Position numbers and translations under genes: made by a program
The notes under the pieces: generated by a model
The model's input: only the letters and a program-made list of their open reading frames with translations
Databases searched by the model: none
What the model was told of the DNA's origin: nothing
Part shown: positions 1 through 60,188 of the stretch, piece by piece
Position numbering within the stretch: position 1 is the stretch's first letter
Layout: every line of letters starts with the position of its first letter
Virus record (IMG/VR): IMGVR_UViG_3300025108_000004
Span: 1-60,188 of that record
Length of the DNA stretch: 60,188 bases
Direction: 5' to 3' (one strand)
DNA from: a virus

Positions 1-4345
<4,345 letters not shown>

Positions 4346-4359
4346 ACGATACCCAGCCG

Positions 4360-4980
4360 TTATGTGTTACTAACAAATGTTACCGCAACCGATGCGGATG
4401 TAACAGCGGGGCGAGGTGAGGAAGCGGCACTTGCGCTAAGTGTAGCGTTTACATTATCCGTAGCCCAAAATATTTCCATATAATCGTTAGCGGAAAGCGC
4501 TAATGAACTGTTCCAATTGGCTATGTCTTTGTTACCAGACCCTGAAATAACGTATTCGTGTGCGCTGTTAATCTGTGCCGTGCCGTTTATTGCCAACCAA
4601 ATAGACACAGTTTTAGAGGAACTGTTTGTAGACTCAAGTTGCAGTGTTGTTTTTACGTGGTACACCCCATCGTTACTAACAGTAAGGCGAGAGTTACTTG
4701 CAACAGTAACTGCACTACTAGCGCGTGTCGTATTAAACGTAACTGCATAACCTGTATTGGGGTTTGCCGCTGTTTGGTCTACGGTGCTGTAAAAAACACC
4801 GTACGGAAAATGAAGAAACTTGCCACCGCCTTCAGTGCTGACTAAGTTATCAAACGCGTTTATAAGGCGTGTAAAGAACAGCCGCAGAACATTGCTGTTC
4901 TGGTCCATAAACGGGCGGTCGTAAGTCTCGGTTGCAAGAGGCAACGCTGGAGGAGCAGGACGCTCTAATTCGTTAGCCAT
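4360..4980 (-). CDS. Virion protein with C1q/TNF-like beta-sandwich region
   Basis: 206 aa starting [11 protein letters not shown]. After a Pro-rich start, an N-terminal segment (about residues 25-45, [14 protein letters not shown]) could anchor to the tail. The rest is Ser/Thr/Asn-rich beta structure with a pattern typical of C1q-like jelly rolls in phage fibres ([16 protein letters not shown], ...[11 protein letters not shown]). Its ATG overlaps the stop of the preceding tail-hub gene, so the two are translationally coupled, and a GGAGG-type site lies just upstream. Inferred role: trimeric tail or decoration protein. Only the fold resemblance supports this. Confidence 0.6.
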
Positions 4981-6848
4981 CAGCGCCTCCCGTCAGGGCG
5001 CATGTCCACTCGTGGTGAACCTAATTGCCATCGAACTCCAAGAGAATCTGATTCAACTTTGATAGACATCTGACGGCCACGCACGCGTGTGTTTACCTGC
5101 CCTGTAAACTTCTCAATAGGCACTGTAGCCGTACGTGTTACCGTACCAGAGTTGGACCCTCCCTCAGATGTAGGACTGTTGTAACCCGAACCAGAGTTAG
5201 CCAACGGCAACAGGCTCATAGTGGCATGGGGATCGTCCGTCGTAGAGCCATCAAATGTCATATCCGGCATCAAGCGCCAAATAAACGCAAACCGATCACC
5301 GTCGTCTATATCAAACTGCCCAGACGTGATGGACGCTGAAATCGGCACAGGGGTGCCTGTCTCGTTGTCGTCGGTGCCAAACTCGTGGTTGGTCAAGTTG
5401 TATGTGTATGAAGCCGCTAGTGGGTAGTCACGCAGTCCAGAATCAAGCCAAGCTGTACGCGCCATCGTGCCGTAGTACCACGTTTTTTCGAGGTAGTTGT
5501 AGACAACATATCGGTCAATTGTTTGGCTGTTTTGCGAACAGTAGAACCACCATATCTCGTGGAACGCTTCGTTTGTACCTGCAAATACTTGGTCGTACTG
5601 CAACTCGTTGAAGTCGTTAAATACAAACCGCCGAACGTCACAAGGTAGCGTTTGCGTACGTCCATCGTAGGAATAGAACTTGTCTTTGCCCATCCAATAG
5701 GCAACGCCACCAGAAAACCCAACCGCGTTTTGAGAGGCAATAGAGATATTGTCGCCTACCAACTGCACGCCCCAAACAATCGGAGCGCCTTGGTATTGAA
5801 GCGAATACACAGAAGAATCAGTCCAAACGAGCACCTCTTGGCGTGACTGTTTGGCCGTTACGATTTCTGTGCCTTTGGATAGTCGTAGGTCACCTGCTTG
5901 GTTTGTAGCCGCTGGCGTCCAATTTGCAGGGTCTTCTTGATCAGACCACCGAATCAGCATAGGGTCGAACGTTGCAGAGCCCAGCGAGTTTGAACCGAAA
6001 CAAAAGACAAACCGGCTAACGTCAGATACAAGAATAAAGTTTTGTTTGGTGGGTACATTCGACGCACCTGATAGCGTGTTTAGGTATACAGCCCGAGTCT
6101 CTACGCCGTTGGTTGCATCCCAGTAGAAGATATCACCACCTCGCGGTCCAAATATTAGGTCTTCACCAAAGTTGGACTGACTCCAAAGACGAATAGCTTC
6201 GGTAGAAATGCCACCTGTGCCCCATACACCGGCACCCCATGTACCACCGCCCCAACCGGAAAGAGGCACTTCGTAAGGCTCACCTGTACGTATCTGATAC
6301 GCACCAACCACTGAAGACCCGCCGTTACCTGTGTCGGACGCATTGGCTGTAGCTGTAGCTGTTATGGTGTAGGAGTTAGCGTCGAGTACAGTAACAACCT
6401 GATATTCGGCATTTAACACATTGGCAGTAATGTTACCACCTAGTGTTACTGCGCCACTAAACGTAACAAAGTCTCCTTCACGTGCACCGTGACCGGCATC
6501 AGTGATTGTCAGTGTGGCTGAACCGTTAGTAGCCGCAAAGGTCACAGCACCGGCGGCGGTGGTCTCTCGAATCGGCGTAATATCGTTGTAGCCGCCACCC
6601 TGCTCTAGATAGAACTTAAGGTGCGTACCTACGCCAATGAGGTTGATGCTCCCAAGGGTTATCCAGTTAGATAAAGAGCGACATACGCCCTGAAAGGTAG
6701 ACACGGAAATACGTTCCCACCCACCAATCTTCTCGGGATACCCTTGCCGAAACCGCACTTTGTCGCACTCGTACCAACCAGCTTCGTTGGTGTACCGTGT
6801 TACTTCACGATTGATTCCCGGCTTGAAAGCTAATTTTTTTAACGCCAT
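4980..6848 (-). CDS. Tail hub / DNA-stabilisation type protein (P22 gp10-like)
   Basis: 622 aa starting MALKKLAFKPGINREVTRY. The opening (FKPGI.RE.T.Y.NEGGWYECDKVRFR-type) and the repeated WSDQEDP, GDLRLSKGTEI and TDSSVYSLQY patterns match a protein common in marine podoviruses. That family is usually described as a P22 gp10-like tail or packaged-DNA stabilisation protein, a beta-propeller plugging the connector. It sits after the lysis cassette and ahead of the jelly-roll protein. Family resemblance is from memory; the beta-rich composition agrees. Confidence 0.65.
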   Translation of the reverse strand: MALKKLAFKPGINREVTRYTNEAGWYECDKVRFRQGYPEKIGGWERISVSTFQGVCRSLSNWITLGSINLIGVGTHLKFYLEQGGGYNDITPIRETTAAGAVTFAATNGSATLTITDAGHGAREGDFVTFSGAVTLGGNITANVLNAEYQVVTVLDANSYTITATATANASDTGNGGSSVVGAYQIRTGEPYEVPLSGWGGGTWGAGVWGTGGISTEAIRLWSQSNFGEDLIFGPRGGDIFYWDATNGVETRAVYLNTLSGASNVPTKQNFILVSDVSRFVFCFGSNSLGSATFDPMLIRWSDQEDPANWTPAATNQAGDLRLSKGTEIVTAKQSRQEVLVWTDSSVYSLQYQGAPIVWGVQLVGDNISIASQNAVGFSGGVAYWMGKDKFYSYDGRTQTLPCDVRRFVFNDFNELQYDQVFAGTNEAFHEIWWFYCSQNSQTIDRYVVYNYLEKTWYYGTMARTAWLDSGLRDYPLAASYTYNLTNHEFGTDDNETGTPVPISASITSGQFDIDDGDRFAFIWRLMPDMTFDGSTTDDPHATMSLLPLANSGSGYNSPTSEGGSNSGTVTRTATVPIEKFTGQVNTRVRGRQMSIKVESDSLGVRWQLGSPRVDMRPDGRR

Positions 6849-6855
6849 ATCGCAC

Positions 6856-7065
6856 CTATAGAGTGTCGCCGAATACCGGTGGCAACGTGGTTACTTGTAT
6901 AGATACGCTCTCTTTTAAGTTAAGAGGTTGACCACAATCTGAACAAGTGTCGGCTTCTAACTCGGCTTCGTCAAGGTCGTAGCCACAATGTGCACAAACA
7001 ACTTCTACTGTGTGTGTTGGTTCGGTATTTCCATCTACGTCACGAGCTTCTACAGTATTACGCAT
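6856..7065 (-). CDS. Small zinc-ribbon protein
   Basis: 69 aa. Two CxxC knuckles (CAHCG at about residues 24-28 and CSDCG at about 41-45) form a classic zinc ribbon, followed by a short C-terminal beta tail. It overlaps the lysozyme gene by 8 nt, so it is in the same operon and likely coupled. No catalytic motif is seen. It may be a structural or DNA-contacting late protein; function is unknown. Confidence 0.7.
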   Translation of the reverse strand: MRNTVEARDVDGNTEPTHTVEVVCAHCGYDLDEAELEADTCSDCGQPLNLKESVSIQVTTLPPVFGDTL

Positions 7066-7489
7066 ACCCTTCTCCGTACCGACCTGTACGGATCATTTCA
7101 CAAACTTCGTCCGCACGTGATCCTACTTGTTTAGCCCAGCGTGAATCATAAAATTCGTCGGCGGCTTTCGGGTAATCTCCTGCTTCCATTGCCGCTAGAG
7201 CGTTCTTGAAACCCAGCAGGCGCGTCATACCTAGATTGAAACACAAGTTGATAATCGCGTCCTGACGTACCGAATCGAGGTCCACAAACCAAGGTAGTGC
7301 AATCAGCTCTTGCTTACATCTTTTGATGTCATTCTCAAGGAGGTAGTCGATCTCATCGTCAGACAAGCCAAGACCGCCGTTCTCGTCTATGTTTCTACCC
7401 ACGCCCACAGTGATCATATTTGCACTGCACTTATACGCATGAGTGCGAACACCTTCGTGCCGCTTTAATTGCTTTACCAGCTTATTCAT
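7058..7489 (-). CDS. Endolysin, T4-lysozyme-like muramidase (GH24)
   Basis: 143 aa. It cleaves the beta-1,4 bond of peptidoglycan at lysis. The catalytic triad is E12-8aa-C21-5aa-T27 (RHEGVRTHAYKC...ITVGVGRN). The usual Asp20 of T4 lysozyme is replaced by Cys, a natural variant of the GH24 triad. The body carries the family segments LGLSDDEIDYLLENDI and QDAIINLCFNLG. There is no signal peptide, so release depends on the holin encoded just upstream (7493-7966). Length is normal for the family. Confidence 0.92.
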   Translation of the reverse strand: MNKLVKQLKRHEGVRTHAYKCSANMITVGVGRNIDENGGLGLSDDEIDYLLENDIKRCKQELIALPWFVDLDSVRQDAIINLCFNLGMTRLLGFKNALAAMEAGDYPKAADEFYDSRWAKQVGSRADEVCEMIRTGRYGEGYA

Positions 7490-7492
7490 GCG

Positions 7493-7966
7493 CTATCCTT
7501 TATTCTGACTCGACCCAAAATAGAAGCTCACTACTGCGCTGACTAGGCCACCTAGGTAACCCATCACGAGATTCGTTAATTCCATAGAATTTTGTTCTGG
7601 TGGTAAGAGCGTAATTAGGCCAACGTACCCACAAAAGAAAAGCACCATGATTAAACCGATAACACGTGCAGTCCAATCTTTAGAAAAGTTTTTTCTGGCA
7701 TCCTGAGTATCAGCGGTTTCTAACGCAAAGACGTCTACTTCTAGTTCTTTCATGCGAACTTCAAAGTCTAATTCTGCTTTCTTAATTTCAGCTAACTGCT
7801 CTGGTGTTGCTTGCGCCAGTGCCTTTTCAATCTTGGCTGGAGCGGGGTCACAACCTAAAACATCCGCAAGCATCGATGCCGCCGCACCACCTACAGGGCC
7901 ACCCAGAGCGGCTCCAAGGGTGGGGGCAAGAGAGCCCACTAAACCTTTTACCTTATCGAAGTTCAT
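7493..7966 (-). CDS. Holin, 3TM GTA-type
   Basis: 157 aa. It resembles the 'Holin of 3TMs, for gene-transfer release' family. Visible parts are a Gly/Ala-rich N-terminal hydrophobic stretch (about residues 10-36), a charged central helix (about 45-95), and two clear membrane segments near 106-125 (VIGLIMVLFFCGYVGL) and 132-152 (LVMGYLGGLVSAVVSFYFG). It lies directly before the lysozyme gene and overlaps the preceding 69-aa gene. The C-terminus is short and polar. The role is pore formation in the inner membrane for endolysin release. Confidence 0.85.
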   Translation of the reverse strand: MNFDKVKGLVGSLAPTLGAALGGPVGGAAASMLADVLGCDPAPAKIEKALAQATPEQLAEIKKAELDFEVRMKELEVDVFALETADTQDARKNFSKDWTARVIGLIMVLFFCGYVGLITLLPPEQNSMELTNLVMGYLGGLVSAVVSFYFGSSQNKG

Positions 7967-8172
7967 CCTAAATACTCCAGACCTTTTAGTAGGCTGACCA
8001 CGAGAACCGTGTTGCCCCAGATCATACGTTCGAGGCGCTTAAATTGTCCGCCGCCGTCATCAAGGCGTTTCTCAATTCGGTCGAGCCTATCGTCTATAGA
8101 CTTACGAAGCACCTCGCACTCAGCTTGGTGTATTTCAATTCTTTTTAATGCTTCTTGTGCTGTGTCCATCAA
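7963..8172 (-). CDS. Small coiled-coil protein with hydrophobic C-terminus, lysis cassette
   Basis: 69 aa, highly charged coiled-coil N-terminal half (EALKRIEIHQAECEVLRKS, DRLDRIEKRLDD) followed by a hydrophobic tail (NTVLVVSLLKGLEYLG). It overlaps both neighbours (8169-8702 upstream, holin downstream) by a few bases. The arrangement suggests a membrane-attached lysis accessory, for example an antiholin or holin partner. No family is recognised. Confidence 0.6.
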   Translation of the reverse strand: MMDTAQEALKRIEIHQAECEVLRKSIDDRLDRIEKRLDDGGGQFKRLERMIWGNTVLVVSLLKGLEYLG

Positions 8173-8702
8173 TTACCACCTAGCGGGTTTGTTGCATCGA
8201 TGGCCGTCCATAAGTCATCCATGTCACGTTCATACCTAGAAATTCGATCATCTATTGTTGAAAGAGCGTCTAGTTTACCAGTTACGCGTAATTCTGTTTC
8301 AGATGACGTTTTCTCTACTGTACTGATACGATCACGTAAGTCCAGTAGCTCTTGCTGTGCATCCATAATTTGCACGAGGTTCGCGCCAAGTTCTGCTAGC
8401 TTACCTTGCAGATTTTCAACGTCTGCCGCAGTCATGGCTTGCTCCATATTCGACAGTTTCACGTCCATCGCCTGCAATCGAGTAGTATTTGATTCTCTAA
8501 GGTCATCAAAGCGTGTAGCCAAACCTTCTGCTTGCGTGGTAGCGGCAATAACCGCTTCGCTTTGCTCGTTAAGCTGAGAAAAGAACTGAGATGCCGCCCA
8601 GATTCCGCCCCCAATTGTTGAGCCAAAAGTGAACACAATAGCGATCCAAACGCCCTTAATAGACGTCCCGCCGACATTAACTTCTAAATCTTCAAGGGCC
8701 AC
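8169..8702 (-). CDS. Membrane-anchored coiled-coil protein (possible spanin-like or holin accessory)
   Basis: 177 aa. A single N-terminal membrane segment (about residues 18-40, WIAIVFTFGSTIGGGIWAA) is followed by about 130 residues of charged helix (LSNMEQAMTAADVENLQGKL, DLRDRISTVEK). This topology fits an inner-membrane protein with a long periplasmic or cytoplasmic coiled coil, as in i-spanins, but no outer-membrane partner is identified. It overlaps the exported 280-aa gene by 11 nt and the 69-aa gene by 4 nt. Confidence 0.6.
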   Translation of the reverse strand: MALEDLEVNVGGTSIKGVWIAIVFTFGSTIGGGIWAASQFFSQLNEQSEAVIAATTQAEGLATRFDDLRESNTTRLQAMDVKLSNMEQAMTAADVENLQGKLAELGANLVQIMDAQQELLDLRDRISTVEKTSSETELRVTGKLDALSTIDDRISRYERDMDDLWTAIDATNPLGGN

Positions 8703-9534
8703 CGCTCAAGCACTCCTCTTGATTTTCCGCGAAATAACAACCACCTTCCGGGCTCGTAGTCCAAAATTCCTGTGTCTCAGCACGTGTTAACACGTCTTCT
8801 GCGGCAACAAAGTAGTTACCTACTTGCAAACCTTGGATGGTACTACCGCCATCAAACGACACCCAAACGGCTTGTGTGTTTAAGTCAAAGAAAACAGACG
8901 CGGCCTCCTCAAAGGTTACGTTGTACTCTCTAGCCATATTATCTGCTTGATTCAGTAAGTTTTCATCGTTAGCAACTGCCATGTATGCGGCGGCTACCTG
9001 TATTGCTTGTTCAGTATTAGACAACGCATCGTTATACGCCTCTATCTCTTGATCTTGCAGGGTTACATCGTTAGCGCCCATAAACTCCTGAAGAGCCATA
9101 GCCTCTCGTTCATCCGGTGCAGACTGCGCGTCTTGCGCCATCTCGTTAACAGTCGCAACCATAATAATCTGCTGTGCCGCATCGACATAGGCGTCGATCA
9201 TTTCTGACACCTGATCCATAGCTTGGTCGGCTTGGTCTTGAAAGTATTGATCCGCATTGGGGTCGTAAGAGTAAGTAGCCGCTTGAACTGCGGCAACGGC
9301 TTGGTTGTAGGCGTCTTGTTGGCTCTTACTGATGTAACCGTTCTCGGCCATAGCTGGAGCGATGTAACCTTCTCCAGCGTAAGATTCACCTCCTGCAATC
9401 GTCTTGATGCCGTAAGCGAAGGTGTCACGAATGCTTTGAGAGGTGTCAACTAAATCGTCAATCTCGGTTGCGTTTAGTTGAACGGAAGCGCTCGCTAAGG
9501 CTACCACTATTAGACTCTTGCTCGCCGCTGTCAT
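8692..9534 (-). CDS. Exported alpha-helical protein of unknown function
   Basis: 280 aa. The N-terminus has a signal-peptide pattern (MTAASKSLIVVALASASVQLNA, cleavage likely after LNA). The mature part is acidic, Ala/Gln/Asp-rich and helical, ending with two Cys (GGCYFAENQEECLSGGP) that could form a disulphide in the periplasm. A GGAGG site sits at good spacing before the ATG. It overlaps the preceding exported protein by 77 nt. Position just before the lysis genes suggests an envelope role such as lysis accessory or superinfection exclusion. No family is recognised. Confidence 0.65.
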   Translation of the reverse strand: MTAASKSLIVVALASASVQLNATEIDDLVDTSQSIRDTFAYGIKTIAGGESYAGEGYIAPAMAENGYISKSQQDAYNQAVAAVQAATYSYDPNADQYFQDQADQAMDQVSEMIDAYVDAAQQIIMVATVNEMAQDAQSAPDEREAMALQEFMGANDVTLQDQEIEAYNDALSNTEQAIQVAAAYMAVANDENLLNQADNMAREYNVTFEEAASVFFDLNTQAVWVSFDGGSTIQGLQVGNYFVAAEDVLTRAETQEFWTTSPEGGCYFAENQEECLSGGP

Positions 9535-10165
9535 CGCCCCCTCCGGCTAAAAGCTCATCGTAAAAAGCCTTGTCCTCTTCATAGTCAGGAATCCACATAT
9601 CTGGATTCTGTTTGATCGCTAGTATGGCGGTTTTACCCACGAGTAATCTGCCAGACCGAATAATTGGGCATGGAGTTGCGCTCATAAACATGGCTCTCCA
9701 TACCTGAGCATTCTGGCACATCAAACTGACAGAGGCCACTTTCATGCCCATATTTGACAGGGTAATGGCGTTTAGACGGCGGTTACACTCAGGATCTTGT
9801 ACGTATTTACCAGACGATATACCTACAGAAACTAACTGTAAGCCACCTGATATCGACTTAAGACATGACTGTTGCCCTGTACTCATGAGAGAAGGTGCTA
9901 CAGCAGTATTTGCAGGCATAGAGCGACTACCCGCACCGTTATACGTTTTGCTGACGTTGTTGTTGTTTGAGTTCGACGTGTTTAGGTCGCCCTCAATATT
10001 AGTGTCATCTCCACCACCATCGAAATCCGGCTCGTACTCACCATCGTCCCTTACTGGAGCTGGGTCAACGTCGGGAACTGGATCGATGTTGGGGGTGTCC
10101 TGCCCGAAGGCAGAACTTGAGAGACTAATCAGCAGAGTCAGCAGACACTTCTTCGTAATCCTCAT
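9458..10165 (-). CDS. Exported protein with signal peptide, unknown function
   Basis: 235 aa from ATG 10165 (MRITKKCLLTLLISLSSSAF...). This start is chosen over an upstream GTG at 10180 because GAGGAG lies about 8 nt before it and because the signal peptide then begins correctly with basic residues. After cleavage there is an acidic Pro/Asp-rich linker, an Asn run, and a folded part with five Cys (QQSCLKSI, DPECNRRL, LMCQNAQ, ATPCPI). It overlaps both neighbours. Likely periplasmic. No family is recognised. Confidence 0.6.
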   Translation of the reverse strand: MRITKKCLLTLLISLSSSAFGQDTPNIDPVPDVDPAPVRDDGEYEPDFDGGGDDTNIEGDLNTSNSNNNNVSKTYNGAGSRSMPANTAVAPSLMSTGQQSCLKSISGGLQLVSVGISSGKYVQDPECNRRLNAITLSNMGMKVASVSLMCQNAQVWRAMFMSATPCPIIRSGRLLVGKTAILAIKQNPDMWIPDYEEDKAFYDELLAGGGDDSGEQESNSGSLSERFRSTKRNRD

Positions 10166-10379
10166 CGGTGATCTCCTCACTTTGGTCCAGTGATTGAGCC
10201 AAAAGATTTACGAAGGCTTCTCTACCTACGGCCAATTGGTCCACGTTAAAACGCGCACTGGATAACTTGCGATCAAGATCGTTGATGTGGTTGACCATCG
10301 CTTGTTGTTGCGGGGTCATATCTTCAAGGATGTACTCTTTGTCGTTCACGGTGATTGGGGTCTTTTCATTTTTTCCCAT
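10125..10379 (-). CDS. Small conserved phage protein (DUF6447-like)
   Basis: 84 aa. The pattern I(T)VNDKEYxxEDMTPQQQAMVNHINDLDRKLSSARFN is one I recall from many marine phage genomes as a short helical protein (DUF6447 family; resemblance from memory). The C-terminus is acidic. It overlaps the downstream exported-protein start by 41 nt. No function is known. Confidence 0.6.
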   Translation of the reverse strand: MGKNEKTPITVNDKEYILEDMTPQQQAMVNHINDLDRKLSSARFNVDQLAVGREAFVNLLAQSLDQSEEITDEDYEEVSADSAD

Positions 10380-10408
10380 CGTCGTTACTCCTAGTTGTGG
10401 TTAATTAA

Positions 10409-10735
10409 TTACCAAGGCGTGCCAGATGCCTCAGTTGGATTAATCTGAGCGTTGATATTGTCTTGCAGAGCCGCTTCTGTTGCGTCCTGATCAACACCAT
10501 TTGCCCAAATCCAGCCTTCTGCCTGCGACTCAGTTACATCATCATAGGGCGTGAAATCAGAACTAGAGGCATCGTAGGTCAAACCTACCGTGCCGTAGCT
10601 TGAAGCTGTGTAAGTCACAGCGTCGTCACCAGATCCTTCTGTTTGCTCCGCGTTACAACGCCAATGAACGATATTGATGCCGCCATCAGCAATAACGTGT
10701 TCTACGGTAGGGATGGTCCATGTGAATGTAGCCAT
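10409..10735 (-). CDS. Small conserved late protein (DUF7936-like)
   Basis: 108 aa, beginning MATFTWTIPTVEHVIADGG and ending NPTEASGTPW. This head and tail pattern recurs in phage proteins found beside tail-fibre genes. The body is beta-rich, then helical. A good SD precedes the ATG. It follows the 74-aa gene and sits downstream of the long fibre, so a tail or virion accessory role is inferred. The exact function is unknown. Confidence 0.6.
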   Translation of the reverse strand: MATFTWTIPTVEHVIADGGINIVHWRCNAEQTEGSGDDAVTYTASSYGTVGLTYDASSSDFTPYDDVTESQAEGWIWANGVDQDATEAALQDNINAQINPTEASGTPW

Positions 10736-10746
10736 TAGTTTTCTCC

Positions 10747-10971
10747 TTAGCTAAATACTGCGTTGCAGATAGCCTGCACGTTAGAGGGTTCAGATGACCA
10801 GTCGTCACCTGACTGAATTACATGACGGTGATACGACTGTGAAATTACAGCACCGTCCTCGAGTACACGAGTAGCAGTCCGTACTTGGACAACCTGAGTA
10901 GCGTTACCATCCTCATCTTGTCCTTGAACTACTTCAATTTTGTCTGCTGTTACGCTTTTAGTTAATGCCAT
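10747..10971 (-). CDS. Small late protein of unknown function
   Basis: 74 aa, beta-rich start (MALTKSVTADKIEVVQ) and a His-containing centre (SQSYHRHVIQSGD). It is located between the fibre gene and the DUF7936-like gene, with an AGGAG site before the ATG. Paired genes of this kind often follow marine phage fibres. I do not recognise a domain. Confidence 0.55.
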   Translation of the reverse strand: MALTKSVTADKIEVVQGQDEDGNATQVVQVRTATRVLEDGAVISQSYHRHVIQSGDDWSSEPSNVQAICNAVFS

Positions 10972-11014
10972 GGTCTTTCTCCTTTAGTCCGTCTCAAGAA
11001 TCCACTTGAGATAA

Positions 11015-14000
11015 TTAAGATACTTCGTATGTGCCAGAAATCATTAATCCCCTATTGCCTGTTCCTGCGTATGGTTTGCCATTCGTTGTATAATCATTAA
11101 TTGCAATTATGTTATTTGATCCATTATTAAAATAACCGCCATTAGATTCAATTAAATCTCCGTGCTTGAAAACTGCTGGCGTGTATCCAGTCGCTACGTT
11201 AAAAGGCAATCCTCCTATCTGAGCATCTCCTGAACCAACATTTGTAATATTAGCCACTATGTACGCCTGTACATGAACCGTTCGACCAACTTTTGTATAA
11301 GTGGCGCCATGTATAGTTAACGAAGAAGTTGTTGGGTTCGTTGTACTTGCTAAAAGCGTAGGAGTCCACGTCCCTTCTTCATAGTCATCCAGATTCTGTG
11401 CCGCCGCACCAGTGGTTCCGAACTGAACACCGCCTGACAGGTAAAGGTCTCTGAAGCGTCCACCTGAGCTTTGCCCTAAATCAATGGCGGCATCTCTTGG
11501 TGCTCCTGCGGAATCACAAGGTAGTATTCGACTAAAATCTCCCAAGAAACAAAAACCTGTGGAGTCATTAACCATGTACAGGCGTTCACCGCCGTTGCTA
11601 CTACCAATACTACCGACTTTTGTCGTCGTGTCCTTGTAAAACGCAACAATGTCCCCATCAGAGGTTAATCTATTAATCTCAACCCCAGCCGCACCATCAA
11701 CGACGAACTGTCCACCTCCATCAGGAGTTAAACGGCTACCTGCTGTGCTAAAAGAAGTACCAGTTTTTCCAACCAGCAAGTTGCCGCTAGAGTCCAGTGT
11801 CATTTGAGGTGAGTCACTTTCATAACCAGAACGACCCGCGGCAAAGTTCAGGTTTTGCGCCCCGTTAGTGGAAGTTGTCTTGCCCCACATCCCAACAAAG
11901 TGGTCTTCATTTCCATCAGTGTCGCTGTTGCCAATTAGAAAAGCACCGCATTTGTCACCGACAGCTACAGAGGAATCTTCTCTAAAAGCAATAATTTCTG
12001 AGCCTGTTGGGCTACTGCTTACAAGTTGCTTACCAAGTAAAACACCTGTCGGAACGCCAGTAATTCCGTGTAGCAAGTTGCCAGATGAGTCGATACGCAT
12101 GGCTTCAGACCAACTAATTGTTGCATCTGCTGTGCCTGATGCGGCATTTAAAAAACTAATTACCCCTGCTGACTGCGAAATAACGCTTGCTTCATCTGAT
12201 ACGATGTATTTCCACGCTCCGTCATAATAAGAATTAGCAGTTAAATACATTTCAGAGGTGCCGCCAGAATGACGACCAATTAACGCGGTGTTTCCAACTT
12301 GCAGTGCCCTATAAAGTTCTTGGTAAGACTCGGGTACAACGCCAATACCCACATTACCGCTAGCGTCGATGCGCATGCGTTCTGTGTCGTTAGTAGCAAA
12401 CCGCATATAGCTATCTGCACTATTCCAAATATCAGCACCAGAAGTTCCGCCTTTTTGATGCAAGTAAAGTCGGCTTGTTCCATCAGTTAGATTTAGAAGT
12501 GCGTTGCTACTTCCTTCTACCTGAACAACCGTTCTACCTGATGACGTTAAATCAATACTGCTAGTACCAATACCAACATTCCCTGATGAGTCGATAGCTA
12601 GGCGTGACTCAGTAGTAGACCCTACTAAAAAGTTTAGAGTGCCTGAAGAGCCACCAATACGTGCTATTTCAGAGTTGCTTTCCCATATTTGAATAGCGTT
12701 GTCTGTTGTACCGCCTTTGAACATGGCAGTACCGCTAGAGTCGATGCGCATGCGTTCTGTGGCGGCTGTTACAAATCTTAAGTAATCTGAATCATGAAAA
12801 TAATTTATCTGTCCTCTGTATGGGTCTGAACCAGTTGTCCCGTCTGCAAAATAAATATTCCCTCTATTGGCGGCTCCAGAGTAAATAGTCATTCCTTCAT
12901 CGCCTGAGCCAGAACCTACTACAAGATTTTCTGCTCCAGCTTGTAAAGAACTAGGCGAACTAGTCCCCAGACCTACCCGACCCGCTGAGTCGATGCGCAT
13001 GCGTTCTGAGCCGGCAATTTTAAAACGTAAATCAGCAGTAGTTCCTGCATTGCCTGAGCAATAACTTGTAATACTAGCCATGTTGCTATTTGGGTTTGTG
13101 CTATCTAATCCCACCCACTGCAATCCACCTAAGGGTTGATTTGCAACTAATGTTGTGTCTGTATTAACGATGTTAAAATATTTAGCACCAGCGGGGTCAA
13201 CATTTGTGCCTCCGAATCGTAACTCTATGTTGCCGTTTACTTGGAGTATACCCGCATCAACATTTGTTAAAGGGGCGCTTGATGACGGAGTTAAACCTAT
13301 CCCAACCCTGCCGCTAGAGTCGATGCGCATGCGTTCTGCGGCGGCTGTGCCAATAGCTAATGAATCAGAAGAGTGTACATAATCAAAGTACCCTCTGAAT
13401 CTTGCCGCACTTGCTCCATCTCCAAAATAGATAGACGAAGTTCCAGTAGTGCTGGCTCCAATTGTAATAATTGAGTTAGAGCCTGACCCTAATGTACCCA
13501 CTGAAAGGATATCTGTTGGACTGTCAGTGCCGATACCAACGTTTCCGCTAGAGTCGATAACCATTGTTTCTGTGCCGTTAGGCAAAAACGATAACCGTTG
13601 CCCTCTTGCGCCTATTAATGCACCACTTGCGGCACTGTTTTCAAATTCTATATATGAAAGTGCAGAGCCTGTGTTTTCAAATTTAGATGTAATTGCATCA
13701 CCAAAAGAACCTGAAACATGAAGTGCTTCTTCAGGACTGCTAGTGCCGATACCCAACGACTCCGCAGAAGCATCCCAATAAAACTTTGCGGTCGTACCCG
13801 TGTCCTCAAACAAAGACACGTCGCCGTTATTAGCAACACGTAAACGCGCTGTGTCTGAACTGCTTTCAGTAATATAAAAATCACCAGAGCCGTTATTATT
13901 GCTATCTATTCTAATAACTGCGTGATTATCACTATCTAGCAGTAAGCTATTAGTAAGAGTTGCGCTATTAGAAGTAGTCGCATCAATAGTGTCTAGTCTT

Positions 14001-15232
14001 GCGCCAACACCTGATGTGCTAGATTCAACAAAAATACCTGCTGTTCCTGCGTCACTCCCCGTAACAACAAGAGTCTCAGCACTAGCATCCCAGAACAACT
14101 TTGCAGTCGTGCCAGTGTCTTCGTAGAAGCTGATGTCGCCGCCACCGTCAACCTTAAGTCTGTTAACAGGAGTGGTTGTACCAGTAAGCATGTAAATACT
14201 ACGAGACGCACTGCTTCTTGCTTGAATAATTAAGTCAGTTGAAGCGTAATCAGGGTGACTACCTGACGTTGTGTAAATAGTCGCACTGCTTGAATTTGTA
14301 GGTGTTGCTGTAACTCCGCTTTCTAAATAGCCGTTAAAAGATGTTGCAGTAGCTGTGCCAGTTACGTCGATGCCTGTGGCGGTTGTGGCTAGACGAGCAG
14401 TATTGTCGTAGTAAGCAGTAACAGCACCGTCTTGGTCTGCGGCAATATAGTTTTCACCAGAAGCTGATTTAATACGAAGATTCGTAGCTTCAATGAATAA
14501 ATTACCAGTGCCGTTTTCTTCTATGTAACTTCCAGTACCGTTGTGATAAATCTGTAGGTCAGAGCCAGCACCGAAGATAGCCTTCGAGTTGTCAGCAAAG
14601 GTGATGTCGTCGCCTGACGAGACCGAGATGTCTGTGCCGCCTGTGGTATTACCGTTAGCCAGAACCTCAGAGAGTGTGTCAGAACCTGCGACTTGAGAAT
14701 CAACATACGCCTTGATCGACTGCTGGGTGGCGAGTGCTGTGGCGCTATCAGACGCCATGTTGTCTTCATCTTTGATACTTGAAACGGTAGCGCCGTCGCC
14801 ATTAAGTGTAAGGCTGTTAATGTTTGTGATGCCTTCTTCGACGTTTGTACCGTCACAAAAGACCACCATGTTCTTGCCATCAGGTACAGCGGCACCGGTA
14901 CCAGAAGCCGTTTTAACAGTAATCGTCTGGCCTGTACCGTTCTCAACGATATAAATCTTAGACGCCGCTGGGCAAACAACAGTGCCTGCACCGGTCAACG
15001 CTGTGCCAGTATCAGTCAAAGTAAGAATTGCCGCACGAGACTCAGAAGTCGTGCCATCGGCAGTGGTTAGTGTGTGAGAGTTAGCGGTCCATGTATTGAT
15101 GACTGCGCGGCCTGCGATGGCTTCTTCTACCATCGAAGTGATGTTGTCGTTTACAACATCGCCCCAAGTACCACTAAGCTCGCCTTGTACGGGAAGCGCT
15201 AGTTTAAGTATGCTGGTGTACTGTGTTGCCAT
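11015..15232 (-). CDS. Long tail fibre with repeated ERMRIDSSGNVGIG modules
   Basis: 1,405 aa. The N-terminal head (MATQYTSILKLALPVQGELSGTWGD) is the usual virion-attachment start of marine phage fibres. Central region: many copies of an ERMRIDSSG(N/R)VGIGTSSP beta motif separated by variable insertions, as in trimeric beta-helical shafts. The C-terminal part opens with YEEGTWTPTLLAS and forms the probable receptor-binding tip. I see no S74 intramolecular chaperone motif. Several repeats are nearly identical in DNA (for example around 12364-12384, 12738-12759, 12988-13009 and 13318-13339), which suggests recombination among modules. Confidence 0.88.
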   Translation of the reverse strand: MATQYTSILKLALPVQGELSGTWGDVVNDNITSMVEEAIAGRAVINTWTANSHTLTTADGTTSESRAAILTLTDTGTALTGAGTVVCPAASKIYIVENGTGQTITVKTASGTGAAVPDGKNMVVFCDGTNVEEGITNINSLTLNGDGATVSSIKDEDNMASDSATALATQQSIKAYVDSQVAGSDTLSEVLANGNTTGGTDISVSSGDDITFADNSKAIFGAGSDLQIYHNGTGSYIEENGTGNLFIEATNLRIKSASGENYIAADQDGAVTAYYDNTARLATTATGIDVTGTATATSFNGYLESGVTATPTNSSSATIYTTSGSHPDYASTDLIIQARSSASRSIYMLTGTTTPVNRLKVDGGGDISFYEDTGTTAKLFWDASAETLVVTGSDAGTAGIFVESSTSGVGARLDTIDATTSNSATLTNSLLLDSDNHAVIRIDSNNNGSGDFYITESSSDTARLRVANNGDVSLFEDTGTTAKFYWDASAESLGIGTSSPEEALHVSGSFGDAITSKFENTGSALSYIEFENSAASGALIGARGQRLSFLPNGTETMVIDSSGNVGIGTDSPTDILSVGTLGSGSNSIITIGASTTGTSSIYFGDGASAARFRGYFDYVHSSDSLAIGTAAAERMRIDSSGRVGIGLTPSSSAPLTNVDAGILQVNGNIELRFGGTNVDPAGAKYFNIVNTDTTLVANQPLGGLQWVGLDSTNPNSNMASITSYCSGNAGTTADLRFKIAGSERMRIDSAGRVGLGTSSPSSLQAGAENLVVGSGSGDEGMTIYSGAANRGNIYFADGTTGSDPYRGQINYFHDSDYLRFVTAATERMRIDSSGTAMFKGGTTDNAIQIWESNSEIARIGGSSGTLNFLVGSTTESRLAIDSSGNVGIGTSSIDLTSSGRTVVQVEGSSNALLNLTDGTSRLYLHQKGGTSGADIWNSADSYMRFATNDTERMRIDASGNVGIGVVPESYQELYRALQVGNTALIGRHSGGTSEMYLTANSYYDGAWKYIVSDEASVISQSAGVISFLNAASGTADATISWSEAMRIDSSGNLLHGITGVPTGVLLGKQLVSSSPTGSEIIAFREDSSVAVGDKCGAFLIGNSDTDGNEDHFVGMWGKTTSTNGAQNLNFAAGRSGYESDSPQMTLDSSGNLLVGKTGTSFSTAGSRLTPDGGGQFVVDGAAGVEINRLTSDGDIVAFYKDTTTKVGSIGSSNGGERLYMVNDSTGFCFLGDFSRILPCDSAGAPRDAAIDLGQSSGGRFRDLYLSGGVQFGTTGAAAQNLDDYEEGTWTPTLLASTTNPTTSSLTIHGATYTKVGRTVHVQAYIVANITNVGSGDAQIGGLPFNVATGYTPAVFKHGDLIESNGGYFNNGSNNIIAINDYTTNGKPYAGTGNRGLMISGTYEVS

Positions 15233-15242
15233 TCTCTTGTCC

Positions 15243-16415
15243 TCAAGCGGCTATATCGTCCCAATTTGGCGTCTGGTCTGTATCCAGATTACCCCAAGAA
15301 GGACTCTGCGTATCTGTAATGTTCTGCCAATTTGGGGTTTGGCCTGATGATATGTTACCCCAAGTTGGCGTTTGTCCGTCAGAAATCGCTTGCCAGTCTG
15401 GTGTCTGATCTGTAGGTATTTCACCCCAGATGAACACGTTTCCGACTGCACCCGAGGCTTCTACGCCTGTTGGGAGTGCAGTTGCTCCAGCAGTAACAGT
15501 TACTGTACCTAAACTTACGGTACTTTCAACTCCTGTTACTTCTACATCAACAACAACACCTACGCTAACAGTTCCGATTGCGCCGGTCGCTTCGAGACCT
15601 GACGGAGTTGCAATGGCGTCACCTGTTACAGCGACAGTGCCGATAGCCGTGGTAGCTTCTTCTCCTGTGACGCTTACATTAGCGCCAGCAACAACAGCGA
15701 CCGTACCAAGAGCGCCAGTAGCTTCTAATCCCGTTGGGAATACATTTGCTGTTCCAGTAACAACAACAGCCCCAAGGCCAGTGGTAGCTTCAAGACCTGA
15801 TGGAGAGACAATGGCGTCACCTGTAGCAACAACCGTACCAAGCGCCGTCGTACCTGCAACGCCAGTAACTGTGAGGTTTGCATCGCCTGAAACGCTGACG
15901 GTGCCTATCGCACCTGTAGATTCAACACCGGTTGAAGATACGTTCGCACCACCTGTGACGGTGACAGAACCAAGAGCTGTGGTAGCTTCTTCTCCTGTGA
16001 CACTGACATTTGCGTCAGCGGCGACAACGACTGTACCAAGCGCAGACGTAGCAGAAAGACCCGTAACGCTGACATTTGCATCAGCGATAACGGTGACAGA
16101 ACCTAAAGCGGAAGTACCGGCGACACCGGTAACGCCGACATTAGCGTCGGCAACAACAAGAACGTTTCCTATACCACCAGTGGCTTCAAGTCCTGATGGT
16201 TGGACTGTAGCCGCACCAGTAACGGTAACATTACCAAGTGCGCTAGTAGCTTCTAATCCAGTAACACTTACATCGGCATCAGCGGCGACAACAACAGTGC
16301 CAACTGCGCCGGTAGCTCCTACTCCATCGACGTTTACAATGGTGAGATCTGTACCCCAAGAGCCTTGGCCCCAAGCGGTAGAACCCCACCCTGTATACGT
16401 GACAGAGGAGGGCAT
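15243..16415 (-). CDS. Repeat protein: about fourteen 22-aa beta repeats plus five 11-aa Trp repeats
   Basis: 390 aa. After a Trp/Gly-rich start (GWGSTAWGQGSWG), about fourteen tandem 22-aa units of the form GLEATxALGTVxVxADANVSVT follow. The last about 60 residues are five 11-aa units of the form (D/S)xQTPxWxxI. The stop lies just before the fibre start, so it is in the same operon. A repetitive beta solenoid next to the fibre suggests a tail shaft or fibre connector. The family is seen in marine phages, but its function is not established. Confidence 0.75.
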   Translation of the reverse strand: MPSSVTYTGWGSTAWGQGSWGTDLTIVNVDGVGATGAVGTVVVAADADVSVTGLEATSALGNVTVTGAATVQPSGLEATGGIGNVLVVADANVGVTGVAGTSALGSVTVIADANVSVTGLSATSALGTVVVAADANVSVTGEEATTALGSVTVTGGANVSSTGVESTGAIGTVSVSGDANLTVTGVAGTTALGTVVATGDAIVSPSGLEATTGLGAVVVTGTANVFPTGLEATGALGTVAVVAGANVSVTGEEATTAIGTVAVTGDAIATPSGLEATGAIGTVSVGVVVDVEVTGVESTVSLGTVTVTAGATALPTGVEASGAVGNVFIWGEIPTDQTPDWQAISDGQTPTWGNISSGQTPNWQNITDTQSPSWGNLDTDQTPNWDDIAA

Positions 16416-16843
16416 TACGCTATCCGAATAATGGCGTTACTCGCGTCGGCTGTAGGGAACTGAATCTGAAAGTCGCCAGCGGTAGACGTTTTGTCGGCAC
16501 CAAAATCAAGGACAGCAACAGCAGGATCGCCACCACCCGACTTGTAAATCAATGCTCCTCGCGCGGTGATTGTTGCGGTAGACCACGTTGTATCTGCAAA
16601 GTCTAGGAACGCTGTAGTCCCAGACGTCGTGGGAGCCACAACAGTTAACGTGTTACCACCTGCTGTATACCCAGTTCCTGAAACTTCGTTCGTTGTTGAG
16701 TACGCCGTTGTAGACGCCCCGAGTGTTGCAGACGAAGTAAACAACGCGATTTTGAACGTTGCTGACGTGTCTGAACTAAAATCCATCTCGCCATCAAGAA
16801 GCGCTTTCTTGAATGACGTGCACATTGCTTGAGTAATTGCCAT
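16415..16843 (-). CDS. Conserved tail-region structural protein
   Basis: 142 aa, starting MAITQAMCTSFKKALLDGE with FKIALFTSSATLGASTTAY and NEVSGTGYTAGG. This is a very common signature in marine and other phages for a small beta-sandwich virion protein encoded next to the adaptor. The start overlaps nothing and has a GGGGA site. The downstream repeat gene overlaps its stop by one base (16415). The role is inferred as a tail or head-tail structural component. Confidence 0.7.
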   Translation of the reverse strand: MAITQAMCTSFKKALLDGEMDFSSDTSATFKIALFTSSATLGASTTAYSTTNEVSGTGYTAGGNTLTVVAPTTSGTTAFLDFADTTWSTATITARGALIYKSGGGDPAVAVLDFGADKTSTAGDFQIQFPTADASNAIIRIA

Positions 16844-16853
16844 CTTTTATCCC

Positions 16854-17483
16854 CTAAGTTACAGGTATCTGAGGTTGTCCTGAACGATAAGTATCGCCGC
16901 GAAGTTTACCATCGCCAAGGTTTTTGAGTAACTTCAACGACTGTACGTACATGCGCTCGTACATCTGCACGAGGTCTGGCTCACCTTTCATAAAACGCAA
17001 GGCTTCTACCAACGCTCCGTTCAAGAGCGCAGAATCAAACTCTTCGCCTAACCACGTAGTACCCGCCGTTACTATTGACTCAGGGTAATACCCGTAGTGA
17101 AGCTCCATTGTATACCCGCTATCAGGAGTTGGTCCCACAATAAAGCTATCATCATCAAAGTTAGCGTAGTGTTTAGGTAATCCTGTAGTAGTCTGTACTG
17201 GATACGCTTCACGAATAAAATTCACATCCTTGTTTAACAAGAAATGATAATTACCGCTACCGTCTACAACCGCTAAACTATAGGTATACAGATAATCAGC
17301 GGGGGTAGCTAGGTATTTATTACTCGCTGTAAGCGTCCCCGTAACGTTCTTACGAAGCGCGGGGATTTGAACAGTGTTATAAATTTTCTGTTCAGCCTGT
17401 TCCGTGAACATAGCGAGCTGATCATCAGTGAACGTGTTTTCAGTGATGTCCTCAATGTTAGTTTTCAGCTCGGTATAGTTCAT
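16854..17483 (-). CDS. Head-tail adaptor / connector protein
   Basis: 209 aa (MNYTELKTNIEDITENTF). The pattern of an N-terminal helical pair, LALAEARI-type helix (LAMFTEQAEQKIYNTVQIPALR), a beta centre with P(A/D)DYLYTYSL and a C-terminal Glu/Leu helix matches phage adaptor proteins that sit under the portal (SU10-type adaptor; from memory). It is encoded with the gp4-like connector (17928-18614), which supports a neck function. Confidence 0.65.
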   Translation of the reverse strand: MNYTELKTNIEDITENTFTDDQLAMFTEQAEQKIYNTVQIPALRKNVTGTLTASNKYLATPADYLYTYSLAVVDGSGNYHFLLNKDVNFIREAYPVQTTTGLPKHYANFDDDSFIVGPTPDSGYTMELHYGYYPESIVTAGTTWLGEEFDSALLNGALVEALRFMKGEPDLVQMYERMYVQSLKLLKNLGDGKLRGDTYRSGQPQIPVT

Positions 17484-17486
17484 GAT

Positions 17487-17603
17487 TTACGCCATAGGAC
17501 CGCGTGCATAAAGTCCTTTTGTAGCCGCGCCAGTGCCTCGAACCTTCACTTTTCGATTCTTTTGGCTAGGCTTTTTAGTAGCTTTTGGTGCTTTCTTACG
17601 CAT
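17487..17603 (-). CDS. 38-aa basic peptide
   Basis: A short frame not reported in length-limited ORF lists: MRKKAPKATKKPSQKNRKV..., rich in Lys and Arg, ending LYARGPMA. AGGAGT stands about 7 nt before the ATG. It fills the gap between the zinc-finger gene and the adaptor gene, with 11-nt and 3-nt spacers. Composition resembles the other Lys-rich small proteins of this late unit. It probably binds DNA or the virion lumen; function is unknown. Confidence 0.6.
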   Translation of the reverse strand: MRKKAPKATKKPSQKNRKVKVRGTGAATKGLYARGPMA

Positions 17604-17614
17604 GATAATTACTC

Positions 17615-17926
17615 CTACGAAATCTGAACTGTAGCTTGCCCTATAAATCCAGTACCGACAACCGGCTTGACTGGCTCTATTAACGCTCTGCTAGCCGCAT
17701 ACTGATTGGAATCAGGACGTGGATCACGTAGCGCTTGTGGGTCATTAACAGGAAACTCTCCCAGCTTTAGCTGAGGGTGATCCCCATCCCAACATTCAGG
17801 ACATGATTTAATGTTTGTATCACGTCCTTTCTTGTAAACATTACGTAGCTCACGCAGTTTGTACGTAAAACCACATACATCGCATACGCCGAGCGCTTTC
17901 TGACTTGACGCAAATCGATTGCCCAT
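17615..17926 (-). CDS. Zinc-finger virion-region protein
   Basis: 103 aa. Two Cys pairs (CDVCGF at about residue 15 and CPECWD at about 42) form a zinc knuckle. After it comes HPQLKLGEFPVNDPQALRDPRPD, a stretch I recall from many marine phage contigs between connector genes. It is coupled to the upstream 228-aa gene (stop and start one base apart). Likely a small neck component. The metal site is clear, but the role is not. Confidence 0.65.
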   Translation of the reverse strand: MGNRFASSQKALGVCDVCGFTYKLRELRNVYKKGRDTNIKSCPECWDGDHPQLKLGEFPVNDPQALRDPRPDSNQYAASRALIEPVKPVVGTGFIGQATVQIS

Positions 17927-17927
17927 C

Positions 17928-18614
17928 TCAGATCCTCATAGCGCGAGGGACAAAACGAGCTGGTGTTTTCTCTCTATCTTCGCCCGCCGCCAATGCGAAC
18001 TGCTCTTCATATACTTGTTTTAACATAGGTAAGCGTTCAGCAAGCTCTGGCACTTTCATAGCGATGTGGTATGCAAGACCTGCAACAAGACATGGGAAAA
18101 AGCGGAAGTTCATGTCTGAAGTCTCGGAACCAGCGCCCGCATCTTGGACGCGGCGTAGCCTCCAATAACGAAAGGTGTAGTCGTTTGTATCTGGCACAGG
18201 CCAAACGTTGATCTTAGGGTTGTCACGTAGGCGTTCTATCCACACTTGAATAGGTCTACCACGCGATAACTTGTTTGGGATAGACGCGTAGGTACTTACG
18301 CTAATACGACTTATCGTAAGGTCAGATTGTGTTGATTGGTTGCCTGCACCGGTACGTATGACCTGCTCAAGAAGGTCAATGGTGTCTGCTGGTAAATCGT
18401 ACTCAGACGTACCAGCAACGAGGCTTACAGTGCCTTCGTCAATTGTCCACAAGTTGATCCCACGATTCTGCCACTCAATGGTCATCAGGTTCATGGACCG
18501 ACGTGCAGTACGCAAATCGTATCCAGATCGCATTTCACGGCCAGCACGTTCCCACGCTTCTTCAGCGATCTCCGTGAAGTCCATGTTGAATGCTGTAGTA
18601 CCTGAAGTTGCCAT
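17928..18614 (-). CDS. Head-tail connector, P22 gp4-like tail accessory factor
   Basis: 228 aa. MDFTEIAEEAWERAGREMRS, YDLRTARRSMNLM and WQNRGINLWTIDEGT are hallmark patterns of the P22 gp4-type tail accessory factor found under the portal in podoviruses. The centre is beta-rich (PIQVWIERLRDNPKINVWPVP), and the C-terminus is helical with basic residues. The ATG overlaps the stop of the 73-aa gene (TAATG). It follows capsid genes and precedes the adaptor, as expected. Confidence 0.75.
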   Translation of the reverse strand: MATSGTTAFNMDFTEIAEEAWERAGREMRSGYDLRTARRSMNLMTIEWQNRGINLWTIDEGTVSLVAGTSEYDLPADTIDLLEQVIRTGAGNQSTQSDLTISRISVSTYASIPNKLSRGRPIQVWIERLRDNPKINVWPVPDTNDYTFRYWRLRRVQDAGAGSETSDMNFRFFPCLVAGLAYHIAMKVPELAERLPMLKQVYEEQFALAAGEDREKTPARFVPRAMRI

Positions 18615-18835
18615 TACTTTTTACTCGCAGATTTCTTCTTGGCTGGAGCTTTTTTCTTAGCTACAGGCTTCTTTTCAACGGGTTTTTTAACGCCCATTGC
18701 TTCTAGTTTAGCCTCTGCCTGCTCTTTAGTCATTAGGTCGTATACAACAGTATCGTACGTACCGTCTGCGTTTTTAGTGCCTACCTGATAGACCGGCTCT
18801 CCCGTAGAAAACCTTCCGTTTTGGAACACTTCCAT
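18614..18835 (-). CDS. Small protein with histone-like Lys/Ala tail
   Basis: 73 aa. The N-terminal half is an acidic-neutral beta fold (FSTGEPVYQVGTKNADGTYD). The last about 25 residues are a KKPVAKKKAPAKKKSASKK tail like those of H1-type proteins. A strong AAGGAGAG site precedes it. It is coupled by TAATG to the gp4-like gene. The tail suggests binding of packaged DNA or an acidic virion partner; this is inference from composition. Confidence 0.6.
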   Translation of the reverse strand: MEVFQNGRFSTGEPVYQVGTKNADGTYDTVVYDLMTKEQAEAKLEAMGVKKPVEKKPVAKKKAPAKKKSASKK

Positions 18836-18846
18836 TGTTTCTCTCC

Positions 18847-19176
18847 TTACGTATACAACGTCTTTTTACGTCTGCTGTCCATAACAGCACCGCAACCACG
18901 AGCTATGGAACGCTTACCACGAGCAAGCCCACCTTCGCGAAATTTTACTTCCGCTTGCTTGGTGTTTTTGACCACAGTCTTGCCTTTCTTACCTTCACGC
19001 TTCTTCTTTTTAGCTGTCGAAGAACGTTCAGACTTAGATAGGCTTTGCGCCTTACTCCTAGGCAAGCACCGGTCAGGGTTCTTTTTGTCTTTAGAGGTGC
19101 CGCACTCGCCTTTGATTTCGCCATCGGTACCGATACGAACCCACTCTTGATCTCGCCACTTCTTCAAATCACCCAT
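18847..19176 (-). CDS. Lys/Arg-rich conserved marine-phage protein
   Basis: 109 aa. The N-terminal motif KKWRDQEWVRIGTDGEIKGECGTSK, then NPDRCLPRSKAQSLSKSER, a Lys-rich centre, and a C-terminal GGLARGKRSIARGCGAVM. These patterns recur in marine phage proteins of unknown function. Three Cys may bind metal. The ATG overlaps the stop of the preceding gene (TAATG). It is part of a run of small basic late proteins. Confidence 0.6.
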   Translation of the reverse strand: MGDLKKWRDQEWVRIGTDGEIKGECGTSKDKKNPDRCLPRSKAQSLSKSERSSTAKKKKREGKKGKTVVKNTKQAEVKFREGGLARGKRSIARGCGAVMDSRRKKTLYT

Positions 19177-19343
19177 TACTTCTTCGCCTTTTTGCCTTTG
19201 GCACCCTTAGCATAGTTAGGGTCTTTGCAGTATTTAGACGCCGCCATGTTCGCGTAAGCAGACGGGTACGTGTCAAAGGTGCGCTTTGCCCACGCCTTAC
19301 CCTTGGCACATATTTTCCCGCCTGACTTATAGTAACGACGCAT
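19176..19343 (-). CDS. 55-aa basic protein, YYKSGGKIC type
   Basis: The start at ATG 19343 (MRRYYKSGGKICAKG) is preferred over an upstream in-frame start at 19406. It lies one base after the stop of the previous gene, and the resulting N-terminus parallels MRAYYKKGGSV of the 103-aa protein. The body has KAWAKRTFDTYPSAYANMAA and a Lys-rich tail. The family is common in marine phage contigs; function is unknown. Confidence 0.6.
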   Translation of the reverse strand: MRRYYKSGGKICAKGKAWAKRTFDTYPSAYANMAASKYCKDPNYAKGAKGKKAKK

Positions 19344-19344
19344 G

Positions 19345-19629
19345 TTATCGCATCTTACAAGGTCGTGTGCCTTTACGCGCAATACCTGCACCGCGAACCT
19401 TGCCACCCTTAGCGTAACCTTTCTTCGCCATGCCGCCGTTTTTCATAGCTTTACGAGGTGCCGCTGGACCAGTTCCCGTAACAGCATCCATAGCTTTACC
19501 ACGCTTCTTTTTCTTACCCATGTCTCCCGAACCTTTACCGTCCATAGCAAACTCAGGAACCATTTTCCCGTCTGGCCCTTTTGTCATAGGCATTCCGCCC
19601 TTCTTATAACCTTTCTTCATCATTTTCAT
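19345..19629 (-). CDS. Lys/Gly-rich small protein
   Basis: 94 aa from ATG 19629 (MKMMKKGYKKGGMPM), chosen because GGAGGGAG lies about 6-9 nt upstream; an earlier in-frame ATG at 19659 has no such site. The sequence is almost entirely Lys, Gly, Met and Ala, and ends KGYAKGGKVRGAGIARKG. It carries two YxxGG motifs shared with other late proteins here. It overlaps the end of the 234-aa gene by 26 nt. Probably a small virion or DNA-associated protein. Confidence 0.55.
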   Translation of the reverse strand: MKMMKKGYKKGGMPMTKGPDGKMVPEFAMDGKGSGDMGKKKKRGKAMDAVTGTGPAAPRKAMKNGGMAKKGYAKGGKVRGAGIARKGTRPCKMR

Positions 19630-20308
19630 TGTCATCTCCCTCCGCATAGAGATTGTCAAAAACTTGGTTTACATCCAATGTGTAGTCTAAGTCAGACTTA
19701 CTGTAGTGAATATGTTGTGAGGGTAAGAAATCAGGAGCGCCTTCTCCCATCTCAAACCACGCGGGATGCGACACTCGCACCCTGTTATTAGGTAACGCTA
19801 CGATGTTTCCGGTCCACTTCCCTGCGTCTAACAACTCAAGCACGTGCGCTTGTTTGTGTTGTGCTGGGTCATCAGCGATCTCAGAATCGGTGTAGTCCAC
19901 CGTGAAGTAATATTTAGCTGGGTAGAACTTACCGTCAATCTTTGCCATCCAAGGGCAGGGAGTGCATCTGTCTAGCACGTACACGCTATGCGTACGAGAC
20001 GCACAATCCCACGGTTGAGCCGCCCATACGGGCATAGGGTCAGGCCACTCTTCTAGGGGTGTATCTCCTACAAGCGCCGTAATAGGCATACGTGCCCACA
20101 TAGCTCCGCCATGAACGTTAGGTTCATCGGTATCGTCTGTCTCACAGCCAGTAAAAATGACCTGAAACGACAGGCATCGATTAGGTATGGTAGTTACGGC
20201 GATCACCATAGCGTGCAAAAACTCACCATGATATGCCATGTGGTTGTGCGTATATTCCCTACGAACCCAGCATTTAAAATGCGGTATGTTTGACTGAAGG
20301 AACGCCAT
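19604..20308 (-). CDS. Conserved hypothetical late protein (234 aa)
   Basis: The start at ATG 20308 (MAFLQSNIPHFKCWVRREYT) overlaps the TGA of the preceding gene (TGATG), with GGAAGTGG upstream. The upstream alternative at 20320 is less likely. Aromatic-rich, with GGAMWARMPITALVGDTP, WAAQPWDCASRTHSV and CTPCPWMAKIDGKFYPAKYY. I recall this pattern from marine phages between capsid and connector genes. Its Cys and His residues could bind metal. Function is unknown. Confidence 0.6.
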   Translation of the reverse strand: MAFLQSNIPHFKCWVRREYTHNHMAYHGEFLHAMVIAVTTIPNRCLSFQVIFTGCETDDTDEPNVHGGAMWARMPITALVGDTPLEEWPDPMPVWAAQPWDCASRTHSVYVLDRCTPCPWMAKIDGKFYPAKYYFTVDYTDSEIADDPAQHKQAHVLELLDAGKWTGNIVALPNNRVRVSHPAWFEMGEGAPDFLPSQHIHYSKSDLDYTLDVNQVFDNLYAEGDDNENDEERL

Positions 20309-20619
20309 CAGCAGTTCCACTTCCGCAAACTTTTGTTAATGCGGCTGTTAGGATCATTCGCTGTCTTTGCGCTAGTGTTGCGCTTCTTCATACCCTTCAT
20401 ACGGGCACAGAAAGACTTACGCCGTTTAGCGGCCTTAGAACCTTTCTTTAACTTGCTAGGCTTGGTCGTTACCGCAGTCTTCAGCTTACTGCCGGGGTTT
20501 TCCCGGCGGTAGCTTGCAACTCCTTCCTTGTTAAGCCCGCCCGACTCGCTCTTACCTTCCTTGCGCGTCCACGCAGGGCTTTTCTTAACCGAGCCGCCTT
20601 TCTTGTAGTAAGCCCGCAT
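20308..20619 (-). CDS. Basic protein, DUF6321-like
   Basis: 103 aa: MRAYYKKGGSVKKSPAWTRK, KSESGGLNKEGVASYRREN, KSFCARMKGMKKR, NDPNSRINKSLRKWNC. This order of motifs is characteristic of a small basic protein family (DUF6321, from memory) widespread in aquatic phages. It sits two genes after the capsid cluster. The charge suggests nucleic-acid contact. No catalytic residues are evident. Confidence 0.65.
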   Translation of the reverse strand: MRAYYKKGGSVKKSPAWTRKEGKSESGGLNKEGVASYRRENPGSKLKTAVTTKPSKLKKGSKAAKRRKSFCARMKGMKKRNTSAKTANDPNSRINKSLRKWNC

Positions 20620-20624
20620 AGTAT

Positions 20625-20900
20625 TTACCCATAGAACACTGTCATAGCAGTAATGTTAGTGAATGCACTTACATACACGTCTGACTGGCACCGAATACCG
20701 TCGTCAGGAATGTTGACGGAGTGAGAGTCAGAAGCAACAAAGTCTAGGTCTAATACAGTGCTTCCACCGTTACCATCGGTGATAGTAAGGCGGGGGCTTC
20801 CTGTAGTGCTCAAAACTTGCACTTGGCGAATGCGTGCAGGCCCAACACCTAGAGATCCTGTGCCCGTTACGCGTTTAGACTGAACATCTGATCTAGGCAT
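20625..20900 (-). CDS. Small beta-rich capsid-region protein
   Basis: 91 aa with a short basic start (MPRSDVQSKRVTGTGSLG) and a beta-rich body (LTITDGNGGSTVLDLDF, ...ISVYVSAFTNITAMTVFYG type). It follows the 71-aa gene with a 10-nt gap. The composition of a small all-beta protein encoded right after the capsid gene fits a head decoration or cement protein. This is inference only. Confidence 0.55.
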   Translation of the reverse strand: MPRSDVQSKRVTGTGSLGVGPARIRQVQVLSTTGSPRLTITDGNGGSTVLDLDFVASDSHSVNIPDDGIRCQSDVYVSAFTNITAMTVFYG

Positions 20901-20910
20901 TGTTCACTCC

Positions 20911-21126
20911 TTATCCAGCGGATACAGTCAGAACGCCTGAGTTGCTATACAGTTGACCTGCAACAGAAGGATCAGCGGTTGGTAAGTCTTTGAAGATGAT
21001 GACGCTGTTCGTGCCGTCGTGAGTAATAGAAATGTTCTCAGTGACGGTGCCAGTGTTATCAGCTTTAGTAATGTCCTTAAAGCCATTCTCCGAACGGACT
21101 GGACCTTGGAAAGTAGTATTAGCCAT
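20911..21126 (-). CDS. Small beta-rich virion protein
   Basis: 71 aa: MANTTFQGPVRSENGFKDIT, then NISITHDGTNSVIIFKDLP and a Gly/Ser/Val tail. The MANTTFxGPVRSxxGF opening recurs in marine phage capsid neighbourhoods. It is the first gene after the terminator that follows the capsid gene. A decoration or head-fibre role is likely but unproven. AGGAG precedes the ATG at normal spacing. Confidence 0.6.
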   Translation of the reverse strand: MANTTFQGPVRSENGFKDITKADNTGTVTENISITHDGTNSVIIFKDLPTADPSVAGQLYSNSGVLTVSAG

Positions 21127-21151
21127 GTGAATCTCCTGTCTCGGCTAGTGT

Positions 21152-21170
21152 CAGTTACGGGATGTAACTG
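21152..21170. promoter_or_regulatory. Inverted repeat CAGTTAC-N5-GTAACTG
   Basis: A 7-bp perfect inverted repeat lies between the capsid terminator and the 71-aa gene. It could be an operator or an mRNA 5' hairpin for the segment downstream of the terminator. No clear promoter is paired with it; a TTATAA-like element lies at about 21185-21190 on the minus strand. Confidence 0.4.
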
Positions 21171-21196
21171 TCAGGGATTCATTTTTTATAACACAC

Positions 21197-21225
21197 AAAA
21201 AGAAAGGGGGCAATAAATGCCCCCT
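21197..21225 (-). terminator. Rho-independent terminator after the capsid gene
   Basis: Reading leftward, a GGGGGCA/TGCCCCC stem (7 bp, 5-nt loop) is followed by TTTCTTTTT. It stands 9 nt beyond the capsid stop. It probably reduces read-through so that capsid transcript exceeds downstream transcript. Confidence 0.85.
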
Positions 21226-21233
21226 CTTAGTCA

Positions 21234-22142
21234 TTAAGCTCCGGGCGAACCGAAAATGCCTAATGGGTCTGACACGCCGAACGAGTAACGCTCACGAGCC
21301 TTGTAGCGGCTGTTGCCAGTATCAAAGTCAGCATCCATAGATGTAGACATTGGTGTACGGACAAAGTGCTTAAGACCGTTAGGAACGTCAGTCATCAAGA
21401 ACCAAGCGTCAGTATCAGTCAGGTAATGGTTAACAGTGTAACCCTCTGGGATAGAACCGTTATTGCGAATCGCATTAAGGTCGTTATCCGCAGTACCCAC
21501 GCGACCTTCTGTTTCGAGCAAACGAGTTGCAACGAACTGAAGAGCAGGTGGAATTACCAGCTTCTTAGGCTTGGCGGCGATGAGAAGACCACGCTCGTCT
21601 GTCCAACCAGCGATCTGGATAACGGCGGCTTCCAAAGAAGTCTCGTTAAGATCAGCCGCAACAGTTGGCTCATTCGAGTTGCTACCACCGCTAACCAGTG
21701 GGTGATCGGTAGTGCAAAGTGCCTTACCGTCGCCGTAGGTCACACCAGTGTCAAACGCACTATTCAAGATAGTAGCGGCCTTGACCTGCTTGGTGTACGC
21801 CATAGCACGTGCGAGAGCCTTCGTATAACGAGCAGACAGTGAGTCATACAGGTTATCTTCGATAGCTTCCTCAGTGATTGAGAAGCCCATCGCGATGGTC
21901 TCGTGTGTATAGCGAGCAGTCCACGCTTCCTGAGCATTGTCATACTCAATTGCGGCACCTTCGTTTTTAACAGGTGCGGCTGAGAAGCCTGAGAGCTTGG
22001 TCTCTTCCTCAAACGAGCGATCTGAGGTTTCAGTTTCAAAGATTTCGGCGTGCTCTTCGCCGTATTTTGCGTACTCCATACCAAACAAAGCGTTCAGTCC
22101 GGGAAGGAGTTCCTTTAGTAGCTGGGCGCGTGAAATAGCCAT
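21234..22142 (-). CDS. Major capsid protein, HK97-fold
   Basis: 302 aa: MAISRAQLLKELLPGLNALFG, followed by ETETSDRSFEEETKLSGFSA, YTHETIAMGFSITEEAIEDN and, near the end, RYKARERYSFGVSDPLGIFG. The layout (helical N-arm, E-loop region, spine helix LARAMAYTKQVKAA, P-domain) and the size match the Mu gpT-like/HK97-fold capsid proteins of marine podoviruses. Strong AAGGAG site. Preceded by scaffold and decoration genes and followed by a strong terminator, as expected for the most expressed late gene. Confidence 0.88.
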   Translation of the reverse strand: MAISRAQLLKELLPGLNALFGMEYAKYGEEHAEIFETETSDRSFEEETKLSGFSAAPVKNEGAAIEYDNAQEAWTARYTHETIAMGFSITEEAIEDNLYDSLSARYTKALARAMAYTKQVKAATILNSAFDTGVTYGDGKALCTTDHPLVSGGSNSNEPTVAADLNETSLEAAVIQIAGWTDERGLLIAAKPKKLVIPPALQFVATRLLETEGRVGTADNDLNAIRNNGSIPEGYTVNHYLTDTDAWFLMTDVPNGLKHFVRTPMSTSMDADFDTGNSRYKARERYSFGVSDPLGIFGSPGA

Positions 22143-22155
22143 TGCTCAAATCTCC

Positions 22156-22749
22156 TTATACGCCAGTCGTGTTGTCGTACTGGTGACCTGCGTTCCACTT
22201 AACGTAAGCCTCAGTAAAACCACCCGAGCTGTTTTTAGTTTCCCCAACCAAACCGACAATGCGGAAAGGGAGGGTGTTAGTTGTAGCACTTGTGTCAGAA
22301 ATCGCGCAACGAGAGTTGCCTGAAGTCGAATCACCAGTGTTGTCTACACCTGCGACGTTAGCACCGATATCAGTCTGTGCAAGGTCACCGATAGTTGTAC
22401 CCGAAGATACGACAGCGGCCTTGAACAAAACGTCAGTTGCATCAACAACATATGCTTCGATGTCAGATGCAACAGTGCTAGCGGGGTATGACTGTCGGAA
22501 CACCTTATAACCGAGGTTAGGATCGGTGTATGTACAGCCAAGGAAAACACCCACAGGTGTCATGGCGGCGTCAAACGTATCACGCTCGACAGTGCCTCCG
22601 GTAACGAGCTTCACAGCATCCCCATAAAAAATCGCTGTGTTATAGCCACTTGCAATCTTGAAGTGACGAGTAACACCTACGAAAGGAGAGCCGCTCAACA
22701 GTTTTACCGGAACAAGTCCATAAGGACCACTTACAGTAGGATAAGCCAT
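22156..22749 (-). CDS. Capsid decoration / stabilisation protein
   Basis: 197 aa: MAYPTVSGPYGLVPVKLLSG, beta-rich, with YNTAIFYGDAVKLVTGGTV and VGVFLGCTYTDP, ending WNAGHQYDNTTG. I recall this opening and the D-AVKL segment from marine phage proteins encoded immediately before the capsid gene. Strong TAGGAGC site. Likely a trimeric cement protein on the capsid surface. The function is inferred from position and fold style. Confidence 0.65.
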   Translation of the reverse strand: MAYPTVSGPYGLVPVKLLSGSPFVGVTRHFKIASGYNTAIFYGDAVKLVTGGTVERDTFDAAMTPVGVFLGCTYTDPNLGYKVFRQSYPASTVASDIEAYVVDATDVLFKAAVVSSGTTIGDLAQTDIGANVAGVDNTGDSTSGNSRCAISDTSATTNTLPFRIVGLVGETKNSSGGFTEAYVKWNAGHQYDNTTGV

Positions 22750-22763
22750 TTTAAGCTCCTATA

Positions 22764-23216
22764 TTAAGTTCCGTTACCAAAAGTGACCTTCGTCTTTCTC
22801 TCATGGAAGAGAGGCATACGAGGATCGTTCTCTCGCATGAGGTTGTTGTCTACAGATTCCATCTGGGAACGTGTCTGCTGTTTGTAGTAGTCAGTACGTT
22901 CTTCGATGAGTTCGACCGGAGCTTTGCACAGTAACAAACCACCAATCACAACGTTGTCTTTGAACCTATCGTTCTCAATGGTGACCAACGTAATTTCTGG
23001 ATGATCTGAAGCCTTTACTGGCTCCCAACCTTCACGCAGTTTGGAAGAAACATTTGTGGCGTCAGTCGTACCTTGCGAACTGACTCTTATCCAGCGGAAT
23101 TCATACCCCGGCTCGGGATTAGGTGAGGGTAGTACCTCGGGGCGCGTCCAAGCCTTTTTGCGGGTCGTCTTTTCACGAGATTTAAGCTCTCGGTCTATAC
23201 GATTCTCAGCCATCAT
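22764..23216 (-). CDS. Conserved head-gene-cluster protein
   Basis: 150 aa, highly charged: basic N-terminus (ENRIDRELKSREKTTRKKAW), then EPGYEFRWIRVSSQG and LREGWEPVKASDHPE, a pattern I recall from marine phage head clusters. The ATG overlaps the scaffold TGA (ATGA). It has IGGLLLCKAPVELIEERTDYY and a helical C-terminus. Possibly a head assembly or virion protein; function is unknown. Confidence 0.6.
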   Translation of the reverse strand: MMAENRIDRELKSREKTTRKKAWTRPEVLPSPNPEPGYEFRWIRVSSQGTTDATNVSSKLREGWEPVKASDHPEITLVTIENDRFKDNVVIGGLLLCKAPVELIEERTDYYKQQTRSQMESVDNNLMRENDPRMPLFHERKTKVTFGNGT

Positions 23217-24223
23217 TGTTTCCTCATATCTAATGCAACCTGTTTGGCGTACTGTTCTGGGGTAAGACCCAAGCGTTTTGCCAACGTTAACTGTGTTTGC
23301 GTGAGCCTAATTTTCTTAGGCGCTGTGCTCCGCGTAGCGGGGGCAACCACATTGTTGGATCTTCGTCTTACCTCCGGTTCATCCTCGAAGTTCTCGGGGA
23401 ATACCTCTCGCATACGAGTATTAATTCGCTCGTAGTAATCGTCAGTTTGAGGGTCTACACCCTCTTTGACAAGCCTATTATGCAACCCTAGGGCGAAACT
23501 TGTCATTTCTTCATCTTCATTAAACCACGGATTCTCTTTTTGCCAAGTCCGTGTCTTTTCGTCAATTTGGATAGGCTGTGGAGCAGATTCCTGCTCAGGA
23601 CTATCAACGGGTAGCGTATACTCTTCTTGAGGCAGTTTAAACTCTTCGAGCTTATCAGCCTTGATCTTTGCTGTTGACAACCTATCCTGCGCCGCCAAAA
23701 CCTTGTCAGAGTCACCCGCATCGTACGCACGTTTGTAAGCGCGTTTAGCGGCATTGATCTCTGCTTCAGCCGACTTCTTGGCGTTCTCAAGCAGAGCCGT
23801 CTGACTCTTGTGTTCGCTATCCTTGAGCTTCTTGTTCTCTTCAACAAGGCGTTGAGATAACCGTTCTAGCTCTTCACGTTCTCTAAGCGCCTTCTCTTTC
23901 TCTCGACGCTCATCATGATATCCCTTGCTAAAGTGTTGAATACGTCGCCGAACTTTCTCGGAGTAATCCTCCAGTTCTTCTTCCGTAACATCTTCGGGCG
24001 GGTCTGAAGGTTTTCGGTTGCGGTCGGCCTTCGGCGTATCGTCAACCACCTCAATCTCAAATCCGTCATCAGAAGAATCCGCCTCGCTTGGAGCCGGTGC
24101 TTCAGGTTTTTTACCTTTAGTATCAATGGTCTCTGCACTTGAACCCTCGACCTCGATAGTTAAATTTTTCTCGCTCCCGTTTTCATCATGCGGAAACTCG
24201 AACTCTACTTTCTGAAAAGGCAT
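23213..24223 (-). CDS. Capsid scaffolding protein
   Basis: 336 aa. Acidic disordered N-terminus (DGFEIEVVDDTPKAD), a long coiled coil at about residues 80-200 (EKVRRRIQHFSKGYHDERRE, ERLSQRLVEENKKLKD), and a basic C-terminal helix-turn-helix-like end (KIRLTQTQLTLAKRLGLTPE) that would bind the capsid shell. This is the standard scaffold architecture, and the gene lies between portal and capsid. The only 8 residues after the final helix are basic. Removed or expelled after assembly in relatives. Confidence 0.78.
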   Translation of the reverse strand: MPFQKVEFEFPHDENGSEKNLTIEVEGSSAETIDTKGKKPEAPAPSEADSSDDGFEIEVVDDTPKADRNRKPSDPPEDVTEEELEDYSEKVRRRIQHFSKGYHDERREKEKALREREELERLSQRLVEENKKLKDSEHKSQTALLENAKKSAEAEINAAKRAYKRAYDAGDSDKVLAAQDRLSTAKIKADKLEEFKLPQEEYTLPVDSPEQESAPQPIQIDEKTRTWQKENPWFNEDEEMTSFALGLHNRLVKEGVDPQTDDYYERINTRMREVFPENFEDEPEVRRRSNNVVAPATRSTAPKKIRLTQTQLTLAKRLGLTPEQYAKQVALDMRKQ

Positions 24224-24233
24224 TGTCTATCTC

Positions 24234-24638
24234 CTATACTGCCATGATCCCACGGGGATCAGGAATTACGGCTTCAATAGAGTCATCGTTCATCAAACGA
24301 AACTCTTTGCCATTGACCGTGAACCGTGTGCCGGTGTTCATACGAAACATCACGTAGTCACCTTCCTTACACCACGGACCTTCAGGGAACCGTTCTTTAT
24401 CCCCATAAGCACCTTCACCCATGTCTATGACAACACCCATAATCGACAGGATGTACTCCTTTTGTTTGGAGTTGGTGGTCTTGAGAAGGCCCCCGTCGTA
24501 GAACTCTTCTACTTCAGGTAGCGCGATAAGTAAGCGGTATCCAGCAGGTTTTGGGAGTTGTTGTTCCCAGTCAACATCGGAGATTTCTTTCTTTGGAGCA
24601 TCAGGCAATTTTAGCGGCTGAGTGTTAGTCATCATCAT
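24234..24638 (-). CDS. GroES-like co-chaperonin (gp31/Cpn10-type)
   Basis: 134 aa. Cpn10 core: LPKPAGYRLLIALPEVEEF near residue 30, a mobile-loop stretch (YDGGLLKTTNSKQKEYI), GVVIDMGEGAYGD, WCKEGDYVMFRMNTG, and a final EFRLMNDDSIEAVI. Three consecutive ATG codons (24638, 24635, 24632) are possible starts. It overlaps the 65-aa gene by 14 nt. By analogy with T4 gp31 it would partner host GroEL to fold the capsid protein encoded nearby. Assignment from sequence pattern. Confidence 0.75.
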   Translation of the reverse strand: MMMTNTQPLKLPDAPKKEISDVDWEQQLPKPAGYRLLIALPEVEEFYDGGLLKTTNSKQKEYILSIMGVVIDMGEGAYGDKERFPEGPWCKEGDYVMFRMNTGTRFTVNGKEFRLMNDDSIEAVIPDPRGIMAV

Positions 24639-24822
24639 TGTCCATAAAGTTACGCGAGAGGTCTTCTATGATTAATTTTGCGGACTCCAGACCCCGAATA
24701 AGTCCAACAACTTCTCTGTAGCTGGCGTAATCTTGTGGGACACCCCCCGCTACGAAAGTATGTGCAGACGAGACTTGCTCGTCGATTTTATCTGTAAGCA
24801 CGTCAAAGACGGTTTTAGGCAT
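24625..24822 (-). CDS. Small conserved helical protein
   Basis: 65 aa: VFDVLTDKIDEQVSSAHTF, then DYASYREVVGLIRGLESAKL and an acidic tail (NDDD). The centre YxxVxGLIRGLxxA is a pattern seen in small proteins beside marine phage portal genes. A GAGGTGAG site precedes the ATG. It overlaps the GroES-like gene. Function is unknown; perhaps a terminase or portal accessory. Confidence 0.55.
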   Translation of the reverse strand: MPKTVFDVLTDKIDEQVSSAHTFVAGGVPQDYASYREVVGLIRGLESAKLIIEDLSRNFMDNDDD

Positions 24823-24830
24823 TACTCACC

Positions 24831-27245
24831 TCATTTTGGTTGATCCGATAATTTCGCTAATTCAAGATCGAGCCGCGCGGCATCTTGTTGCGCGTCCATC
24901 TGAAGTTCTTGTTGGTCCAGTTTGAGTTTCTCTGCATCCAACATGGCGTCCATCTGATCCTTCTGCATTTTGCGTTGCAGTTCAGCTTGTTTGAGCTGAG
25001 AATCTTGCTGGTCTTTCGCGGCCTTGCGCTGGACTTCCTGCGCTCTGAGTTGCAAATCAGCCTGCTTCTGTTGCATGACAGGATCTTTGGCTTGTTGTTG
25101 AGCTTGCTGTGCGGCGGCTTTCTGCTTGTTACCTTGCATGAGCTGTGCACCTGCATCAGCTACGAGGCGCGACAACTCCACCTCGATCTGCTCTGGTAGC
25201 TCTTCGCCGGGTGGTGGGAGCGGTGCCCCCAACTTCTCTTCGATATCTTGGCGATACTTGAACCCAAGGTGTTCCGCGATGTGCGCTTGTAGAGACGCCA
25301 TGATTCGCTTGGCTTGAGGGTTTTGTCCGATCATAGCCGCAATCGAGGGATCCTGCATAAAGGATGTATGCGCCGCGATGTGAGCTTGATGGTCTTGGTA
25401 GATAAACGCACGTAGGGGTTTGCCCGTTAGTGCGTCCATATTTTCGCTGACCGGATCGGTCGGTTTTGCGTCGTCCTTTGTGGGGACCAGCTTGTCGGCG
25501 TTTTTGACGCCTAGTACCTCAATCATCTGCCTGTGTAGCTGTGGCAGATCGTAGATCTGAGGCGCGGCTTGTGCCATCTGCAATACCGCTTGGTACTGTA
25601 CGACTCGCTGGGCCATAGTGGATGAGTTCGGGTCGCTGACGGGGATCACATCCACCATCGCATAATCCATCTGACGCGCGCTCACCTCACCACGGATCGG
25701 CTCATAGCCGTACTCCTGCGAGGCGTACTCCGCCATGATCTCCTTGAGCATCTTGAACTCTTGCTTCATGGCGTAGTGGACACGTGCCTGTACTGCCGCC
25801 ATTGGCTTGAGAGTTCGCTCTAGGAGCGCGAGGGTTGTGCCTACAGGCGCATTAGCCGACATGTCAGAGATGTTCATGTCAGAGATAGCACCCAGACGAC
25901 GCCCTTCGTTCGTAATCTGATTCAGAAGCGCAAGCAGTGTCTGGCTTGGCTCCTTGTAGGGAAGTGGCATGATGTTGTCGCGGATAGAGCCGCTGGGTAC
26001 ATCAACGTCCTTAAACTCACCGGGTTCTATCGGTGTGTCATCACCCTTGATTCGTAGGCCACGAGACTTGAGTCCACCGGGCAGGTTAGACAGCGTACCA
26101 GCGTCCACCAACTGCCGTATGAGCGACGTTCCCGCCTTGGCGTATCCCCCGATAATGTGGATCAATCCAAGGCCGTAGAAGCCAAATCCGGGGACGTAAA
26201 CGTAGTGTACGAAGTGCTGACGCTTGAGCTGTAGCGGGTCTATCTCGTTCCAGTTTCTGCGTATCGCTAGGATCTCACCGCTACCACGCTCGATAGTCAC
26301 CACGTATGGCTTGGCGATGTCGTCCTCTGAGTCATCCAGACCTTCGATGACCATATCCACGTGCACTTCATACAACGCATAGCGGTTGTCATCTGTGAGT
26401 GAGAACCCACCTTCTTCTGCCTTACGCTCCTCAATATCAGAGTGGTAGGGCTGTGGCTCGTTCAGCTCGATGTCACGATAGAACCCAGCCGCCTGTAGCT
26501 TACGCAACTCGTTCTTAGTCTTACGCATAACATGCGTTACACGCTCCGCAGTCTCGATGTGACTTGCGCCGTAAGGCACGATAACGTCTTCTGCGGGGAT
26601 ATAGATAGCCGCCTGACGTCCCATATTAGGGTCGTAGTAAACCTTCTTAAACGCCGAACCAGAGAGTCCTAGGCTATATAAGAGTCGCTCGTGCTCAGGT
26701 CTGTACTCGACCATACGCTCCGTCAACTCGTAGTTCATGTCCGCTTTAACGCGTTGAGCGGCCTCTTCTTTCTCTTTAGACTCTTCCCCCAGAATCTTAA
26801 CTTTTACAGGACCGGCGGCAGGAAACGTTTCTGACATGGTTTCGGCTTGAAACCGGATAGCCGCTTCCGCCAAGACTGTAGAATAGACGCCACACGCGCC
26901 TTCCCACGGGTCAGTACGCTCTTCGTACTTAAAGCCCAGCACATCCAGACCCTTTACAAAGGTGTCAGCCCACTCTTTACGGCCGTCAATGTCTGACTCA
27001 ATCAGGCCAGTCAGCTCACTCGATATCTCTTGTAGATGTGATTCGTCCAGTACCTCGGCAAGGTTGATGTCAAACGCCATCATGTCCTCGATACCCGCAT
27101 CAGGGATCAAGGTGATCTCCATCGACCCGTCGTCGAGGATGACCGCTTCAGGGTCAATGATCTCAATTTCTAGTTCAGACCCTTCCTGTTCAGCGATCTC
27201 ATCCATGCCTTCTGGCGCAGAGTACATTCCTTTTTCTATAGCCAT
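24831..27245 (-). CDS. Portal protein (P22-like, large)
   Basis: 804 aa. Wing and stem segments: LAEAAIRFQAETMSETFPAA, LERTLKPMAAVQARVHYAMK, FVHYVYVPGFGFYGLGLIHI, DAGTLSNLPGGLKSRGLRIK. The C-terminal about 150 residues are a Gln/Lys-rich coiled coil (QAQQQAKDPVMQQKQADLQL), corresponding to the barrel/crown of P22-type portals. Follows TerL by 11 nt. It forms the dodecameric DNA channel at one capsid vertex and the docking site for terminase. Size (about 800 aa) is in the range of P22-type portals. Confidence 0.85.
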   Translation of the reverse strand: MAIEKGMYSAPEGMDEIAEQEGSELEIEIIDPEAVILDDGSMEITLIPDAGIEDMMAFDINLAEVLDESHLQEISSELTGLIESDIDGRKEWADTFVKGLDVLGFKYEERTDPWEGACGVYSTVLAEAAIRFQAETMSETFPAAGPVKVKILGEESKEKEEAAQRVKADMNYELTERMVEYRPEHERLLYSLGLSGSAFKKVYYDPNMGRQAAIYIPAEDVIVPYGASHIETAERVTHVMRKTKNELRKLQAAGFYRDIELNEPQPYHSDIEERKAEEGGFSLTDDNRYALYEVHVDMVIEGLDDSEDDIAKPYVVTIERGSGEILAIRRNWNEIDPLQLKRQHFVHYVYVPGFGFYGLGLIHIIGGYAKAGTSLIRQLVDAGTLSNLPGGLKSRGLRIKGDDTPIEPGEFKDVDVPSGSIRDNIMPLPYKEPSQTLLALLNQITNEGRRLGAISDMNISDMSANAPVGTTLALLERTLKPMAAVQARVHYAMKQEFKMLKEIMAEYASQEYGYEPIRGEVSARQMDYAMVDVIPVSDPNSSTMAQRVVQYQAVLQMAQAAPQIYDLPQLHRQMIEVLGVKNADKLVPTKDDAKPTDPVSENMDALTGKPLRAFIYQDHQAHIAAHTSFMQDPSIAAMIGQNPQAKRIMASLQAHIAEHLGFKYRQDIEEKLGAPLPPPGEELPEQIEVELSRLVADAGAQLMQGNKQKAAAQQAQQQAKDPVMQQKQADLQLRAQEVQRKAAKDQQDSQLKQAELQRKMQKDQMDAMLDAEKLKLDQQELQMDAQQDAARLDLELAKLSDQPK

Positions 27246-27256
27246 GTCCTAGCCTC

Positions 27257-28810
27257 TTAATAATACCCGCCACTTCGACGTTTAAAGTACCGTGGTTCAT
27301 CTGGTTCGTCTGTGGGCAAGCGGATAAATCCTCCCTGCCTGAATCGCATCAGGGCCATCACCGTTGAGTCCACGAGGTCATCATGGCTCATAAACGGAAA
27401 TCCAGCAATTTCTTCTACCACTTCTTCCGCCCACCGCGTCGGTGGTACCCACACTAACTCTGACGCCACAATGTCCGCAACAGAGTTCAACCGTGCCATC
27501 TTATCACCTGAGCCACGGTGCGGTGTGTATTCTGACACAGGCAGGCCCATCCGTCGCATCTCTTGATACAGCGCCGTACCAGCAGACTTCTTCTCCACAA
27601 TAAACGCATCGGGGTCCCAGTCCTGATACTCCTCCATCGCCATCTGTTTCAGCTCAGGAAACTCCATCCGCTTCTTAATACTGTTCAGCAGGATGACGTT
27701 ATAGGCGCTAGTCTCCTCGTTGAGGAACACCCCCCACGTCGTCAGTGCGGTGTAATCGGCACGGTTATGGGTCTCTGCCGCCGCGTCCAGCGACATAATG
27801 ATGTACTCACACGGGGGCGGATTGTCCTGTTCCCACATGTTCCACCACTCACGTTTGACGATTGACGCCTCTTCTGCGGTGGGTTGTTGCTGATACTGCG
27901 CGTTCCACTGGAACGTCGGCATAGATGCCTTGGTACGCAGGAGCGCCTCAAGGTCAAAGAACTCAGGCCACAGGGGTTTCTCGACGTACTTCTTCGTCTT
28001 CTTGTTCTGGACCTCTAGGATCGCAGGGAACTCCACCACCTCGTACTGGTCAGCACGCGCATTCTTAGACATGTCGTTTGTCACACGCCCTGTCAGATCG
28101 TCCATGTGCCAGCGTGTCTGGATAATGGCTACCCGTCCACCGGGCATCAAACGGGTTCTAGCACCGAAGGTAAACCACTCGTATGCCTTCTCGAATACCT
28201 CGAAGTTGCCATTGATGACGTCTTGCTCAGAGTGAGGGTCATCGACCAGAAGTAAATCGGCACCGCGACCAGCAAGAGCACTACCAATACCACACGCGTA
28301 GTATTCGCCGCCGACGTTCGTGTTCCATCTACCTGCTGACTTACTATCCTGTGCGAGTGACGTGGTAGGAAATACACTTTTATACTGATCCGTAGCAATT
28401 AGGTTACGTACTTTTCGGCCAAAATCCACGGCCAGATCCGTGGTGTGGGACACCATCATGACCTTTTTATTGGGATTTCGACCCAAAAACCACGCTGGGT
28501 AGAAGATAGAAACAAGCTGAGATTTGCCGTGGCGAGGGGGTATATTGACGCAAACACGGTCTTTATCGCCCGATTCAATCGCCATCAGCATGTCTGCCAG
28601 TATCCGGTGATGCTTACCTACGATGAACTCAGGCATCATAAGCTGGCAAAACGCGATCAGATCGTTGTATGCGGCCTTATTCTCCTTCCTCGCGGACAAT
28701 TCACCCGTGATTTTCTCTATTTCAGCGATCTCGTCGGCGGAAAACGCCTCCAGATTGTCTAATAGCGTCTGTATGTCCTCGTCTGAGAAGTCCAACGCTG
28801 GTTCAGCCAT
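27257..28810 (-). CDS. terL: Terminase large subunit
   Basis: 517 aa. ATPase: Walker A PPRHGKSQL at about residues 91-99, Walker B LLLVDD ending at D190-D191, and a coupling motif near 230 (QTRWH). RNase H-like nuclease: D342 (IMSLDAA), E406 (FIVEKKSAG) and D477/D478 (MSHDDLVD). This is the complete packaging motor and headful nuclease set. It overlaps the small-subunit gene by 8 nt. Full-length. Confidence 0.95.
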   Translation of the reverse strand: MAEPALDFSDEDIQTLLDNLEAFSADEIAEIEKITGELSARKENKAAYNDLIAFCQLMMPEFIVGKHHRILADMLMAIESGDKDRVCVNIPPRHGKSQLVSIFYPAWFLGRNPNKKVMMVSHTTDLAVDFGRKVRNLIATDQYKSVFPTTSLAQDSKSAGRWNTNVGGEYYACGIGSALAGRGADLLLVDDPHSEQDVINGNFEVFEKAYEWFTFGARTRLMPGGRVAIIQTRWHMDDLTGRVTNDMSKNARADQYEVVEFPAILEVQNKKTKKYVEKPLWPEFFDLEALLRTKASMPTFQWNAQYQQQPTAEEASIVKREWWNMWEQDNPPPCEYIIMSLDAAAETHNRADYTALTTWGVFLNEETSAYNVILLNSIKKRMEFPELKQMAMEEYQDWDPDAFIVEKKSAGTALYQEMRRMGLPVSEYTPHRGSGDKMARLNSVADIVASELVWVPPTRWAEEVVEEIAGFPFMSHDDLVDSTVMALMRFRQGGFIRLPTDEPDEPRYFKRRSGGYY

Positions 28811-29396
28811 CCGTTAACCCCAATTCTTCGTCCACATCAATGGAATCACCGTCAATAATGACCGCATCTTCGGCTTCTTCGTCGGGTTTTATGATTTTTT
28901 CTAGCTTTGCACGCAGGCTCTCGCGCAATTCGTCCGTTGTTTTGTGGGTTATGGTGACTTCAGCCTTCTCTGTGAACAGACCTACGTCCGAAATCTTACC
29001 CAACAGCTCCAATGCACGGATTCTGACGCGTGGGTCAGGGTTCTCAGTCTCTTCAATTAGCTTATTGGTCACCAGATGACGCACTTGGGTGGCACTTTCA
29101 ACCACTGAATGGCCGAACTGGGTCAATATTCCGTGTGTTGCCATCAATGCGGCAGGGGGTAACGACGATGCACGCTTGGCACTCACCTTTTTAGACGTCT
29201 TGTCGGGGTCATCTGCGTAGGCCAAAGTCAATTTGGCGGCAATATCGTTGTCTTCTGCGGTCGGTTCCACCTCTAGCCCGTGTTCAGAGAGCATAGCGGC
29301 GGTGTTACTCGCGGCTTCTACGCGAGTCCGAAGATCAAGATTAGGAGCTTTCTCTGAAATCGCTACACCGACTTCAGGTTCGATCTCTAGAGACAT
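28803..29396 (-). CDS. terS: Terminase small subunit
   Basis: 197 aa. The C-terminal half carries the recognisable VRIRALELLGKISDVGLFTEK and ITHKTTDELRESLRAKLEKI segments of small-terminase proteins in marine podoviruses. The N-terminus is acidic with helical segments. It is the first gene of the leftward late unit and overlaps TerL by 8 nt. It would recognise pac DNA and load TerL. The ATG has a weak site (GCGGAAAC). Confidence 0.78.
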   Translation of the reverse strand: MSLEIEPEVGVAISEKAPNLDLRTRVEAASNTAAMLSEHGLEVEPTAEDNDIAAKLTLAYADDPDKTSKKVSAKRASSLPPAALMATHGILTQFGHSVVESATQVRHLVTNKLIEETENPDPRVRIRALELLGKISDVGLFTEKAEVTITHKTTDELRESLRAKLEKIIKPDEEAEDAVIIDGDSIDVDEELGLTDG

Positions 29397-29431
29397 ACTG
29401 TTTCCGCAGGTTTGTTAACCGTTGGTGGCAA

Positions 29432-29460
29432 TTTATACCAAACTCAAAATTTTTACGCAA
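29432..29460 (-). promoter_or_regulatory. Candidate late promoter (TTGCGT-17-TATAAA)
   Basis: On the minus strand, TTGCGT (29460-29455) is followed after exactly 17 nt by TATAAA (29437-29432). The expected start is near 29426, about 30 nt before the TerS ATG. It matches host sigma70 spacing, with four of six and five of six consensus bases. It would drive the leftward late unit. Confidence 0.5.
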
Positions 29461-29530
29461 AAAATTTTTGCTACGCCGATTTTAAAAGAGACGGGGGGTG
29501 TTCCCTATATAGAGGGGGTGGGGGAGCTCC

Positions 29531-29590
29531 AACTCAAAAACGGGTAAAGCCCGAACTCAAAAATGGGTAAAGCCCGAACTCAAAAATGGA
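29531..29590. repeat. Tandem 23-bp repeat (2.6 copies)
   Basis: Copies at 29531-29553 and 29554-29576, with a partial copy at 29577-29589, of AACTCAAAAAYGGGTAAAGC followed by CCG. Copies 1 and 2 differ by one base. They sit in the divergent control region, so they could be operator or initiator-protein sites. Confidence 0.85.
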
Positions 29591-29741
29591 CTCTAAGTTT
29601 GTGGAAATTAGTAATATATAGGTGATACAGAGTCACGAGCTGACGTCGGGGTCATAGGGGGGCGGTACCCCATCGGATATCACGATTTGCTACGCGTACT
29701 AACATAACACCATAAAAATAAACCGCGCGTTGCTATATCCC

Positions 29742-29771
29742 TTGATTTGTTATCACATGATACGGTTTAAT
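29742..29771 (+). promoter_or_regulatory. Candidate early promoter (TTGATT-18-TTTAAT)
   Basis: TTGATT at 29742-29747 and TTTAAT at 29766-29771, spaced 18 nt, lie upstream of the first rightward gene. The predicted start falls near 29778, about 30 nt before the inverted repeat at 29808. Moderate match only. Confidence 0.4.
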
Positions 29772-29807
29772 GGCTCTGCCTTCAGGGGAAACCCTATCGG
29801 CGCAATC

Positions 29808-29825
29808 GGTAGTCCGCGGACTACC
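29808..29825. promoter_or_regulatory. 18-bp inverted repeat, copy 1 (GC centre)
   Basis: GGTAGTCCGCGGACTACC, a fully palindromic 18-mer, 32 nt before the first early ATG. First of eight members of a dispersed family with arms GGTAGTCC/GGACTACC and a 2-nt centre GC, GT or AC. Possible operator or mRNA hairpin. Confidence 0.85.
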
Positions 29826-29857
29826 ACATTCTTTTAATCACTTAGGGAAACAGTGAT

Positions 29858-30499
29858 ATGAACGATTCAATCGTAACCCGCTCGTTAAATTCAGAATTGA
29901 GCACTCTGATCACCAAATCTACTGCGGCTGATTTACGCAGTGAGGAACAGCGTTTCGCACTGCTGTGCAGTATGAAAGACGCCGGTTTCGAGTTTGCTAT
30001 TAACGTGAAAGCGTACGACCCCGAGGCCAACCCGCTCGGTGCTACTAAACCCGAACGTGAATTCCTACGGGATGCGGTGATAAAGGGTTTACCGAAACAC
30101 GCGCAAGAAATCCTCGCACTAGGTAAAGCGGGGATGAAGAGAAAGACGGACTGCGCTTCCGTAAAGAAATCGGAATTGACTACTGGCAATTGGGTTTACT
30201 GGAATAAACAACCCGCCTCACGGCTTAGTAAAATCGCGGCCAAATTGGACTCAGTTGTATGGTCCGATGAATTGCCAGTGTTCAAGAATGGTGAGGCAGT
30301 CGAAGATGAGTTCACATCTGGGTGGGTATATGAAAAAGACCTACCCAATAGCGGTGATGCTCAGACTCCTAAAACCTCTAGGACAAAAATTCTAGAGGCG
30401 CTCGCTAAAGCGGTAGCGATCTGCGAGAAGGATGAAACGCCCGACTACGATGCCACTAGCATCAAAAAGGCCATCAACGCAGTGATCAAATCACTCTAA
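29858..30499 (+). CDS. First early gene, unknown function
   Basis: 213 aa starting MNDSIVTRSLNSELSTLITK. Helical and charged; contains KPEREFLRDAVIKGLPKHAQ, a Lys-rich centre, WVYWNKQPASRLSKIAAKL, and a helical C-terminus that ends KKAINAVIKSL. No domain is recognised. It is promoter-proximal, preceded by the inverted repeat and followed at once by a strong terminator, so it is a stand-alone early transcript. Such genes often act on the host or regulate the phage. Function is unknown. Confidence 0.75.
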   Translation: MNDSIVTRSLNSELSTLITKSTAADLRSEEQRFALLCSMKDAGFEFAINVKAYDPEANPLGATKPEREFLRDAVIKGLPKHAQEILALGKAGMKRKTDCASVKKSELTTGNWVYWNKQPASRLSKIAAKLDSVVWSDELPVFKNGEAVEDEFTSGWVYEKDLPNSGDAQTPKTSRTKILEALAKAVAICEKDETPDYDATSIKKAINAVIKSL

Positions 30500-30505
30500 C
30501 CCATC

Positions 30506-30530
30506 GGGCCCTTCGGGGCCCTTTCTTTTT
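30506..30530 (+). terminator. Rho-independent terminator with UUCG loop
   Basis: GGGCCC-TTCG-GGGCCC stem followed by TTTCTTTTT, beginning 6 nt after the stop of the 213-aa gene. Confidence 0.92.
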
Positions 30531-30543
30531 GAGGTAACACGTT

Positions 30544-30711
30544 ATGTCTATATTGATGGTTCTCTTAATTATATTCGCGGCAGTGTCTGTTCTATCCACC
30601 ATGATGGCACTGCTAAATTTTATGTGGGTCACCGCTCTGATATCGGCAGTGCTCAGTGTATCCCTATTGACCGGTATCGACTCACTGGCCCGCTACATAA
30701 ATGCACGTTAA
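30544..30711 (+). CDS. 55-aa two-helix membrane peptide
   Basis: A short frame from ATG 30544 with GAGG 9 nt upstream. The product begins MSILMVLLIIFAAVSVLSTM, and a second hydrophobic segment (MWVTALISAVLSVSLLTG) follows. The tail is DSLARYINAR. It is predicted to span the inner membrane twice. It sits alone between two terminators, one just before and one just after, so it is an independently bounded gene. Possible roles include host-membrane takeover or superinfection exclusion; none is shown. Confidence 0.7.
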   Translation: MSILMVLLIIFAAVSVLSTMMALLNFMWVTALISAVLSVSLLTGIDSLARYINAR

Positions 30712-30716
30712 CACCA

Positions 30717-30737
30717 ACCCGCTTCGGCGGGTTTTTT
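30717..30737 (+). terminator. Rho-independent terminator with UUCG loop
   Basis: ACCCGC-TTCG-GCGGGT stem followed by five Ts beyond the arm, starting 5 nt after the stop of the 55-aa gene. Confidence 0.92.
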
Positions 30738-30753
30738 GTGCCCGTCGTTTGAT

Positions 30754-30962
30754 ACCAGTTATATCCGTTGCGCCGAGCCTCATCGCGTTGCGCCTTGTGA
30801 TGCCAGTTAATGATGTCGCGCCGAGCCTCACGTGTTATCACGTATGCGTGACGTGGGCCCGGGTCCGGGGTAAATGGTAGTCCGTGGACTACCAAGTTGA
30901 GACCAGTTATAGATGTCGCGCCGAGCCTCACCCTGACGTGTTGCCACGTATAGGCACGTGGT
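30754..30962. repeat. 29-bp direct repeats and CACGT hairpins
   Basis: A 29-bp element (ending GCGCCGAGCCTCA) occurs at 30754-30782, 30802-30830 and 30902-30930. After copies 2 and 3 comes a hairpin ACGTG-N4-CACGT (30830-30843; 30936-30949) followed by a CACGTGG- or GACGTGG-type end, so the last two copies form longer units 100 bp apart. No coding explanation is convincing. Confidence 0.85.
30876..30893. promoter_or_regulatory. 18-bp inverted repeat, copy 2 (GT centre)
   Basis: GGTAGTCCGTGGACTACC, located between repeat units in the noncoding region. It is not next to a gene start. Confidence 0.85.
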
Positions 30963-30984
30963 AGCACGTCATGACACAAAAACA

Positions 30985-31373
30985 TAATGTTCGTTTTTTC
31001 TTTTGTAATGTTCGCGGTAATGTTCGTAATGTTCGGCTAATGTTCGCTTTTTTTAGAGCATGTGCGAACATTATATTTTCGTGGCAAATGATGAGCGCGA
31101 ACGCGCAAGGTTGCCAATTCTTGCCTATCAAAACTTTACATATCTTATCAATCTATCAATCTATCTATAATGTTCGTTTTTTAGAAAATTACACGCTTCT
31201 GTAAACGTAACACTAATTCTATTGTTCGTTTTCCAGTCGTTCGAGAGAACTCTCTCAGGGTAGCTCTTATCTCCGTCAAAAAGCGAACATTAGAACATTA
31301 CTTGTAAATCAAAAACTTACGCCATTTCAAAAACGAACATTACAAGAACAATACACAATACAACAGAACATTA
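30985..31373. repeat. TAATGTTCG iteron array (candidate replication origin)
   Basis: The 9-mer TAATGTTCG occurs exactly at 30985, 31006, 31018, 31027, 31038 and 31168. Its complement CGAACATTA occurs at 31065, 31284 and 31334. One-mismatch forms lie near 31220, 31292 and 31365. Five forward copies cluster within 62 bp. The surrounding DNA is AT-rich with T-runs. Iterons plus AT-rich DNA at the start of the replication-side operon fit an origin or a cluster of regulator sites. Confidence 0.75.
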
Positions 31374-31399
31374 CACTTCTACCCACGTTTTGTAATAAC

Positions 31400-31428
31400 T
31401 TGACATCATCTGTCACTTATGAGATAAT
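31400..31428 (+). promoter_or_regulatory. Strong sigma70-like promoter (TTGACA-17-GATAAT)
   Basis: A perfect -35 TTGACA (31400-31405), 17-nt spacer and GATAAT -10 (31423-31428; five of six). The start is expected at about 31435, exactly at the base of the hairpin below. It drives the unit starting with the 311-aa gene. Confidence 0.8.
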
Positions 31429-31433
31429 AATAC

Positions 31434-31504
31434 AACTGGGGGGTCGTACGTGTGTTTCCCACGCCTGTACATGTTTACACGCGTCACGCTACGGCCTCCC
31501 AGTT
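31434..31504 (+). ncRNA. Structured 71-nt leader or small RNA
   Basis: Ends pair: AACTGGGGGG (31434-31443) with CCTCCCAGTT (31495-31504), 10 bp including one G-U. The helix continues through U44-G94, CGTA/TACG (45-48/90-93) and CGTG/CACG (49-52/85-88) with one bulged C. Inside are ACGC/GCGT (61-64/81-84) and TGTA/TACA (66-69/76-79), a C-C mismatch and a 6-nt loop. The helix begins at the predicted transcription start. It could stabilise or regulate the mRNA, or be a separate RNA. Not a known family that I recognise. Confidence 0.55.
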
Positions 31505-31512
31505 CTAACCAC

Positions 31513-31530
31513 GGTAGTCCACGGACTACC
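31513..31530. promoter_or_regulatory. 18-bp inverted repeat, copy 3 (AC centre)
   Basis: GGTAGTCCACGGACTACC, between the structured leader and the ribosome binding site (GAGGAG) of the 311-aa gene. Confidence 0.85.
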
Positions 31531-31559
31531 AACTACAACAGTGTTCGAGGAGAACGACT

Positions 31560-32495
31560 ATGTTACACAATGATTCAGTAGTCCACGGACTACCTACTAA
31601 CGAAACAGCACCAGCTATCAGTGCACCATCGACACCTTCGATTGCATCCTCTGCAATGCTAGTAGAGGTCAGCTTCTCTACGTGGACAGGGCGCAAGCTC
31701 GACAAGCGTGCATCGACTGACGTGACACGGACCAACGGTGCTGACTCCGGTATCGCTAACGTGCACAAGAAACTGCTAGGCAACTGTGACGAGTTAACAG
31801 CCGTTCAAAAGTTCGCGGCTAACGCACGTAACATTCACTACTCGATGACCATGCCGTGGTCTGATACAGGTATGCGCCTACTACCTACCGCCATGTATGC
31901 CAAATACCACAGCGCGATGACCGACTTCCAAAACGAGTTCGAGCGTTTGGCCCAAGTATTCATCAGCGCGTACGAGTGGGAGATCAGCCAAGCCCAAGCA
32001 CGTTTGGGTGCGTTGTTCAGCCGTGACGACTATCCCTCTGCCGATTCCATCGCATCTAAGTTCGGGTTTCGTATTAACTACTTACCGCTACCTGACGCGG
32101 GGGACTTTCGTGTTGACGTGGGCAACGACGCGCGTGATCAGTTGGTTGACCACTACAACGCGCAGTACAGCGGGTTCTTGGAGCGGGCCATGTCTGACGT
32201 GTGGCACCGTGTGTACGACTCACTCACTAAGATGTCAGAGCGTCTCGACTACGGTGACCACGAGAAGAAAAAGATATTTCGTGACTCGCTCGTGGACAAC
32301 GTGCTCGACATGGTGGATCTGCTCGACGTGTGCAACGTGACCGGTGACTCTCAGATGTCAGCTATGCGGCTACAGCTTGAGGATGCGCTTCGTGGGGTGA
32401 CACCGGACGCACTACGTGATGACGCGTTTCTACGTGCTGAGACTAAGCGCGCTGTGGACAGTGCCATCAAGTCTCTACCATCACTCGATATCTAA
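31560..32495 (+). CDS. 311-aa protein of MoxR/VWA module (DUF3150-like)
   Basis: The ATG at 31560 is preceded by GAGGAG at good spacing. The N-terminal about 32 residues are Ser/Ala/Pro-rich and include a stretch (SVVHGLP) encoded by a further copy of the inverted repeat. The body (VEVSFSTWTGRKLDKRAS, RLLPTAMYAKYHSAMTDFQNEF, FGFRINYLPLPDAGDFRVDV) is helical. The sequence style and the position before a MoxR ATPase and a VWA gene resemble DUF3150 proteins, which occur in such modules; resemblance is from memory. Function is unknown. Confidence 0.6.
   Translation: MLHNDSVVHGLPTNETAPAISAPSTPSIASSAMLVEVSFSTWTGRKLDKRASTDVTRTNGADSGIANVHKKLLGNCDELTAVQKFAANARNIHYSMTMPWSDTGMRLLPTAMYAKYHSAMTDFQNEFERLAQVFISAYEWEISQAQARLGALFSRDDYPSADSIASKFGFRINYLPLPDAGDFRVDVGNDARDQLVDHYNAQYSGFLERAMSDVWHRVYDSLTKMSERLDYGDHEKKKIFRDSLVDNVLDMVDLLDVCNVTGDSQMSAMRLQLEDALRGVTPDALRDDAFLRAETKRAVDSAIKSLPSLDI
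31577..31594. promoter_or_regulatory. 18-bp inverted repeat, copy 4 (one mismatch), inside the coding start
   Basis: AGTAGTCCACGGACTACC, first base different from the consensus. It lies in codons 6-12 of the 311-aa gene, 46 bp from copy 3's right end, so two copies bracket the ribosome binding site. Confidence 0.8.
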
Positions 32496-32517
32496 TAAAC
32501 AAACACACTACTAAAAC

Positions 32518-32535
32518 GGTAGTCCGTGGACTACC
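32518..32535. promoter_or_regulatory. 18-bp inverted repeat, copy 5 (GT centre)
   Basis: GGTAGTCCGTGGACTACC, 14 nt before the ATG of the MoxR-like gene and directly before its SD (CGGAGA). Confidence 0.85.
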
Positions 32536-32549
32536 AACGGAGAATGACA

Positions 32550-33638
32550 ATGAACGCACAAAATATGTATGCACTAAACCTAAGCCAAGTTGCCACTGCT
32601 ATTCAGCATGGCGGTACCGATCGAACGATTCTTGTACAGGGTCACATGGGTACAGGTAAGTCGTCACTACTTAACACGTTATCAGACACACTACCGAACC
32701 ACGTACCGTGTTACTTCGACTGTACCACCAAGGATCTGGGCGACATCATGATCCCCAAGATGGCGACACTCGACGACGCCGATTTCGTCAAATTTGCTAC
32801 CAATGAGGAGCTGGGTCTGCACCACGGCAAGCCGATCATCCTGATGATTGACGAGTACGGCAAGGCTAACCCCGCAGTTAAGAACGCGTTACTACGTGTG
32901 ATGTTGGAGCGCAAGGTCGGCGGCTACGAGCTACACCCTGACTCGATTGTGTTTGCCACGACTAACCTCGGGGCCGAGGGTGTCGGTGACTTGTTACCAC
33001 CACACGCACGCAACCGCATCACAGTGGTGACGCTACGTAAATCCAGCAACGTCGAGTGGATCGAGTGGGGCATCAACAACAACATCGACCCGACTGTACT
33101 CGGCTGGTGTAAGGACAACCCGCAGTTGTTCGCTGGGTTCGAGGATGTCAAAGACCCTGACGACAACCCGTACATCTACCACCCACGGGCGCAACGTGCG
33201 GCGTTTGTTACACCTCGCTCGCTCGAAGCCACATCCGATTGGCTCAAGCAACGTCACCTATTCGATGATCAGACCCTGACAAGTTTACTCATGGGTACTA
33301 TCGGTGACCGTGGTGCGATGGACCTGATGGCGTTTGTGAAGCTGGCCGATCAGCTACCCTCGCTCCAATCCATCAAGGATGACCCGCTAGGTGCCAAGGT
33401 CCCTGACAGTGCGGCGGCTGTGTGTATGGTTGTTTACAGGTCATTGGCTACGATGTCGGCTGACTGGGTTGACCAGTGGATGACATACCTCGACCGACTC
33501 GACGCTAGCGCACAAGGTTTGTTCGGTGGACAGGTGACGCGTGACACATACGCACACCGCAAGATCATCATGACTAATCGCAAGTTCACCGACTGGGCGA
33601 TGGCTAACAACCACATGTTCGCGGCGGACAAGAAGTAG
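32550..33638 (+). CDS. MoxR-like AAA+ ATPase
   Basis: 362 aa from ATG 32550, with CGGAGA about 8 nt upstream; the in-frame GTG at 32526 lies inside the inverted repeat and is unlikely. Walker A GHMGTGKS (31-38), Walker B LMIDEYGK (D101, E102), sensor 1 ATTN (136-139), and a likely arginine finger in PPHARNR. The closest architecture is the MoxR/CobS class of AAA_5 ATPases, which remodel partners with VWA proteins. The VWA gene follows. Substrate unknown. Confidence 0.85.
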   Translation: MNAQNMYALNLSQVATAIQHGGTDRTILVQGHMGTGKSSLLNTLSDTLPNHVPCYFDCTTKDLGDIMIPKMATLDDADFVKFATNEELGLHHGKPIILMIDEYGKANPAVKNALLRVMLERKVGGYELHPDSIVFATTNLGAEGVGDLLPPHARNRITVVTLRKSSNVEWIEWGINNNIDPTVLGWCKDNPQLFAGFEDVKDPDDNPYIYHPRAQRAAFVTPRSLEATSDWLKQRHLFDDQTLTSLLMGTIGDRGAMDLMAFVKLADQLPSLQSIKDDPLGAKVPDSAAAVCMVVYRSLATMSADWVDQWMTYLDRLDASAQGLFGGQVTRDTYAHRKIIMTNRKFTDWAMANNHMFAADKK

Positions 33639-33651
33639 TCCACGGACTACC
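33634..33651. promoter_or_regulatory. 18-bp inverted repeat, copy 6 (AC centre, one mismatch)
   Basis: AGTAGTCCACGGACTACC. It includes the TAG stop of the MoxR-like gene and ends 14 nt before the ATG of the VWA gene. The first base differs from the consensus. Confidence 0.8.
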
Positions 33652-33665
33652 ACAAGGAGAACGAC

Positions 33666-34892
33666 ATGCTATCTATTGGTAAACAACTGACAGTCGAGCA
33701 ACGTGTGAGCAAGGCTGTTTACGATATCGTCAACAACCCCAAGTATGTGGCGTTGGCTGGTGTGATCATGATCGGTGAGCGTACGGTGTCTGACACAGTG
33801 CCCACCGCATGTACCAACGGACGCGATGAAACCTACGGACGTGCGTTTGTTGACTCACTCAACGATGCGGAGCTTCGATTCTTGATACTGCACGAGGTGT
33901 ACCACAAGTTGTACAAACACCTCACCACGTGGGAGTGGATGTACAAGAAGGACGCACAGCTTGCCAACGTCGCGTGTGACCATGTGATCAACATCAAGAT
34001 CAGTGACGACAACACTGACGGGTTCGCTGTCATGCCATCCCAAGGGTGTCGCGACTACGAGTACCGTGGTTGGGACGAGGCACGCGTGTTCAAACATCTA
34101 TGTGATAACGACTCATCAGATGATCAAAACGCGGACGGTTCAGGTGCCAATACCAACGTTGCCACTGGAGTCAATACGCATGGAGGGTTCGACGAGCACG
34201 ACTGGGAGGGTGCACAAGAGTTGACCGACGACGACAAGCGCGAGCTTGCACGTGACATCGACGAGGCCATACGTCAGGGTGCGATGGTTGCTGGCAAGAT
34301 TGGCGACGGCTCAGAGCGTGATCGGTTCGGTGACTTGCTCGAAGCACAGATCAATTGGCGTGAGGTATTGCGCGAGTTCATCAACACAACGTGCGCGGGC
34401 AGTGACTATAGTACATGGTCCCGTCCTAACAGGCGCTACGTATCATCGGGGTATTACATGCCAAGCGGTATCAACGACCAAGTGGGTGAGCTAGTCATAG
34501 CCATTGACACGTCAGGGTCTATTGGACAACGTGAGTTGACACTCTTCATGAGTGAGATACACCAAATCTGTCAATCGCTCTCGCCTGAACGCGTACGTGT
34601 TTTGTACTGGGACTCTCGGGTTCGTGGTAACGAGACATACGATATGCACGAGCTTGACGATCTACCCAAGGCGACTAAGCCTATCGGCGGTGGTGGTACC
34701 AATGTCGAGTGTGTCCCCAACTACATGCGTGATGAGAGTATCAAGCCCCAAGCGTGTGTGGTGTTGACCGATGGGTACGTCTGGGGATCATGGGGTCAAT
34801 GGGACTGCCCCGTGTTATGGTGTATCCTCGACAACAAAACAGCAAAGCCTGACACAGGTAAGCACGTAAACATACAATCTGGAGACCTATAA
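33666..34892 (+). CDS. VWA-domain protein with HExxH metallopeptidase-like N-terminus (DUF2201 type)
   Basis: 408 aa. The N-terminal domain carries HEVYH (residues 76-80) and a following NVACDHVIN helix, as in the putative metallopeptidase domain of DUF2201 proteins. An Asp/Gly-rich linker (about 145-185) leads to a VWA-like domain with the MIDAS motif DTSGS (281-285), T345 in GGGGTN and D369 in LTDG. VWA partners of MoxR ATPases bind or present substrates. SD AGGAG. The stop TAA overlaps the next ATG. Confidence 0.85.
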   Translation: MLSIGKQLTVEQRVSKAVYDIVNNPKYVALAGVIMIGERTVSDTVPTACTNGRDETYGRAFVDSLNDAELRFLILHEVYHKLYKHLTTWEWMYKKDAQLANVACDHVINIKISDDNTDGFAVMPSQGCRDYEYRGWDEARVFKHLCDNDSSDDQNADGSGANTNVATGVNTHGGFDEHDWEGAQELTDDDKRELARDIDEAIRQGAMVAGKIGDGSERDRFGDLLEAQINWREVLREFINTTCAGSDYSTWSRPNRRYVSSGYYMPSGINDQVGELVIAIDTSGSIGQRELTLFMSEIHQICQSLSPERVRVLYWDSRVRGNETYDMHELDDLPKATKPIGGGGTNVECVPNYMRDESIKPQACVVLTDGYVWGSWGQWDCPVLWCILDNKTAKPDTGKHVNIQSGDL

Positions 34893-35041
34893 TGGACAGT
34901 AGAGTTGATATCGTTTATGTAATCCAACGCCTCAACCGTATATTGGAGAACAGGGTGGGTATGGCGGACGCTTTGGATGAGTTTCGTGATGAGTTACTCC
35001 ACAATTTGACAGTGCACCCTACAACCAACGAGGAACAATAG
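34892..35041 (+). CDS. 49-aa peptide
   Basis: A short frame whose ATG overlaps the VWA stop (TAATG), with GGAG upstream. MDSRVDIVYVIQRLNRILEN... is helical and acidic. It ends PTTNEEQ two bases before the next gene. Tight coupling and spacing support a real gene; no family is recognised. Confidence 0.6.
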   Translation: MDSRVDIVYVIQRLNRILENRVGMADALDEFRDELLHNLTVHPTTNEEQ

Positions 35042-35043
35042 AT

Positions 35044-35208
35044 ATGGAATACGCATTCGCAACTGCAATCATCGATAAGATCGTGAGGGACCACTGCAAC
35101 GCGCTACTCGTGCGGGGCGAGCTGAATCACGACGAGCTAACACCCGAGACCGCCAAGCGTGAGGTCGAGGTAATCAAAAACGCGTACGACAAAGTACGCA
35201 ACGGATAA
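35044..35208 (+). CDS. 54-aa helical peptide
   Basis: A short frame MEYAFATAIIDKIVRDHCNA... ending YDKVRNG, two bases after the previous stop. GAGGAA lies upstream. Predicted helical hairpin. It is followed directly by an inverted-repeat copy. No family is recognised. Confidence 0.6.
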   Translation: MEYAFATAIIDKIVRDHCNALLVRGELNHDELTPETAKREVEVIKNAYDKVRNG

Positions 35209-35209
35209 C

Positions 35210-35227
35210 GGTAGTCCACGGACTACC
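35210..35227. promoter_or_regulatory. 18-bp inverted repeat, copy 7 (AC centre)
   Basis: GGTAGTCCACGGACTACC, 19 nt before the ATG of the 307-aa gene and just before its GAGGAGAG site. Confidence 0.85.
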
Positions 35228-35246
35228 AAATAACGAGGAGAGAACA

Positions 35247-36170
35247 ATGAGCTTTAAATGGGTATCAGCACAACAGTGTAGGGATCAAGCGGCGGAGTCA
35301 TGGAAGTTCGATGGGCTTGGTGATGAGGATGACCGTGCTATGTTCCGACAGTTCACGCAGGATGTAGGTGGCGCATTATGTTCACGTGATTCAGGTATCA
35401 CGTTTGTGCAACGCACCAGAACGTCTTCATGGGTGCTACGTGACGACTGTCCTTGGGCTATCGGGTGGATTGGATACAGCGACATCCGTGATTCGCAGGT
35501 AGGTGGTTGGAAGCCGACATACAACGTGCACTCGTGGGCTATCACTAACGACAAGTACAGCAGTGGTAACAGCAACCGCCACACCAAGTCATCCACCAAC
35601 ATCGGCACAGCGATCAAGAATGCTAAGACATACTTGCGCCGACCTTCGCCGATTATGTTGGCTGGCGTGAAACGTGGTGTGTTGGAGAAAGGTATTCGGG
35701 AGGAGTTCGACAAGGTACGCAAGGGTGCAAACGAGACGGCAACTAAGGTGGTGGATATCGTGACAAGTATGTATGGCAACGTTAGGCAGAATAACAAGCG
35801 ACTATTCAAGGAGCTCAAGCACTTGCTCGACATGGGGCACGAGTTCTTAGATCCACAGTTCGGGTCAGATGTTCGCGCTATGGTGCACGCTGATCAGGTG
35901 ATGGGTGAGTCAGCCGTCGAGAACATTCCGTTCTACTGTGTGATGACATACGAGTCGCGTGGTAAGAATGTGTTCGATGTGGTCAAAGGTACGCAGGTCA
36001 ACCCGTACAGTGCCGAGATCAACGAGCAGTACAACAGGTTCACCGAGGATATGTTGCCCGAGGAGATCACACGTAAACTTGCTGTACTGCAAATGCTAGA
36101 CAGCGAAGACTTCGTGGACGGTGTGGGTGTCAGTGTGGGTGGTGGTATCTACTATGTCCTCGCCGATTGA
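35247..36170 (+). CDS. 307-aa protein of unknown function
   Basis: MSFKWVSAQQCRDQAAESWK. Trp-rich first half (SSWVLRDDCPWAIGWIGYSD, YNVHSWAITNDKYSSGNSNR), a basic helical middle (EEFDKVRKGANETATKVVD), and a C-terminal segment LPEEITRKLAVLQML that recurs in the next protein. Strong SD. It is preceded by inverted repeat 7 and overlaps the next gene by 17 nt. I recognise no family. Confidence 0.7.
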   Translation: MSFKWVSAQQCRDQAAESWKFDGLGDEDDRAMFRQFTQDVGGALCSRDSGITFVQRTRTSSWVLRDDCPWAIGWIGYSDIRDSQVGGWKPTYNVHSWAITNDKYSSGNSNRHTKSSTNIGTAIKNAKTYLRRPSPIMLAGVKRGVLEKGIREEFDKVRKGANETATKVVDIVTSMYGNVRQNNKRLFKELKHLLDMGHEFLDPQFGSDVRAMVHADQVMGESAVENIPFYCVMTYESRGKNVFDVVKGTQVNPYSAEINEQYNRFTEDMLPEEITRKLAVLQMLDSEDFVDGVGVSVGGGIYYVLAD

Positions 36171-36456
36171 AGGTTCAGTTGTTGAAGAAGTTTATCACAT
36201 AGTTGATAACACGTTACCACCAGATGATAACATCTACCGCGTCGTGGTATACCCTAATACAAAAAGTGTCTTAGTCTCGTGTTTTGGTATGGAAGGTGTT
36301 GACGTGGCAGTGGAGGGAGCATACGATTCGGTGGACGAGTTACCTAAATGGATACAGCGCAAGCTGGCGGTACTCACTATGCTCAAGGTAGACGACAGTC
36401 TACTCGATACAGGTAGGCGCATAGATGAGGATACCTTCTGGGTGTATCGGTCTTAG
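36154..36456 (+). CDS. 100-aa protein paralogous to the C-terminus of its neighbour
   Basis: The start ATG 36154 lies inside the end of the previous gene. An earlier in-frame GTG at 36121 would overlap more and lacks support. VVVYPNTKSVLVSCFG, then LPKWIQRKLAVLTMLKVDD, matching LPEEITRKLAVLQML of the upstream protein. Ends with a beta strand (TFWVYRS). Followed by a terminator. It probably arose by partial duplication. Function is unknown. Confidence 0.6.
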   Translation: MSSPIEGSVVEEVYHIVDNTLPPDDNIYRVVVYPNTKSVLVSCFGMEGVDVAVEGAYDSVDELPKWIQRKLAVLTMLKVDDSLLDTGRRIDEDTFWVYRS

Positions 36457-36471
36457 TAGTGTGAGACGTTC

Positions 36472-36495
36472 GGGGAGCTTCGGCTCCCCTTTTTT
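36472..36495 (+). terminator. Rho-independent terminator with UUCG loop
   Basis: GGGGAGC-TTCG-GCTCCCC stem then six Ts, 15 nt after the 100-aa gene stop. It ends the MoxR/VWA transcription segment. Confidence 0.93.
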
Positions 36496-36508
36496 GTGTC
36501 CGTAAAAT

Positions 36509-36526
36509 GGTAGTCCGTGGACTACC
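36509..36526. promoter_or_regulatory. 18-bp inverted repeat, copy 8 (GT centre)
   Basis: GGTAGTCCGTGGACTACC between the terminator and the VRR-NUC gene, directly before its AAGGAGAG site. Last copy of the family that I find in the window. Confidence 0.85.
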
Positions 36527-36538
36527 AAGGAGAGAATC

Positions 36539-36841
36539 ATGGCGATGACGCCCGAAGCAAAAGTGAAGAAGAAGGTAGTGGCACACCTGAAGACGTTAGG
36601 AGCTTATTACTTTTATCCGGTTACCGGGGGATACGGTAAGAGCGGTGTCCCTGACATCATTGGATGTTACAAAGGGTTGTTCTTTGGCATCGAATGTAAA
36701 GCAGGAAAAAATACGCCTACCCCATTGCAAGAAAAGAATCTGAATGATATAAAACTAAACCACGGCATAGCGTTAGTCATAAATGAAACCAACATCGACG
36801 ATGTGCTGAGTGTCTTGGAGGAGAGGACAAATGGAATTTAA
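36539..36841 (+). CDS. VRR-NUC nuclease
   Basis: 100 aa, the size of stand-alone viral VRR-NUC enzymes. PD-(D/E)xK core: E6 on the first helix, GVPDII (D at about residue 39), then FFGIECKAG (E/K at about 51-53). The GGYGKSGVPD stretch is the family signature. Likely a structure-specific (Holliday-junction-type) or degradative DNA nuclease. SD AAGGAGAG. Ends 11 bases inside the next gene. Confidence 0.85.
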   Translation: MAMTPEAKVKKKVVAHLKTLGAYYFYPVTGGYGKSGVPDIIGCYKGLFFGIECKAGKNTPTPLQEKNLNDIKLNHGIALVINETNIDDVLSVLEERTNGI

Positions 36842-37070
36842 TAAGTTTCCACCAGAGGCATACGCCGAGAATGGTTGGGTCATTGCGGGCGACGATCGTT
36901 ACCGACTGCGTCCTGACGGGCTGACGTTTGAAGCGTTCACACCTGATGGATTCTTTGTGTATGGCCTGACCGATGCCGACGATGAGTCGATCGGGTTGCT
37001 GGCGCAAGCGAGTGAACAGGATGCCTACCACCCTGAGCTTGACGCAGACCTCGACCCCACCAGATTGTGA
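36831..37070 (+). CDS. 79-aa acidic protein
   Basis: The start ATG 36831 (MEFNKFPPEAYAENGWV) follows GGAGGAGAGGA and is preferred to an in-frame start at 36810. Acidic throughout (GLTDADDESIGLLAQA, PELDADLDP). Overlaps VRR-NUC by 11 nt, so it is coupled. No family is seen; it could be a DNA-mimic or nuclease partner, which is speculation. Confidence 0.6.
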   Translation: MEFNKFPPEAYAENGWVIAGDDRYRLRPDGLTFEAFTPDGFFVYGLTDADDESIGLLAQASEQDAYHPELDADLDPTRL

Positions 37071-37141
37071 CAACTGGTATCAATGTAGCGCCGGACCTTG
37101 CCGGTCGCGTATAGCTTTTTTAAAAACAAAGGAGAACAGCA

Positions 37142-37420
37142 ATGACCAAAGCAAAGATGATTCGTGCTTATTTAAAGCAAGACCCCGACGCAAGCCCAAA
37201 CACAGTTTCAAAGATGGTCGGTGTTTCGTATGGCTACGCATACAAGATTGTCAAAGAGGAGCAAGCGAAGCGGGCAACTGCTGAAGCTATAACTAAACAC
37301 GTCGAAGAAACAACCGCCTCGTCAAAACCAAAACGCACCACAAGAAAACTGCGGGTGTGTTGGAAAAGACTCGTAAAGAAGTTTATGCGTCTTACAGGTC
37401 TTTACACGGAGACCAAGTAA
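37142..37420 (+). CDS. Small helix-turn-helix protein
   Basis: 92 aa. The first half (KAKMIRAYLKQDPDASPNTV, SKMVGVSYGYAYKIVKEEQ) has the spacing of a helix-turn-helix DNA-binding domain. The second half is Lys/Arg-rich (PKRTTRKLRVCWKRLVKKFM). SD AAGGAG. TAATG overlap couples it to the polymerase. The 70 nt upstream contain a weak hairpin (GACC/GGTC) before a T-run. Probably a transcription factor or origin-binding accessory. Confidence 0.6.
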   Translation: MTKAKMIRAYLKQDPDASPNTVSKMVGVSYGYAYKIVKEEQAKRATAEAITKHVEETTASSKPKRTTRKLRVCWKRLVKKFMRLTGLYTETK

Positions 37421-39249
37421 TGAACCTGATCACTCTCGATTTCGAGACGTACTACGATAGAGACTTTTCTCTGTCAAAGATGACGACCGAAGAATACATT
37501 CGTGCCCCGCGATTTGAAGTCATTGGTGTGGGTGTAAAGGTTAACAATGGAAGCACTGAATGGGCGAGTGGCACACATGAGGATATTAAGCGATACCTAC
37601 ACACCTTCGATTGGGCGGATAGTATGTTACTCGCTCATAACACTATGTTTGATGGCGCTATTCTTTCTTGGCTTTTTGATGTTCATCCTCGGGTTTACGC
37701 TGACACTCTTTGTATCGCCCGTGCTTTACATGGGGTTGATGCTGGCGGAAGTCTCAAGGCGTTATCTGAACGATATCAGATCGGCGTTAAGGGGACCGAG
37801 GTTCTAAACGCATTAGGTAAACGCCGTGCCGATTTCACCGCACAAGAGCTTTCGCAGTACGGTGACTACTGTATTAACGACGTCGAGCTGACCTACAAAC
37901 TCTTTAACATCTTTATGCGCAAAGGGTTCCCCAAGCAGGAGCTACAGTTAATTGACTGCACGCTACGTATGTTTGTTGAACCAGTGTTGGATCTGGACAT
38001 CGGCCTTCTCGAACAGCACCTCGAAGATACCAAGGAGCAGAAGGATCAGCTACTTGAGTCGGCGGGAGTGTCTAAAGAAGATCTCATGTCTAACCCGAAG
38101 TTTGCCGAAGTTCTTGAGGGGCTAGGTGTGAAGCCGCCCATGAAGATCAGTGCAACCACAGGTAAAGAAACTTATGCGTTCGCTAAATCTGATGAAGACT
38201 TCAAGGCGTTGTCTGACCACGAGGACGCACGTGTCCAAGCAGTGGTAGCCGCGAGGCTAGGTAACAAAAGTACCTTGGAAGAGACGCGCACGCAGAGGTT
38301 CATCGATATAGGTAAACGTGGCACGTTGCCCGTACCCGTACGTTATTACGCCGCACACACCGGACGCTGGGGTGGTGATGACAAGATCAATATGCAGAAC
38401 CTACCTAGTCGTGGGCCAAACGGTAAGAAGTTAAAGAAAAGTATCTTAGCTCCCGAAGGTTTTACCCTCATTGATGCGGATAGTGCACAGATCGAGGCAC
38501 GAGTGCTGGCATGGCTGGCAGAGCAGGACGATCTCACAGCGGCATTTGATGCAGGAGAAGACGTTTACGTAAAGATGGCTTCGCGGATTTATGGTTGCGA
38601 CGAAGCGGACGTGACAAAAGATCAACGGTTTGTAGGTAAGACCACCATCCTCGGTGCGGGCTACGGTATGGGCGCAGTCAAGTTCCAAGCACAGCTAAAG
38701 AACTTTGGGTTTGAAGTGGAGCTTGATGAGGCTCGTCGCATCATAAACATTTATCGCGAGTCCAACTGGAAGATCAACCACTTGTGGCGCAACTGTCAGA
38801 ACATGATTCGTTACATGACCAACGGTGACACTATGCAGGTAGGTAAGGCTGGTGTGTTGGAAGTGTTGGGATCGGAACGTGCTGTCAGATTACCGTCAGG
38901 GTTGTTGCTACGGTATAACGACTTATCAGCAGAACAAACCGAGAACGGGTTGGAGTACAGCTACAAGACCCGTCGAGGCCGAACTCGAATTTACGGCGGT
39001 AAGGCTACAGAGAACCTGTGCCAAGCAGTAGCGCGTTGCATAATTGGTGAGCAGATGCTACAAATTAGCAAGAGATACCGCGTTGTGTTAACAGTTCACG
39101 ATTCGATTGTGGCCTGTGTACGTGACGAAGAGGTGGACGAAGCACAAGCGTACATCGAAGATTGTATGCGCCAAGTCCCAACATGGGCGGCAGGTTTACC
39201 TATCGACTGCGAGAGTGGTACAGGTAGGTCGTATGGAGATTGTGAGTGA
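37420..39249 (+). CDS. Family A DNA polymerase with 3'-5' exonuclease
   Basis: 609 aa from ATG 37420; the upstream in-frame start at 37357 would overlap the HTH gene. Exonuclease: DFETYYD (D7, E9), AHNTMFDG, YCINDVELTYK. Polymerase: motif A DADSAQIEAR near 353, motif B KTTILGAGYGMG near 405, motif C VHDSIV near 560. Replicates the phage DNA. The C-terminus ends SYGDCE and its TGA overlaps the GTG of the next gene. Confidence 0.95.
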   Translation: MNLITLDFETYYDRDFSLSKMTTEEYIRAPRFEVIGVGVKVNNGSTEWASGTHEDIKRYLHTFDWADSMLLAHNTMFDGAILSWLFDVHPRVYADTLCIARALHGVDAGGSLKALSERYQIGVKGTEVLNALGKRRADFTAQELSQYGDYCINDVELTYKLFNIFMRKGFPKQELQLIDCTLRMFVEPVLDLDIGLLEQHLEDTKEQKDQLLESAGVSKEDLMSNPKFAEVLEGLGVKPPMKISATTGKETYAFAKSDEDFKALSDHEDARVQAVVAARLGNKSTLEETRTQRFIDIGKRGTLPVPVRYYAAHTGRWGGDDKINMQNLPSRGPNGKKLKKSILAPEGFTLIDADSAQIEARVLAWLAEQDDLTAAFDAGEDVYVKMASRIYGCDEADVTKDQRFVGKTTILGAGYGMGAVKFQAQLKNFGFEVELDEARRIINIYRESNWKINHLWRNCQNMIRYMTNGDTMQVGKAGVLEVLGSERAVRLPSGLLLRYNDLSAEQTENGLEYSYKTRRGRTRIYGGKATENLCQAVARCIIGEQMLQISKRYRVVLTVHDSIVACVRDEEVDEAQAYIEDCMRQVPTWAAGLPIDCESGTGRSYGDCE

Positions 39250-39917
39250 GTATAGCGCCGTGGTCGTTTAGCAAGGCGAAAGCCTTTGAGCAGTGCCCTA
39301 AACAGTTCTATCACGAGAAGATTCTCCAAGAGTATCCGTTCGTCGAGACTGAAGCTATTCGCTACGGCAATGCGTTTCATACAGCCGCTGAGGAATACAT
39401 CCGAGACGGTACTCCGCTCCCTAAAATGTTCGACTACGCGCAAGCTATGCTCGACTCACTCAACACCAAGAAAGGCGCGAAGCTGTGTGAAGAGAAGCTG
39501 GGTGTAACTGAGAACTTGTTACCGTGTAGCTTCTACGACAAAGAAGTGTGGTACCGAGGTATTGCTGACCTATTGATTATCAACGAAGAAGACGGGTTGG
39601 CATGGGTAATTGATTACAAGACAGGTAAGAGTGCGAAGTACGCTGACAAGGGACAGCTAGAGTTGATGGCGCTGTTGGTGTTCGCACACTACCCAAAGAT
39701 TACGCACGTACGTGCTGGGTTGTTGTTCGTCGTGAGTAATGACCTAGTAAAAGATAGCTACGCCGATTCCGATGCGGGTATGCTGTGGACTAAGTGGACA
39801 AATATCTACTCGATTATGCAGATGGCTGAGAAACGTAACGTGTGGAATGCCCGACCGAGTGGGTTATGTAAGCGCCACTGTCCAGTAACAGTATGTGTAC
39901 ACAACGGGAGTAACTAA
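39246..39917 (+). CDS. PD-(D/E)xK nuclease, Cas4/RecB-like with likely Fe-S cluster
   Basis: 223 aa with GTG start overlapping the polymerase stop. Early FEQCPKQFYHEK, RYGNAFHTAAEEYI, then GIADLLI and VIDYKTGK carry the D and D-x(n)-K catalytic residues of PDDEXK_1 nucleases. The C-terminal LCKRHCPVTVC plus the early Cys resemble the four Cys that hold a 4Fe-4S cluster in Cas4/AddB-like enzymes (spacing C-x3-C-x4-C here). Likely a DNA exonuclease in recombination or replication. Exact cluster spacing should be checked. Confidence 0.8.
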   Translation: MSIAPWSFSKAKAFEQCPKQFYHEKILQEYPFVETEAIRYGNAFHTAAEEYIRDGTPLPKMFDYAQAMLDSLNTKKGAKLCEEKLGVTENLLPCSFYDKEVWYRGIADLLIINEEDGLAWVIDYKTGKSAKYADKGQLELMALLVFAHYPKITHVRAGLLFVVSNDLVKDSYADSDAGMLWTKWTNIYSIMQMAEKRNVWNARPSGLCKRHCPVTVCVHNGSN

Positions 39918-40192
39918 TGGCACGTAACTACAAGAAAGAGTACAGGCTACAGCAGGCACGTGGCGAACACGAAGATCGTATGGAGCGTCAACGCGCCCGT
40001 CGTAAGATGGATAAGACAGGTAAAGATGCTAACAACAACGGTAAGGCTGATAAGCGCGAGGGTAAAGATGTAGCGCACAAGAAGCCGCTGTCACGTGGTG
40101 GGTCTAACAAGGACGGTGTGTCTGTACAAAGCCGAAGCCGCAACCGTGCAGATGGTGGTCGTTTGAGCCGTGGGCCACGGAGAAACAAGTAA
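39917..40192 (+). CDS. Small basic HNH-like protein
   Basis: 91 aa, very basic. KDVAHKKPLSRGGSNKDG then VQSRSRNR matches the H-N-(H/N) arrangement of a shortened HNH domain found in marine phage operons, but the first His pair (usually D-H) is AH. ATG overlaps the previous stop by one base. It may be an inactive or DNA-binding derivative. No catalysis is claimed. Confidence 0.5.
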   Translation: MARNYKKEYRLQQARGEHEDRMERQRARRKMDKTGKDANNNGKADKREGKDVAHKKPLSRGGSNKDGVSVQSRSRNRADGGRLSRGPRRNK

Positions 40193-40512
40193 TGGCATTT
40201 CCTTTGGTTGTATGGGAGAGGACAAGGCTTCTCCTGATATCAGGTTATCGAGAGGACGAGGTGGCGTCTAACCTCGCTCTTGAGTTCGCTGATAACCTTG
40301 ATGAGTTCCAACTAGAAGACCTACCCATGTTGGTACGGTCTGCAAATAGACAAATACAAATGATTAAAAGAAAAAATCACACGCCAGTAAAAGAGCGTCG
40401 TGTATATGGAGAACCCCGTGCAAGTGTTAAAGAACAAGGCTCTATTGCTACGATTACGAAACCCAAACAAAGTGACGACGGTGCTACCGAAAAGTCAGGA
40501 ACTTTCGGGTAA
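40192..40512 (+). CDS. 106-aa hypothetical protein
   Basis: TAATG-coupled to the previous gene. Helical first part (GYREDEVASNLALEFADNL, LEDLPMLVRSANRQIQMIK) with a Lys/Arg-rich second part and no motif. It overlaps the helicase start by about 107 nt, so one of the two boundaries may differ from that given. Confidence 0.5.
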   Translation: MAFPLVVWERTRLLLISGYREDEVASNLALEFADNLDEFQLEDLPMLVRSANRQIQMIKRKNHTPVKERRVYGEPRASVKEQGSIATITKPKQSDDGATEKSGTFG

Positions 40513-41953
40513 CCAAGTTGTTGTTAACTGGGGAGTAGACGAAGCACACACCCTAAAGAATCTAAATATTAACGTGCCCTCACCTATTGAAGGACGTTAC
40601 GACTGGCCCGGCCAGTACAAGCCGTACGACCACCAGAAAGATACAGCCGCTTTCCTCACTATGAATCGGAGAGCTTTCTGCTTCAACGAGCAGGGCACAG
40701 GCAAAACTGCCTCGGCTATCTGGGCATCAGACTTCTTGATGAAGCAAAAGCAAATACAACGGGTACTTATAATATGTCCGCTATCCATCATGGATAGTGC
40801 ATGGCGTAATGACTTGTTTAGTTTTGCTATGCACCGAACTGTGTCAGTTGCCTACGGCAGTAAGCAGAAACGTAAGAAGATCATTAACGAAGGGTCTGAC
40901 TACGTTGTCATTAACTATGACGGTGTAGAGATCGTACTTGATGAGATCATGAACGGTGGGTTTGACTGCATCATCATTGATGAAGCGACACACTATAAGA
41001 ACCCACAGACTAAACGATGGAAGACGCTGTTCAAGCTACTGAATGACAAGACGTGGCTCTGGATGATGACAGGTACACCCGCCGCGCAGTCGCCCCTCGA
41101 TGCTTACGGGCTAGCCAAGATGGTAAACCCCACAGGTGTGCCGCGTTTCTTTAGTTCTTTCCGTGACATGGTGATGCACAAGGTCACGCAGTTTAAGTGG
41201 ATGCCTAAAGAGAGCGCTACGCAAACAGTGTACGAAGCACTGCAACCCGCCATACGATTCACTAAAGAAGAGTGTCTGGATCTGCCGGAAATGGTGTACA
41301 CCAAGCGCGAGGTGGAACTGACGCGCCAGCAGAACAAATACTACAACGACCTCAAACAGAGACTTGTTATACAGGCCGCAGGTGAAGAGATCACCGCCGC
41401 TAATGCCGCCATCATCATGAGTAAGCTCTTACAGATCGCATCCGGCGCAGTCTACACCGATGATGGAGAGGCACTAGAGTTTGATATCAAGCACCGATAC
41501 AAGGTACTGCGAGAAGTTATTGATGAGAGCAGTAAGAAGGTGCTGGTGTTTGTGCCGTTCAAGCACGCTATAGACATTCTGACTAACAAACTACGAGCGG
41601 ACGGCATAACGACTGAAGTCATACGTGGTGACGTGTCAGCGCCAAACAGAACAGCTATCTTCAAACAGTTTCAAGAACAAGACGATCCACGCGTTCTTGT
41701 TATCCAGCCGCAGTCAGCGGCGCACGGTGTCACCCTAACAGCCGCAAACACTGTGGTGTGGTGGGGACCAACCAGCTCCCTCGAAACTTACGCACAGGCC
41801 AACGCTCGCGTGCATCGATCAGGGCAAGACCACAAATGTACTGTCGTACAGTTGCAAGGATCGCCCGTAGAAAAGCGTGTTTACTCACTACTAGATAGTA
41901 GAATAGACGTACACACAAAAATGATCGATTTATACAAAGAACTGCTTGACTAG
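40406..41953 (+). CDS. SNF2-family helicase / DEAD-like ATPase
   Basis: 515 aa if started at ATG 40406; alternatives are GTG 40400 or 40472. The first about 30 residues overlap the previous gene and have no clear SD, so the start is uncertain. Motif I NEQGTGKTASA (near 96-105), motif II IIIDEATHYKN (near 190), MMTGTP, and C-terminal motif VI ANARVHRSGQ with a classic KVLVFVPFKHAIDIL. Likely unwinds or remodels DNA at forks or branched intermediates. Full length for phage SNF2 helicases. Confidence 0.85.
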   Translation: MENPVQVLKNKALLLRLRNPNKVTTVLPKSQELSGNQVVVNWGVDEAHTLKNLNINVPSPIEGRYDWPGQYKPYDHQKDTAAFLTMNRRAFCFNEQGTGKTASAIWASDFLMKQKQIQRVLIICPLSIMDSAWRNDLFSFAMHRTVSVAYGSKQKRKKIINEGSDYVVINYDGVEIVLDEIMNGGFDCIIIDEATHYKNPQTKRWKTLFKLLNDKTWLWMMTGTPAAQSPLDAYGLAKMVNPTGVPRFFSSFRDMVMHKVTQFKWMPKESATQTVYEALQPAIRFTKEECLDLPEMVYTKREVELTRQQNKYYNDLKQRLVIQAAGEEITAANAAIIMSKLLQIASGAVYTDDGEALEFDIKHRYKVLREVIDESSKKVLVFVPFKHAIDILTNKLRADGITTEVIRGDVSAPNRTAIFKQFQEQDDPRVLVIQPQSAAHGVTLTAANTVVWWGPTSSLETYAQANARVHRSGQDHKCTVVQLQGSPVEKRVYSLLDSRIDVHTKMIDLYKELLD

Positions 41954-41974
41954 CTCATAACGTGTAAGTAAAGT
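41946..41974 (+). promoter_or_regulatory. Possible internal promoter (TTGACT-17-TAAAGT)
   Basis: TTGACT (41946-41951), 17-nt spacer, TAAAGT (41969-41974). It overlaps the last codons of the helicase gene and precedes the 133-aa gene. Moderate match. Confidence 0.35.
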
Positions 41975-42014
41975 GAAAAACCCGACACTTGTGTCGTGTG
42001 CGAAGGAGACTCAA

Positions 42015-42416
42015 ATGAGTGAAGAAGCAGGGTTGGCTGAGAAGCTAACACGCGTTTACCTAAAGATCCGCGACGAGAAAGCCAAGCTATCTGCGGAGTA
42101 TAAAGAGAAGGAGTCCAGCCTTAACCAACAAATGGATAAGGTGAAGACCGCCCTACTCGATTACTGCAAAGATCATGGTCTCGAAAGCGTCAAAACTTCT
42201 GAAGGACTCTTTTACCGTTCGGTAAAGACAAGGTACTGGACCAGCGACTGGGAGCAAATGCACAAGTTTGTGCTTGAGCATGAAGTTCCTGAGTTTATGG
42301 AAAAGCGCCTTAACCAAGCCAACGTGAAAGCGTTCCTCGAAGAGAACCCCGACATCGTACCTAAAGGTCTCAATGTCGATTCTGAATACACCATAGCAGT
42401 GAGGAAAAAATCATGA
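42015..42416 (+). CDS. 133-aa coiled-coil protein of replication region
   Basis: The start ATG 42015 has GAAGGAGAC upstream and is preferred to an earlier in-frame start at 41973. First half a charged coiled coil (LTRVYLKIRDEKAKLSAEYK, KESSLNQQMDKVKTALLDYC). The second half (WTSDWEQMHKFVLEHEVPEF, RLNQANVKAFLEENPDIVPK) has a folded look. Encoded between helicase and HTH/SSB genes, so it is a probable DNA-metabolism partner. No family is recognised with confidence. Confidence 0.6.
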   Translation: MSEEAGLAEKLTRVYLKIRDEKAKLSAEYKEKESSLNQQMDKVKTALLDYCKDHGLESVKTSEGLFYRSVKTRYWTSDWEQMHKFVLEHEVPEFMEKRLNQANVKAFLEENPDIVPKGLNVDSEYTIAVRKKS

Positions 42417-42730
42417 ACGGTCCGTTTGTGCCAATTGAAGATCTGTCCAAGCACTTCTCTGTATCTGTATCTACGATCAGAGGCTGGGTGCGTAAGGGAC
42501 ACATTCCCAAGAACACCTACATAAAAGTAGGTAACACCTATCGGTTTTCTATTGCCGATGTATCTGAAGCCCTGACTCAACAGCACAACGATGTTGTTTC
42601 GTTTAACGAAGCACTGGGTGTTGATGTAGCTCAGATTACGGTTGATGGTCTAGAAGCTCAAGCAGAGGTTGATAAGTCTGATGAGCATTGGGCTGACATG
42701 TTTACCGCTCCTATTGACGATGATGTCTGA
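42413..42730 (+). CDS. Helix-turn-helix regulator (excisionase/MerR-like fold)
   Basis: 105 aa. Winged-HTH pattern: FVPIEDLSKHFSVSVSTIRG, WVRKGHIPKNTYIKVGNTYR, FSIADVSEAL. This resembles helix-turn-helix_17 proteins (excisionase-like DNA binders). The C-terminal 50 residues are acidic. ATGA overlap with the previous gene. Could act as transcription regulator or recombination accessory; no integrase is present, so a transcription role is more likely. Confidence 0.7.
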   Translation: MNGPFVPIEDLSKHFSVSVSTIRGWVRKGHIPKNTYIKVGNTYRFSIADVSEALTQQHNDVVSFNEALGVDVAQITVDGLEAQAEVDKSDEHWADMFTAPIDDDV

Positions 42731-43401
42731 TGGACCGGATTAGCCTAAGTGGAGGAGTGTTTCGCATCATCGAGGGTGGGAGACAGGTATCTACGGTAGA
42801 AGACACAATAAAATTTGTTGTGGTAAACGCCGCTAAGGTATCTCGTTCTTACTACGCCGGTGCATTCGATCCCAACACCCCATCACCACCTACGTGCTGG
42901 TCGGCGGATACAAACCAGCCATCGCCTGATGTGCCTGTGCATAACAGACAAGCATCTCGGTGTATGGATTGCCCCCAGAACATTAAGGGGTCAGGACAAG
43001 CTGGTGGACGTGCGTGTCGATTCGCACAGCGTTTAGCGGTTGTTTTAGAGGACGACCTGAGCAAGGTGTACCAACTACAACTACCAGCAACATCGGTATT
43101 TGGTAGAGCAGTAGAAGGTAAGATGCCAATGCAAGCCTATGCACAACATCTTTCTTCTCACAGCACACCTGTTATTTCTGTGACAACACGTTGTTCGTTT
43201 GATCAGGATAGCCCCGTGCCCAAGCTAGTCTTTCAAGCCTTCCGTGCCCTCAATGAAGAGGAGCTAGATCTCGTTGTCTCGTTAGCACAAAGCAATGAGG
43301 CCAACGAAGCGATTTCATTAAACCCGCCCCAACAAGGGCAACCCTTTGCAGAGGTAAGCGGTTTTGTTTACTCACCTGCGAATGCAAACCAAGGAGACTG
43401 A
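42730..43401 (+). CDS. Conserved phage protein with four-Cys cluster, DNA-metabolism region
   Basis: 223 aa, starting MDRISLSGGVFRIIEGG. The central CWSADTNQPSPDVP, SRCMDCPQNIKGSG and ACRF provide four Cys that could hold zinc, as in a zinc ribbon or SSB-like protein. QLPATSVFG follows, a pattern I recall in marine phages beside the ssDNA-binding protein. TGATG overlap with the HTH gene and one base before the SSB start region. Probably a DNA-binding partner; function is not established. Confidence 0.6.
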   Translation: MDRISLSGGVFRIIEGGRQVSTVEDTIKFVVVNAAKVSRSYYAGAFDPNTPSPPTCWSADTNQPSPDVPVHNRQASRCMDCPQNIKGSGQAGGRACRFAQRLAVVLEDDLSKVYQLQLPATSVFGRAVEGKMPMQAYAQHLSSHSTPVISVTTRCSFDQDSPVPKLVFQAFRALNEEELDLVVSLAQSNEANEAISLNPPQQGQPFAEVSGFVYSPANANQGD

Positions 43402-43402
43402 T

Positions 43403-44107
43403 ATGTCAACTGAGCAACATGTAATACCCAACGCGGTCGCAATCTACCCAAAGATTGATCGCCCCTACCGTTTTGATAACACCGAAAATAGATCGGTGCC
43501 ATGCGATGCATTGGATGACGGTGCCGAATACACCCTACAGTTCAAGACTGATGAGGACACAGCACGTTCGCTATACGCTTACATGAAAGCGCTATACAAC
43601 GAGCGTAAGAAGTCTAACTGGCCTGATATCAAGAACCCGTTCAAGAAAACGGACGATGGTATGTTCCAGTACAAGGCCAGCCTCAAGGGTGCGTACAACG
43701 GTGAGAAGACCAACAAGCCAGCACAGTACGATGCCAAGACGCAGAAGTTACCTGATGACTTCCAGTTAACAAGTGACAGCGTAATTAATATTGCTGTTGT
43801 TGGAGTTCCCTATAGCGCATCGATGGGTGCAGGGGTATCTTTAAGACTGCGCGGTGTGCAGGTAATAAAACTAGCAGAACGCCAATCTGTATCACCGTTT
43901 AGTGCTGTGGATGGTTTCGATGTAAGCGAGTCAAATCCGTTTGCACAAAGTGCTCCAGCACCGAAGGCTGATGACTTGGACGGGTTTGATGAACCTGCTC
44001 CAGCGGAACCCGCCATCGAGGAGCCAACCAAAGTTGTAAAGAAATCTGCTCCAGCACCCGCAGAGAATGAAGACCTCAGTGCAATTATCGACAACTGGGA
44101 CGACTAA
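43403..44107 (+). CDS. Single-stranded DNA-binding protein (T7 gp2.5-like)
   Basis: 234 aa from ATG 43403 with AAGGAGAC upstream. The N-terminal OB-like part (YTLQFKTDEDTARSLYAYMK, NWPDIKNPFKKTDDGMFQYK) is typical. Middle LRLRGVQVIKLAERQS, then a long acidic Pro/Ala/Glu linker that ends DLSAIIDNWDD, an acidic tail with terminal aromatics, as used by gp2.5-type SSBs to contact polymerase and helicase. The position beside primase-helicase supports the assignment. Confidence 0.82.
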   Translation: MSTEQHVIPNAVAIYPKIDRPYRFDNTENRSVPCDALDDGAEYTLQFKTDEDTARSLYAYMKALYNERKKSNWPDIKNPFKKTDDGMFQYKASLKGAYNGEKTNKPAQYDAKTQKLPDDFQLTSDSVINIAVVGVPYSASMGAGVSLRLRGVQVIKLAERQSVSPFSAVDGFDVSESNPFAQSAPAPKADDLDGFDEPAPAEPAIEEPTKVVKKSAPAPAENEDLSAIIDNWDD

Positions 44108-44135
44108 GTTACTCGTCACAATGGTAATTGAACCG

Positions 44136-44175
44136 CGTTACGGCAGGGCGGGGGACAAACGTCTCTGCCGTAACG
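44136..44175. promoter_or_regulatory. 11-bp inverted repeat upstream of the primase-helicase
   Basis: CGTTACGGCAG (44136-44146) and CTGCCGTAACG (44165-44175) pair perfectly across an 18-nt loop. It lies between the SSB stop and the primase ATG (44197). Candidate operator or mRNA hairpin controlling primase expression. Confidence 0.8.
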
Positions 44176-44196
44176 TTGCAAGCAATGGGTGGGTAC

Positions 44197-47028
44197 ATGG
44201 AAACGAAAACATTTTTAGAGAGGGTACTTAGTAGCGAGGGGCACTATTGCATATTTGCGGCAAAATCGGCGGACGAGCGTAAGACACAAAAATTCTATAG
44301 CTCTATCGACGATGTTGTGGAAGCCGCAACGCAGTTTGACCAGCAGGGGTACGACGTATACTACGGGCTAGCAACGTTTCACGAAGCTAACTCCCGTAAA
44401 GTTGATAATGTAAAACATCTCCAGTCGTTCTTCCTCGACCTCGATTGTGGCCCGACAAAAGACTTTGCTTCGCAAGAAGAAGCAATCAAAGCGCTACGTA
44501 AGTTTTGTAGTGCCAACCAACTACCAACACCGACGATGGTTAACTCGGGGCGTGGCGTGCACGTCTATTGGTTTCTATCGGAACCGGTGTGCTATGAGGA
44601 TTGGTTTCCCGTAGCAGAAAGACTGAAGCGCTTGTGTGCAAAACAGAACTTCTTAGCTGACCCTGCGGTAACCGCTGATGGTGCACGCGTGTTAAGAGTT
44701 CCTGACACACATAACTACAAGACTAATCCTCCGTCGGACGTAGGCTTTTTTGGCTTAGGTGAGCGATTTGAGATTGTCGTTTTTGACACATTCTCCGAAT
44801 TGCTTGGCGGAGAAATGATACCAGTTCCGACTAAACACATACCCAAAGAGTTGAGCCAAACAATGCACAACCTGATGGGTAACCAAGAAAATGTGTTTAA
44901 AGATATCTTGGTGAAGACTCAACGTGGTGATGGCTGTGAGCAGTTGTACAACATCATCCGGCACCAAGAAGAAACAAGCGAACCTCTTTGGCGAGCGGGG
45001 TTATCTATCGCTAAGTTCTGTACGGATAGTGATAAGGCGATGCACATCATCTCCAAAAACCATCCCGAATACACGCCAGAAGATACTCAGGATAAGCTCA
45101 GGCAAATCAAAGGTCCGTACACGTGTGCGAAGTTTGATGAGTTCAACCCTGACGTTTGTCCTAACTGTCCACAGTGGGGGCAGATAAAATCGCCGATTGT
45201 GTTGGGTAAGCGGCTTAAGGAAGCTGAGGTGACCGACGAAGGTGTTTACGTCGAAGCCCCGGCACTCGAACTTCCTAACCAACCCAAAACGACTTATGAG
45301 ATACCTAAGTTTCCTCCGCCCTACGTACGAGGCGTTAACGGCGGTGTCTATGTAAGGACGACTAACGAAGAAGGTGACACAGAAGAGAAGCGGCTGTACC
45401 ACAACGATCTGTATGTCGTGAAGCGGGTGCACGATCCTGAAGTAGGCGAAGCCATAGTGATGCGTCTACATCTACCGATGGATGGGGTGCGTGAGTTCAC
45501 ACTACCTATGAGTGCCGTCACATCTACAGAAGAGTTCCGTAAGGCGCTATCTTCTAGGGGCGTCACCGTAAAAAAGATGGATGAGTTAATGACCTACACA
45601 TTGCATTGGGTGGATGAGTTACAAGCCACCAGTACAGCAGATCAAGCGCACCGTCAGTTTGGCTGGGCAAACGATGAGATGGACGCGTTTATCTTGGGTA
45701 ACCAGAAAGTTACTGCCACTAGCGTTGAGTTCAACCCGCCCTCTAACCAGACAGTCGGGCTGTTCCCAGCGTTTGAAGCTAAAGGAAGTTATCAGGAGTG
45801 GCGTGACAACCTAGAACTGTGGAACAACGAGAGGTTTGTACTGCAACAATTCGCTATCGGTATGGGATTCGGCAGTCCATTGATGGAGTTTATGAACACC
45901 AACTGCGGCACAGTCTCGTTCTATAACAAAGACTCAGGTGTAGGTAAGACGGCCTTGTTGTTAGCCGCGTCCGGTATCTGGGGTGACCCCGAACAGCTCG
46001 TGTTGCAGAAGGACGATACCTATAACTTCAAGATGAACCGTGCAGAGTTAATGCACAGCCTACCTACCGGCATCGACGAGATCACCAACATGTCTCCGAA
46101 GCAGATGTCAGAACTTGTTTACCAAGGCACTAGTGGGCAACAGCGTGGCCGCATGTCACAAAGCTCGAACGTCGAGCGGTATCGTGGCGACAGGTGGAGT
46201 CTCTTGATGATGTACACCGCCAACACCAGCGTTGTGGAGCGTATCAGCATGGCGAAAGCTATGCCGAAAGCAGAGGCCCAGCGGGTACTGGAGTGTCGTG
46301 TAGAGCGTATGTTCGACTCGGTGCAGGATAAAGAAGTTACTGACGCCTTCGAGAACGGCCTGTTAAATAACTACGGGCACGCGGGTATCATATACGTGCA
46401 GTACATAATGCGAAACGTAGACGCCTGTAGACAGCTCGTGCTGGACGTCCAGAAGCGCGTAGATAAGTTAGCTGAGTTGACCTCGGAGAACCGCTTCTGG
46501 TCAGCAACTATAGCCGCCACCATATCCGGCTTACTCATAGCTAAGAAGGCTGGGCTACATGACTTTGACGTGCAGAAAGTCTTTAACTGGGCAGTGACTG
46601 ATCTCGTTACGCAGAACAAGCGCAACATGACAGAGATGGGTGGCAGTGTGTATGACGTGCTGGATGACTTCTTCAGCGAGAACATTAGCTACATCTTGCA
46701 GATAAAGAGCACGGCAGATAACAGAGGTACACACGATAACGGGTTAGACCAGCATGTAATACCTGAACAGGTGGCACGTGGACGTCTCATTGCTCGGTAC
46801 GAAACAGACACTAAGATGTTTTATGTTAAGCCGAAACCGTTGAAGGAGTGGTGTGGTGAGTTGCAGATTAACTACGCCCACCTAGTCAGTGAGATCATGA
46901 CTAAGTGCAACGGTAAGCGTAAGAAGGTACGCCTGACAAAGGGCACAAACCTTCAGCTCCCCGCATCAGATGTGATTGCCATGAAGTTTGACATGGAACC
47001 TGACGATGAAAATCTTGAGGACATATGA
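44197..47028 (+). CDS. Primase-helicase (AEP/RepB-like primase plus DUF927 helicase)
   Basis: 943 aa from ATG 44197; an earlier in-frame TTG at 44128 lies before the hairpin and is unlikely. Primase motifs: FFLDLDCG (D81, D83) and SGRGVHVYW (H122) of the archaeo-eukaryotic primase type. A CxxC knuckle FNPDVCPNCPQW lies near 320. Superfamily-3-like DUF927 helicase: Walker A NKDSGVGKTALL near 578-588 and GIDEIT near 626. Combines priming and unwinding at the fork. Close to full length for phage DUF927 fusions. Confidence 0.88.
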   Translation: METKTFLERVLSSEGHYCIFAAKSADERKTQKFYSSIDDVVEAATQFDQQGYDVYYGLATFHEANSRKVDNVKHLQSFFLDLDCGPTKDFASQEEAIKALRKFCSANQLPTPTMVNSGRGVHVYWFLSEPVCYEDWFPVAERLKRLCAKQNFLADPAVTADGARVLRVPDTHNYKTNPPSDVGFFGLGERFEIVVFDTFSELLGGEMIPVPTKHIPKELSQTMHNLMGNQENVFKDILVKTQRGDGCEQLYNIIRHQEETSEPLWRAGLSIAKFCTDSDKAMHIISKNHPEYTPEDTQDKLRQIKGPYTCAKFDEFNPDVCPNCPQWGQIKSPIVLGKRLKEAEVTDEGVYVEAPALELPNQPKTTYEIPKFPPPYVRGVNGGVYVRTTNEEGDTEEKRLYHNDLYVVKRVHDPEVGEAIVMRLHLPMDGVREFTLPMSAVTSTEEFRKALSSRGVTVKKMDELMTYTLHWVDELQATSTADQAHRQFGWANDEMDAFILGNQKVTATSVEFNPPSNQTVGLFPAFEAKGSYQEWRDNLELWNNERFVLQQFAIGMGFGSPLMEFMNTNCGTVSFYNKDSGVGKTALLLAASGIWGDPEQLVLQKDDTYNFKMNRAELMHSLPTGIDEITNMSPKQMSELVYQGTSGQQRGRMSQSSNVERYRGDRWSLLMMYTANTSVVERISMAKAMPKAEAQRVLECRVERMFDSVQDKEVTDAFENGLLNNYGHAGIIYVQYIMRNVDACRQLVLDVQKRVDKLAELTSENRFWSATIAATISGLLIAKKAGLHDFDVQKVFNWAVTDLVTQNKRNMTEMGGSVYDVLDDFFSENISYILQIKSTADNRGTHDNGLDQHVIPEQVARGRLIARYETDTKMFYVKPKPLKEWCGELQINYAHLVSEIMTKCNGKRKKVRLTKGTNLQLPASDVIAMKFDMEPDDENLEDI

Positions 47029-47227
47029 GATCGCACCTGACGGGGTGCGTATAACAATCAACTGGGACAACATGCACATTGGCACGTCAATATTTGTGCC
47101 TTCTATCAACACAGAAGCGGCTACTCAAGAAGTTATGAAGATCTGCACCGAAAAAGGGTGGGAAGTAGAGAGTCGTTTACGCATCGAAGGAGGGTGTCTA
47201 GGGGTACGATTTTGGCGTAAAATGTGA
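47006..47227 (+). CDS. Small terminal gene of the rightward unit
   Basis: 73 aa (MKILRTYEIAPDGVRITINW...). It overlaps the primase-helicase end by 23 nt. Mixed alpha/beta with a Cys near the end (GGCLGVRFW). No motif. Translationally coupled; function is unknown. Confidence 0.5.
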   Translation: MKILRTYEIAPDGVRITINWDNMHIGTSIFVPSINTEAATQEVMKICTEKGWEVESRLRIEGGCLGVRFWRKM

Positions 47228-47320
47228 TAGCGTGTTTACGACAGTTAGTGTTTGTGTACCCCTTACGCTTCTGTCGTTCTCCTCGCCCTACTTGACGGCT
47301 TCGAAAAGTATGTGGCTTTA

Positions 47321-47350
47321 CCCCCTTTGGTCCCCCGAAGGGGGTTTTTT
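47321..47350 (+). terminator. Terminator of the rightward unit (converging point)
   Basis: CCCCCTT (47321-47327) pairs with AAGGGGG (47338-47344) over a 10-nt loop, then six Ts. A shorter CCCCC-GAA-GGGGG stem is also possible. It lies between the convergent units and overlaps the stop of the leftward giant gene by two bases. Confidence 0.8.
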
Positions 47351-50300
47351 AATCTGGCAACCCAATAAAACCATTACGCTCTGCTTCGAGTTGAGCGCTC
47401 ATTACATCACGCATGTTGGGAGATAAAGCCACACCGTTGTGCATTTGCGAAGATGTTTTCATGTGTTGCCGCATAGAGCGTTTAATTGAATCTGGCGTTA
47501 TCTTAAAGCTAGGATGGTTGCGGTTGTGCTCCCTTATCTTTTGCTTGATATCTATTAAGGTAGAAAAGTCACCCTGCCGGTGCGCTAGATAATACTGCTT
47601 ACGTAGCTTAGACATTTTACGAGACAGCGCGTTATCGATTCGTTTAATGCGCTGGTTATCTTCTTGAATCCGCGTGTACTCTGACGGTGCAAATCCAAAG
47701 AACTGCCCTACCATCTCACCGCCAGTAATATCATCGTAGATAGCATCACCACGTCGAGAGTAGACACCTCCATCTTCTTGGTAGCGATCTAACACTTTGT
47801 ACGCATTAGAAATGCCCACTGGTAGTATACTCTCCAACCCGCGTTGGAATTCACCTTCAAGGATATCGTCTTTTCCTCGCATCACTCGTTTAAATACGCT
47901 CCATGCGGGACCACCTGCGTAGTACATGAACGTTTCTTCTAACGATGGATCATTATTGTATCGATTAGTCTGTAGTAGCAGACCTGTTAGGCGAATACGA
48001 GAAGCAACATCTATACCTACTCCAGCTTCACTAAGTGCCTCATTAACCGCACCTTTGTACCAACCTTCACCTACATAGTTACGTACTTTTGTGTTGAAGT
48101 CGTCGTCTTCATCAGACGCGAATAAATCGTGCGCCAACTGGATTGCTCCGTACAAAGGTACACCATGAATACCCGAGAAAAATACTGAAGAGCCAAGTAA
48201 CCCAAAGGCTTGGTTACGCGCAATTTTTATACGTTGCTTTATTTCTGCATCAGGTACGCCTTGTTCTTTTAGTATGTTGTTGTATACCCCGAATGCAGTA
48301 GCACCTACGTTAAACATCGTAGTGTACATACGCATACCGTACGTTTTATACATGCCAGCAACGCGCCCTATGTTTGCTCTCACTACAGGGGGCGCTGTTT
48401 CTAGTGTAGATCCACCATTAAGCTGGTGCGTTTCTCTGAAAGCGTTTTCTATAAGTGTATCGGCATCAACACGTTTACCTGTTTTTGCCGCCTCTTGTTT
48501 AGCTAAGTCATAACTCATCAACATAGAAACTTGTCTGTTGAATCGTTCAGCTTGGTTAAACATCATGGCGGATATAGCGGTACCCGTATCTAAGCCAGAC
48601 AACAATTTTGCTCCCATCGTGTCGTTACGTTGAGCACGAGCACCTTCTAGCAAGCCGATTGCATCTGCAATAAAAGATCTATTTAAATGCCCACGTTCTG
48701 ACGCACGCTTTACTAGCGGCGCGAACTCCTTTAATTCTTTTATGTGGTCTGGTGTTAGATCTAAGTCTTCTCGCACAACAAAATCATCGCCTACACGTTT
48801 GTAGTACGCGTCTATGCCGTATGCGGGAGAAAACTTATCCGCCAAATCAGTGGCTTTCTCAGCAAAATACTTCCCTGATAACTTAGAAAAGTCCATTGTT
48901 TCGGGGCGGTGATTACGGGCACTCATAACAATACGCATGGCACGGTACATAGCCTGTAACGTAGGCCTTACGCCATACTTAGCCATCATCATTGGCATGA
49001 CAACCATAGGAATCTGCGCGGTCTGCACAATGGCCGAAGCTGTGTTAAAACCAATAGTGCCAACAAATGCTAGCTGGTTAGCAACACGCACGAACCCTTC
49101 GATTTCTTTATATTTAGCACCTGACATGGCGAACTTAATTCGCCCTTGCAAGTCGTCAATTGACTGAGTAAGTTTCCATTCTTCTCTCGGGTCAAATTTT
49201 TCAAGCTCTGTCCTACCTACTTTGTCTAGATCAGACAGGACATTCTGCATAATGCCTGAGAATTTAAGTTTTTCTACCTGATTACCTAAGTCAAATCCCT
49301 TGGTTTTGATGGCGTAGAGGGCATCGCTTTCGTGCCCTGCCGTATTCTTACGTGATTGTAGTGAACGTGCTAATGACGACTCTGGTAGAGTGCTAACCAC
49401 CATTCGTAAGAAGGCTTCTTGTACGTCTTCGTTTACGTTTTTACCCGCCATCATCTTTAAAGTTTGATTGACGAACGACGTTGAAGGCGCTTCTTTGGCG
49501 TAGTTAACAAATGACTCGTTATCAGAAGAACGCACCAACTCCATGTCGGGGTTACTTTCTATCTCACGAAGTTGTGCCAACCAGTCGCTTCGGTTTTGGT
49601 GCATCTCAAATACAAAATTGTCCTGTCCTTTAGGCGTCTTGCCCGGCTTGTAACGGAAACCTATCTTGTATTTACCTTCACGAATCAGTGGGAAGTAAAC
49701 ATCCATCCCCTTTTTATCGAATAGTTTCTTTTCGAACTCGGTCTTTAATTTAGCAATGGTTTCTGTATCGCCATCAGCCATAGTCTCAATACGACTAAAT
49801 ATAACTTCTTTTAATTCGCTGAACTGCTTACGATAAAACGCCTGCATGTCTTTGTAGACTTTATGTCCTTTAGGATCTAGTTGACCTAACTCTTTCCAGC
49901 GTTTTTGGTTTTCTTGCCAAATTTCCCACAAGTTGTTTCCATCATCATCAGGCTCACCTTTGTACTTCTTCTCTGCCTCTGCACGGGTCAATGTCGGGTC
50001 TACTTGGAAGATGGTAGCGCCGTACTCACGACTATAGATGATGTCATTAAATAGTTTCGTAGCTTCAGGAGTTGCGTTGTCAAACCATCGTTCTATAGGC
50101 TTGATTGCCTCACGTGTAGAATCAATCCTTCGTGCTGTAGACCCTCGCATCTCCTCCATCGCAACAAGTGTTTTTTGTGCTACTGCACCTAGCTTTGCGT
50201 TAGTGGCTCTTGCCGCATCTACAAACCCGCTCATATCTAAAAACTTTAGAGGGATGCTTCCGTACTCTTTACCTAAACCAGCTACTGTATCTACAAACGA

Positions 50301-53300
50301 CTGCCCAAACTCTTCACGACCTTCTTTGGTGAGTGGTTTCCCAACAGTTTTTTGTATGCGCCCTAGTACACGCATGTCATCCTGCACACCGTCATGAGTG
50401 CTTTCCATAGCAAGTATGTTTGCATCTCGGAACTCAGGTGCAGGAGCAATGATCTCGTTAATTAGCGCGTCAACCTTAGTCATAGCGGAGTCTACGCTCT
50501 TTGCATCTCGACCAATCAAACGTCGTAGGAAGTTACCCACGCTGTTTAAGAACCGTTGTAACGCGTTAATGTTTGATCCGTCAGGATTGATACTCGCAAG
50601 TTCTGCACGGAATTGCCGATTAGACTGCGCTTCTGCCACAAACTCGTCGAGGTTCTTGGTGCCATACGCTGTACCAAGCATGTCCTTAACGTCGTTGTAA
50701 AGCGTGTTAAGTTGTTTGGTTAGTGGGTGCGAAGGTTTAGCTAACGTTGCCGAAGTCAATGCGTGGCCGACCTCGTGCAGTAACGTGTGTTGTCTAATTC
50801 CGTTAGCTGTGTTCAAGCGAATCGTGTTGGTCTTAGGGTCAAACGAACCCGCAAGGCTGTCCTTGGCAGTAGATGAGAATAGCTCGACTTTCGTATCGCC
50901 AATGTTTTCGGCAAAGGCACGGGCAAAACGTGCAACATCTTTATCGGGCGAAGCCGCTACAATTCGCAGTGCTCCTGCAATGTCTCCATCGTTCAATGCG
51001 GCAACGGCGGCGGGGTGAATTTCCATACCCAATACAACGTCTCTTGTACGAAGTTCGTAGGGCATGTCCTCGTTAAACTCATCGATAGCGGCCATAAGGC
51101 GCTTGGCACGTCTACGCTCGGCGGGAGTCATAAACGGATCATCTTGCGCGTATGTTTCTAGTTCTGCTTTTGCACGCGCTCTCTGCGTACTAGCAAGTTT
51201 TTTCGCTTCGTCTGCTTCACGTTGTTTGACAACTATATCTTCGCCAGCACGCTTTGCAGTAAGTCGGATATCCTGCATCTCAAGCTGTGCACGACGTTTT
51301 TTCATCCACAGTTGTGTGTTTTTACTTAGATTTTTTTCTGCCCATGCAACGACACGACCTGCGGGAGATCTTCCATCAGGACTTTTCGCATCGATCGTAG
51401 CACCTGTGTTCGCAAAAAACTTTTTGTCTGCTTCGGATCGACCTGTCTGCTCTTTGTCTATTGAAGTATCAACAACCAAGTCGTAAATAGCGGCGTCTAG
51501 TCCGTCAATGATACGTTCACGTCGTCCCAAGTAAGCCTCAATCGCCTTGTCTTCTACATTGTTTTTAGTGCCTACTTTTAGTTTATTGGCGACTATCTTG
51601 TTGTCGTTATCAGTTACAGGATCTGCATCATCTGAAATTGTGTTGGTGTTCGACGACGAATACCGTTTGAACGTAGATTCGTCTTTGAGATCTTTTTTCA
51701 ATGATTCGAGACGTGCACGAACCTCGGGATCATCACCCAACTTAGCTCTTTTAGGCGCTTCTTTCTTAGGCGTTGATTTAGCCTTTACTTTCTTTTTCTG
51801 TTCTGCCGGGGCCGCAGTAGTCTTAGCTTTCTGAGTAACTTGTTTACCTGTGGTAGCTTTCTCCCCCGGTTTAGTACCCGTAGGAGTTTCTAGTGTAGGT
51901 TGTTCAGCAACCGCTCCTCGTACAGGCTCTCCAACGCCTCTTCCAGTGTCTGCCACTCCTGTTCCTTCAGGTGCGATAGCGCCGGTGGTATCTGGCTGTG
52001 CAGGAGGTACTGCTCGCTCTGCCCCCACATCTGGTACAGCAGTTGGAATGCTAGCTCCACTTGGAACTTGCTGAGGTTCTGCAACTCCTGCATCTGGAAC
52101 TCCTGTCTTAGGTACTCTAGGGCCGGTCTTCGCAAATAAATCGGTTTGTTTTTCGGATGTTCCATCTAATAATCGTGCCACATTTGCACGGGCTTGTTCA
52201 CTAACCTTTTTACTCTTAGTTAAATTACGTAACCGTCGTTGTGTTTCAGGCTTGTTAACATCTTTATCAACCAAGACAGACTGCATACTCGGAGCTATAC
52301 CCAGCGTATCTAACCGTTCTTTTGTAAGTACGTCCGCTTGCGGTGCAGGTTCTTGTGTCTTAAGTGCAGGTTCTTTGAAAGGCTCACGAGTACGGCGCGG
52401 AATACCACCACGCGGTCCTATTAAAGGTTGTTCTATCTGCTTCCGTTCGGCTCGGGGTTCTTCAAGCCGCATCTCTTGTTGTTCTGGAGCAGGTGTTGGC
52501 TTAGGCATAAGCCGCTCTGATTCAGGCGTTACTTTCTGACGCTTGATTGTAGGCACTTCAGAAGAAACTTCTTGCACGCTACCATCGGGCATACGTACTT
52601 CAGTCGTACCTTTCACTCTACGACGCCCAAACATGTCACGCTGTACTTCAGTATCTTGCTCAAAACCGGGCAGTACAGGTTGCTCTTCTATTTGGTCGTC
52701 ACGTAAACCTAGTCTTCTTGCCGCTCTTCTATCTTGGCGCTCTTTACGATCTACTTTTGCTTGTTCAGTTTGTCGTTCAGCGGTAAACGCGTCGATCTGT
52801 TCGTCTTGCGCTCGTACCCTTGCGCGTTCTTCTGGCGACATATCAGCGGTTAGTCTTTCGTCGAGTAACTCAGTAGGTACCCGAGCAGAGCCTCTACGCT
52901 CCCTATCTAAAATAGCTTCTTGTCTTTTTTGTTGTTCTTGCTGTACAGCGGCTTCACGTGCTTCACGTTCTTTACGCCTAGCTTCTTCTACTATCTGCGC
53001 CGGAACTTCCTGCACACTGCCATCAGGCATACGCACTTGCACTAATTCGTCAGGGCGAGCGGGTGCGGGCAAGCCTAATAACTGCTGTTCTTCTACAATT
53101 TCTTCTTCGGTTGCAGGTGATTCTTCAGTTGCCGGTGCACCACGAGATTTACCTCGTGTAAACAACTCAACAATACCTTGCAGGATTGCACCTGATCCTG
53201 CGCCGATTGCACCCTCTTCAAGGACACCTGCGTCTATAAGCTCGCGCTCAACGTTATAACCACGCTCGTTAAGGTTCTGAAGAATACCTGCGGCGGCTTC

Positions 53301-54077
53301 TTGTATACCTTCTCCGACTCCTGTCCTTCCGGTCCTACCCAAAGCTGTTTTTGGCTCTTGAAAAAGCCTACGTATGGTACTTACGTTTTCCTTAACTTCT
53401 TCTCCGCCTTTGGCGAATAACTCACCAATTTTAGGTAGGCGTCTGAATATTCGAGTAAGAGGAACTACTTCTAAAGATCCTATGGCGGCACCGCGTAGAG
53501 TAGCTGTACCACGTTCTTCTTCAGTGGCACCAGCGGCACGAGCACGTTCACTCGCTTCACCAGCACCAGCACCGATACCTAACGCGGCGGCACCACCAAG
53601 ACCGAGTGCACCAGCAACTGGAGCCGAAACCGGTGCGGCGGCGGCAAGTAGTGCAGGGGCGGCAATACCAGCAATCGAGCCAAGGCCAGACGCTAGCTTA
53701 TACGAGATAGAATCGGGGTCACCCCCTTCAGGTCGAACGCCACTTGCGAAGTCTTGAATTCTCTTACGTGCGGCGAGTTCTTCCTCTTCCTCAAGAAGAG
53801 AAGCGGCACCGAGTGCGGCTAGTTCACCTGTACCTACAGCACCTGCACCAAGGCCAGCCCCAATGTTTTCTAGGAGGCCGGGTTTGCTATACCTAAAGTT
53901 AGAGGCACCTTTTAGGGATTCTAAATACCTACGTCGTACATCTTCAGAACTTGTTTTCTCAGATCGTTGTGTTCCACCTGCTTGCCTGAGCGCCGTTTCA
54001 AGTATCTGAATATCTTCAGTGTCACCGTCACGCCGAGCAATTTCATACGCACGTTGTAGTTGTTCTATAGTTGCCAT
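47349..54077 (-). CDS. Giant polyvalent virion/ejection protein with HEVGH motif
   Basis: 2,242 aa. N-terminal charged repeat (MATIEQLQRAYEIARRDGDT), a Gly/Ala-rich hydrophobic stretch at about residues 70-290, a long Pro/Glu/Gln/Lys linker with duplicated VRMPDGSVQEV, a peptidase-like HEVGH (1101-1105; LLHEVGHALTSA), a helical middle, then a hydrophobic/helical domain resembling large polyvalent protein-associated domains (LPD38-like; FNRQVSMLMSYDLAKQ, ARNQAFGLLGSSVFFSG). Such giant proteins are packaged and ejected with phage DNA. Peptidase activity is not shown. Confidence 0.8.
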   Translation of the reverse strand: MATIEQLQRAYEIARRDGDTEDIQILETALRQAGGTQRSEKTSSEDVRRRYLESLKGASNFRYSKPGLLENIGAGLGAGAVGTGELAALGAASLLEEEEELAARKRIQDFASGVRPEGGDPDSISYKLASGLGSIAGIAAPALLAAAAPVSAPVAGALGLGGAAALGIGAGAGEASERARAAGATEEERGTATLRGAAIGSLEVVPLTRIFRRLPKIGELFAKGGEEVKENVSTIRRLFQEPKTALGRTGRTGVGEGIQEAAAGILQNLNERGYNVERELIDAGVLEEGAIGAGSGAILQGIVELFTRGKSRGAPATEESPATEEEIVEEQQLLGLPAPARPDELVQVRMPDGSVQEVPAQIVEEARRKEREAREAAVQQEQQKRQEAILDRERRGSARVPTELLDERLTADMSPEERARVRAQDEQIDAFTAERQTEQAKVDRKERQDRRAARRLGLRDDQIEEQPVLPGFEQDTEVQRDMFGRRRVKGTTEVRMPDGSVQEVSSEVPTIKRQKVTPESERLMPKPTPAPEQQEMRLEEPRAERKQIEQPLIGPRGGIPRRTREPFKEPALKTQEPAPQADVLTKERLDTLGIAPSMQSVLVDKDVNKPETQRRLRNLTKSKKVSEQARANVARLLDGTSEKQTDLFAKTGPRVPKTGVPDAGVAEPQQVPSGASIPTAVPDVGAERAVPPAQPDTTGAIAPEGTGVADTGRGVGEPVRGAVAEQPTLETPTGTKPGEKATTGKQVTQKAKTTAAPAEQKKKVKAKSTPKKEAPKRAKLGDDPEVRARLESLKKDLKDESTFKRYSSSNTNTISDDADPVTDNDNKIVANKLKVGTKNNVEDKAIEAYLGRRERIIDGLDAAIYDLVVDTSIDKEQTGRSEADKKFFANTGATIDAKSPDGRSPAGRVVAWAEKNLSKNTQLWMKKRRAQLEMQDIRLTAKRAGEDIVVKQREADEAKKLASTQRARAKAELETYAQDDPFMTPAERRRAKRLMAAIDEFNEDMPYELRTRDVVLGMEIHPAAVAALNDGDIAGALRIVAASPDKDVARFARAFAENIGDTKVELFSSTAKDSLAGSFDPKTNTIRLNTANGIRQHTLLHEVGHALTSATLAKPSHPLTKQLNTLYNDVKDMLGTAYGTKNLDEFVAEAQSNRQFRAELASINPDGSNINALQRFLNSVGNFLRRLIGRDAKSVDSAMTKVDALINEIIAPAPEFRDANILAMESTHDGVQDDMRVLGRIQKTVGKPLTKEGREEFGQSFVDTVAGLGKEYGSIPLKFLDMSGFVDAARATNAKLGAVAQKTLVAMEEMRGSTARRIDSTREAIKPIERWFDNATPEATKLFNDIIYSREYGATIFQVDPTLTRAEAEKKYKGEPDDDGNNLWEIWQENQKRWKELGQLDPKGHKVYKDMQAFYRKQFSELKEVIFSRIETMADGDTETIAKLKTEFEKKLFDKKGMDVYFPLIREGKYKIGFRYKPGKTPKGQDNFVFEMHQNRSDWLAQLREIESNPDMELVRSSDNESFVNYAKEAPSTSFVNQTLKMMAGKNVNEDVQEAFLRMVVSTLPESSLARSLQSRKNTAGHESDALYAIKTKGFDLGNQVEKLKFSGIMQNVLSDLDKVGRTELEKFDPREEWKLTQSIDDLQGRIKFAMSGAKYKEIEGFVRVANQLAFVGTIGFNTASAIVQTAQIPMVVMPMMMAKYGVRPTLQAMYRAMRIVMSARNHRPETMDFSKLSGKYFAEKATDLADKFSPAYGIDAYYKRVGDDFVVREDLDLTPDHIKELKEFAPLVKRASERGHLNRSFIADAIGLLEGARAQRNDTMGAKLLSGLDTGTAISAMMFNQAERFNRQVSMLMSYDLAKQEAAKTGKRVDADTLIENAFRETHQLNGGSTLETAPPVVRANIGRVAGMYKTYGMRMYTTMFNVGATAFGVYNNILKEQGVPDAEIKQRIKIARNQAFGLLGSSVFFSGIHGVPLYGAIQLAHDLFASDEDDDFNTKVRNYVGEGWYKGAVNEALSEAGVGIDVASRIRLTGLLLQTNRYNNDPSLEETFMYYAGGPAWSVFKRVMRGKDDILEGEFQRGLESILPVGISNAYKVLDRYQEDGGVYSRRGDAIYDDITGGEMVGQFFGFAPSEYTRIQEDNQRIKRIDNALSRKMSKLRKQYYLAHRQGDFSTLIDIKQKIREHNRNHPSFKITPDSIKRSMRQHMKTSSQMHNGVALSPNMRDVMSAQLEAERNGFIGLPD

Positions 54078-54089
54078 AATGCGTGCTCG

Positions 54090-56396
54090 TTATGGGTTAT
54101 AAGGTTGTAAGTATTCGGGCGTTCCTTTTCGTAGTTGTCTTTGCACCGCGTCATTTACTTGTTGTCCGCTTGTACCTGAACTTACACCTAACGTAGATTG
54201 TATTTGAGAACCTAACTGGTTGATTGTATTTGTTAAACTCTGGCGTAGGTCGTACATTCTAGGATGCGCTATGATAAATTCCTGTCTAACACGCTCAATC
54301 TCTACCACACGACGCTCACGTAAACTTTTCAATCTGTCTTGGTCGGGGTTAGATCTTTTTAATTCTTGAGCTATTTCTTTATCTATCCTTCCAACTCCCG
54401 GATCAGCTTGTATCGCTTCGGCTTGCAGGGTGTTAAATTGCTCTGACACCGCTTCTAGGTCGTCACGTGCGTCGTTTTGTACATCCCTTAACACGTCACC
54501 ACGATCAATACGTGCCTGTATTCTGTTTTGTGCTTGCTCTGCAAGGAGTTCAATTTCTGATATTTTTCGCTCGTAATTAGCGATATTAACCGACATCTTG
54601 TTAGTAGCATCGGTTCTACGAGCGGCGAGTTCTGCTTCATCGTATTGCGATAACGTCTGCATTGCGTTGTTGATGATGTTGGCTTGGCGTGTTGTCGCTG
54701 TATCACCTCTAGCCTGAGCCGATTGAATAAGTGTAGTGTTGGCGTTCTGTATTTCTGCAACCATCTCGTTGCGTTTGATCTGCCGTGCACGAACACCACG
54801 TTCTTGAGCACGTCCTAAGTTCATAGAAGCCGCGCCAGCGCCAGCTAATGTAGAACTACCACGACCTGCGGCACCCAGTAAGAACGCTTTCAAACGATCA
54901 CGTCGGAACTTATCAGGATCAGTCTGAGCTCTATCAATATCCTCAAGCGCCTTCAAACCTGCTCGTCGTTCTGCGTCTTTAGCTTTGATACCCAACTGTT
55001 CATACGCCGTATCATAGGCTTTTTTACCCACTTCTTCAGGCGACTTCAGCGATTCTGGATCCATACCAAAACGTTTTAGGCGCTCTATACCTACAACGTC
55101 TGTACCGGTTCTATCTACAGGTGTGTACTCGACCGGATCTACTTCCTTAAGAGCAGTTTCGAGGTCAAATCCTTGTGGTTTAGCGGGTGCCGTATCACCT
55201 CCGCTTGGCGCACCGCCTGTACCTGCTGGTACATTCTGTTGGCCTCTAAATATAAGCGGTGTATCACTTGGCACATCTTTCGGTTCGGGTTTAGGTTGAT
55301 CTGCTACTGCCGCGATGCCTTCGGCACGAGGTGGCTGTACTTGAGACGTACCAGTAGTTCCTTTCGTAACTGCCGTAATGCCTTGAGGCGACTTACCAGA
55401 GCCAAATTGCCCTTCTAGTGACGTCATTCCGGGGCCATACTCGTCGTACATGCTCATCTCATTTTGAGACAACGGAGTACCTGCAAGGTATTTTTCTCTG
55501 ATCTTATCTAATGAACCTTGCCGCATGTATTCAAGCATACTGGGCGCTGTTTCTGCCGCAGGTAAAACTACAAGACTGCCATCAGGGTTTAATTGGCGTC
55601 TAACTCCATCTACTTCTGTAAACTTAGGTGCGACTTTTTTAGCAGTAGTCTTATCTTCTTTGGGGCGGCGCGTTTCTGTCGGTCCTAATAATTGAGAGTA
55701 ATCAGTTACATCTATTTTGGCACCGGGGCTTACAGGCTCTGCTTCTTTAGAACTAGGTTTATCTATCGCCTGTACAGGTTGTGCTCGTTCTCGCTGTCCC
55801 GTAACAACGACCTCTTCCATTGGTCCGGCAGGTGCTGTTGCTAGCCTTTTACTACGAACTTGTTGAATAATTTGATCAGCGGCTTGCGGAAGTAGCCCAA
55901 GTTTTTTTACTTCTTCTCTGATTTGTTCATCAGTAAGATTTTGATCTATAAGGTATTGAATCTGTTCTTCTTGTGTTCTTGGAGGTTTGACTAAATTACC
56001 TTCTTGGAAAGCAACAATACCACCTGCCTGCATACGTTGAGGCTGTTGAGGACGTTGTCCTTGTTGAGGCATCAAAGCGCCTAGACCTTGCGGTGCAGGG
56101 CGACGTTGCGCCATCTGCTGTCGATTCTTTGCTGTTTGGAGTACACCACCAAGCTGTTGAGCTACATCCTGTGCTGTACGACCAAATACCTCTTGCTCAC
56201 GCTGTTGCTTGATCGTGGCAGGGTTAGTCTGCATAGCCATCGCAATGTTTCTGCGCTCTTCATCCATACCCTTTTTAATTTTTTGTAGAGCAAGCAGGTC
56301 TACAAGGTCTTTCGACATTGAATACTTTTTTTGTAACGCTTGAGGATTACTGCTGTAGGCATTAACGCGCGAGTTAATTTCTCTATCGATAGACAC
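54090..56396 (-). CDS. Internal virion protein, coiled-coil, GTG start
   Basis: 768 aa, GTG at 56396 with AAAGAGGGCG upstream, right after the stop of the previous gene. Contains RMQAGGIVAFQEGNLVKPP near 120-140, a Pro/Glu-rich middle and a C-terminal coiled coil (QEFIIAHPRMYDLRQSLTNT). The GGIVAFQEG motif recurs in marine phage virion proteins. Likely an internal or tail-associated protein ejected with DNA. Function is inferred from position. Confidence 0.65.
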   Translation of the reverse strand: MSIDREINSRVNAYSSNPQALQKKYSMSKDLVDLLALQKIKKGMDEERRNIAMAMQTNPATIKQQREQEVFGRTAQDVAQQLGGVLQTAKNRQQMAQRRPAPQGLGALMPQQGQRPQQPQRMQAGGIVAFQEGNLVKPPRTQEEQIQYLIDQNLTDEQIREEVKKLGLLPQAADQIIQQVRSKRLATAPAGPMEEVVVTGQRERAQPVQAIDKPSSKEAEPVSPGAKIDVTDYSQLLGPTETRRPKEDKTTAKKVAPKFTEVDGVRRQLNPDGSLVVLPAAETAPSMLEYMRQGSLDKIREKYLAGTPLSQNEMSMYDEYGPGMTSLEGQFGSGKSPQGITAVTKGTTGTSQVQPPRAEGIAAVADQPKPEPKDVPSDTPLIFRGQQNVPAGTGGAPSGGDTAPAKPQGFDLETALKEVDPVEYTPVDRTGTDVVGIERLKRFGMDPESLKSPEEVGKKAYDTAYEQLGIKAKDAERRAGLKALEDIDRAQTDPDKFRRDRLKAFLLGAAGRGSSTLAGAGAASMNLGRAQERGVRARQIKRNEMVAEIQNANTTLIQSAQARGDTATTRQANIINNAMQTLSQYDEAELAARRTDATNKMSVNIANYERKISEIELLAEQAQNRIQARIDRGDVLRDVQNDARDDLEAVSEQFNTLQAEAIQADPGVGRIDKEIAQELKRSNPDQDRLKSLRERRVVEIERVRQEFIIAHPRMYDLRQSLTNTINQLGSQIQSTLGVSSGTSGQQVNDAVQRQLRKGTPEYLQPYNP

Positions 56397-57242
56397 TTAT
56401 TCGCCCTCTTTCTTTTCTTCGCCGCCAAAACCTAACAATTCTAAAAACTCTAATATGCCGCCTGCACCACCCATGAGATTACTCGCAGTGCTAGGTTGAG
56501 CATAGGAAATTTGTTGAGCTTCGAGCGGCAAACCCTGAAGAAGCGACTGCATGTACTGCACCTGCTTGTATGGGAAGTCTCGCTCTTCTTCAAACTGCAA
56601 GCGATCAGCCATAACGCCTTCTTGTTCGATGGCACGTTGAATATCTCCACCACGCTGTTGTGCGGCAAGCGCCTCAAGACCGTATCGATTTGCGTACTCT
56701 TGTGCTTGCTGACCTGCCCGCTGTTCGATATTAAACTGATCTCGCCCGCGCTCGAATGCGTCAGCATAGGCTTTACCTGTAGCCCCGGTCATTTTATCGA
56801 GCATAGCGCGTGTTAACTCAGTATCAGCCAACTGTTGCCTAGAACCTCCAAATGCACCCGCACGAGTAAGTTTACCCGCCTGCGCTTGACGTGAAATATC
56901 AGTTTGTCGGCGTAGTTCGTCTAATTGTGGGTTAAGTACGCCCTGAATATAGGGGTTAATGTACTGGTCCATGGTGCCTTGGTCCGTAAACGAACCGGGC
57001 GTGAACGCACCCATCGTGTCGGGAGCCGCTAGGCCAGCAAGTCCTTGAAAGGCTTGTTGTTGTAGCCCAGACTCACCTGCTGTAAGTGGTCCTTCGTAGG
57101 CATAATAAGGTTGATCTGCCAGTGCCGCACCGCGACCAAGCATGTCGGTGACGTAAGGACCGGCGTACTGCGCTAAAGCATCAGAACTACCTGTCATTTG
57201 CCCTACCATAGGGTCGTCAATATTGATATCGCCTTCAGCCAT
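56397..57242 (-). CDS. Conserved virion protein
   Basis: 281 aa. GPYVTDMLGRGAALADQPYY, then LTAGESGLQQQAFQGLAGLA and a Gln/Arg-rich helical body (RRQTDISRQAQAGKLTRAGA, GAFGGSRQQLADTELTRAM) ending in an Ala/Gly-rich helix with acidic tail. This pattern is common in marine podovirus internal-protein genes. SD GAGGTG. Function is unknown beyond structural. Confidence 0.65.
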   Translation of the reverse strand: MAEGDINIDDPMVGQMTGSSDALAQYAGPYVTDMLGRGAALADQPYYAYEGPLTAGESGLQQQAFQGLAGLAAPDTMGAFTPGSFTDQGTMDQYINPYIQGVLNPQLDELRRQTDISRQAQAGKLTRAGAFGGSRQQLADTELTRAMLDKMTGATGKAYADAFERGRDQFNIEQRAGQQAQEYANRYGLEALAAQQRGGDIQRAIEQEGVMADRLQFEEERDFPYKQVQYMQSLLQGLPLEAQQISYAQPSTASNLMGGAGGILEFLELLGFGGEEKKEGE

Positions 57243-57250
57243 GTGTCACC

Positions 57251-58231
57251 TCACGCGGGGAGCATGTTACGGGCGGCTATTTCTTTGCCCTGTTCTTTGT
57301 TACCTGTACGCTCTTTGCGTACACGCGCCATCATCTGTTCTAGGACTTTCGCTCCTGCATCGGAGTTGCCGTTTCCTAAGTGACTGACAACATCCGCAGG
57401 GATAACAAACTCGCCGTCACTAAGTGCCGCAGGTTGCTTGCCATCAATAGTAGCAGGTACCTTGTCTGCCATGCCATCGGTATTGCCGTTTAAATACGTG
57501 CCTTTTTTGAGTGCAGTAATGCCGCCACGTGCGTATGAACCATCCTGACCGGGCGGAAGTTGACCTACTGGATCATCTGTTGGTTCTGGTTCTGGCTCTG
57601 GTTGCGGGGGTGTGTAGTTGTTCGTAGGCATTGGTCCAGCCATCAACGGTAAAGCACCGCTACGTTTTGCACGCTCTTCTCTAGCAAGATTACTTAGATT
57701 ACGACGCAACAAGTCAGAAGACTGTTGATCTTGGCGCGTTCGAGCGGCGGCTATACCTGTACTATCTATGGCCTTATCTTCTCCCATATCTCTCCCAGTA
57801 GACGCGTACTCGATATCAGTAAAGTAACGACGTCCACCACTTCCGGGGCGACGATTAGGATCATACATTAACGGCAATACACGTCCTGTACTTCCTACGT
57901 CTCCTGCCGGTGTACCCATTGGCCTAACTGTCTGGTTAATTTGTTCTATACCGGTAGCAACGGGCACTTGCCTACGCATCGCTTGGTATTCGGGGATACC
58001 TCCTGCGTAACCAGTCTGCGGTATTTTTGGATCCATGAGGCCGGATTGATTGAGTGCATAGCTACCTAGCAATGAAGCTATCCCACGACCACTATCAGTG
58101 TCGGTGAAGTAATCTAAAAGATTACCAAGAAACCCTCGGTCACCGCCTGCCATGTCGAGGATGTCGTCCATATCGATGATGTCATCGTCATCCCCAAACA
58201 TACTGTCAAAAAAGTCGGAAAAAAGGCCCAT
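57251..58231 (-). CDS. Conserved virion protein with C-terminal LSDGEFVIPADVVSHLG domain
   Basis: 326 aa. Acidic start (FGDDDDIIDMDDILDMAGGD), a Pro-rich centre, then YARGGITALKKGTYLNG, and near the end LSDGEFVIPADVVSHLGNG, a motif I recall from many phage proteins encoded after tail genes. ATG overlaps the stop of the giant repeat protein (TAATG). Role is inferred as tail or ejection-complex component. Confidence 0.7.
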   Translation of the reverse strand: MGLFSDFFDSMFGDDDDIIDMDDILDMAGGDRGFLGNLLDYFTDTDSGRGIASLLGSYALNQSGLMDPKIPQTGYAGGIPEYQAMRRQVPVATGIEQINQTVRPMGTPAGDVGSTGRVLPLMYDPNRRPGSGGRRYFTDIEYASTGRDMGEDKAIDSTGIAAARTRQDQQSSDLLRRNLSNLAREERAKRSGALPLMAGPMPTNNYTPPQPEPEPEPTDDPVGQLPPGQDGSYARGGITALKKGTYLNGNTDGMADKVPATIDGKQPAALSDGEFVIPADVVSHLGNGNSDAGAKVLEQMMARVRKERTGNKEQGKEIAARNMLPA

Positions 58232-60188
58232 TAATCATCTCCAATTAGTCGTAACAACTTATCAGTTGTATCCTCAACTTGTCCACCTTCTGCGTACCCT
58301 TGAGCAATATCTGACAGGATATTAATTGTCTCATCAATTAGGTCAGTATCTAAGTCTATAAGACCACCTTCCTCGAACTGCCTTTCACCAAAAGGAGACA
58401 AGAACTGTGCTTCCTGCTCAGGGTTTGCAAAGATACTTGCAAAATCGTACAGGTAATCGATATCGGCAAGGTTGCCAGTAGGCTTTATATCTACTCGTTG
58501 TAACCCTATTTGAGGGCCAAATCCGAAGCCTCTGCCATCTCCATCTCCATCTCCGTCACCATCTCCATCTCCATCTCCGTCACCGTCACCGTCGCCATCT
58601 CCGTCGCCGTCTCCAGTGCCAGTCCCATCACCATCATCCCCGTCGCCACCAGAACCGTCACCGCCAGTATCACCAACGCCATCACCATCAGTACCATCTC
58701 CATCTCCAGCACCTCCATCGCCAACACCGGTTCCATCTCCGTCGTCACCAACATCATCGCCAGTACCATCGCCAGTACCATCGCCAGTGTCGTCGCCGTC
58801 TCCAGTACCATCTCCAGTACCATCTCCAGCACCGTCATCCGCATCGTCTACAGGATCTGTGTCATCTACAGGATCTGTGTCATCTACTGGATCTGTATCG
58901 TCTACTGGATCTGTATCGTCTACTGGATCTGTATCGTCTACTGGATCTGTGTCATCTACAGGATCTGTGTCATCTACAGGATCTGTGTCATCTACAGGAT
59001 CTGTGTCATCTACAGGATCTGTGTCATCTACAGGATCTGTATCGTCTACTGGATCTGTATCGTCTACTGGATCTGTATCGTCTACTGGATCTGTATCGTC
59101 TACTGGATCTGTATCGTCTACTGGATCTGTATCGTCTACTGGATCTGTATCGTCTACTGGATCAACCGGAGGTTCTGGTTCAGGTTCTACCGGAGGTTCT
59201 GGTTCAGGTTCTACCGGAGGTTCTGGTTCAGGTTCTACCGGAGGTTCTGGTTCAGGTTCTACCGGAGGTTCTGGTTCAGGTTCTACCGGAGGTTCTGGTG
59301 CAGGCTCTTCTCTGAAGGGATCTTCAGATTCAATATCTGCTTCATAGGCATCGACAATTTCGCCCGTTTCAATGTTACGCACCTGCCATATTGGTAGATA
59401 CCCACCCAGCATACGGAACGCGACTACTTCCCACTCAGGATTTAGCTCTTCAAAAAGCTCTTCCCTAGTAGGTGGTGCTGGCTCAGGTTCTGGCTCAGGC
59501 GGAGGTTCAGGCACCTCTTCCTCTTCGTCGTCCTCATCCGGCTCAGGCTCAGGCTCAGGTTCTGGCTCTGGCTCGGGTTCGGGCGGAGGCTCTTCCTCTT
59601 CCTCATCATCTTCATCCGGCTCTGGCTCTGGTTCTGGTTCTGGCTCAGGCGGAGGTTCTTCCTCTTCGTCGTCCTCATCAGGTTCAGGTTCAGGTTCTGG
59701 CTCTGGTTCTGGTTCTGGCTCAGACTCTTCCTCATCATCTTCATCCGGCTCTGGCTCTGGTTCTGGTTCTGGCTCAGGCTCAGGCTCAGGTTCAGGCTCA
59801 GGCTCAGGTTCTGGCTCAGGTTCAGGTTCTGGCTCAGGCTCTGGTTCAGGCTCAGGTTCTGGCTCGGGTTCTGGTTCAGGTTCAGGTTCTGGCTCAGGCT
59901 CAGGTTCTGGCTCAGGCTCTGGTTCAGGCTCAGGTTCAGGCTCAGGTTCTGGTTCAGGTTCTGGCTCAGGTTCAGGTTCTGGTTCAGGTTCTGGTTCTGG
60001 TTCTGGTTCAGGTTCGGGTTCTGGCTCAGGTTCGGGTTCTGGCTCAGGTTGTGGCTGAGGTTCAGGTTCGGGTTCTGGCTCAGGTTGTGGCTGAGGTTCA
60101 GGTTCGGGTTCTGGCTCAGGTTGTGGCTGAGGTTCAGGTTCGGGTTCTGGCTCAGGTTGTGGCTGAGGTTCAGGTTCGGGTTCTGGCT
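58231..60188 (-). CDS. Giant coiled-coil/acidic-repeat virion protein, C-terminal part
   Basis: In-frame continuation of the protein starting at 4345. Order: Glu-Pro-(Gln) repeats to about 59470; a folded segment ([39 protein letters not shown]); six PPVEPEPE repeats; about eighteen DPVDDT repeats; Gly/Asp repeats (GDGTGDG); and a folded C-terminus ([20 protein letters not shown]) with [10 protein letters not shown] and YAEGGQVED motifs. The GTG at 59514 is not the real start, because the frame stays open to the right edge. Extremely acidic. Confidence 0.8.
58847..59160. repeat. 18-bp minisatellite encoding about 18 DPVDDT units
   Basis: Seventeen GGATCTGT-centred 18-bp units plus a final variant. 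Two synonymous unit types (ACA...GTGTCATCT and ACT...GTATCGTCT on the plus strand) occur in homogeneous blocks rather than mixed, a sign of block duplication or conversion. Frame is preserved. Confidence 0.9.
59161..59305. repeat. 24-bp tandem repeat encoding PPVEPEPE units (six copies)
   Basis: Six ACCGGAGGTTCTGGT-type units, nearly identical, directly upstream (in gene order) of the DPVDDT minisatellite. The last unit diverges (GGTGCAGG). Period is a multiple of three. Confidence 0.9.
60036..60188. repeat. 36-bp tandem repeat, right copy, four units plus 9 bp
   Basis: Units start at 60036, 60072, 60108 and 60144, with a 9-bp remainder at 60180. Bases 60072-60188 equal bases 1-117. Upstream, the region to about 59525 is degenerate EP-coding repeats. 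Confidence 0.9.

Follow-up and report, generated by a model that had tools for sequence, protein, structure and literature searches.

A covarying RNA hairpin flush with the predicted start of early transcripts in a group of uncultured phages

Introduction

RppH and RNase E require single-stranded 5' ends (PMC3997798). Stem-loops of the ompA/papA type have their stem within a few nucleotides of the 5' end, are situated 5' of the ribosome binding site and separate from it, and depend more on pairing than on sequence. A different structured RNA, put of phage HK022, is about 70 nt long and follows directly after the early promoter, once per early operon, with a terminator further downstream. It is composed of two tandem stem-loops that extend from A3 to C72, and putL, of about 73 nt, starts at about +2 (PMC9378689). 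The lambda nut and rrn boxB-boxA leaders also have a promoter-proximal hairpin.

In this study a hairpin at the predicted 5' end of an early phage transcript (leader 1) was analysed in IMG/VR virus record IMGVR_UViG_3300025108_000004; the whole stretch of 60,188 nucleotides is referred to as the window. The hairpin resembles the ompA/papA type in the three respects named above, its distance from the 5' end being predicted here. It differs from that type in that it is a covarying family element on two early transcripts, is up to 71 nt long, and has a second hairpin nested within it, with GAGA frequent at the tip. It is like put in length, in being structured, in place, in number per early operon and in the presence of a downstream terminator, whereas it is one nested stem and its stem sequence drifts freely. 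The nut and rrn leaders share the promoter-proximal hairpin with it, but only in the relative L105 is this followed, after a palindrome, by a perfect rrn-like boxA.

Results

Promoter and fold of leader 1

The whole window was scanned for promoters that either had 11/12 matches or more, or combined TTGACA with 10/12 or more. Across the 60 kb a single near-consensus sigma-70 promoter passed, at 31400-31428, where a near-perfect one had been predicted (11/12 matches; TTGACA at 31400-31405, a 17-nt spacer, GATAAT at 31423-31428, and TG before the -10 box). All 16 related virus records searched had at least one promoter by this measure, and 13 had exactly one. The start predicted from the promoter and the base of the hairpin are flush, and the stem opens at 31434.

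The fold of 31434-31504 has an energy of -39.0 kcal/mol and beats dinucleotide shuffles (n=200; -20.35 +/- 2.84 kcal/mol) by 18.7 kcal/mol, none of the 200 being as good (z -6.57). In the outer stem 31434-31448 pair without interruption with 31490-31504 (15 pairs, including two G-U), and 5 more pairs (31450-31454 with 31485-31489) follow beyond a bulge at 31449. A 6-nt bulge on the 5' side (31455-31460) separates it from the inner hairpin, in which 31461-31464 and 31466-31469 pair with 31476-31479 and 31481-31484 (4+4 pairs) around a 6-nt loop (31470-31475). The original prediction of a helix of about 19 bp with a wobble-rich joint, a bulge and a 6-nt-loop hairpin was right (20 outer and 8 inner pairs), as was its view that the pairing exceeds chance. 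An intrinsic terminator or attenuator was rejected, since a U run is absent 3' of the stem, where the flank reads CUAACCACGG.

A covariance-model search of Rfam 15 left the leader unmatched at the gathering score; at E<=5 only opposite-strand microRNA models appeared, far under their cut-offs. Leader 1 is thus an RNA element absent from Rfam, and it is supported by the covariation described below.

The early operon

The inverted repeat and the MoxR/VWA operon that had been noted 3' of the leader are both present (repeat at 31513-31530; Table 1). The Shine-Dalgarno sequence at about 31548 lies some 45 nt past the hairpin and does not pair with it. Behind the gene at 31560-32495 come those of a MoxR-type AAA ATPase and of a DUF2201/VWA protein. 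The early mRNA has the DUF3150, MoxR and VWA genes first and, after them, the genes for nuclease, DNA polymerase, helicase and primase. The terminator at 36472-36489 separates the first gene block from the nuclease-polymerase block; from the 31400 promoter up to the genes for polymerase, helicase and primase no promoter above 10/12 was found. This terminator is kept, with changed stems, among the close relatives of the W/A clade. A mid-operon terminator was found in this 71-nt-form clade only, a distribution confounded by kinship.

Table 1. Coordinates of features in the window, and leader groups among the relatives.
Feature	Position	Strand	Description
Predicted early sigma-70 promoter	31400..31428	+	TTGACA-17-GATAAT, 11/12 matches
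Leader 1, 71-nt 5'-terminal RNA hairpin	31434..31504	+	20-bp outer stem and nested inner hairpin
Inner nested hairpin of leader 1	31461..31484	+	
Phage-specific palindrome copy	31513..31530	+	GGTAGTCCACGGACTACC, in leader past hairpin
First operon gene	31560..32495	+	311 aa, weak sub-threshold DUF3150 match
Mid-operon intrinsic terminator	36472..36489	+	GGGGAGCTTCGGCTCCCC-TTTTTT, before replication genes
Operon-end intrinsic terminator	47320..47345	+	-19.3 kcal/mol with T run
Weaker conserved promoter, second early unit	29742..29771	+	TTGATT-18-TTTAAT, from comparing relatives
Leader 2, 5'-terminal hairpin	29777..29802	+	transcript of ORF 29858-30499
Leader group W/A			69-71 nt, nested hairpin; window, L011-L019, L097
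Leader group B			about 60 nt; L020-L049, L099
Leader group B'			inner hairpin lost; L022, L026, L031, L044
Leader group E			small hairpin, tip GGGAGA(U/C)CC; L094, L095, L104, L113, L116, L125, L129
Other leaders			short hairpins, e.g. GGCU-GAGAGAUUU-AGCC (L058)

Distribution among relatives

The 311-aa protein of ORF 31560-32495 has 141 relatives in IMG/VR, all on uncultured virus contigs, and the loci of 80 of these were read. Most showed the same kind of promoter (TTGACAT...ATAAT) and, directly after it, a hairpin whose sequence was quite different. More distant members, which share the terminase and portal genes, were added by searching with a degenerate promoter pattern. In the L082 and L093 clusters the promoter was present and the hairpin absent, and some further relatives had neither clearly. 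Unrelated contigs with the same promoter pattern mostly lacked such a hairpin.

Model R1 scored 66.5 bits against the window leader, which is among its own members; searches with R1 and R2 found no second copies in the same records, and neither model found the members of the other. A nucleotide search of named phages gave no homologous leader and only a short coding match to Parabacteroides phages. The nearest named terminases are those of pelagiphages and of phage DSL-LC04 (42-47% identity), which points to a largely marine environment for the phage family. The promoter-hairpin unit was absent from the stretches read of HTVC023P, 023Pt_psg01 and DSL-LC04, which comprised all but the last 11-12 kb of the first two. 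A search of bacterial genomes for DUF3150 relatives as a clue to the host found none.

Covariation, position and strand

Alignments were built with RNA-folded consensus structures. In alignment A1 (group W/A, 9 sequences) 7 pairs were changed on both sides, in 17 such cells; 0/500 shuffles reached the cell count or the covariation score, and 6/500 reached the pair count. Two members, the window and L013, do not form the inner helix in its A-type register; the window pairs there in another register. In alignment A2 (group B, 13 sequences) 8 pairs showed both-side change, in 18 cells (0/500 shuffles), and 98.9% of the cells were paired. When the partner was slid by 1-3 columns this fell to 37-69%, and in both alignments the slid structures lost the covariation signal. 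The compensatory changes by which the original prediction was to be checked are thus abundant in two separate alignments, by cell count and by score.

In 19 of 25 leader clusters, against 3.8 expected, a stem with 6 or more pairs opened 5-9 nt after the -10 box; the nominal p of 2e-11 is generous, as the clusters (below 80% identity) are not fully independent. In these 19 the stem base was at the predicted start +/- 2 nt, in keeping with the spacing of about 0-4 nt of protective stem-loops. The coincidence of the outer base with the predicted transcription start, which had been pointed out for the window, therefore recurs across divergent lineages. At paired columns 71 GU cells were counted against 5 AC cells. 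This indicates that selection appears to act on the plus-strand RNA. The sense fold was the more stable in 38/42 leaders, a comparison that favours sense because the regions were picked on the sense fold. What these computations show together is an RNA structure that is conserved on the plus strand and has its base at the predicted start.

Natural deletion, folding order and tips

In the B' leaders the inner hairpin has been lost together with the old 3' arm. Their 5' arm, GGUGAGAGG, pairs instead with CCCUCUUCAUC, which derives from the pyrimidine tract left unpaired in group B. This implies that the outer stem covering the 5' end is the part that is kept; the inner hairpin, having been lost in four lineages, is probably dispensable. 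When prefixes of the 71- and 60-nt forms were folded, the first 30-40 nt usually folded provisionally into a hairpin, which the full stem then replaced. In these large forms the 5' arm commonly paired provisionally with the pyrimidine tract, less clearly so in L013 and L012. GAGA occurred near the hairpin tip in 11/25 leader-1 clusters against 0.77 expected; the large forms (window and group B) have no common loop sequence.

A second early leader

The weaker conserved promoter lies ahead of the orthologs of ORF 29858-30499, and about 6 nt after its -10 box comes a hairpin (leader 2). In the window the fold of leader 2 has an energy of -11.1 kcal/mol (z -2.79). Compensatory stem changes were found among the orthologous leaders, with 86% of cells paired and 18 both-side cells (0/2000 shuffles); the alignment was made by hand and fitted to the structure, which favours these paired-cell statistics. 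The tip keeps a purine-rich loop (GGGGAAAC, GGGAGACA, GGGGGAAC). Pairing rather than sequence is conserved in leader 2 as in leader 1 (A1 and A2), the pattern that characterizes protective stem-loops. A hairpin constant in shape and variable in sequence opens each of the two early messages in the window phage, as it does in the relatives that were checked for this.

Palindromes and other features of the region

The palindrome GTAGTCC-nn-GGACTAC has 8 exact 16-bp copies in the window (29809, 30877, 31514, 31578, 32519, 33635, 35211 and 36510), mostly just before early-gene Shine-Dalgarno sequences. In corresponding places the relatives carry 3-12 copies of another palindrome, with arms identical within a genome (among them GTTAGGG, GTTAGTG, TTATAACA, GTCTACA, GTATACA, GTGTAGG and TTTCCTAC). 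The palindrome is switched between genomes even where the flanking genes are about 99% identical (window versus L012). From their sequences these palindromes look like switchable operators of 15-18 bp at early gene junctions, comparable to mycobacteriophage stoperators. A small MerR/HTH_17 protein (42413-42730 in the window) was found in 15/16 related records searched. It was rejected as the reader of the palindromes, its recognition helix being nearly invariant across palindrome classes. The two palindromes that flank the start codon of ORF 31560 (31513-31594) are able to pair with each other at the RNA level, with the ribosome binding site enclosed between them.

In the non-coding stretch 30984-31374, upstream of the promoter, TAATGTTCG(T)n is repeated many times in either orientation. 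This stretch is located near the cumulative GC-skew minimum and is a candidate replication origin. Three 40-nt repeats (ACCAGTTA...CGCGCCGAGCCTCA) occupy 30743-30930, and similar units occur in L037. At 21124-21176 on the minus strand, just downstream of the major head gene, the Rfam family RF03012 (Mu-gpT-DE RNA) was matched at 69.3 bits. A second TTGACA promoter is present between the DUF3150 and MoxR genes at L100 9147, L104 10449 (reverse complement) and L129 4373; an inverted repeat, which reads TAGTATCC...GGGATACTA in L100 and L104, runs across its -10 box.

When the leaders were scanned over 130 nt for boxA (YGCTCTTWA), the only perfect match was that of L105, where hairpin, palindrome and CGCTCTTTAACAATT occupy 1702-1780; the window had none. 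L033 matched with one mismatch, and so did the leader at the second promoter of L046. A boxA as a shared feature of the leaders was accordingly rejected, and among the proteins scanned none was N-like.

Discussion

The original prediction had proposed a functional structured leader. Its structure is borne out by the compensatory changes and the recurring flush position; as to its function, we infer that the leader hairpin protects the early mRNAs against 5'-end-dependent decay, an explanation whose chances we consider even. The first nucleotides would be double-stranded from the start, by which the triphosphorylated end would become a poor substrate for RppH and the paired 5' end a poor one for 5'-tethered RNase E. 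With access of both enzymes reduced, the long early mRNA would live longer, and in the 71- and 60-nt forms the provisional hairpin made by the first 30-40 nt would cover the 5' end early. Protection is favoured because the constant features are the pairing of the first transcribed bases and the position at early transcript starts. Of the three functions suggested beforehand a stability element is hence the best supported, at the strength just given. A riboregulator of the classical translational type is unlikely, given the distance of the Shine-Dalgarno sequence from the hairpin, and nothing was found to support a small RNA cleaved from the leader. Against protection stand the L082 and L093 clusters, which have the promoter but no hairpin, and the further relatives in which neither is clear.

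The recurrent GAGA tip is the one feature that plain protection leaves unexplained, as a simple shield needs no particular loop. Together with the purine-rich loop of leader 2 it hints at recognition by something. This tip is also in line with a cis-acting antiterminator like put, in which the nascent leader would bind RNA polymerase and cause read-through of a terminator toward the replication genes. Leader 1 is early-promoter-proximal, about 70 nt long and in cis, with the location and size of putL; elements are found on two early transcripts, as are putL and putR, and the conserved terminator at 36472-36489 stands downstream of the promoter and ahead of the genes for polymerase, helicase and primase. 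Its topology differs, however, being one stem with a nested hairpin rather than tandem stem-loops, and in the relatives with short hairpins a second hairpin in tandem was mostly not beyond chance. Similarity to a known put in sequence or structure was not found, R1 and R2 having no match in the HK022 early region (L135). Moreover, general mid-operon terminators that need read-through are absent from the groups other than the 71-nt clade, so that read-through of this terminator cannot be the general role, and a strong terminator still closes the operon at 47320. A put-like action is the main rival of protection, but a doubtful one. We likewise give only a small chance to the idea that the leaders of this widespread lineage form a new antiterminator RNA family, structurally unlike put, that would act in cis and without a factor at the start of both early transcripts and read through the pre-replication terminator.

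Somewhat improbable too is that an RNA-binding protein, of the phage or of the host, has its site in the hairpin and regulates the early mRNA through translation, decay or polymerase pausing. The purine-rich tips conserved in leader 2 and in 11/25 leader-1 clusters would suit such a site, but the large forms share no loop sequence, the Shine-Dalgarno sequence is outside the hairpin and no candidate partner emerged.

That the inverted repeat acts as DNA, as a replication-origin cruciform or a protein site, is very improbable. Repeats of AATGTTCG in both orientations adjoin it and the cumulative GC-skew minimum is near, yet the bias of GU over AC cells and the better folding of the sense strand (regions chosen on the sense fold) disfavour a DNA-level cruciform, and the repeat is locked to the promoter wherever it is found. 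A chance structure or by-product of promoter-proximal composition, although the initial transcribed region is GC-rich, is refuted at this level by z -6.6, by covariation in independent groups (A1 and A2), by the 19/25 flush stems and by the rarity of such hairpins in unrelated contigs with the same promoter pattern.

The element is common to dozens of uncultured phages, each with essentially one recognisable early promoter. If it were antiterminating, it would be a second, independent solution to the problem that put solves. If, as we favour, it stabilises the mRNA, 5'-end protection would be under sustained selection in the early transcription of these phages.
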